A stretch of 32,361 nt of DNA from Synergistaceae bacterium. GTDB lineage: Bacteria > Synergistota > Synergistia > Synergistales > Aminobacteriaceae. The notes beneath the pieces were generated by a model. The model saw nothing but the letters and a program-made list of their open reading frames with translations. It was not told the DNA's origin and searched no databases. Location of the stretch: NCBI GenBank assembly GCA_017443945.1, contig JAFSXS010000095.1, positions 1-32,361 on the forward strand, read 5' to 3'. Positions 1 to 32,361 of this stretch are shown here, piece by piece. Both the position numbers and the translations under genes were made by a program. Each line of letters opens with the position of its first letter. Position 1 is the stretch's first letter.

Positions 1-543
1 ATTATTAATTTTCGGGAAGAACGGCAATTTTTTCGCGAGCCTTGCTAAAACCGGATAATTACCCCTGCAATTTTTGCCGTAAATCATCGGACAACGCAAT
101 ATACAGACTCTAAAATTTTCGTCGTCCAAAGTGTTTAATAAATTTTCACCGTTTAATTTGCTCTCACCGTAATAGCTTGATGGATTCGGCTGTGTTTCTC
201 TCGTGATAATTTTTTCGCGGCCTATGGGAGCTGATTCCCCGTAAATTATTATTGAGCTCATATAAATAAATTGCTTGACTCCGTCGTGCTTGGCCTTTAT
301 TGCTGTGTTATATGCCAGAGTCGTATTTATTTCGTCGTATAAATATCTTTGGCTGTCAGAAATTTTTTCTGCTGAGTCATGAGCAATCCCGGCGACGTGA
401 AAAATTGTATCAAACTTTGTGAAGCTCTCATTTTGCCAAGATTCCCCGCGAAGACTTATAGTTTTTATTTTGTGAGTGCCTGCGAGATAATTTGCTAAAT
501 TTGTGCCGGTATAACTATTTTTGCCGGTAATTAAGACTCTCAT
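1..543 (-). CDS. NAD-dependent epimerase/dehydratase (extended SDR), C-terminus beyond window
   Basis: The minus strand is open from an ATG at 541-543 to the window edge, so only about the first 181 residues are present. The N-terminus MRVLITGKNSYTGTNLA is a Rossmann nucleotide-binding strand and glycine loop. It is followed by FHVAGIAHDS (the NAD-contacting segment after beta-4), then IYMSSIIIYG and the catalytic Y-x-x-x-K as YYGESK near residue 125. This order is typical of UDP-glucose 4-epimerase-like sugar-nucleotide epimerases/dehydratases. The exact substrate cannot be read from this fragment. The start overlaps the preceding 85-residue gene in an ATGA arrangement, implying translational coupling. 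With the upstream FkbM-like methyltransferase it fits a surface polysaccharide cluster. The loop GKNSYTG departs slightly from the usual TGxxGxxG. Confidence 0.85.
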   Translation of the reverse strand, partial: MRVLITGKNSYTGTNLANYLAGTHKIKTISLRGESWQNESFTKFDTIFHVAGIAHDSAEKISDSQRYLYDEINTTLAYNTAIKAKHDGVKQFIYMSSIIIYGESAPIGREKIITRETQPNPSSYYGESKLNGENLLNTLDDENFRVCILRCPMIYGKNCRGNYPVLARLAKKLPFFPKINN

Positions 544-797
544 AAAGATTCGCCTGCTTTCTCTAACTCAGCTTCGATATTTTCAAGCAAAAAAGTATCT
601 ATAATTGTCCGGACTTTTTTTATTTTGTCCGGGTAATTTTTTCGCTTGATTCTTTTCTTTGACGCGATTAATACACCGTCGGGGCCTTCTTTGCCGAGAA
701 TCTTCCATTTTGTGCGGACTCTGCCGGTTTTGTCGCGAAATGATTTGACATCATAGACATAAACTGTATTCCGAATTTTTTTGCGTACTATGCTCAC
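540..797 (-). CDS. Small protein resembling the N-terminal domain of IS1634/IS4-type transposases
   Basis: An 85-residue ORF with a GTG start (795-797) and a strong GGGGGT Shine-Dalgarno about 11 nt upstream; its stop overlaps the epimerase ATG by ATGA. The first half (TVYVYDVKSFRDKTGRVRTK, then a GKEGPDGVLIASKK stretch) resembles the short DNA-binding N-terminal region of IS1634-like transposases, which typically reads as a YVY strand, an R/K-rich turn, then a 'LGK' strand. The catalytic part of a transposase, several hundred residues, is absent. The C-terminal half is a lysine-rich, probably helical segment. It may be a decayed transposase remnant or a domesticated DNA-binding protein; the intact ribosome-binding site and coupling to a glycan gene favour expression. 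No function is assigned. Confidence 0.6.
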   Translation of the reverse strand: MSIVRKKIRNTVYVYDVKSFRDKTGRVRTKWKILGKEGPDGVLIASKKRIKRKNYPDKIKKVRTIIDTFLLENIEAELEKAGESL

Positions 798-844
798 AAA
801 AAATTTTACCCCCTAAAAAATTTCTTGTTACATAATACACTATT

Positions 845-1825
845 CTACAAAATTTGCTCGTCTATATATGGAATAACTATTTTGATTTTGTCGTCGAAAT
901 TGATATTTTCATTCCAGCGGCCTAATATTATTTCAGGATAATCTGTATTGTTAAGCATATCGAGATTTAGAGGCAGATTCACGTCATAATTGCTGGCAAA
1001 TTTATATTTATCGCGCAAAACATAAGTAAGCTCGATAACGTCAGGAAAATTTTTATCTCCAATTGAAATATAAAATCCGTTATTATTTGCGTGAAGGTGT
1101 ATAAGCTGATGAGTCGCGTTAATTTTTCGGAGGGCTGCTAAAATTTTTTCGTGCTTTGACGTGTTACTCATGTCGTGAAATTCAAATGTAAGCTGGCTAA
1201 ATTGCGCAAGAGTCTCAGGTTTTACGCTCTCAAGGAATCCCCATTCAGCTCCCGTGACATCCATTTTTAGAATCATATCGCGTTTGTTCTCGTGATTATT
1301 TTGTTTGATGAAATGTTCGAGAGTCTTTAAATTTTCGTCTTGAGTATGGCCGTCTGCTATTCCCTGCCTGAAAAAGTGAAATTTATTATTTTCTTCGGGC
1401 AATTTTTCTATCGTGTGATCGTACATGAAGACATCATAACCCTTTGACGCTAAATCTTTATCGAACGAGACATCATTACTTATCCCGAATGAATAAGCAA
1501 TCCCGCCCGGCTTGAAGTCATCGAGCATTATATAACCTCCGTCATTATCGCGGCCAATTCTGACGAGATTAAAATTTTCGGTCTTCGCAATGTGTAATAA
1601 TTCATGAAGTTCGCTATAAAAATTTTGGTTTATTGAATAAATTGATTCCTTTGTTCGCGGATTCCAGCCCGGTTTTATGACACTTCTAAAAGGTGCAGTC
1701 AAAATCGTCATTGCGGCGGCCTTGAAAAAATTGCGTTTCTTGTACTCACGAAGGATTATGCTGCGGAGAAAATAATTATTGCCGAGAAAAATTTTTACGA
1801 GCGCACGTCTTATTTGCGTAATCAT
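845..1825 (-). CDS. FkbM-like SAM-dependent methyltransferase
   Basis: A 326-residue protein. I start it at ATG 1823-1825 (MITQIRRALV) because GGAGG lies 7 nt upstream; a longer frame begins 27 nt earlier without such a site. Residues about 90-110 read LVRIGRDNDGGYIMLDDF, the N-terminal signature of Methyltransf_22/FkbM-like enzymes. Next come AYSFGISNDVSFDKDLA (SAM-binding motif region), VFMYDHT (acidic end of beta-2) and LKMDVTGAEWGFLESV, matching the FkbM 'K-D-x-x-G-x-E' strand. These enzymes O-methylate sugars or other secondary metabolites. It is the first gene of a minus-strand run leading into the 85-residue protein and the epimerase, suggesting methylation of a surface glycan. The substrate is inferred only from context. 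Confidence 0.8.
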   Translation of the reverse strand: MITQIRRALVKIFLGNNYFLRSIILREYKKRNFFKAAAMTILTAPFRSVIKPGWNPRTKESIYSINQNFYSELHELLHIAKTENFNLVRIGRDNDGGYIMLDDFKPGGIAYSFGISNDVSFDKDLASKGYDVFMYDHTIEKLPEENNKFHFFRQGIADGHTQDENLKTLEHFIKQNNHENKRDMILKMDVTGAEWGFLESVKPETLAQFSQLTFEFHDMSNTSKHEKILAALRKINATHQLIHLHANNNGFYISIGDKNFPDVIELTYVLRDKYKFASNYDVNLPLNLDMLNNTDYPEIILGRWNENINFDDKIKIVIPYIDEQIL

Positions 1826-1903
1826 GCTGCAACCTCCATGAATCGCAAACAATTAGTGAACGAAGAATTTATTTTATTTGCAGGGGAATTAAGACAAGAT
1901 TTT

Positions 1904-1937
1904 ACTGATAACTGATAACTGATAACTGATAACTGAT
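1904..1937. repeat. Heptanucleotide tandem repeat (ACTGATA)n
   Basis: Four perfect ACTGATA copies plus a partial ACTGAT, 34 bp in all, about 80 bp upstream of the methyltransferase start. The 7-bp period is not a coding period. It looks like the short tandem heptamers scattered in some bacterial genomes, such as the STRR families of cyanobacteria. Confidence 0.95.
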
Positions 1938-2143
1938 TTTAGCGGCTTTCATTACAGTTGTCTACTCCTTTAGCGTTAAAATTGTGAGTAATTCTGCTGA
2001 TTTTGCCATAAATAATATTACTGAACTTTAGCTAATTGCAAATTACCCGTGAAAAAAATTTTATCACATTAGAGTCGGCCTGACCAGCTTATAATTTGCT
2101 GTACGAACACAAAAAATTTTTACTGCTATTGAAGTATATTGAC

Positions 2144-2149
2144 TATAAT
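2144..2149 (+). promoter_or_regulatory. Possible -10 box upstream of dctP
   Basis: A perfect TATAAT hexamer in the spacer, about 270 nt before dctP, without a clear -35 box. Such hexamers arise often by chance in DNA this AT-rich, so this is only a candidate. Confidence 0.25.
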
Positions 2150-2226
2150 TTACATTTGCTGATTCATGAAATATAATAATCGCGTAAAACTTTTCAATTA
2201 ATTTATTTCACGAGCAAGAAAATATT

Positions 2227-2250
2227 TTTACAACTACATTTACAACTACA
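2227..2250. repeat. Perfect 12-bp tandem direct repeat upstream of dctP
   Basis: TTTACAACTACA occurs twice back to back, about 170 bp before the dctP start. The 12-bp spacing is close to one helical turn, as in direct-repeat operators, so it may be a regulator site for the TRAP operon. No regulator gene lies in the window. Confidence 0.9.
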
Positions 2251-2420
2251 AAAATTTTAATTTATTCACGCATTCACAATGACTCGCAAAGAAAAAATTT
2301 TTATTAACGGCGAAAAATTTCATTCACACAAAGTCAAGCATTTCTGCATAGACATCAACGAAAATTTTACGATAAAATATTTTCACGAAATTTATTATTT
2401 AGACAGGAGGATTTATTCTC

Positions 2421-3395
2421 ATGAAAAAATTTTTTGCAGCATTTATCGCACTTGTTATGACTCTCACAATTTGCGCGGCAGGTTTTGCAGCACAGACCTT
2501 CGAGCTAAGAATCTCGACAACTCAGACAGAAACGTCAATGATTTACGCAGGTTTGAAGGCAGCAGCTGACGAAATCAACGAGAAGACTAAAGGCGGCGTA
2601 AAAGTTACAATTTATCCCTCATCGCAATTAGGCGGCGAAGAAGATATGATCGATCAGGCCATCGCAGGAATCGGAATCGCAGTATTAAGCGACGCAGGCA
2701 GAATGTCAAATTACGTTAAGGACATCGGAATATTTAACATGGCTTATTTCGTTGATAATTATGACGCGGGCTTGAAGGTCATCAACACAGCAACTTTCAA
2801 GAAATGGACTGATGAATTAGTCAATCAGGGGATTCGCGTTCTTTGCTTCAATTATTATGACGGCGCAAGAAGTTTCATGCAGAACAAAGAAGTAAATACT
2901 CCTGCCGACCTCAAAGGCGTTGTAACACGTACACCCAGCGCAGCACCCTATAACGCCTCAATAAAGGCAATGGGCGCAACTCCTTATAATATTGCGTGGT
3001 CAGAAGTCTATAATGCGATTCAAACAAAGATGATTGATGCTTGTGAAGTGCAATATACTTCAGCTGTGTCGACTCACATTTATGAAGTCTGCAAATACGT
3101 AGCTAAGACCGAGCATATAAATTTATTCAACTGCTTAATTTGCGGTGAAGCATGGTTCTCACAGTTACCGGACGAGTACAAGCAAATAATTCTTGAAGCC
3201 TGCTACAACAACGGAGTCAAGAATGCACGCGAGATCGAAGCAGCACAGGCAGATCTTGAGAAAATTTTAATCGATCACGGAATGACAATAACTCACGTCG
3301 ATAAAGAATTATTCAAGAAGGCGGCGGCCTCTGCATATGATGAACTCGGCTGGACTGAGTTACGCAAGGCAATTTACGCGGAAGCAGGACTATAA
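2421..3395 (+). CDS. dctP: TRAP transporter substrate-binding protein, DctP family
   Basis: A 324-residue periplasmic binding protein of a tripartite ATP-independent periplasmic transporter. Residues 1-24 are a Sec signal peptide ending GFAA, with no lipobox. The mature part starts FELRISTTQTETSM and contains the family segment LKGVVTRTPSA, in which Arg170 is at the position of the conserved arginine that clamps a substrate carboxylate. It is followed by GATPYNIAWSEVYNAIQT (usually GA.P...W.EVY.AL..G). An AGGAGG site precedes the ATG. The substrate is an organic acid of unknown identity. It is the first gene of the dctPQM operon; the hairpin terminator right after it should give more binding protein than membrane subunits. 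Length and motifs are typical of the family. Confidence 0.95.
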   Translation: MKKFFAAFIALVMTLTICAAGFAAQTFELRISTTQTETSMIYAGLKAAADEINEKTKGGVKVTIYPSSQLGGEEDMIDQAIAGIGIAVLSDAGRMSNYVKDIGIFNMAYFVDNYDAGLKVINTATFKKWTDELVNQGIRVLCFNYYDGARSFMQNKEVNTPADLKGVVTRTPSAAPYNASIKAMGATPYNIAWSEVYNAIQTKMIDACEVQYTSAVSTHIYEVCKYVAKTEHINLFNCLICGEAWFSQLPDEYKQIILEACYNNGVKNAREIEAAQADLEKILIDHGMTITHVDKELFKKAAASAYDELGWTELRKAIYAEAGL

Positions 3396-3410
3396 TTTTT
3401 GCAATTTACG

Positions 3411-3441
3411 GCGGGGAGACGCATTAATCCCCGCTTTTTTT
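3411..3441 (+). terminator. Intra-operon intrinsic terminator after dctP
   Basis: A perfect 7-bp stem GCGGGGA/TCCCCGC with a 10-nt loop, followed directly by seven T. It lies between dctP and dctQ, whose own Shine-Dalgarno follows at about 3450. It is probably partial, tuning the ratio of binding protein to permease. Confidence 0.9.
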
Positions 3442-3468
3442 GTTTGTTGAAGGAGTGAATTAATTTAC

Positions 3469-3951
3469 ATGAAATATTTATACGAAAAATTTTGCGATCT
3501 TGAACAATGGCTTGCGTTATTACTGCTTGCCGGTATAACTTTATTAGTATTTGCGGCGGCTTTATCTCGTACATTTGGCTATCCGATTAACTGGGCACAA
3601 GATGCGGCACTTGTTATGTTTGCGTGGATGTGTTTTCTCGGCGGAGATATTGCGATTCGCACAACGGGATTAATAGGTGTTGATTTATTTGTAAAGATGT
3701 TCCCGAAATGGCTGCAAAAATTTTTGGATATAGCGTTCAAGATTGTAATATTAATTTTTCTTGCTGCATTAGTAATTTACGGCTATCAATATGCAAAAGG
3801 TTATTCGCGCCGAATGATTACGACATTGAATATTTCTTATGCGTGGGTTACGTCATGTGTTCCCGTCGGAGCCTGCTTAATGTTCATAAATACAGCTATA
3901 AATCTCGTCGCGTCAATAAAAACGCCGTTATCTGAATGGGGGAAAAAATAA
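3469..3951 (+). CDS. dctQ: TRAP transporter small permease, DctQ family
   Basis: A 160-residue membrane protein with about four predicted transmembrane helices (near residues 15-35, 45-65, 85-105 and 125-148), the normal DctQ topology. The first helix contains ALLLLAGITLLVFAAALSR, followed by an amphipathic turn and WAQDAALVMFAWMCFLGG, which matches the family's conserved W.E/D.....W..FLG region. An AAGGAG site lies about 14 nt before the ATG. It partners with the large subunit DctM, whose ATG directly abuts its stop codon. Its specific role within TRAP complexes is as a scaffold for DctM. Confidence 0.92.
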   Translation: MKYLYEKFCDLEQWLALLLLAGITLLVFAAALSRTFGYPINWAQDAALVMFAWMCFLGGDIAIRTTGLIGVDLFVKMFPKWLQKFLDIAFKIVILIFLAALVIYGYQYAKGYSRRMITTLNISYAWVTSCVPVGACLMFINTAINLVASIKTPLSEWGKK

Positions 3952-5232
3952 ATGGGTACTGCAATAATTATATTTCTAGTTTTCTTAGTTCTCGGAATGC
4001 CCGTCGCCTTTGCAATAGGTATATCAGGATTTGCGTTTTTCATCATGAAATCTCTTCCCATGAGTATACTTGTGCAAAAATCTATCTCGACGACTCAAAG
4101 TTTTACGATGTTAGCAATACCGTTATTTATTCTTGCAGGGAATCTAATGAACGCTACAGGAATCACACGGCGATTAATGAGACTCGCAAATGTTTTAACG
4201 GGTCATATGTACGGGAATATCGGACAAGTTTCGTGCGTGCTTTCTACTTTAATGGGCGGAGTTTCTGGTTCTGCGGTTGCTGATGCTGCGATGGAGACGA
4301 GAATTTTAGGTCCTGAAATGCTTAGACTCGGTTATGCAAGAGGCTGGGCAGCTGCTGTTAATGGTTTGTCGGGGTTGATTGTTGCGACGATTCCTCCGTC
4401 AATGGGATTAATAATTTACGGGACAGTCGGTGAGGTCTCAATCGGACGTTTATTCATGGCTGGCTGGGTACCGGGACTCTTAATGATGACTCTATTAATG
4501 ATTGCTACGAGTTTATCAGCGCGAAAATTAGGATACAAGCCTGAACACGAGAAGCCGGCATCATTGCGTGAAATTCTGCGTGAAGTTGTTGCGTCGATAT
4601 GGGCGTTATTATTTCCGGTTTTATTGATTGTGCTGATTAGATTCGGAATTATGAGTCCGTCTGAGTCAGGTGCGTTTGCGTGTGCATATGCAATTTTTGT
4701 AGGGACAGTAATTTATCGTGAATTAACTTGGCCGGTATTGATTCAGACTCTAAAAGATTCCGTCAAAGATATTACGGTTATTACTATAATTTTATGTTTT
4801 TCCGGAGTGTTCGGTTATGGAATAGTATTCGATAATTTGACAACTGCGATTGCGTCGGCTTTAGTGTCAGTTACGAATAATTCTACGTTGTTATTATTTC
4901 TTGTTGTGTTATTTTTGCTATTGTGCGGGTGCTTTATGGAGACGACAGTAATAGCATTGATTCTCACGCCGATTTTGCTGCCTGTCATGCAAAGGGTCGG
5001 GGTAGATCCGGTTGTCTTCGGAATGATTATGATGACGACAGTAACATTTGGAGTAATGACTCCGCCGGTCGGGACTGGATTATATGCAGTGAGCGATATA
5101 ATGGGCTGCTCGATTCAAGAAACTTTTAAATATGGGATAGCGTTTTATTTGGCTGTAATTCTCGTAGTAGTGTTCATGATATTTTTTCCTGAAGCGGTAT
5201 TATGGCTGCCGAATTTGGTTTACGGCGCGTAA
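3952..5232 (+). CDS. dctM: TRAP transporter large permease, DctM family
   Basis: A 426-residue polytopic inner-membrane protein and the transport channel of the TRAP system, which uses an ion gradient. Family motifs are clear: VLGMPVAFAIGISG near the N-terminus, SFTMLAIPLFILAGNLMNATGI, the strongly conserved GGVSGSAVADAAM, and IPPSMGLIIYG. The C-terminal half contains CGCFMETTVIALILTPILLPV and FGVMTPPVGTGLYAVSDI, typical of the second repeat. The ATG abuts the dctQ stop and the GGGGG of the preceding codons serves as ribosome-binding site, so translation is coupled. The operon appears to end here; the next 130 bp carry a G-rich repeat and the promoter of the following gene. Confidence 0.95.
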   Translation: MGTAIIIFLVFLVLGMPVAFAIGISGFAFFIMKSLPMSILVQKSISTTQSFTMLAIPLFILAGNLMNATGITRRLMRLANVLTGHMYGNIGQVSCVLSTLMGGVSGSAVADAAMETRILGPEMLRLGYARGWAAAVNGLSGLIVATIPPSMGLIIYGTVGEVSIGRLFMAGWVPGLLMMTLLMIATSLSARKLGYKPEHEKPASLREILREVVASIWALLFPVLLIVLIRFGIMSPSESGAFACAYAIFVGTVIYRELTWPVLIQTLKDSVKDITVITIILCFSGVFGYGIVFDNLTTAIASALVSVTNNSTLLLFLVVLFLLLCGCFMETTVIALILTPILLPVMQRVGVDPVVFGMIMMTTVTFGVMTPPVGTGLYAVSDIMGCSIQETFKYGIAFYLAVILVVVFMIFFPEAVLWLPNLVYGA

Positions 5233-5242
5233 ATTTCTGCAT

Positions 5243-5284
5243 GTGCGGAGAGTAAATTATATTGGGCGGGCGGGTGGGAACTAC
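5243..5284 (-). repeat. G-quadruplex-capable intergenic repeat, copy 1
   Basis: Read on the minus strand it begins GTAGTTCCCACCCGCCC and continues through TATAAT to CGCAC. By hand alignment about 32 of 43 positions match the copy at 7725-7767, which lies in the opposite orientation. The plus strand at 5264-5278 reads GGGCGGGCGGGTGGG: four G3 tracts with one-base loops, a strong G-quadruplex motif in otherwise AT-rich DNA. Confidence 0.7.
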
Positions 5285-5328
5285 AAATTTTATGCGTCAG
5301 GATAAATTAAATTATTTCATTATAACTG

Positions 5329-5357
5329 CTGAAATATTACCGTTTTTATTCTATAAT
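5329..5357 (+). promoter_or_regulatory. Promoter of the phosphohexomutase gene
   Basis: CTGAAA (-35, 4 of 6 matches to TTGACA), a 17-bp spacer, then a perfect TATAAT at 5352-5357. The start codon is only 8 nt downstream, where transcription would begin, and no Shine-Dalgarno fits in between. A leaderless mRNA is therefore likely. Confidence 0.6.
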
Positions 5358-5364
5358 TCTAGCT

Positions 5365-6753
5365 ATGATGACAAATATACCATTAAATATTTTTCGCGAA
5401 TATGACATACGCGGACAAGCGGACAAAGATTTAACAGATGAAACAGTGAACGCTATCGGGCGGGCTTACGGTTCGTGGCTGATTCGTTCGGGCGTTAACG
5501 GTGCTGTTACAGTAGGCGGCGACGCTAGACTCTCTACTCCGAGAATCAAAGACGCGCTAATTAACGGGTTATTATCGTGCGGACTTGATGTTATTGATGT
5601 CGGACTCGTTACGACTCCCATGCTTTATTGGAGCTTGATAAAATTCGGAGTCAAAGGCGGAGTCATGATAACAGGTTCTCACAATCCCCCCGACATGAAC
5701 GGCTTAAAATTATGCTTTGAGCACGGGACTTTATACGGCGACGAAGTAAAAAATATCGGCAAAATCGCACAGTCAGGAAATTTTGAGTCAGGAAGCGGCA
5801 AATTAACTCACGCAAATATTGATGACGATTATGTAAACATGCTGCTGTCAAAATTTATTCTCCCGTTCAACAAAAAATTTAAAGTCGTTCTCGATTGCGG
5901 AAACGGTGCAGCAGGGCCGACAGCTAGAAAATTTTTCGAGGGACTCGGCTGTGAAGTAATTTCATTATTTGACACTCCTGATGGACATTTCCCGAATCAC
6001 CACCCAGACCCGCAAAAAAGTGAGAATCTGAAAATTTTAATCGACCGCGTAAAATCTGAGTCTGCTGATATAGGCTTTGGCTTTGACGGCGACGCAGACA
6101 GAATCGGCGTAATTGATGACAAGGGAAATATTATATTTTGCGATAGACTCATGTGTCTTTACTGGCAGGAAATTTTACGCAATAACCCCGGCGCAGTCGT
6201 ACTCGTTGAGCCTAAATGCAGCATGGTTTTACCTGAGACAGCGGAGAAAAACGGCGGAAAAGTTTTATACTGGAAGTCGGGACATTCACTCATTAAAGCA
6301 AAAATGCGCGAGACAGGAGCACTCTTCGCCGGTGAATATTCCGGACATATGTTTTTCGCTGATGAATTTTTCGGCCATGATGACGCGTTTTATTCGGCCG
6401 GGCGTTTATTGCGGATCATGTCGGACGAGGAAAAATCTTTATCGCGTTTAATGCTCTCATTTCCTGTTTACCCATCAACGGAGGAAATGAGAATCCCCTG
6501 CGACGACAGCACAAAATTTGAAGTCATTGCACGCATTCAGGAAAAAGCGCAGAAAGATTATCAATGCAGCACTATTGACGGCGTGAGAATACTTTATCCG
6601 GACGGCTGGGGGTTAATCAGAGGCTCGAACACTCAACCTGTTATTGTTGTAAGGTGCGAGGGACGAAATAATGAAGCTCTCGAAAAAATTACCAACGACG
6701 TTAAATCACGAGTCTTAGCAGAAGGATTACCCGATTTTACATGGACATATTAA
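5365..6753 (+). CDS. Phosphomannomutase/phosphoglucomutase
   Basis: A 462-residue alpha-D-phosphohexomutase interconverting hexose 1- and 6-phosphates for nucleotide-sugar and envelope polysaccharide synthesis. All four active-site loops are present: the phosphoserine loop TGSHNPPDMNG (Ser105), the Mg-binding loop DGDADR (241-246), the sugar-specificity loop GEYSGH (323-328) and the phosphate-binding loop RGSNTQP (419-425). The GEYSGH form and the length are typical of the bifunctional PMM/PGM group (AlgC/ManB-like). Tandem ATG codons start the gene 8 nt after a TATAAT box, with no Shine-Dalgarno. The 3' end overlaps the trmB start by 13 bp. The exact preference (mannose or glucose) cannot be decided from sequence alone. 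Confidence 0.93.
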   Translation: MMTNIPLNIFREYDIRGQADKDLTDETVNAIGRAYGSWLIRSGVNGAVTVGGDARLSTPRIKDALINGLLSCGLDVIDVGLVTTPMLYWSLIKFGVKGGVMITGSHNPPDMNGLKLCFEHGTLYGDEVKNIGKIAQSGNFESGSGKLTHANIDDDYVNMLLSKFILPFNKKFKVVLDCGNGAAGPTARKFFEGLGCEVISLFDTPDGHFPNHHPDPQKSENLKILIDRVKSESADIGFGFDGDADRIGVIDDKGNIIFCDRLMCLYWQEILRNNPGAVVLVEPKCSMVLPETAEKNGGKVLYWKSGHSLIKAKMRETGALFAGEYSGHMFFADEFFGHDDAFYSAGRLLRIMSDEEKSLSRLMLSFPVYPSTEEMRIPCDDSTKFEVIARIQEKAQKDYQCSTIDGVRILYPDGWGLIRGSNTQPVIVVRCEGRNNEALEKITNDVKSRVLAEGLPDFTWTY

Positions 6754-7676
6754 GCGCGACAACAAATGCGAGGCCGCAATATGGAGTGATAATTTATCCT
6801 GAAAGCGGCTTTGCACTTCCCGTCAAGAGTCATACAGAATTAGAAATCGGCTTTGGCAACGGAGAATTTACCGTACAATATGCGAGAAAACACCCGGAAA
6901 TTTTATTTTACGGCATAGAAATATCTCAAGCGTGCGTCTTAAGGTGTGCGAGGCGTGCTTATGGCTTGAAAAATTTGCGAATCATGAACACTGACGCTCG
7001 TTACATGCTCAAAGAATTATTTTGTGATGAGTCGCTCGATAAAATTATTATGCAGTTCCCTTGTCCATGGTCAGGCAACGCAAACGCTCATAGAAGAGTA
7101 ACGGCGAAATGTTTTGCTGACGGACTCGCGGCTGTTCTCAAGATAGGCGGAAAATTTGAATTTGTCTCTGATGATGAAGAGTACTCACACGAAGTTAAAA
7201 GCGTTCTGGGATCTCATGAGGCGTTAGAAAATGTCAGCTTTGAAATTAACCCGTCGCGCGAAATTACGACCAAATACGAGCGAAAATGGCTTGAAGAGGG
7301 CAAAAATATTTTCCGGCTGGAATTTGTCAAGACAAGAGCATTTACAACTATAAGGCAGGTCAACACACAAGAAATGCACATAAGAATAGAAAAATTTATA
7401 ACGAGTCAAGATTTAGAGAAATTGCGCAATATAACCGGCAAAGACAGTGGCAAAAAAATTTTCTGGCGGTTTGGGCGGAATTTCACGGATTCTAAAAGCT
7501 GGCTGCTTGAGACTCTGACCAGTGATGACGAGTTCGAGCAAAAATTTTATATCAATATTTCGCACAAAGATGAAGGCTGTTCACTTGTAAGACTCGATAA
7601 GACTGCGGACGCGTTTTTGACTCCGGCGGTGAGGGCTGCACTCGATGATGCCGCGAAAAAATTATTGCTGTCATGA
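6741..7676 (+). CDS. trmB: tRNA (guanine-N7)-methyltransferase, long form with C-terminal extension
   Basis: A 311-residue protein. The first 200 residues are TrmB, the SAM-dependent enzyme that makes m7G46 in tRNA. SAM motif I is ELEIGFGNGEFTVQYA (33-48), followed by YGIEIS. The motif usually written FPDPWPK reads FPCPWSG (106-112), so the usual Asp is Cys. TTKYERKWLEEGKNIFRLEF (176-195) is the conserved T.YE..F...G..I..L segment. Residues 205-311 form an extra, alpha/beta-looking domain absent from the common 210-240-residue TrmB; an extended TrmB is known in Aquifex. The gene overlaps the mutase by 13 bp and its TGA overlaps a possible ancestral rsmD start by ATGA, suggesting one transcript. 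Confidence 0.88.
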   Translation: MDILSATTNARPQYGVIIYPESGFALPVKSHTELEIGFGNGEFTVQYARKHPEILFYGIEISQACVLRCARRAYGLKNLRIMNTDARYMLKELFCDESLDKIIMQFPCPWSGNANAHRRVTAKCFADGLAAVLKIGGKFEFVSDDEEYSHEVKSVLGSHEALENVSFEINPSREITTKYERKWLEEGKNIFRLEFVKTRAFTTIRQVNTQEMHIRIEKFITSQDLEKLRNITGKDSGKKIFWRFGRNFTDSKSWLLETLTSDDEFEQKFYINISHKDEGCSLVRLDKTADAFLTPAVRAALDDAAKKLLLS

Positions 7677-7786
7677 ACATTAGAGGCGATAATATGCAGT
7701 TAATTGGTCCCCCGCGAGTGATGAGTAGTTCCCACTCACCCACCCGTTTATAATGTATCCCACGCACGGAGAGGGGCTTTATCGCG
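7673..7786 (+). other. Probable disrupted 5' end of rsmD
   Basis: An ATG overlapping the trmB stop (ATGA) opens the same frame as rsmD (start MNIRGDNMQLIG), but a TAA at 7751-7753 interrupts it. Past the stop, the frame runs without interruption into the rsmD start at 7787. RsmD proteins normally have about 20-25 residues before the RPT motif, which are missing from the intact frame. Taking out about 69 bp around the repeat at 7725-7767 would restore a leader of normal length. I infer insertion of the repeat into the original start region. Confidence 0.35.
7725..7767 (+). repeat. G-quadruplex-related intergenic repeat, copy 2
   Basis: Starts GTAGTTCCCACTCACCC, contains TATAAT at 7749-7754 and ends CGCAC, matching the minus-strand reading of 5243-5284. 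The C tracts on this strand are less regular (CCC, ACTCA, CCC, A, CCC), so any quadruplex would be weaker. The TATAAT it carries could now drive rsmD. Confidence 0.7.
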
Positions 7787-8272
7787 ATGAAAGATGTTAG
7801 GCCAACATCAAATAAAGTTTTGCTTGCGTTATTCAGCATTCTCGGCGAAAGAGTCAGGGAGTCTAAATTTCTTGATTTATTTGCCGGGACTGGCAGTATA
7901 GGACTTGAAGCACTTAAACGCGGTGCAGAGTCATGCGTATTTGTCGAAGGCGTGAAGGCTCGTGCTGACTCAATCAAGAAAAAATCTGACTCTCTTGTCC
8001 TGTCGCTTGAAGTTCGTCGGGCTTTGTCGTGGCTTACAAAACGTGAAATGAAATTTGATATTATATTCGCGGATCCTCCGTATAATTCTGACTGGTGCGA
8101 GGTTCTGCCTACGTTAGCAAATCTTGATAAAATTTTCGCGAAAGAGTCTATTTTCATAATCGAGCATTCAACTAGGGAAAAAATTACGTTGACTCATAAT
8201 CCCTGCAATTTACAAATTATTTCAACGCGAGAATACGGCGAGACGGCTTTAACGTTCATGAGTCTGTTATAA
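7787..8272 (+). CDS. rsmD: 16S rRNA (guanine966-N2)-methyltransferase RsmD, N-terminally short
   Basis: A 161-residue protein against about 185-200 in the family. VRPTSNKVLLALFSIL matches the conserved RPT..RV.EALF.IL segment, but lies at residue 4 rather than 20-30. SAM motif I is FLDLFAGTGSIGLEALKRGA, followed by CVFVE. The catalytic DPPY is at 96-99 (IIFADPPYN). The C-terminus (TREYGETALTFM) matches the usual .R.YG...L..... end, so only the N-terminus is short. The ATG at 7787 is preceded by GGAGAGGGG at about 7768-7776, which can serve as ribosome-binding site. The protein may be functional, but the missing N-terminal strand makes this uncertain. It would methylate G966 of 16S rRNA during 30S assembly. 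Confidence 0.85.
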   Translation: MKDVRPTSNKVLLALFSILGERVRESKFLDLFAGTGSIGLEALKRGAESCVFVEGVKARADSIKKKSDSLVLSLEVRRALSWLTKREMKFDIIFADPPYNSDWCEVLPTLANLDKIFAKESIFIIEHSTREKITLTHNPCNLQIISTREYGETALTFMSLL

Positions 8273-8309
8273 TAGCCTGCTGATAACTTGAGAAGGGAAA
8301 ATTATAATC

Positions 8310-9635
8310 TTGCAGACTAAATCACTAGCAAAAGAAGTAATCTCGAATATTATTCCGGCAATAGTCGTCGAGATAATGATATTAATTTATAATTTGGCGG
8401 ACACTTTTTTTATTGCGCAGACAAATGACCCGTTACAAATTGCGGCTGTCTCGATTGCGGGGCCGGTTTTCTTTGTGTTAATAGCGATGGGAATAATTTT
8501 CATGGCAGGTTCGATGTCATGTATTTCACGCGCAAGGGGTGCGGGAGATAATGAACGCGCGGATAATATTGCGTCTTTCTGCGTCTGGACGGGAATAGCT
8601 GCCGGTTTTCTTCTTGCGGTAATATTCATGTGCTTTATCGAGAAAATTTTGCGCTTAATTGGTGCAAGCCCTGACACATTTTCATTTGCGTATAATTATT
8701 TGTCGATAGTAATAGCTTCCGGGCCGTTCGTGATATTCAGTATGACCAGCGGAGGAATCATGCGCGCAGAAAATCACGCGTCGGCAGCAATGGTCGGCCA
8801 AATTTTTGGAAATATGTTAAATGTAGTGTTAGATCCTATTATGATATTATATTTCGGCTGGGGCATAACTGGAGCAGCAATCGCAACGACAGCAAGTATA
8901 ATAATCGGCTCGCTTTATTATCTGGGATATTTTATATTCGGGCGTTCGTCATTGAGGATTCACGTAAAAAATTTTCGCGCAAAAAACGGTGTAGCTTCAG
9001 GAGTATTTTTTATCGGGATTCCGGCGTGTTTGGATCCGTTATTAATGAGTTTCTCTCAAATGGTGCTAAGTTCTATGATGTCAGTTTACGGAGATATGGC
9101 GCTTGCTGCAACTGGTATAGCAATGAAAATAAATCAAATTGCGGGATTAATTGCAATGGGTTCGGGACAGGGTGTGCAGCCGTTATTAGGTTATTGCGTG
9201 GGTGCTGAGACGTGGGAAAAATATAGAGCCATGTTAAAATTTGCGCTGAAGTTCACTATTATAATGAGTCTATTATTAATGGCCAGCTGTTTTGTGTTTA
9301 CGCCTGAACTTGTAAGTATATTTCTGAATGAGCCTGAAGCCTTTAATTATTCTGTAGATTTCGTGAGAATTTTATTAACAACTGTATTAGCGTTCGGGAT
9401 ATTCTTTATATTTATTAACGCATTACAAGCAATGGGAGCGGGCCGGGCTTCGTTTATATTGAGTGTCTGCCGCCAGTGTTTAATTTATGTGCCGATGTTG
9501 TTCGCGTTTAATTATTTCTGGGGCGCGTATGGGTTGATATGGGCATTACCGGTAACTGAAATAATTTCTCTTGTGCAGACTTATATAATTTATGGAAAAA
9601 TAATATTTGACCCGCGAGAATTAAAGCGCATATAA
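8310..9635 (+). CDS. MATE family multidrug/Na+ (or H+) antiporter
   Basis: A 441-residue polytopic membrane protein with about 12 hydrophobic helices in two related halves. Family features include VEIMILIYNLADTFFIA in helix 1, the region around MAGSMSCISRARGAGD in place of the usual G....S...G.GD, IMRAENHASAAMVGQIFGNMLNVVLDPI in the first half, and MKINQIAGLIAMGSGQGVQPLLGYCVGA in the second. These are typical of MATE exporters near the MepA/DinF groups. The start is TTG at 8310 with GAAGGG about 12 nt upstream; no better start is nearby. It sits between rsmD and coaD, genes that are often adjacent in other bacteria, so it may be an insertion into that pair. The drug or metabolite exported is unknown. 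Confidence 0.88.
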   Translation: MQTKSLAKEVISNIIPAIVVEIMILIYNLADTFFIAQTNDPLQIAAVSIAGPVFFVLIAMGIIFMAGSMSCISRARGAGDNERADNIASFCVWTGIAAGFLLAVIFMCFIEKILRLIGASPDTFSFAYNYLSIVIASGPFVIFSMTSGGIMRAENHASAAMVGQIFGNMLNVVLDPIMILYFGWGITGAAIATTASIIIGSLYYLGYFIFGRSSLRIHVKNFRAKNGVASGVFFIGIPACLDPLLMSFSQMVLSSMMSVYGDMALAATGIAMKINQIAGLIAMGSGQGVQPLLGYCVGAETWEKYRAMLKFALKFTIIMSLLLMASCFVFTPELVSIFLNEPEAFNYSVDFVRILLTTVLAFGIFFIFINALQAMGAGRASFILSVCRQCLIYVPMLFAFNYFWGAYGLIWALPVTEIISLVQTYIIYGKIIFDPRELKRI

Positions 9636-9665
9636 TAAACAAAAACTCGGCAGGGAGCATAAATC

Positions 9666-10148
9666 GTGAAGATAAAAGCAGTTTACCCGGGTTCATTTGA
9701 TCCCATAACGAACGGACATATTTATATAGCAGAGAGAGCCGCCGCAATTTTTGATGAAGTAATTGTAAGCGTCCTAGTAAACGAACGCAAAAACGCCGCA
9801 TTTACTGTTAAAGAACGCTGCGAGATGGTGCAGGAGTCATTAAAGCACGTGAAAAATATTCGAGTAAGCAGCTTTAACGGTCTTCTTGTCGATTATGTAA
9901 AGCAAGTTAATGCAGGTGTAATTATTCGGGGACTCCGTGCGATGTCAGATTTTGAATACGAGTTCCAAATGGCATTAATGAACCGTCAGTTAGCTCCGGA
10001 AATTGAGACATTTTTTATCGTTACTGACCCGAAATATTCGTATGTGTCGAGTTCAAGTGTGCGCGAAGTCTTTCATTTCGGCGGGAGTGTTCCGGATCTT
10101 GTGCCTGATTTTGTAGCTGCTAAGTTGAGGGAGCATTATAACGAATAA
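9666..10148 (+). CDS. coaD: Pantetheine-phosphate adenylyltransferase
   Basis: A 160-residue cytosolic enzyme (159 in E. coli) that adenylylates 4'-phosphopantetheine to dephospho-CoA, the fourth step of CoA synthesis. The nucleotidyltransferase motif YPGSFDPITNGH places His18 exactly as in E. coli CoaD. Further conserved parts are RGLRAMSDFEYEFQMALMNRQL, which contacts substrate, and YSYVSSSSVREV, the I/V-S-S-x-x-V-R-E loop that binds ATP phosphate. The GTG start has AGGGAG about 8 nt upstream. It follows the MATE gene by 30 bp and is probably cotranscribed with rsmD and the exporter. Confidence 0.97.
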   Translation: MKIKAVYPGSFDPITNGHIYIAERAAAIFDEVIVSVLVNERKNAAFTVKERCEMVQESLKHVKNIRVSSFNGLLVDYVKQVNAGVIIRGLRAMSDFEYEFQMALMNRQLAPEIETFFIVTDPKYSYVSSSSVREVFHFGGSVPDLVPDFVAAKLREHYNE

Positions 10149-10167
10149 AAAATTTAGCATAAATAGT

Positions 10168-10173
10168 TATAAT
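10168..10173 (+). promoter_or_regulatory. Possible -10 box before the amidohydrolase-ygeX-ridA operon
   Basis: TATAAT in the 49-bp gap after coaD. Transcription would begin just before the AAGGAG site at 10181-10186. No good -35 hexamer is visible. Confidence 0.35.
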
Positions 10174-10197
10174 CATACATAAGGAGTGAAAATTTTT

Positions 10198-11421
10198 TTG
10201 ACAGCAATCAACGCAAAACGCTTAATCAATCACATTAACGAGCTCGGCAAAATCGGCATTGACTCTCAAGGCAGACGCACACGCCTAGCACTCGATGACT
10301 CTGACAAATTAGCGCGTGATAAATTAGTCCAATGGATGAGAGAAGCCGGACTCAGAATCATAATTGACAAAATCGGAAATATTATCGCACTCTGGGAAAA
10401 TGACTCAAACAAGAATAAACCCGCTGTAATGACAGGTTCTCACATCGACACAGTCATAAACGCAGGACAATTTGACGGCTGTTACGGGGTTCTTGCAGGT
10501 CTCGAAGTGATTCAAACGCTGAAGGAGTCAAATAAAATTTTTCCCCGCCCTCTTGCTGCTGCGGCCTTCACTAATGAAGAAGGAGTCAGATATTCACCCG
10601 ACATGCTTGGATCTCTCGTCTATGCAGGAGGAATGACTCCCGAACAAGCTCATAAAATTATCGGCGTTGACAAAACAATTTTAGGTGAAGAGTTAGCGCG
10701 CATAAATTATTTAGGCACATCAGAGCCGGGGTGCATAAAGCCTCATGCATTTATTGAACTTCATATCGAACAAGGGCCGATTTTAGACTCTCAAAATTAT
10801 GACATCGGAGCAGTTGAAAATTTACAGGGTATCTCGTGGCAGAAAATTATCATAGAAGGAGTCCAGAATCACGCAGGAACAACGCCGATTTTATACCGTC
10901 AAGACGCAGGACTCGCCGCCGCAAAAATTATTACGTTCATGCGCACACTTTGCGAAAATAATACCCTCGCTACTGCAGGATGCATAGAATTTCAGCCTAA
11001 CGCAATAAATGTTATCCCGTCAAAAGCTATATTAACGGCAGATTTGCGAAACCCTGACGAAAATTTATTATGCGAGTCAGAAAATAAACTTGCAAATTTC
11101 ATATCGCAGCTAGAGAAAACCGACCGAGTCAAAATTTCTGTTGAGAGATTATCACGCTTCAAACCGGTTATATTTGATTCTAAAATTGTAGGACTTGTAG
11201 AAAAATTTTCAGCAAAATATAATCTCAAGTGCAGGCGCATTACTTCGGGAGCAGGCCAAGACGCTCAAAATATGGCGTTAATGTGTCCTACAGCTATGAT
11301 TTTCGCTCCCAGCAAAGACGGAATCAGCCACAACCCGCGAGAATTTACTAGTGAGAAAGATTTAATCTCGTGCACAAATGTTTTATTCGACGTGATTCAA
11401 GAATTAGCAAAGGAGGCATAA
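10198..11421 (+). CDS. M20-family Zn amidohydrolase (N-carbamoyl-L-amino acid hydrolase / allantoate amidohydrolase type)
   Basis: About 407 residues. A GTG at 10186 lies inside the Shine-Dalgarno (AAGGAGTG), so I prefer TTG at 10198, 11 nt after it. Metal-site motifs of the carbamoylase/ureidase branch are present: MTGSHIDTV (His82), AGQFDGCYGVLAGLE (Asp93), FTNEEGVRY (Glu127/128) and HIEQGPILD. The dimerization part carries NHAGTTPI.YRQDAGLAAA, and the C-terminus SGAGQDAQNMA and ISHNPREFTS. These enzymes hydrolyse N-carbamoyl or ureido groups from amino acids, allantoate or ureidoglycolate. Position 8 bp before diaminopropionate ammonia-lyase suggests it releases an amino acid for that lyase, for example from a carbamoylated diaminopropionate. 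That substrate is my inference. Confidence 0.88.
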   Translation: MTAINAKRLINHINELGKIGIDSQGRRTRLALDDSDKLARDKLVQWMREAGLRIIIDKIGNIIALWENDSNKNKPAVMTGSHIDTVINAGQFDGCYGVLAGLEVIQTLKESNKIFPRPLAAAAFTNEEGVRYSPDMLGSLVYAGGMTPEQAHKIIGVDKTILGEELARINYLGTSEPGCIKPHAFIELHIEQGPILDSQNYDIGAVENLQGISWQKIIIEGVQNHAGTTPILYRQDAGLAAAKIITFMRTLCENNTLATAGCIEFQPNAINVIPSKAILTADLRNPDENLLCESENKLANFISQLEKTDRVKISVERLSRFKPVIFDSKIVGLVEKFSAKYNLKCRRITSGAGQDAQNMALMCPTAMIFAPSKDGISHNPREFTSEKDLISCTNVLFDVIQELAKEA

Positions 11422-11428
11422 TTATAAT

Positions 11429-12622
11429 ATGAACGAATCTATAAAATTTGTACGCAGAAAATTAGACCCCATGCAAGATAATATTTTCACGCTTGAGAAC
11501 GCAAAAATTACCCGTAATTATCACGCAACATTCCCGACCTACAAGCCCACGCCGTTAATAAAACTTGATTCGCTCGCAAAAAATTTTAATCTCTCAGGTT
11601 TATACGTCAAAGATGAAAGTTTTAGATTTGGCCTGAACGCTTTTAAGGCACTCGGAGGAAGTTACGCGCTCGGACGTTATATCGCAGAAAAAATTAATGT
11701 TGATATAAGCGAACTTACATTTTCACGCATAATAAGCCCCGAAATAAAATCTAAAACCGGTGAGATAACTTTTATTACAGCAACAGACGGCAATCACGGA
11801 CGCGGAGTAGCATGGGCAGCACAACAGCTCGGACACAAAGCAGTTATTTACATGCCTCATGGTACAGTGCAGGAGAGATTAAATAATATTCGCGCACTAG
11901 GAGCAACGGCAGAAATTACAAATTTAAATTATGATGACACAGTTAGATTCGCCGCCGAGACCGCAAGAAAAAATAATTACGTCCTCGTTCAAGATACGAC
12001 TCTCCCCGATTACGAAAAAATTCCGGGCTGGGTCATGCAGGGATATTTGACGATGGCATTAGAGTCGGTCGAGCAATTAAATAATATTACGCCAACACAC
12101 ATATTTTTGCAGGCCGGAGTCGGTTCAATGGCTGCAGCTCTTGCAGGTTTCTACGCAAATTTTTATCGCACTAACAAGCCCGTAATTACAATAATTGAGT
12201 CAAACAAAGCCGATTGCATTTATCGCACAGCACGAGCCAATGACGGAAAATTACACAAAGTTTCAGGCTCAATGAACACGATAATGGCTGGACTTGCCTG
12301 CGGTGAAGTATGTTCTATTGCGTGGGATTTGTTGAGGTCGACAGCAGAAAATTTTATCTCAATGCCTGACTACATAGCTGCAAAAGGTATGAGAATCTTA
12401 GGCAACCCATTAGAGAATGACTCAAAAATTATTTCCGGTGAGAGCGGTGCAAGTTCATTCGGGTTTGTATGCGAGTTAATGCAAAATGAAAGTCTTGATT
12501 ATCTGCGCGAAGAGTTTAATATTACTCATGACTCAAAAATTTTCTGTATCTCAACAGAAGGCGACACGGATAAATTAAATTATCGTAAAATTGTCTGGGA
12601 CGGTTTGTACCCAAGCTATTAA
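11429..12622 (+). CDS. ygeX: Diaminopropionate ammonia-lyase
   Basis: A 397-residue PLP enzyme (398 in E. coli YgeX) that converts 2,3-diaminopropionate to pyruvate and two ammonia. The N-terminus contains TPLIKLDSLAKNF and the PLP-lysine segment SFRFGLNAFKALGGSYA (Lys73). TATDGNHGRGVAWAAQQLG is the phosphate-proximal substrate-binding loop of fold-type II enzymes, and SGESGASSFG is the glycine-rich loop near the C-terminus. An AGGAGG site and an 11-nt AT-only spacer precede the ATG, 8 bp after the amidohydrolase. The reaction passes through 2-aminoacrylate, which explains ridA immediately downstream. The gene lets the cell use diaminopropionate or its derivatives as carbon and nitrogen source. 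Confidence 0.95.
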   Translation: MNESIKFVRRKLDPMQDNIFTLENAKITRNYHATFPTYKPTPLIKLDSLAKNFNLSGLYVKDESFRFGLNAFKALGGSYALGRYIAEKINVDISELTFSRIISPEIKSKTGEITFITATDGNHGRGVAWAAQQLGHKAVIYMPHGTVQERLNNIRALGATAEITNLNYDDTVRFAAETARKNNYVLVQDTTLPDYEKIPGWVMQGYLTMALESVEQLNNITPTHIFLQAGVGSMAAALAGFYANFYRTNKPVITIIESNKADCIYRTARANDGKLHKVSGSMNTIMAGLACGEVCSIAWDLLRSTAENFISMPDYIAAKGMRILGNPLENDSKIISGESGASSFGFVCELMQNESLDYLREEFNITHDSKIFCISTEGDTDKLNYRKIVWDGLYPSY

Positions 12623-12638
12623 AGGAGGCTATTATAAT

Positions 12639-13007
12639 ATGAAAGTTTTTAGCACTGACAAAGCACCCGCAGCAATCGGGCCGTATTCACAAGGATTTAT
12701 CGCGAACGGATTAATTTTCACGTCGGGACAAATTCCGGTCAATCCTGCAACAGGTGAGATCCCCGAAGGAATCACAGCACAGGCCGAGCAGAGCTGTAAA
12801 AATGTCGGCGAGTTACTCAAGGCTGCCGGCTCAAGTTTTGACAAGGTCATCAAGACAACGTGTTTTCTTGCGGATATAAAAGATTTCGCAGCATTTAACG
12901 AGGTCTACGCAAAATTTTTCACGTCCAAACCTGCGCGCTCATGTGTTGCAGTTCGTGATATTCCAAAAGGTGCGTTATGCGAGATTGAATGTATAGCGGA
13001 AATGTAA
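12639..13007 (+). CDS. ridA: 2-iminobutanoate/2-iminopropanoate deaminase RidA
   Basis: A 122-residue cytosolic protein of the YjgF/YER057c/UK114 family. It starts at ATG 12639 after AAAGGAGG and an AT-rich spacer; an upstream in-frame start at 12591 would only read through the end of ygeX. The sequence has AIGPYSQGF, FTSGQIPVNPATGEI, the segment KVIKTTCFLADIKDFAAFNEVY and PARSCVAVRDIPKGALCEIECIA, in which the Arg and Glu are the family's active-site pair. RidA hydrolyses enamine/imine intermediates such as 2-aminoacrylate before they damage PLP enzymes. Its place right after diaminopropionate ammonia-lyase, a direct 2-aminoacrylate source, makes the pairing functional and not just positional. 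Confidence 0.96.
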   Translation: MKVFSTDKAPAAIGPYSQGFIANGLIFTSGQIPVNPATGEIPEGITAQAEQSCKNVGELLKAAGSSFDKVIKTTCFLADIKDFAAFNEVYAKFFTSKPARSCVAVRDIPKGALCEIECIAEM

Positions 13008-13015
13008 TTTTTTTG

Positions 13016-13024
13016 TGCTATAAT
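13016..13024 (+). promoter_or_regulatory. Extended -10 promoter of lipoprotein gene 1
   Basis: TGC-TATAAT, a perfect extended -10 element, 57 nt before the start codon; no clear -35. The same promoter precedes the second copy. Predicted transcription start is about 13031, next to an ATG (13033) of a short upstream frame. Confidence 0.75.
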
Positions 13025-13081
13025 TCCGAATCATGATTTACAAGATTTTATCAATATCAAGAAAGAGGTTTAAATTTTTTC

Positions 13082-15892
13082 ATGAAGTCATTTAATCGTA
13101 AGTTATTAGCTTTCTGTTCTGTAGCTGCATTATTATTTATTGCAGTTATGAGCGGAGGCTGCGGCGGCAGTCCTAGCACTCCATCAAGTTCTCCTGATCC
13201 TATTATTGATGTTGACAGCACTCTTTCAGGCGTATGGCGTATTGATACCAGCGCAAATAATTATGTGTCAGCCGACATTAACGGCAGCGAAGTTAATTTG
13301 GCGATAAAAGATTTTGTTCTTCGTTTCCAGAGCGTTGACATTGAAAGCAGTTCCGGAGAATTATATTTTGACACTGTTGCAATTTTTTCGAGCGACCGCG
13401 TTTTAATTCCGATAGCCTTCGACGAGGTAAAAGCAGCCACAAAAAATTTAGCTGATAATGTATTCAGTATGGAAGCTTATGGAAATAATTACATGTTCGA
13501 GATTAGCGGCACTGAGTCAGACCCTGTATTAACCCTCTTAGCTAATGTAAATCTTTTCGGCGATCACAGAGCTTTTGTCGCGATAGATTTTAAGAAGTTC
13601 AGCACCGCTTCAAGCAAGACAAATGAGCAGATGAACGCGATAATCAACGGCACATGGCAGACTCCCATACCATTAAACGGAATGGTCAACGGCGGATTTG
13701 TTTTCGTTAGCGATGACATGCCGGAACCCGAATTTGAAGACGATTTGCCCGAACCTCCCGAACGTCCTTCAGATATGCCGTTAATTGAAGGAATGCGCGA
13801 GATTGATACAGCGTTTGCAAATGTAACGTTTGAGAACACTAATACAGCAGCAAATTCTACGGTTATTACGACTCAAATAGCAGTAGGGACTCTGACAACA
13901 AGCGGCGATTTTACAGGCCCTGTAAATCCGGTTATGAATGTTGATTACTCAGGAGCAAAAATTACAGCACTTTATGACAACATGTATAAGATCGAGATTA
14001 GTTCAGACAATAAATCATATTTCTTGGTCGATTCTGATGGTACTCATGCATATTTTATAAACTGGATAATAATTCCTACAAGCGATACTACTTTTACAGA
14101 GACCCGCACAGTATTAGCACTTGAGAAAAAGCCCGATATGAGTCAGAGTTCATTTGATTTAACGCAGCAGATCGGAACAGTTTGGCACTCATTAAATTTA
14201 GCGGTCGGGGAAATCAGAGACTCAACTTCAACACGTCCGGCAGAAATAAGATTTAATGAACTTTCGCTTTTATTCCCGTCTGAGTCTGCTGATGTTGCAA
14301 ATAAAACTTTCGGAACTGTTATATTAGGCGAATATTACGAGCTTGAACCTGCAGGTACTGCGTCAGAAGCAAAATTACTCAGCTTGGATATTACCGTAAA
14401 GAATATCGAACGTATCGGCTATAATTCTTGGTACGCTGACGACGGCGGAGACTCCAGCTTTATAATCACTGTATTAAATAATAATTATGCTCTCATTACA
14501 GCGAATTTAATACGTAACGGCAAAGAAATATCAATTATTGCGCTTATGTCTCAATTAGGCGATATTGAAAATATTTTCTTCGCAGGTGCTTGGACATGCT
14601 GGAGTTCTGATGCAGATATTTCTATAACTCAGGGCACTGCGACATATAATACAACGCTTTTGAATTTCGGCGTAAATATTACTTCAGTCGACTTTGATTC
14701 AGGTTCTGCTTCGTTATCGGCTGTCGTAGTCTTAAGCAGTGATTTATTCCTTATTCCCGTTGTATTTGATAATATTGCAGTGAGTGTTGATGAAGGTGCT
14801 GAATCGGGCGAATTTACTTTAACGTCTCCCCGCGTTTCATTGACAGTTACAGCATATCCCGGAGATCCTAACAAATTAGATATTAACGGAGCTTTCACGC
14901 AATCAGACGTTGGTATAACAGTTTCAATTGACGCTGCAGCCTCCAGAGTCATACCCGGCCAAACATCGCAGGAATTAGATTTTGACTCAATCATGAACCA
15001 AAGCACGTGGCAGAGCATACCGTTTGATAATCGTTCGGGCGGATTTGCAATAATCGGCATTTCTTCATATAAGATGATGTATCCCGGAGTAAATAATAAA
15101 ACTTTTGCAAATATAGTTTTTGACGGAGATAAAACGAGCGGTACAATATCGGGCTTCGGCACTATGGGCTTGACAAGTTTAGATTTCGGGACAGGAAATT
15201 TTGTTGATAACGGTTTAACGCTGCCTGTAACGATAATTAAAGAAAGTGTTGATGTCTCGCAGGTCTTCGGCAATTTCTACAGATTCGAATTTATCAGCGG
15301 CGATGCTGATATTAAGGGCGTATTTATTCTTGAGAGTGAATCAACAGCGTACATGATTATGTTTGCTACAAACGGAGCCAATGCAGATGTAATCACAAAT
15401 CTTTATTCAGTGTTCTATCTCCATAAAGTAACGGAAAGCACAGAAATTGATTTAACAGGCTTTGACAATACTTCATGGGACGTTACGCAGGCCGGCGGTT
15501 TAACTCTTTTACCGGACGGGAATATTTTGCAGATTACTAATGCAAGCCCCGATATTTATCAAGTAAGACTGAAAGATTTTACAGTGAAATTTACTGACGC
15601 TGACGAGACAGCAAAAACGGTTGGCTTTACAGTTACTGCTTCTGCTGATATAAATACATCTGGAAACATAACAAATCATCAGGTCGCAATTCCGGAGAAA
15701 ACTGTCAGCATTGAAAAACTCGGTGCCTATACATGGTACGGAATCTCAGGCAATAGTGAATTTCTCGTAACAATGAGCGCAGCATATCAAAACCGTGCAG
15801 CTTTGGCGGGAAATCTTAACTTCACATCACCGAATAATGCTGATTACAATATTATAGCTTCTATCTTGCTTGATTTGGAGTTAAAGCAATAA
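13082..15892 (+). CDS. Large repeat-containing lipoprotein, paralog 1
   Basis: A 936-residue protein of a family I do not recognise. Residues 1-26 are a lipoprotein signal peptide ending SGG, with Cys27 as lipidation site, followed by a Ser/Pro-rich linker. The mature part is beta-rich, acidic and almost free of cysteine. It is an internal duplication: halves about 49-500 and 501-936, each with three blocks in the same order. Block A starts with G-x-W (50, 502) and has F-x-S-V-D, S-S-D and P-x-x-F-D. Block B starts TWQ (191, 642) and has GGF. Block C starts with a Trp (368, 799), has N/Y-x-W-Y and ends before an I/V-A-x-L segment. AAGAGG lies ahead of the ATG. Probably anchored in a membrane facing the periplasm or outside; function unknown. 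Confidence 0.85.
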   Translation: MKSFNRKLLAFCSVAALLFIAVMSGGCGGSPSTPSSSPDPIIDVDSTLSGVWRIDTSANNYVSADINGSEVNLAIKDFVLRFQSVDIESSSGELYFDTVAIFSSDRVLIPIAFDEVKAATKNLADNVFSMEAYGNNYMFEISGTESDPVLTLLANVNLFGDHRAFVAIDFKKFSTASSKTNEQMNAIINGTWQTPIPLNGMVNGGFVFVSDDMPEPEFEDDLPEPPERPSDMPLIEGMREIDTAFANVTFENTNTAANSTVITTQIAVGTLTTSGDFTGPVNPVMNVDYSGAKITALYDNMYKIEISSDNKSYFLVDSDGTHAYFINWIIIPTSDTTFTETRTVLALEKKPDMSQSSFDLTQQIGTVWHSLNLAVGEIRDSTSTRPAEIRFNELSLLFPSESADVANKTFGTVILGEYYELEPAGTASEAKLLSLDITVKNIERIGYNSWYADDGGDSSFIITVLNNNYALITANLIRNGKEISIIALMSQLGDIENIFFAGAWTCWSSDADISITQGTATYNTTLLNFGVNITSVDFDSGSASLSAVVVLSSDLFLIPVVFDNIAVSVDEGAESGEFTLTSPRVSLTVTAYPGDPNKLDINGAFTQSDVGITVSIDAAASRVIPGQTSQELDFDSIMNQSTWQSIPFDNRSGGFAIIGISSYKMMYPGVNNKTFANIVFDGDKTSGTISGFGTMGLTSLDFGTGNFVDNGLTLPVTIIKESVDVSQVFGNFYRFEFISGDADIKGVFILESESTAYMIMFATNGANADVITNLYSVFYLHKVTESTEIDLTGFDNTSWDVTQAGGLTLLPDGNILQITNASPDIYQVRLKDFTVKFTDADETAKTVGFTVTASADINTSGNITNHQVAIPEKTVSIEKLGAYTWYGISGNSEFLVTMSAAYQNRAALAGNLNFTSPNNADYNIIASILLDLELKQ

Positions 15893-15898
15893 TTTAAA

Positions 15899-15933
15899 GT
15901 CGGGGAGAAAGTTTTATCTCTCCGGCTTTTTTT
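15899..15933 (+). terminator. Intrinsic terminator of lipoprotein gene 1
   Basis: A 10-bp stem (15899-15908 with 15917-15926, two G-U pairs), an 8-nt loop and seven T. The T run merges into the promoter of the next unit, so termination and the next initiation are packed within about 45 bp. Confidence 0.92.
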
Positions 15934-15934
15934 G

Positions 15935-15943
15935 TGCTATAAT
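15935..15943 (+). promoter_or_regulatory. Extended -10 promoter of lipoprotein gene 2
   Basis: TGC-TATAAT identical to that of gene 1, in the same T7-GTG context. Its upstream side lies inside the preceding terminator, so a -35 contact is unlikely to matter and the extended -10 should be the main determinant. Confidence 0.75.
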
Positions 15944-15999
15944 CCCGAATCATGATTTACAAGATTTTATCAAATACTAAGAAAGAGGCTTAAATTTTC

Positions 16000-18789
16000 A
16001 TGAAGTCATTTAATCGTAAGTTATTAGCTTTCTGTTCTGTTGCTGCATTATTATTTATTGCAGTTATTAGCGGAGGCTGCGGCGGCAGTTCATCAACTCC
16101 CGGAAGTACTTCTGTTGATCTTAACACAGTTCTTGCGGGCGGCTGGAGAATGGACACGAGCGCAAAAAATTTTGTATCAGCTGACATATACAACACACCG
16201 GTTGAATTAATTTTCAGGGAGTTTGCGGCGAAATTCTCATCAGTTGACGTAGGAACAATAGGCGGCACAGCATATTTCGAGGCTGTTGCGGTTATTTCCG
16301 GTGAGCGCGTTGTTCTTCCTTTCATTCTTGATCCTGTAAGCGTAGACGTTGCAGAATCAGTATTAAATAATAACACATGGTACATATCTAATACACCTCT
16401 TGATTTTGCTTATACACTGGAACTCGATAACTCAACTTCAACGCCTAAAATTAGATTATCGGGATTTGTTGATTTAGTCGGCGATGGTAATTATTGGTCA
16501 TATCTTGATGTAACGCTCTCAAAAGTTACGGACACTACACCGACAAACGAGAAAATGAACGCACTTATTGACGGAACATGGCAGACTCCAGTAACTGAGG
16601 GAACATTTACCGGCGGCGGATTTGTTTTCGTGAGCGGAGATACTGCAGAAGCCCTGCTTATGGATGGAATGACTCCTATTGATGCAGTATTCACAAATCT
16701 TAGATTCGATTACACAGATTTTGCGAGTGAAACATCAGAAGTAACTAACACGTCGTTATTTGCCTTCCTTAGCAATGATAATGAATGGGCAGATACAAAC
16801 GAGACTGAAGATCCCGTAATGCTCATATTTAACGATGAATACGTAGAAATCACACGTCTTTTCGGGAATATCTATAAGATTGTATACGACGATTACGACT
16901 CGGAAGATTATAATTCTGATTTCACGGATTCAAAAGCTGTTCTCATGATTGACGATAACGAGAAGCGGGCATATTTAATCAGCAGCTATATTAATTACGG
17001 CGAGGACTCATCATACACGGAGATTCGCACAGTTCACGCACTAGAGAAAAAGCCGGAGGATAGCATATACACTGTAGCAAGCCAGGACGGCACAATTTGG
17101 GATACAACAAGCACCGCTTCAGCAACAGTAAAAATTCTTGACACTTCAACGGGTGAAGAGACTGCTCCGATCGATATTGACAAAATCGAAATTATATTTG
17201 CTAATTATGACGCTGATAGCACCTCGTTAGATCTTAAAGTTATGGTCAACTATTACACGAGCGAATCGACCGAACTCAAGACAATGAGTATTGACCTTGC
17301 TATAGATGAAGTAATGGAATTAGGCTATAACACTTGGTACGGTATGGCATCATACGGAGACTTCACAATGACATTTATCAGCGGGGATTTAGCGATAATC
17401 GCAGTTAATTTCGAGCTTCCAAATACGAATTATTATGTCAGTTGTGCAGCGTTTATAAAACTTGTCGGCAATATGGAAAACGGTTTCTTCAGCGGTGCAT
17501 GGACTAGCACGAGTTCTGACGCAAAAGTATTTATTACGAGTCCCGGTTGGGCTGACGAAGTAACATTATCGACTTTCGGCGCATATTTCTCGTCAGTTGA
17601 CATTGAAGCAGGCACGGCTAAATTCTCGGCGTTCACGGTATTAAGCAGTGATTTATTCCTGATCCCTGTAGTATTCGATAATGAAAGTGTTTCTGTTGAC
17701 GCAGGTGCTGCAGAAGACGAATATATTGTAACGTCTCCGCACGGTTCATTTACAGTCACGAGAAATACCAGCGATCCCGATAAAATAAATATTAACGGCA
17801 GCTTTGATTTTGATCTCGGCTTAACAGTGAGCATTGATGCTGCAGCCAGTAAAATCCGGCCTAATGAGAAACTCGATTTTGACTCTATCATGAAGACAAG
17901 CACGTGGCAGACTACACCTTTAGACGCTAAATCCGGCGGTTTTGCAATCATCGGCAGCTCGTCATCACAAATGATTTATCCCGGAATAAATTATAAGACT
18001 TTTGCGTCATTAGCATTTAACGGAGACAGCACAGATGCTACAGTTTCCGGCTTTGGCACTATGGGATTATCGAGCTTTGATCTTGCTTCACGTGAATGGG
18101 TTGATAATGGGTATATGCTGCCCGTAACTCTTACAAAGGAATCTATAAATGTTGATAATATTTTCGGCAATTATTACAGATTCAGTTTTGAGAGCGGAGA
18201 CTCTGATCTCAAAGGAGTATTTATCCTAGAGAGTGAATCAACTGCGCGAATGATTTTATTTGCTGACAGCGGAAGTAGTACGGCAATAACAAAGCTTTAT
18301 ACGGTCTTCTATCTCAATAAAATAACTGAGAGCAGCACGACAATTGACTTGACAGCATTTAACAATACTTCATGGGATGTTACACAGGCCGGCGGTGTAG
18401 CTGTTTTACCGGACGGGAATATTTTGCAGATTACTAATGCAAGCCCCAATGCTCATCAAGTAAGGCTGACTAATTTTGAAGTACGATTTACGAGTGCTGA
18501 TCTAACGACACAAACATTTGCTTTTTCTGCCTCTGCAGATGTTGAGATACCTGCATATCATGGTACGGACAAGAGCTCAGTTATATTTGAGAATAAAATT
18601 GTAACTGTTGAAAAACTCGGTGATTATATGTGGCTCGGTACAGAGGGCAATAATGAATTTATCTTGACAATAAGCGCAGGACAATTAAACCGGGCAGCAA
18701 TAGCAGGAGCTCTTAATTTCACCTCTCCTAATAATGCCAACTTCAATGTTGCGGCCTCGATATTGTTAGACTTACTGTTAAAGCAATAA
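16000..18789 (+). CDS. Large repeat-containing lipoprotein, paralog 2
   Basis: A 929-residue paralog of the upstream protein. The signal peptide (to ISGG, Cys27) is identical except for one residue. The same two halves with three blocks each can be traced: A at 47 and 499, B at TWQ 193 and 635, C at 367 and 791. The second half is closest to paralog 1, with stretches such as LSSDLFLIPVVFDN, SGFGTMG, GVFILESEST and VLPDGNILQITNASP retained. The first half has diverged more and is rich in Asp/Tyr/Ser around 295-320. AAGAGG precedes the ATG, and an independent terminator follows. Both copies have intact frames, so both are probably expressed. Function is unknown; a surface or periplasmic role is inferred from the lipobox. 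Confidence 0.85.
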   Translation: MKSFNRKLLAFCSVAALLFIAVISGGCGGSSSTPGSTSVDLNTVLAGGWRMDTSAKNFVSADIYNTPVELIFREFAAKFSSVDVGTIGGTAYFEAVAVISGERVVLPFILDPVSVDVAESVLNNNTWYISNTPLDFAYTLELDNSTSTPKIRLSGFVDLVGDGNYWSYLDVTLSKVTDTTPTNEKMNALIDGTWQTPVTEGTFTGGGFVFVSGDTAEALLMDGMTPIDAVFTNLRFDYTDFASETSEVTNTSLFAFLSNDNEWADTNETEDPVMLIFNDEYVEITRLFGNIYKIVYDDYDSEDYNSDFTDSKAVLMIDDNEKRAYLISSYINYGEDSSYTEIRTVHALEKKPEDSIYTVASQDGTIWDTTSTASATVKILDTSTGEETAPIDIDKIEIIFANYDADSTSLDLKVMVNYYTSESTELKTMSIDLAIDEVMELGYNTWYGMASYGDFTMTFISGDLAIIAVNFELPNTNYYVSCAAFIKLVGNMENGFFSGAWTSTSSDAKVFITSPGWADEVTLSTFGAYFSSVDIEAGTAKFSAFTVLSSDLFLIPVVFDNESVSVDAGAAEDEYIVTSPHGSFTVTRNTSDPDKININGSFDFDLGLTVSIDAAASKIRPNEKLDFDSIMKTSTWQTTPLDAKSGGFAIIGSSSSQMIYPGINYKTFASLAFNGDSTDATVSGFGTMGLSSFDLASREWVDNGYMLPVTLTKESINVDNIFGNYYRFSFESGDSDLKGVFILESESTARMILFADSGSSTAITKLYTVFYLNKITESSTTIDLTAFNNTSWDVTQAGGVAVLPDGNILQITNASPNAHQVRLTNFEVRFTSADLTTQTFAFSASADVEIPAYHGTDKSSVIFENKIVTVEKLGDYMWLGTEGNNEFILTISAGQLNRAAIAGALNFTSPNNANFNVAASILLDLLLKQ

Positions 18790-18812
18790 CCGAACATGAA
18801 ATAATAATTTCG

Positions 18813-18852
18813 CAGTCAGGGAGAAAAGTTTAACTCTCTGGCTGTTTTCTTT
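18813..18852 (+). terminator. Intrinsic terminator of lipoprotein gene 2
   Basis: An 11-bp stem (18813-18823 with 18834-18844, two G-U pairs), then TTTTCTTT. It is recognisably related to the terminator at 15899-15933, so the terminator was part of the duplicated unit. Confidence 0.88.
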
Positions 18853-18853
18853 G

Positions 18854-18862
18854 TGATAAAAT
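18854..18862 (+). promoter_or_regulatory. Extended -10 promoter of the PAP2 phosphatase gene
   Basis: TGA-TAAAAT right after the terminator T tract. It resembles a degenerate copy of the two lipoprotein promoters (TTTGTG then TATAAT), perhaps the trace of a third unit boundary. The leader would be about 33 nt, with TAAGGAG before the ATG. Confidence 0.45.
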
Positions 18863-18901
18863 ATTTTCTCGCAATATATTTATAGTTAAGGAGCTTTATT
18901 T

Positions 18902-19867
18902 ATGGATATTACTTGTTTATTATGGCTGCAAGACTTGAGAAACGTAATCAATAGTGATGCATTAATTGATTTCATCACAGTGTTTTCATTTTTTGCGGTC
19001 TCATGGGTTGTAATGATCCCTGTTTTAGTTTACTGGTGCATTAACAAGAAGAACGGATTATTTCTCTATGTGTCATACTGCACGAGCTGGTTTATTAACG
19101 GTCTTATAAAATTAACGGTCTGTGCATATCGTCCGTGGATAAGGGATTCGCGAATCATTCCTGCGGGCGGTGAAATAACAATGAAGACTGCGGGCGGTTA
19201 TTCATTTCCGAGCGGCCACACAATGCAGTCATCGCCTATTTACGGGGGACTCGCTGTATTATGCCGTAAGAGTGCCGCAATATTTTCATGTTTCTTAGTG
19301 CTTGTAATTCTTGCAACGGCTTTATCGCGCATTTATCTGGGAGTTCATACGCCTCAAGATGTAGTAGTCGGGACAGTCTGCGGCCTTTGTTCGGTCTGGG
19401 TAGCTGCAAAAATTATTGCTTATTGCAGTGCACACCCTGAGAGAGAAAATATTTTCCTGCTGATCGGTCTTATATTGAGCTTTGCTTCTGTGTATTATAT
19501 TACTCACAAGTCTTATCCGATGGATTACGTTGACGGCAAATTATTAGTTGATCCTGCAAAAATGATGAATGACACATTTTTAGCTAATGGAATGCTTGCG
19601 GGCTTTGTTGTCGGGCGGTTCATTGAGAAAACGTTTGTAAAATTTGACTCGACAGGCTTTAATTTCGTTGGTCTGTTAGTTGCGTTTATTGGATTTATAC
19701 CGCTTTATTTTATCAGGATGAGCATTTGCAGCGTATATAGTTTTATTACAGTGCCGTTATATGGTGCGCTCGGTTCACACTGGGGACACTTTGCGATAGG
19801 TTTTATTGAATTTTTCTATACAGTTGCATTGTGGCCAATAGTGATTAAATTATTTACCCGCAAATAA
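18902..19867 (+). CDS. PAP2-family membrane phosphatase
   Basis: A 321-residue polytopic membrane protein. The three phosphatase motifs are complete: K70-x6-R77-P78 (KLTVCAYRP), PSGH at 103-106 (SFPSGHTMQ) and SRIYLGVHTPQD (142-153, with catalytic His149 and Asp153). These enzymes hydrolyse lipid phosphates such as undecaprenyl pyrophosphate or phosphatidic acid on the outer face of the inner membrane. About eight hydrophobic segments are visible; after the catalytic core there are extra helices (about 165-320), making it longer than minimal PAP2 proteins. It has its own promoter and terminator, so it looks monocistronic. The lipid substrate is not known; undecaprenyl-PP recycling is one possibility. 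Confidence 0.9.
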   Translation: MDITCLLWLQDLRNVINSDALIDFITVFSFFAVSWVVMIPVLVYWCINKKNGLFLYVSYCTSWFINGLIKLTVCAYRPWIRDSRIIPAGGEITMKTAGGYSFPSGHTMQSSPIYGGLAVLCRKSAAIFSCFLVLVILATALSRIYLGVHTPQDVVVGTVCGLCSVWVAAKIIAYCSAHPERENIFLLIGLILSFASVYYITHKSYPMDYVDGKLLVDPAKMMNDTFLANGMLAGFVVGRFIEKTFVKFDSTGFNFVGLLVAFIGFIPLYFIRMSICSVYSFITVPLYGALGSHWGHFAIGFIEFFYTVALWPIVIKLFTRK

Positions 19868-19890
19868 ATTTATTATTACGTGAAAGAAAG

Positions 19891-19928
19891 AAGCCTCGTG
19901 CATGATTTATTTCGTGTATGAGGCTTTT
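19891..19928 (+). terminator. Intrinsic terminator after the PAP2 phosphatase gene
   Basis: A 14-bp stem (19891-19904 with 19913-19926, four G-U pairs) around an 8-nt loop, ending in CTTTTATT. A strong hairpin with a modest T tract. Confidence 0.88.
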
Positions 19929-20125
19929 ATTGTGCATAGCAGTAAAAAATTTTAATATTTTCACTCTGCAAAAAAATTTTTCTCTGTGAGTCTTTATTAT
20001 TACGCGAACGATTAAATATTTTAGTATTGGTAAAAGTATTAGTAAAAATTTATTCTTTGTGATTAATGCCTGAAAGATTTAGATTATTATAGCATGAAAA
20101 TTTTTATTCCTCGATGAGCTTATTA

Positions 20126-20131
20126 TATAAT
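20126..20131 (+). promoter_or_regulatory. Possible -10 box for the LRR protein gene
   Basis: TATAAT about 45 nt before the GTG start. No convincing -35 hexamer is visible. Confidence 0.35.
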
Positions 20132-20175
20132 TTATTAACTTCATGTGCATAAATTTATAAAAGGGGGTATTTTGC

Positions 20176-23100
20176 GTGAACACGAAAAAATTTTTGGTGC
20201 TATTAGTGTGCGCATTTATATTTTTCGCGGAAAATTTATCGTATGCGGATACAATTATTGTTCCTGCGCCGTATTATGATGATATTAATTATTATCGTCA
20301 AAATTATTCTGCTCATGATAAATCGAGTGACTGTTTTCACTTTGTCCAGGCAGTATTAAGAGATGAAGGCAGGACATTGCCAGGCGGATCTGTAGTTAAT
20401 AATAAACCTTATTTCAGCGGCTTGACTGCTTATGATTCGTGCTGGTCTTCGTCGGGACTGACAAATAATGCAGATTTACGTGAGACTCTCAAGAAGAAAT
20501 TTTTTAACGCTAAAATCGGAGACGTTGTCCAAATGTATTGGAATACCGGCGGAGGATATTCTTCAACCCAGCACACAGCAATAATCGCAGAAGTAACTGA
20601 TGACGGCGTTTATTTCCTTCAGTCAGGATTTCAGCAGAAAGAACTATATCGAAAAAATGCAGATAATCAATACATACAAGGCTATATCGGGAGAAATTTT
20701 TTCTCATGGGAGACTCTTGCGCGTTGTTATGCTAATGCGGGCGCAAATGGAGGTGTCAGCTTCTACAGATTTCCGGGACCGCCTGTTAACGGTTTTGATT
20801 TAGGTCAATGTCTGCAGGTTATTCCCATGCCTGCAAAAGTAAATACTCATTATTACGGCGAAACTGTGTTTGACTGCTGGTCAGTAAGGTCTGAGATGGT
20901 AACTTGGACTCTTACTTCCGGAACTTTGCCGGACGGATGCACTATTTCAAATGTAAGATGGGAATGTGTGAAGGACAGTGCAATTGGTTATCTAGTATTT
21001 GATTTCACACCTTCAAGAGCGGGAAAATATGTATTTACATTTACGGGAAATTCTCTCGACTGGGTTCACGACAGATTATTATATTACGAATTTATTGTAG
21101 AAGAAGCTCCGCAACCTGACAATAACGCACCCAGACGCGACTCTAACGGCAATGTAACATTTGAGAGATCAAAAACGGATTCCAATTTCTGGACGGAGTT
21201 GCTGAACAAGTTTAACAGTTTTCATTTATTCAGCAGCAAATATGATAGTGATGAGCTCGTGTTTACGCCTGAAATGATAGCGCAGATTAAAGAATTTAAT
21301 TTATCGGGCAAAAGTATTTCGAGTCTCGTCGGGATAAATTACTTCACCGCGCTGGAAAAATTAAATTGTTCAGGAAATAATCTCACGACTCTTAACGTAA
21401 CGGGCTGTAAAAATCTCATTGAGCTTAACTGCTCAGGAAATAATTTAACAAATTTGAACGTAAACGGCTGCACAAAACTTGAGACTATAGGTTGCAATTT
21501 CAACCAAATAACCGGCGTTCTTGACGTGAGCGGATGCACAAACCTGAAAACTTTTTACTGCAGCTTTAACGAGCTTCAATGGCTTAATATGTCGGGCTGT
21601 GTGAATCTCGAATATCTTGACTGTTCGAACAACAATTTTGAATCTTTAAGCGTGAGGGATTATCCCAAGTTAAAGACTCTTTATTACGGTTCGCCTAACT
21701 TGAAGACTCTCAATGTAATAAATTGTACTGCCCTTACAGAGTTAATAGGAGAATTTAGCAATCTTACTACACTGAATCTCAGCGGGTGCAGCTCTCTTGC
21801 AGAATTTCTACTTACGTCTTATCCGTCAGTAGAAAAACTTGACATCAGCGGAACTGCAATATCTGGGATCGGCACTTATTACCTTTATGATTTTCCAAAT
21901 TTAAAAGAGTTTACCGCATGTAATTGTCCTAATCTCACTTATATAGATCTAAGCTATAAAAATTTAACTCGTATTGATGTGAGCGGAAGTACAAATATTG
22001 AATATCTCAACTGTCAAGGCTGTAGTCAGCTTAAAAAATTATTAGTCGAAAATTGCAGCGAACTCACTTATATTTATGCCGAGAACAATAATTTGACGTA
22101 TCTTGATGTCAGTAAATGCCCGAAAATAGAGTATATTCGTTGCGACTCTGACAAGACACAAATTATTTGCGCTGATGGTTATATTCCGATTGATTATGTT
22201 CATTTTCCCGATGCTAATTTCAGAGATTGTATACTTGACGATGTCGCGGGAAACTGCTTGTTAAATACTAACATGTATAATCTAACAAACATTAATGTAT
22301 CAAGCAGAGATATAGCAGATTTGACAGGCATTGAATATTTAACAGAGCTGCAAGCTTTAACATGTCATGAGAACAAGCTCACAAAATTAGACTTGAGCAA
22401 GAATCCTAAATTAAAGTGGCTTGACTGCGCAGTAAATTCAATCACTGAACTAAATATAACCGACTGTAATGCATTAACTTATATTAACTGTGCTGGCAAT
22501 CAAATTACAAAATTAAATCTTGATAACTGCCCTGAACTTGTCGACCTGAATTGCGACATGAATCTTTTAACGAGTCTCAACGTCAGCACGTGCCGTTATT
22601 TAAAGTGGCTTCATTGCCATGATAATAACATTGCTTCATTAAACTTGGCGAATAATTCGGCGTTGAAAAATTTAGACTGCTCCCATAACCAATTGGCGAG
22701 TCTGAATCTCAATAACTGCCCTGAGCTTGAAGATTTGTCATGCAGTGGGAACAAATTAACACAGTTAGATTTAAGTTCGTGCAAAAATTTAACCGAGCTT
22801 TATTGCTCCGATAATTCTTTAACGCGCTTAGACTTGAGCAACCTCACGAAATTAACGCAGCTTCATTGCCACGACTGCCAGATTGAAGAATTGCGGCTAG
22901 ATAATTGCAGCTCACTTGAAGGTATTTATTGCGGGGGGAACAAATTAACCCGTCTTGATGTCAGCAAATGCTCATTTTTAGAATATCTTCTATGCGATAA
23001 TGACAAAGTAGAAATTATTTGCGCTGACGGAGATTTGCCGATTGATTATATTCATTTTCCCGATAAAAGTTTCAGATATAGTATACTTTTGTATAGGCAC

Positions 23101-25383
23101 AATTCAGGCCATATTATTCGCAAGGCCGATGTTGACGTAACAAAAATTACAGAATTGTATCTTTCATACTATGATATTGAAGACTTAACCGGAATTGAAT
23201 ATTTTAGCGGGCTTAAAACTTTATATGCTGACAATAATAAGCTGACAAAGCTGGATTTAAGCAAAAATAAAGCATTGACACAAATTAGCTGCAATCATAA
23301 TCAAATCACAGAAATAAATTTAGCGTCCTGCACCGAACTTGTAAAAGTAGAATTTTTCAACAATCCATTAACACGGCTCGATTTAAGCACCCTCACGAAA
23401 TTAGCTGACTTAGATATAGGAAATGTTGATAAATTGACGTATTTAAACGTAAGCAACACTGCATTGAGAAATCTTATTTGCACAAATAGCAGTCTTACGG
23501 AATTAAGAGTCAATAATTGCTCGAAACTTGTATTTCTTGAATGTACCGGCAATAAATTAACGCAAATTTACGCGGTCAACTGCCCAAATTTAACAGATTC
23601 TGCTATATATTGCGATCCAGGAGTAAAAATTATCCGCGATTCTTCCAGCCCTGTAAAAATTGTTACTAATAATATAACCAATGCGCAAATTAATAAATCT
23701 TACTCGTTCCAGCTAAAAGCGTCAGGCACAGGCAATATAACATGGCAGATAAAATCGGGTTCACTTCCTGAAGGCTTGAATCTCAGCAAGTCAGGACTCA
23801 TAAGCGGCAAACCGTCAAAGGCAGGAAATTATAAATTTACTGTTACAGCCTCAAACGGTAATGAATCAGACTCTAAAGAATTTACAATAATAGTTACAGC
23901 GTCGGGAACTTCACTCGAAATCACAACAGAGACTCTCAAGGCCGGCACTCATGGGAAAAATTACAGCTCAACCGTCAAAGCTAAGGGCGCAAATAACTTC
24001 ACAGCGTCGGGACTCCCTGAAGGCTTGAATATTAATTCAACAACGGGCAAAATTTCGGGCAAACCTTCAGAGTACGGCAAATTTAACGTGATAATAACGG
24101 CTTCTAATGCTAATGACTCGACTCAAAAAAGTTTTTCGCTCGTAATAAAACCTGTCGCGCCGAAAATTTCCGCAAAAATATCAACAGGCCGAGTCTATGA
24201 AGAATATTCAACAGTTCTGACAATTTCTAAAGGTTCGAATCCAGTCAAATGGAGCGTTGATTATTTACCGGAAGGCTTGACTCTTAACTCTGAGACAGGG
24301 AAAATTTCGGGAAAACCGACTCAATTTTTCAAGGGCAAAATAAATGTTACAGCCTCAAACGATGCAGGAATCGCAAATAAATCAATGACTCTAAAAATTG
24401 ACGCAGACAAGCCCGCGATAACTTCAATTACTCATGACGGAAGATCAGCAGCCGTAAAAGGTCAAAGCTATTCGCTTACTTGCACAGGAACAGGGACAAA
24501 GCCTTTAACATGGTCATTTACAGGACTCCCTGAAGGCATGACAGGAGACTCAAGCACCGGCAAAATTTCAGGAACACCGGCAGAGTCAGGAAAATTCAAA
24601 ATTTCTGTTGAGCTAACAAATATGACCGGCAAAATTAAGCGCAAAAAATATACTTTGACCGTGTATAATCCTCCTGCAATTACAACTGAAAATTTACCCG
24701 ACGCAACGTATAACAATTCTTATAAATTCTCACTCACAGCAACGGGCGATAAAAAAATTCAGTGGCGCGCAGAAGGACTCCCAACCGGGTTAAAAATTTC
24801 GAGTTCCGGCAAAATTTCAGGCAAACCAACAGCTAAACCCGGCAATTATGCAATCACAATTACGGCCTACAATGCAAAGATTCCGGATTCTTACTCACAA
24901 CGAGAGACCAGCAAAATTTTTAATCTCGTGATAAATAATAATCCTGACTCGAAGAAGGCTTATAACGAGACTCAGACTCAAGACTCGAACGATTCAACAA
25001 GTGCAAGCGATTCACTTAATGAGCCTGAAAAAATTATTGTCTCACCAGAAAAATTAATAATCGGCCCTGAACGCAATATTTCAACAACAAATATAAATCT
25101 CTCGAACGATTATATAATTGCTGCTGTATTACCTGAGATTCATGTAACAGAAAGCGGACTCTATGAACTTGAAGTCGAACTTGATGAAAATATTAATATC
25201 GGCGAAAAATTAATTTGGTTGGCAATGCCTCAAAATAGCGAGCCTTCAGAAGATGACTTAATCGCAGAATTTTACGACGAGACCGGACAAGAAATTTTTG
25301 CAGTCCCGGAAAATCATTTAATCACAATTTCTGCATGGTTCAATAAGGGGACAATTTACGCGCCCATTATCGCCGTAAAATAG
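20176..25383 (+). CDS. Secreted 1735-residue protein: peptidase-like head, three cysteine-rich LRR modules, five putative-Ig domains
   Basis: GTG start after GGGGG; signal peptide about 1-25 (ending SYADT). Residues 35-200 look like a CHAP/NlpC-P60 cysteine peptidase: SSDCFHFVQAVL (Cys53), IGDVVQMYW and QHTAIIAEV (His133). A beta domain covers about 205-315. From about 359 to 1140 run three leucine-rich modules. Two begin with an ICADG-x-x-PIDY-x-HFPD cap (near 662 and 949), then GIEYLTEL-type entry strands and 21-22-residue repeats of the form L-x-C-x-x-N-x-L-x-x-L-x-L, with a Cys in most repeats. From about 1160 to 1586 are five putative-Ig (He_PIG) domains, each with LPEGL-x5-TG-x-ISGKP. 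A separate domain of about 110 residues ends IYAPIIAVK. Likely a cell-surface adhesin or wall-acting protein; the partner is unknown. Confidence 0.85.
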   Translation: MNTKKFLVLLVCAFIFFAENLSYADTIIVPAPYYDDINYYRQNYSAHDKSSDCFHFVQAVLRDEGRTLPGGSVVNNKPYFSGLTAYDSCWSSSGLTNNADLRETLKKKFFNAKIGDVVQMYWNTGGGYSSTQHTAIIAEVTDDGVYFLQSGFQQKELYRKNADNQYIQGYIGRNFFSWETLARCYANAGANGGVSFYRFPGPPVNGFDLGQCLQVIPMPAKVNTHYYGETVFDCWSVRSEMVTWTLTSGTLPDGCTISNVRWECVKDSAIGYLVFDFTPSRAGKYVFTFTGNSLDWVHDRLLYYEFIVEEAPQPDNNAPRRDSNGNVTFERSKTDSNFWTELLNKFNSFHLFSSKYDSDELVFTPEMIAQIKEFNLSGKSISSLVGINYFTALEKLNCSGNNLTTLNVTGCKNLIELNCSGNNLTNLNVNGCTKLETIGCNFNQITGVLDVSGCTNLKTFYCSFNELQWLNMSGCVNLEYLDCSNNNFESLSVRDYPKLKTLYYGSPNLKTLNVINCTALTELIGEFSNLTTLNLSGCSSLAEFLLTSYPSVEKLDISGTAISGIGTYYLYDFPNLKEFTACNCPNLTYIDLSYKNLTRIDVSGSTNIEYLNCQGCSQLKKLLVENCSELTYIYAENNNLTYLDVSKCPKIEYIRCDSDKTQIICADGYIPIDYVHFPDANFRDCILDDVAGNCLLNTNMYNLTNINVSSRDIADLTGIEYLTELQALTCHENKLTKLDLSKNPKLKWLDCAVNSITELNITDCNALTYINCAGNQITKLNLDNCPELVDLNCDMNLLTSLNVSTCRYLKWLHCHDNNIASLNLANNSALKNLDCSHNQLASLNLNNCPELEDLSCSGNKLTQLDLSSCKNLTELYCSDNSLTRLDLSNLTKLTQLHCHDCQIEELRLDNCSSLEGIYCGGNKLTRLDVSKCSFLEYLLCDNDKVEIICADGDLPIDYIHFPDKSFRYSILLYRHNSGHIIRKADVDVTKITELYLSYYDIEDLTGIEYFSGLKTLYADNNKLTKLDLSKNKALTQISCNHNQITEINLASCTELVKVEFFNNPLTRLDLSTLTKLADLDIGNVDKLTYLNVSNTALRNLICTNSSLTELRVNNCSKLVFLECTGNKLTQIYAVNCPNLTDSAIYCDPGVKIIRDSSSPVKIVTNNITNAQINKSYSFQLKASGTGNITWQIKSGSLPEGLNLSKSGLISGKPSKAGNYKFTVTASNGNESDSKEFTIIVTASGTSLEITTETLKAGTHGKNYSSTVKAKGANNFTASGLPEGLNINSTTGKISGKPSEYGKFNVIITASNANDSTQKSFSLVIKPVAPKISAKISTGRVYEEYSTVLTISKGSNPVKWSVDYLPEGLTLNSETGKISGKPTQFFKGKINVTASNDAGIANKSMTLKIDADKPAITSITHDGRSAAVKGQSYSLTCTGTGTKPLTWSFTGLPEGMTGDSSTGKISGTPAESGKFKISVELTNMTGKIKRKKYTLTVYNPPAITTENLPDATYNNSYKFSLTATGDKKIQWRAEGLPTGLKISSSGKISGKPTAKPGNYAITITAYNAKIPDSYSQRETSKIFNLVINNNPDSKKAYNETQTQDSNDSTSASDSLNEPEKIIVSPEKLIIGPERNISTTNINLSNDYIIAAVLPEIHVTESGLYELEVELDENINIGEKLIWLAMPQNSEPSEDDLIAEFYDETGQEIFAVPENHLITISAWFNKGTIYAPIIAVK

Positions 25384-25411
25384 TATAATTTTTTCAGGAG
25401 GCATTATAAAT

Positions 25412-26638
25412 TTGTACACGACATTAGAGCATTTCTTAAAATATATAAAATATGACACTCAATCGCAGGAAAACGCCGGAGTCATTCCCAGCACAGAAAA
25501 GCAATTTACTTTAGCGCGCGAGTTGTTCAATGAATTACAGGAACGCGGACTTAAAGACGTAACAATCACTGAACACGCTTATGTAACGGGGACTCTTCCT
25601 GCCAACACTGATAAAAAAATTCCTGCAATAGGCTTTATTTCACACATGGACACTTCACCCAGTGCAAGCGGTGCAAATGTTCAAGCAAGAATCATAAATA
25701 ATTACGACGGCAGCAACATAGCATTAAATGAAAATATAATTTTATCGCCGGAAATTTTCCCCGACATGAGAAAATATGTAAATCATGATTTAATCGTTAC
25801 TGACGGCAAAACTTTATTAGGCGCGGACGACAAAGCCGGAATCGCTGAAATAATCGGTGCACTTGACTGGCTGCTCGCTAATCCGGAATTTAAACACGGT
25901 GATATGAAAATCGCTTTCACTCCTGATGAAGAAATCGGCGAACTTGCGAGTCATCTTGACATCAAAAAATTTGCGGCTGACTTTGCTTACACTGTCGACG
26001 GCGGAGAACTCGGCGAAATAAGTTACGAAAATTTTAACGCTGCACAGGCTGTAATAAAGATTCACGGGCGGTCAGTTCATCCGGGAGCAGCAAAAAATAT
26101 CATGGTTAGTGCTGTAATGCTCGGCAATGAATTATTAAACATGTTACCGTCAAATGAGTCTCCGGCCACAACAGAAGGCAGAGAAGGCTTTTATCACTGC
26201 TTGAGCTTCAACTGCACACCGGAAGAAGGCGAAATAATATTTATAATCCGAGATCATGACATGAAAAAATTTGAGGCGCGCAAAAATTTCATGACTCAAT
26301 GCATTAACACCCTTCAAGAAAAATATAATGCTGCAAAATTTGAACTCTCAATCACAGATCAGTATTACAATATGTTAGAAAAATTTCGCGAAAATATGTA
26401 TCCCGTAGACTTGGCCATTAACGCAATGAAAGATTTGCAGATTACACCCGTTATTTTGCCTATCAGGGGAGGCACTGACGGAGCTGCTTTATCGTGGCGG
26501 GGACTTCTTACGCCGAACATTTTTACGGGAGCTCACAACTGGCACAGCATATTTGAATTTGTTTCCGTTCAAGTAATGGAGTCAGCGAGCAGATTAATCA
26601 TAAAAATTTTAGAGAGGGCAGCAGGTGATAACAAGTGA
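25412..26638 (+). CDS. pepT: Peptidase T (tripeptide aminopeptidase)
   Basis: A 408-residue cytosolic di-zinc aminopeptidase of family M20B that removes the N-terminal residue of tripeptides. Metal and catalytic residues fall at E. coli numbering: SHMDTSP (His78, Asp80), LGADDKAG (Asp140), PDEEIG (Glu173/174) and VDGGELGE (Asp196). SVHPGAAKNIM and RGGTDGAALS are the expected dimer and C-terminal motifs. The start is TTG at 25412 after AGGAGG with an AT-rich spacer. It follows the LRR gene by 28 bp, so it may share that transcript. It overlaps rhaD by GTGA. It would finish digestion of peptides imported by systems such as the Opp-type transporter downstream. Confidence 0.96.
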   Translation: MYTTLEHFLKYIKYDTQSQENAGVIPSTEKQFTLARELFNELQERGLKDVTITEHAYVTGTLPANTDKKIPAIGFISHMDTSPSASGANVQARIINNYDGSNIALNENIILSPEIFPDMRKYVNHDLIVTDGKTLLGADDKAGIAEIIGALDWLLANPEFKHGDMKIAFTPDEEIGELASHLDIKKFAADFAYTVDGGELGEISYENFNAAQAVIKIHGRSVHPGAAKNIMVSAVMLGNELLNMLPSNESPATTEGREGFYHCLSFNCTPEEGEIIFIIRDHDMKKFEARKNFMTQCINTLQEKYNAAKFELSITDQYYNMLEKFRENMYPVDLAINAMKDLQITPVILPIRGGTDGAALSWRGLLTPNIFTGAHNWHSIFEFVSVQVMESASRLIIKILERAAGDNK

Positions 26639-27459
26639 AAGATATTTTATCGGCACCGTTTTTAATCGAGCTTACACGCACACTCACGAACATGTATAAT
26701 CACGGCTGGGACGAAAGAAATTCCGGCAATTTATCGCTGTTATTAGACGAGTCAGAAATAAAAGATTACTGCGACACAAATAATTTTATCCGCGAATTTA
26801 ATACGGGATTCGAGACTCCTTTACTCGACAATAAATATTTTATCGTTACCGGTACAGGCAAATATTTCAAAAATGTGCAGTATGACCCGGCTTTAAATTT
26901 GGGACTCGTGAAAATCTTAGACAACGGAAGAAAAGCGCGACTCTTATGGGGATTAACTGACGGAGGCAATTTAACGAGCGAATTTCCTGCGCACATGATG
27001 AGTCATTCTTCAAGACTCGCTATAGATTCGCAAAATAGAGTCATTCTTCACTGCCACGCGACTAATTTACTTGCGATGACTTATGTTCATGAATTCGACG
27101 AGAAAAAATTTACTCGGACCCTTTGGCAAATGGCGACTGAATCAATAATAATTTTTCCCGACGGAATTAATATTTTGCCTTGGATGTTATGCGGAACCAA
27201 CGAGATCGGCCAAGCTACAGCAGAAAAATTTAAATCTTCAAGACTCGTTTTATGGGCGATGCACGGACTATATGCAGCGGGCAAAAATTTAGATGACGCT
27301 TTCGGGTTAATCGAGACAGCAGAGAAGGCCGCAGAAATTTTCTTGAAGACTGCACATTTACCGAGAGTCAATAATATCACTGATGAAAATTTGAAGTCTT
27401 TAGCAGTAAAATTTAACGTAAAGCCCCGTGAAGGCTATCTATCGTTACAGCATTCATAA
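26635..27459 (+). CDS. rhaD: Rhamnulose-1-phosphate aldolase
   Basis: A 274-residue class II zinc aldolase, the same length as E. coli RhaD and similar throughout. GWDERNSGNLSL, FIVTGTGKYFKNVQ.DPA.NLG, LWGLTDGG and ILPWMLCGTNEIGQATA are RhaD-specific rather than general FucA/AraD features. Zinc ligands His139, His141 (LHCHATNL) and His210 (AMHGLY), and the catalytic Glu116 (SEFPAHMMSH), are present. It splits L-rhamnulose 1-phosphate to dihydroxyacetone phosphate and L-lactaldehyde. The GTG start overlaps the pepT stop (GTGA). fucO, whose product reduces lactaldehyde, lies 24 bp downstream. The isomerase and kinase of the pathway are not in the window. Confidence 0.94.
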   Translation: MKDILSAPFLIELTRTLTNMYNHGWDERNSGNLSLLLDESEIKDYCDTNNFIREFNTGFETPLLDNKYFIVTGTGKYFKNVQYDPALNLGLVKILDNGRKARLLWGLTDGGNLTSEFPAHMMSHSSRLAIDSQNRVILHCHATNLLAMTYVHEFDEKKFTRTLWQMATESIIIFPDGINILPWMLCGTNEIGQATAEKFKSSRLVLWAMHGLYAAGKNLDDAFGLIETAEKAAEIFLKTAHLPRVNNITDENLKSLAVKFNVKPREGYLSLQHS

Positions 27460-27483
27460 TATAACAAAGGAGAGAAATTTTTT

Positions 27484-28633
27484 ATGGCAGATCGTATCGT
27501 ACTGAATAATATTTCTTATCACGGTAAAGGCGCGATCGAAAATATTGCACCTGAACTCAAAGCGCGCGGCAAGAAAAAAAGTTTTTGTCTGCACTGACGC
27601 AAGTTTAATCAAGTTCGGAGTCGCTCAAAAAGTTACGGATTTACTTGACAAGGCCGGAATCGCTTACGAAATTTACAGCGACATTAAGCCAAATCCGACA
27701 ATTGAAAACGTTCAAAACGGTGTAGCAGCATTCAAGAAGGCAAACGCTGACTCAATAGTTGCTATCGGCGGCGGCTCGTCAATGGATACAGCAAAGGCGA
27801 TCGGAATTATAATTAACAACCCTGAATTTGCTGATGTCCGCTCACTTGAAGGCGTTGCACCGACAAAGACTCACGCAGTATTTACTATTGCAGTGCCGAC
27901 AACAGCAGGAACAGCCGCAGAAGTTACAATTAATTATGTCATCACCGACGTTGAGAAAAAGCGCAAATTTGTTTGTGTCGATACAAATGACATTCCCGAA
28001 ATCGCAGTAGTTGACCCCGATATGATGTCTTCAATGCCTAAGGGTTTAACAGCTTCAACAGGCATGGACGCACTGACTCACGCGATAGAAGGTTATATCA
28101 CAAAAGGTCATTGCGCAATTAGTGATATGTTCCACCTTGAGGCGATTAAATTAATTTCTCACAGTTTACGCGGAGCAGTAGAAGGAACTCCAGAAGGCCG
28201 CGAGGGAATGGCACTCGGTCAATATATTGCTGGTATGGGATTCTCTAACGTAGGACTCGGAATCGTTCACAGCATGGCTCACGGATTAAGCGCACTTTAT
28301 GACACACCGCACGGAGTCGCATGTGCAATAATTTTGCCTTATGGACTCGAATACAACGCACCAGCCGCCGGAAAACGTTATCGCGCAATAGGCAAAGCAA
28401 TGGGAGTTGACGGTATTGACTCAATGGACGATGAGCAGGCATGTCAAGCAACTATTAACGCTGTGAAAAAACTTTCTGCTGATGTAGGAATCGCGCCGAA
28501 TTTAAAGGGTATTCTCAAAGATGAGGACGTACAATTTTTGAGCGACAGTGCATTTGCAGACGCTTGCTGTCCCGGCAATCCCAGAGATACAAACGTTAAA
28601 GAGATTAAAGCACTTTATCGCAGCATGATGTAA
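27484..28633 (+). CDS. fucO: Lactaldehyde reductase (iron-dependent alcohol dehydrogenase), apparent frameshift
   Basis: The true start is ATG 27484 (MADRIVLNNISYHGKGAIEN) after AAAGGAG. This frame stops at 27595-27597. The rest of the protein continues in another frame, from KKVFVCTDASLIKFG at about 27577 to 28633. The junction is a run of seven A (27574-27580); six A would give one continuous frame of about 383 residues matching E. coli FucO almost throughout. NPEFADVRSLEG, PTTAGTAAEVTINYVITD, GMDALTHAIEGYIT and MGFSNVGLG.VH.MAH..... include the iron ligands (Asp, three His). FucO reduces L-lactaldehyde to 1,2-propanediol, regenerating NAD+. The break may be a sequencing indel, slippage or a recent mutation. 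Confidence 0.9.
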
Positions 28634-28647
28634 ATATAAAGTTTGAC

Positions 28648-28689
28648 TCCGCCGCCTCGCCCCACCCACCCACCCTGCTCGGCGGCGGA
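28648..28689. other. GC-rich hairpin with G-quadruplex-capable loop between convergent genes
   Basis: A perfect 9-bp stem (28648-28656 with 28681-28689; TCCGCCGCC/GGCGGCGGA) encloses a 24-nt loop. On the minus strand the loop carries GGGGTGGGTGGGTGGG (28660-28675), or the same read from the other end. No T tract follows in either direction, so it is not a standard intrinsic terminator, though it lies where fucO and the binding-protein gene converge. Confidence 0.85.
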
Positions 28690-28695
28690 AAAGAC

Positions 28696-30288
28696 TCACT
28701 CATTCACGATTTCGGCCGTCCTGAATAAAATAATTCCTAGTGGAGATTGATATATATTTTTGACGCGTTCACTCTTCATTTCAGGCGACGACAAGAAATA
28801 TAACGGTAATGAAGGCATTTCGCGCATTAAAATTTTCTCGGCCTCGTGCATATAATTTATACGCTTTGAATGATCCATTTCGAGGGCTGATTTTCGCATT
28901 AGTTCGTCAAATTCTGAATTTTTCCAGCTCATGTCATTTTGAGGCGAGTCAGATTTATAAGTATCTAATATATTCGACGCATCAGGAAAATCAAGAATCC
29001 AGCTGCTTGCGGCCATATCAAAATTTCCTTCCTGCATTGATTGAAGAAATACTTTCCATTCTTCATTTAATAGACCGACATTTACGCCTAAAACCTGCTT
29101 CCACATGTTTTGCAAGACTTCAGCGAGCATATTACTTCCCGGTTTTCCGCTATATTTTAATGACACTTCCGGGAAATTTTCACCGTTTGGATAACCTGCT
29201 TCAGCTAAAAGTTTTCTGGCCTGCTCAACGTCTGCACTAACCGGCAAAAACGCGCCGCCCTCCGTCCTGAAATCCTGCGAAATATTTACTCCAGGCACTA
29301 AATAACTTACAATCCCCGTTGCTGGTTTCTCGCCGCTTCCCAAAAGTTTATCGGTTATAATGCTTCTGTCTACTGCGAGGGTAAATGCGCGCCTGACTCT
29401 TGAATCATCAAAAGGTTTATGAGCACAGTTAAAATCAATAAAAGAAGTTCCCAGTGCAGGCAGTGATTTTGCTTCACCAGTTTTCAAGAGAGCAGGTAAA
29501 ATTCTAGCCGGTATTGAGCTTATATAATCAATTTTTCCTGCTTTGAAGGCTGCAAGTGCTGTGTTAGAGTCCCCGATTAAGACAAAGCGCAATCTATCAA
29601 TTTTCACGTTCTCTGAGTCCCAGTAATTATTATTCTTGAGCAAAACAATTTCTCCGCCGCTGCCGTGTTTCCATTTTGAGAGAATAAATGCACCGTTTGA
29701 TACAATAGTTTCCGGTCTAGCTGCCCATCCCCGCGGATTATTATTTATTACGTCCATTCGAGCCGGTACAAATGTTTGGAAGGACATATAATCTAACATT
29801 AAGGGATTCTTGTATTCGAGCGTGATAATAAAAGTTTTCCCGTCAGGAACAGAGAGTCCGACCTCTTCAGCTTTTGCCTCGCCTTTGTAAAATTTTTCCG
29901 CGTTCTTGATAAAGAATCCGTAATTAGCATTTGGTGCAGCCGTCTCAGGAGCTATTAAATGCATAAAACCATCTTTGAAGTGTTGAGCAGTTAATTTTTT
30001 CCCGTCCGACCACTTTAAATTATCCCGCAAATAAAATGTCCATGTAAGACCGTCCGGCGAAATGTCCCAACTTTCAGCGCAGGCAGGTTCTATCTTGTCA
30101 TTAAAGCCCCTCCGCACAAGACCTTCAAAAATGTTTGCGTCAACTTGTCCGCCGTCAAGAGCGTGATTTAAAAACGGGTCTATAGTTCTCGGATCAACGC
30201 CCAAATTATAAATTATTTCACGAGGCCCGGCACTAGCTGCACCGGCAAAAATTAAAATTATAAATATTATACGAATGGACATGCGCAT
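28696..30288 (-). CDS. Peptide ABC transporter substrate-binding protein (family 5, OppA/DppA type)
   Basis: A 530-residue periplasmic binding protein. I start it at ATG 30286-30288 ([14 protein letters not shown]), with AAGGAG 10 nt upstream; a longer frame to 30357 lacks a signal peptide at its start. Residues 1-20 are a Sec signal peptide ending ASA, with no lipobox. EIIYNLGVDPRTIDPFLNHALDGGQVDANIFEGL is the conserved SBP_bac_5 N-terminal region; TFYLRDNLKWSDGKKLTAQHFKDG and VRRAFTLAVDRSII are further family motifs. It is similar in layout to E. coli OppA. The gene overlaps the preceding ATPase gene by 22 bp. The missing lipid anchor fits a soluble periplasmic receptor in a diderm cell. 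Peptide length preference is unknown. Confidence 0.93.
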   Translation of the reverse strand: MRMSIRIIFIILIFAGAASAGPREIIYNLGVDPRTIDPFLNHALDGGQVDANIFEGLVRRGFNDKIEPACAESWDISPDGLTWTFYLRDNLKWSDGKKLTAQHFKDGFMHLIAPETAAPNANYGFFIKNAEKFYKGEAKAEEVGLSVPDGKTFIITLEYKNPLMLDYMSFQTFVPARMDVINNNPRGWAARPETIVSNGAFILSKWKHGSGGEIVLLKNNNYWDSENVKIDRLRFVLIGDSNTALAAFKAGKIDYISSIPARILPALLKTGEAKSLPALGTSFIDFNCAHKPFDDSRVRRAFTLAVDRSIITDKLLGSGEKPATGIVSYLVPGVNISQDFRTEGGAFLPVSADVEQARKLLAEAGYPNGENFPEVSLKYSGKPGSNMLAEVLQNMWKQVLGVNVGLLNEEWKVFLQSMQEGNFDMAASSWILDFPDASNILDTYKSDSPQNDMSWKNSEFDELMRKSALEMDHSKRINYMHEAEKILMREMPSLPLYFLSSPEMKSERVKNIYQSPLGIILFRTAEIVNE

Positions 30289-31202
30289 AAATGATTTTCT
30301 CCTTTGTCTTGTAAAATTGTGTGAAGAGTCCTGCATTCCGGTTTTGCTTTGCTGCATCGCGTATGAAAATTACACCCAGACGGAATATTTAACGCGCTTG
30401 GGACTTCACCTTCAAGAGATAAAATTTTTCTTGCGTCTGATTTGTCGGGATCAGGAACAGGAATCGACGATAACAACGAAATTGTATAAGGGTGCAGAGG
30501 CCGTGAATATAATTCATCAGAGTCAGCGATTTCTACAATTTTTCCTAAGTACATAACGGCAACTCTTGTGCTTATGTGCCTGACCATTGATAAATCATGA
30601 GCGATAAATAAATATGTGAGTCCTAAACTTTTTTGCAGGTCCTCAAGCATATTTACAATTTGTGCCTGAATAGAGACATCAAGCGCGGATATTGGTTCGT
30701 CGCAAATAATAAATTCAGGTTCGACAGCTAATGCACGGGCGATTCCGATTCTTTGACGCTGGCCGCCGCTAAATTCATGAGGATAACGCCCAGACTGTTC
30801 ACTATTGAGTCCGACGAGCTGCAATAATTTATTTACACGTTCTGAATGCTCGTTTTTCGGGATATTGTGAATAATCATAGCTTCACGAATAATTTCGCCT
30901 GCTGTCATTCGGGGATTAAGCGACGCATAGGGATCCTGAAATATCATTTGAATTTTCTTTCTGAACGGGAGCATTTGACGAGAATTTAAGCGCGTTATGT
31001 CTTGACCGTTATAAATAATTTTTCCTGAGTCAGGCTCATAAAGTTTTATAATTGTGCGTCCGAGAGTAGTTTTTCCGCAGCCCGACTCGCCTACAAGTCC
31101 GAGAGTCTCACCCTTATTGATAGTAAGCGACACACCGTCAAGAGATTTTATATTACCGTTAAAATATTTCTTGAGATCATGAACTTCAAGCAATGCGCTC
31201 AT
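30267..31202 (-). CDS. oppF: Oligopeptide ABC transporter ATP-binding protein, OppF type
   Basis: 311 residues, starting at ATG 31200-31202 inside an ATGA overlap with the upstream ATPase gene; the GGGGGTG in that gene's 3' end is the ribosome-binding site. Walker A is GESGCGKTT (38-46), the Q-loop [10 protein letters not shown], the ABC signature FSGGQRQR (144-151) and Walker B FIICDEP (164-170), with D-loop [10 protein letters not shown] and switch His in IAHDLSMV. The C-terminal peptide-transporter domain has [15 protein letters not shown] and a last Cys in CACPFV, matching the four-cysteine cluster that holds an Fe-S centre in some Dpp/Opp ATPases. It should pair with the upstream OppD-type ATPase to energise peptide uptake. 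Confidence 0.94.
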
Positions 31203-32143
31203 TTTTTCACCCCCAGCCAGCAATTATAATTATGAGTCTCTGACAAGATATTATTAACCGGAAATTTTTCAAGACATACCCTCATAGCGTGATTACATCT
31301 TTTCACGTAGGGGCAGCCTTTCGGAGGGTTCAGCAAATCGGGCGGTTGTCCTTCAATGGGAGTTAATTTCTGCTTGATGTTGTCAGGATTCGGCACAGAA
31401 TTTAATACTCCCTGCGTGTAAGGGTGTGAAGGCTGATAAAAAATTTCGCGCCTCGTTCCCTGTTCGAAAATATGACCGCCGTACATGATTAAGACTCTAT
31501 CTGCTTCGCCTGCAATTACGCCTAAATCATGAGTTATAAGAATTACGGACATTTTTGACTCGTGCTGCAAATCTTTTAATAGCTTCAAAATTTCTGCTTG
31601 GACAGTTACGTCAAGTGCTGTAGTAGGTTCGTCAGCGATTAATAAATCAGGTTTGCACAATAAAGACATTGCTATCATGATTCTTTGACGCTGGCCGCCG
31701 CTAAATTCGTGAGGATATTGCGAGATTCTTTTTTCTGCGGGTGTAATTCCGACGCGTTCGAGCATTTCTGTTATGCGGGAATTTATATTGCCCTGCCATT
31801 TATGACGCTTGAGAGTCTCCCGCATTTGATAACCGATTGTCAAGACAGGATTTAGACTCGTCATAGGGTCCTGGAATATCATAGAAATATTTTTTCCGCG
31901 AATTTCGTTAATGTCATAGTCGTTAATATTTTTGTCATTGAAGATTACAGAGCCGGATTTTATTTTGTTGAGCCCCATTACAGCAAGCATTATTGTACTT
32001 TTGCCGCTGCCTGACTCGCCTGCAATGCCGAGTACTTCACCTTTTTTGACGGTGAAAGAAATATTATTTACGGCCTTGACTTCTCCCGCTGACGTGAAAA
32101 ACGACGAGCAAAGATTATTGACTGTTAAAATATTGTCGCTCAA
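31199..32143 (-). CDS. oppD: Oligopeptide ABC transporter ATP-binding protein, OppD type
   Basis: 314 residues with a TTG start at 32141-32143 and GGGAGTG about 9 nt upstream. Walker A is GESGSGKST (42-50), the Q-loop FQDPMTSLNP, the signature FSGGQRQR (147-154) and Walker B LLIADEP (167-173), followed by TTALDVTVQAE and the switch His in ITHDLG. The C-terminus GCPYVKRCNHAMRVC plus a final Cys in YNCWLG forms the four-cysteine motif of this subfamily. It is the first gene of a minus-strand operon (oppD-oppF-binding protein) coupled by overlaps. No permease gene lies between or next to these genes within the window, which is unusual for this transporter class. Confidence 0.94.
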   Translation of the reverse strand: MSDNILTVNNLCSSFFTSAGEVKAVNNISFTVKKGEVLGIAGESGSGKSTIMLAVMGLNKIKSGSVIFNDKNINDYDINEIRGKNISMIFQDPMTSLNPVLTIGYQMRETLKRHKWQGNINSRITEMLERVGITPAEKRISQYPHEFSGGQRQRIMIAMSLLCKPDLLIADEPTTALDVTVQAEILKLLKDLQHESKMSVILITHDLGVIAGEADRVLIMYGGHIFEQGTRREIFYQPSHPYTQGVLNSVPNPDNIKQKLTPIEGQPPDLLNPPKGCPYVKRCNHAMRVCLEKFPVNNILSETHNYNCWLGVKK

Positions 32144-32361
32144 ATTAAATCACTCCCATTCTTGTTATATATAAATCGGGCGAAAACCTTTTTGCAGATG
32201 GTGCCGTCTGCGGGGCGATGGCTGCTTTCATTAGTCGTAGCATAAACACGTGGCGTGTACATGCAAAAGTTTTTATAAGTCTTCGAGTGTAGCTGCTATC
32301 AATAAAAAATTTTATCCCGCAAATTTCAATAAAGATATTCCACGCACAGGCCGAGTAGTGG
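32144..32361. other. Non-coding end region upstream of oppD with clustered hairpins
   Basis: No gene is visible. A GC-richer patch holds three inverted repeats in a row: GCAGATGGTGCCGTCTGC (32194-32211, one wobble), GCTGC/GTAGC (32221-32225 with 32237-32241) and ACACG-TGG-CGTGT (32246-32258). The patch lies 50-115 nt before oppD and could be an operator, leader structure or the tail of an element outside the window. TAATGAAAGC-x-GC on the minus strand here also occurs near 1940-1955. Confidence 0.5.

Follow-up and report, generated by a model that had tools for sequence, protein, structure and literature searches.

Tandem six-domain lipoprotein genes of a gut Synergistaceae bacterium as a likely recombining pair encoding putative multi-barrel binding proteins

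The window, i.e. the whole stretch of DNA analyzed here (32,361 nucleotides), is contig C95 of the 2.4-Mb draft genome (G000) of a gut (rumen-type) Synergistaceae bacterium. It harbors two neighboring lipoprotein genes, c1 and c2, flanked by genes for a RidA protein and a PAP2-family phosphatase. Each lipoprotein comprises a signal peptide and six domains of ~140-176 residues in the order (ABC)x2, with the domain borders set by a repeated W-containing start; the first half (A1-B1-C1) is termed H1 and the second (A2-B2-C2) H2. Counterparts of the locus were found in the sister species G062 and G016, and all genomes compared are drafts, each species being represented by a single genome. The features are as follows.

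12591-13007, + strand: RidA (L-PSP family), left flank
13008-13171, + strand: 5' block of c1, with T-run, extended -10 (TATAAT at 13019-13024), leader and signal peptide up to the lipobox
13082-15892, + strand: c1, 936-residue lipoprotein with alpha-type H1 and predicted lipidated cysteine at residue 27
13211-14566, + strand: H1 of c1, with A1 (residues 44-183), B1 (184-359) and C1 (360-495); alpha class, partner c2 of G062
14567-15889, + strand: H2 of c1, with A2 (496-633), B2 (634-790) and C2 (791-936)
15507-15550, + strand: 44-nt tract identical to 18404-18447 in c2
15896-15929, + strand: terminator of c1, with a 13-bp stem; the stretch folds at -18.9 kcal/mol
15927-16089, + strand: 5' block of c2, with T-run, extended -10 (TATAAT at 15938-15943), leader and signal peptide
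16000-18789, + strand: c2, 929-residue lipoprotein with beta-type H1, counterpart of c2 of G016
16120-17475, + strand: H1 of c2 (A1-B1-C1), beta class
17476-18786, + strand: H2 of c2 (A2-B2-C2), the half that was modeled
18812-18847, + strand: terminator of c2, a homologue of the c1 terminator
18902-19867, + strand: PAP2-family membrane phosphatase, right flank

As read from the sequence, both proteins begin with MKSFNRKLLAFCSVAALLFIAV(M/I)SGGC, and both have the charged n-region, hydrophobic core and lipobox cysteine of a lipoprotein processed by signal peptidase II. A preliminary description had proposed that promoter, leader, signal peptide and terminator were duplicated together with the gene and that the first 155 bp or so were almost identical; both points were borne out, with the 164-bp block at 13008-13171, comprising the extended -10 (TGCTATAAT), leader and signal peptide, recurring at 15927-16089 with 95% identity, and with homologous terminators behind the two genes. 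The -10 was assigned by reading the sequence and by conservation; predicted promoter-like matches at the locus were not above chance and were discarded. The terminator stem-loops fold with z-scores of -5.8 (c1) and -4.2 (c2, ~18812-18847), the pattern common to them occurs in the genome only at these two sites, and no further copy of the 5' block was found in the 2.4-Mb genome. Assembly collapse of c1 and c2 in the window was ruled out by several differences between the two 5' copies. The RidA stop codon directly adjoins the T-run of the c1 block (13005-13024), and neither a hairpin nor the terminator-like sequence seen behind RidA in G062 separates the two; transcription of RidA may continue into c1, and the placement of the c1 block directly on the RidA stop would fit a join made at the T-run. 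Elsewhere in the genome, an otherwise dissimilar lipoprotein ORF (L025:899-2071, - strand) carries the LSGGCGGSPGTP lipobox region of c1, which suggests that this lipobox may be typical of the genus.

Searches of Pfam and NCBIfam with c1 and c2 yielded nothing above cut-off, in agreement with the earlier view that the family has no name; there was no significant PDB-sequence match, and sub-threshold matches to VirC1, SPP1_Dit and nanobodies in these searches were set aside as chance. We found nothing specific on the family in the literature. A profile search of 183 genomes of the order recovered relatives in 15 of the 43 species of one genus and in no other genus, and the relatives among named records come from the rumen of red deer and goat, in assemblies of uncultured Synergistales/Synergistaceae. 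We are dealing with an unnamed lipoprotein family that is restricted to one genus and has an unusual (ABC)x2 layout. Within this layout, profile comparison shows H1 to be homologous to H2 (hhalign probability 98.9, E 1.2e-17), and a 501-residue protein of G013 consists of a single ABC set. The window's own genome holds a third, distant member at the end of contig C62 (L024:5291-6001), cut by the contig end. In G005, an (ABC)x2 relative (L028:4828-7397, - strand) is split into two overlapping frames of 571 and 309 residues, suggesting a frameshift or an assembly error.

The full-length AlphaFold model was poor (pLDDT 55). H2 of c2 was modeled as an all-beta structure (pLDDT 73, pTM 0.75), in which each domain has a short helix, a strand bearing the conserved W and then about eight more strands; the first strand carries G-x-W in the A domains and B1, with B2 and the C domains keeping the W only. 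Foldseek placed TbpB, BFA1 and DUF3598 at the top and fHbp lower, with low whole-model TM throughout (for TbpB, E 5e-6 and TM ~0.2). VIA-align gave Z of 9.5 for BFA1 (5yvf) and 9.0 for DUF3598 (2o62), 7-8 for TbpB, 6-8 for single barrels in the TbpB/fHbp comparison, and 7-8 for the C2 domain against lipocalins (odorant-binding protein, C8gamma, L-PGDS); chance matches also occur in this range (7-9.5). With middling Z this common, we take the fold matches as suggestive, not proof, and surmise from the model that the six domains probably fold as small beta-barrels. The predicted short helix, W-bearing first strand and roughly eight antiparallel strands resemble lipocalin/calycin-like barrels such as DUF3598 and BFA1, but in c1 and c2 the domains stand in tandem within a lipoprotein and have no Pfam lipocalin-type match.

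The gene order RidA-c1-c2-PAP2 is the same in G062 as in the window, and G016 has the right part (c1-c2-PAP2), its contig starting inside c1; the PAP2 protein is 85% identical to that of G062 and 84% to that of G016. A search for an empty site yielded none: a PAP2 orthologue of >80% identity was seen only in these two genomes, and the best RidA and PAP2 homologues of other species were not seen next to each other. By pairwise identity, H1 falls into three classes with 24-44% identity between them: alpha (window c1 and G062 c2, about 59% identical), beta (window c2 and G016 c2, about 57%) and gamma (G062 c1 and G016 c1, the latter as far as its contig reaches). The class does not follow gene position, with the second gene being alpha in G062 and beta in G016.

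Along the two window genes, protein identity falls from 97% over the signal peptide to 33% over the first half and recovers to 60% over the second. Nucleotide identity is 98% over codons 1-30, and identity then runs at ~40-60% in residues 60-500 and at 65-83% across much of residues 500-936. The preliminary description, which had envisaged strongly diverged gene middles with identity returning in patches near the 3' ends, was thus right that divergence is non-uniform, but the diverged part is the first half, and the tree signal changes in one sharp step at the H1/H2 domain junction (residue ~495), not in scattered patches. It had also put forward gene conversion of the ends, a proposal that survives for the 5' end: the synonymous difference between c1 and c2 in the signal peptide is 0.05, as against ~0.6 for either gene vs. 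its sister-species counterparts, and in the tree of this block c1 and c2 pair, with other groupings rejected (AU p ~1e-5). These data support a recent homogenization of the 5' ends, for which protein constraint cannot be the cause since synonymous sites and the untranslated leader are near-identical too. At the 3' end the proposal mostly fails, as pS in H2 between c1 and c2 (0.53) lies within the background of genome-wide orthologues at this species distance (0.47-0.60), so that the returning protein identity appears to reflect mostly older shared ancestry and purifying constraint, and not mainly recent conversion. Only one short patch, in C2, looks recently converted: a perfect match of 44 nt, unusual by shuffling (0 of 5000 shuffles across all codons, 28 of 5000 when restricted to same-residue codons), which could be a brief conversion tract.

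An account without any exchange is that c1 and c2 are old duplicates under unequal constraint, the leader and H2 being constrained and H1 free or positively selected. The lower pN of H2 relative to H1 between c1 and c2 is what this account would expect; within a class, however, H1 and H2 diverge equally (59 vs. 61% amino acid identity for alpha, 57 vs. 61% for beta), so H1 is not looser, and at the 5' end, where near-identity extends to silent and untranslated positions, the account is effectively refuted. We judge it very improbable. Pairwise dN/dS within classes is 0.25-0.33 in H1 and H2 alike, with dS values >1 near saturation and hence rough. The idea that exposed parts had diversified found no backing here: the diverged first half comes in two ancient classes that both evolve at this same ratio, H1 evolves no faster than H2, and the first half sits closer to the membrane in an N-terminally anchored lipoprotein. 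Purifying selection dominates on average, with pairwise averages leaving room for positive selection at a few sites.

We then compared window c1, window c2, G062 c2 and G016 c2 for mosaic structure, scoring informative sites as class : same genome : other. The counts were 0:20:0 in the signal-peptide block, 204:21:20 in H1 and 34:50:32 in H2. The best-fitting breakpoints were placed at codon nt 105-133 and 1480-1489, for a gain of 81.8 lnL units, vs. a maximum of 12.7 in 60 shuffles. The H1 tree set c1 with G062 c2 against c2 with G016 c2 (delta lnL 266; others AU <1e-50), and the H2 tree set c1 with c2 against G062 c2 with G016 c2, with the other groupings only marginally disfavored (AU p 0.035 and 0.004). 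In a tree of half-units, alpha and beta H1 were separate and the corresponding H2 halves clustered together, the alpha pair bearing no printed support value owing to rooting. In these trees the signal-peptide block groups by genome, H2 does so weakly, and H1 sorts into two old classes that match neither species nor gene position. The three segments have significantly different trees across the three species, with one breakpoint just 3' of the lipobox and the other where the H1 domains meet those of H2.

The same two places reappear as the edges of a tract of ~1.56 kb that is ~97% identical between G062 and G016; it begins with A2 of the first gene and extends as far as the second gene's lipobox. 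Beyond these edges, identity falls abruptly to about 65% and 50-60%; in its coding part pS is 0.09, vs. 0.27-0.43 in nine other ORFs of this genome pair, and its pairwise dN/dS is 0.13. Some of the junctions could be artifacts of chimeric contigs in G016 or G062, but a chimeric G016 contig, which could produce one junction, is unlikely as a full explanation because the gene order is shared and there is a separate junction inside c1. These findings indicate that the locus swaps parts, with the start, first half and second half differing in ancestry. Alternatively, an ancestral gamma-alpha-beta array could have lost one member per species with no recombination inside genes, the window retaining alpha-beta, G062 gamma-alpha and G016 gamma-beta. 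A single loss each would explain the content and order of all three loci, yet one alpha/beta tree should then hold gene-wide, which the signal-peptide block rejects and H2 disfavors (the p values of ~1e-5 and 0.035 above), and array loss cannot account for a 97% tract with edges inside genes. While we consider this explanation unlikely, such an array may have been the starting state, with recombination added later.

We thus favor, as the likely reading, a recombining pair of (ABC)x2 lipoprotein genes that undergoes segment swapping and encodes putative multi-barrel binding proteins. We postulate that the leader block and the H2 half, both conserved, would serve as homology arms for homologous recombination between the neighboring copies, by gene conversion or unequal crossing-over; DNA taken in from related gut species would be the alternative partner. 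Replacement of one segment with the rest kept would place different H1 classes behind the same leader and H2, with H1 determining the variant type. The products may be anchored in the outer membrane and bind host-, diet- or community-derived ligands. With its sharp breakpoints, this homology-arm idea is directly testable in metagenomes.

Among known systems, the Slam-dependent surface lipoproteins TbpB, LbpB and fHbp of Neisseria and Pasteurellaceae are N-terminally lipidated eight-stranded beta-barrels (PMC7857515), and fHbp has recombination sites within the gene and an average dN:dS of 0.35 (PMC2801853). Our family resembles them in 1) the lipidated N-terminus; 2) the best Foldseek matches of the c2 H2 model, as far as a predicted structure can tell; and 3) for fHbp, intragenic recombination and a comparable ratio (0.35 vs. 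0.25-0.33). It differs in showing no detectable sequence similarity and in having six domains in tandem paralogues, as opposed to one or two lobes, so the likeness to fHbp and other barrel-type surface lipoproteins is one of working, not membership. A search for Slam (PF04575) in G000, G062 and G016 gave 0 matches, as did the controls in the same search. Our family suggests that modular recombination as in Neisseria antigens is also at work in gut Synergistaceae.

Borrelia Vmp and Mycoplasma Vsp are recombining multicopy lipoprotein families with a common leader and divergent bodies. The leader shared by c1 and c2 before their divergent bodies recalls, by analogy, such variable families, and could point to antigenic variation or phase switching, in which a strain would often switch between expressed and silent copies. 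In contrast to those families, there are just two copies here, both equipped with a promoter-like block and a terminator of their own; the genome yielded no silent cassettes, and beyond the short 5' block the copies have diverged to species-level depth; of the explanations considered, we hold this one the least probable. A stronger form of segment swapping, which we offer tentatively and with more doubt than belief, is a hypervariable exchange locus of gut Synergistaceae: H1 modules of three domains (~1.36 kb) would be swapped as wholes, among paralogues as well as species, at fixed domain junctions, and ancient H1 classes would be kept under balancing or frequency-dependent selection. If so, phages, protists or host ligands would be candidate selective agents on the H1 classes.

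To the right of PAP2, the window also contains a 1735-residue ORF (20176-25383) that carries numerous leucine-rich repeats (LRR_4, EndoS-type LRR) along with five Ig-like domains of the He_PIG type, the product of which is probably another large surface protein near the lipoprotein pair.
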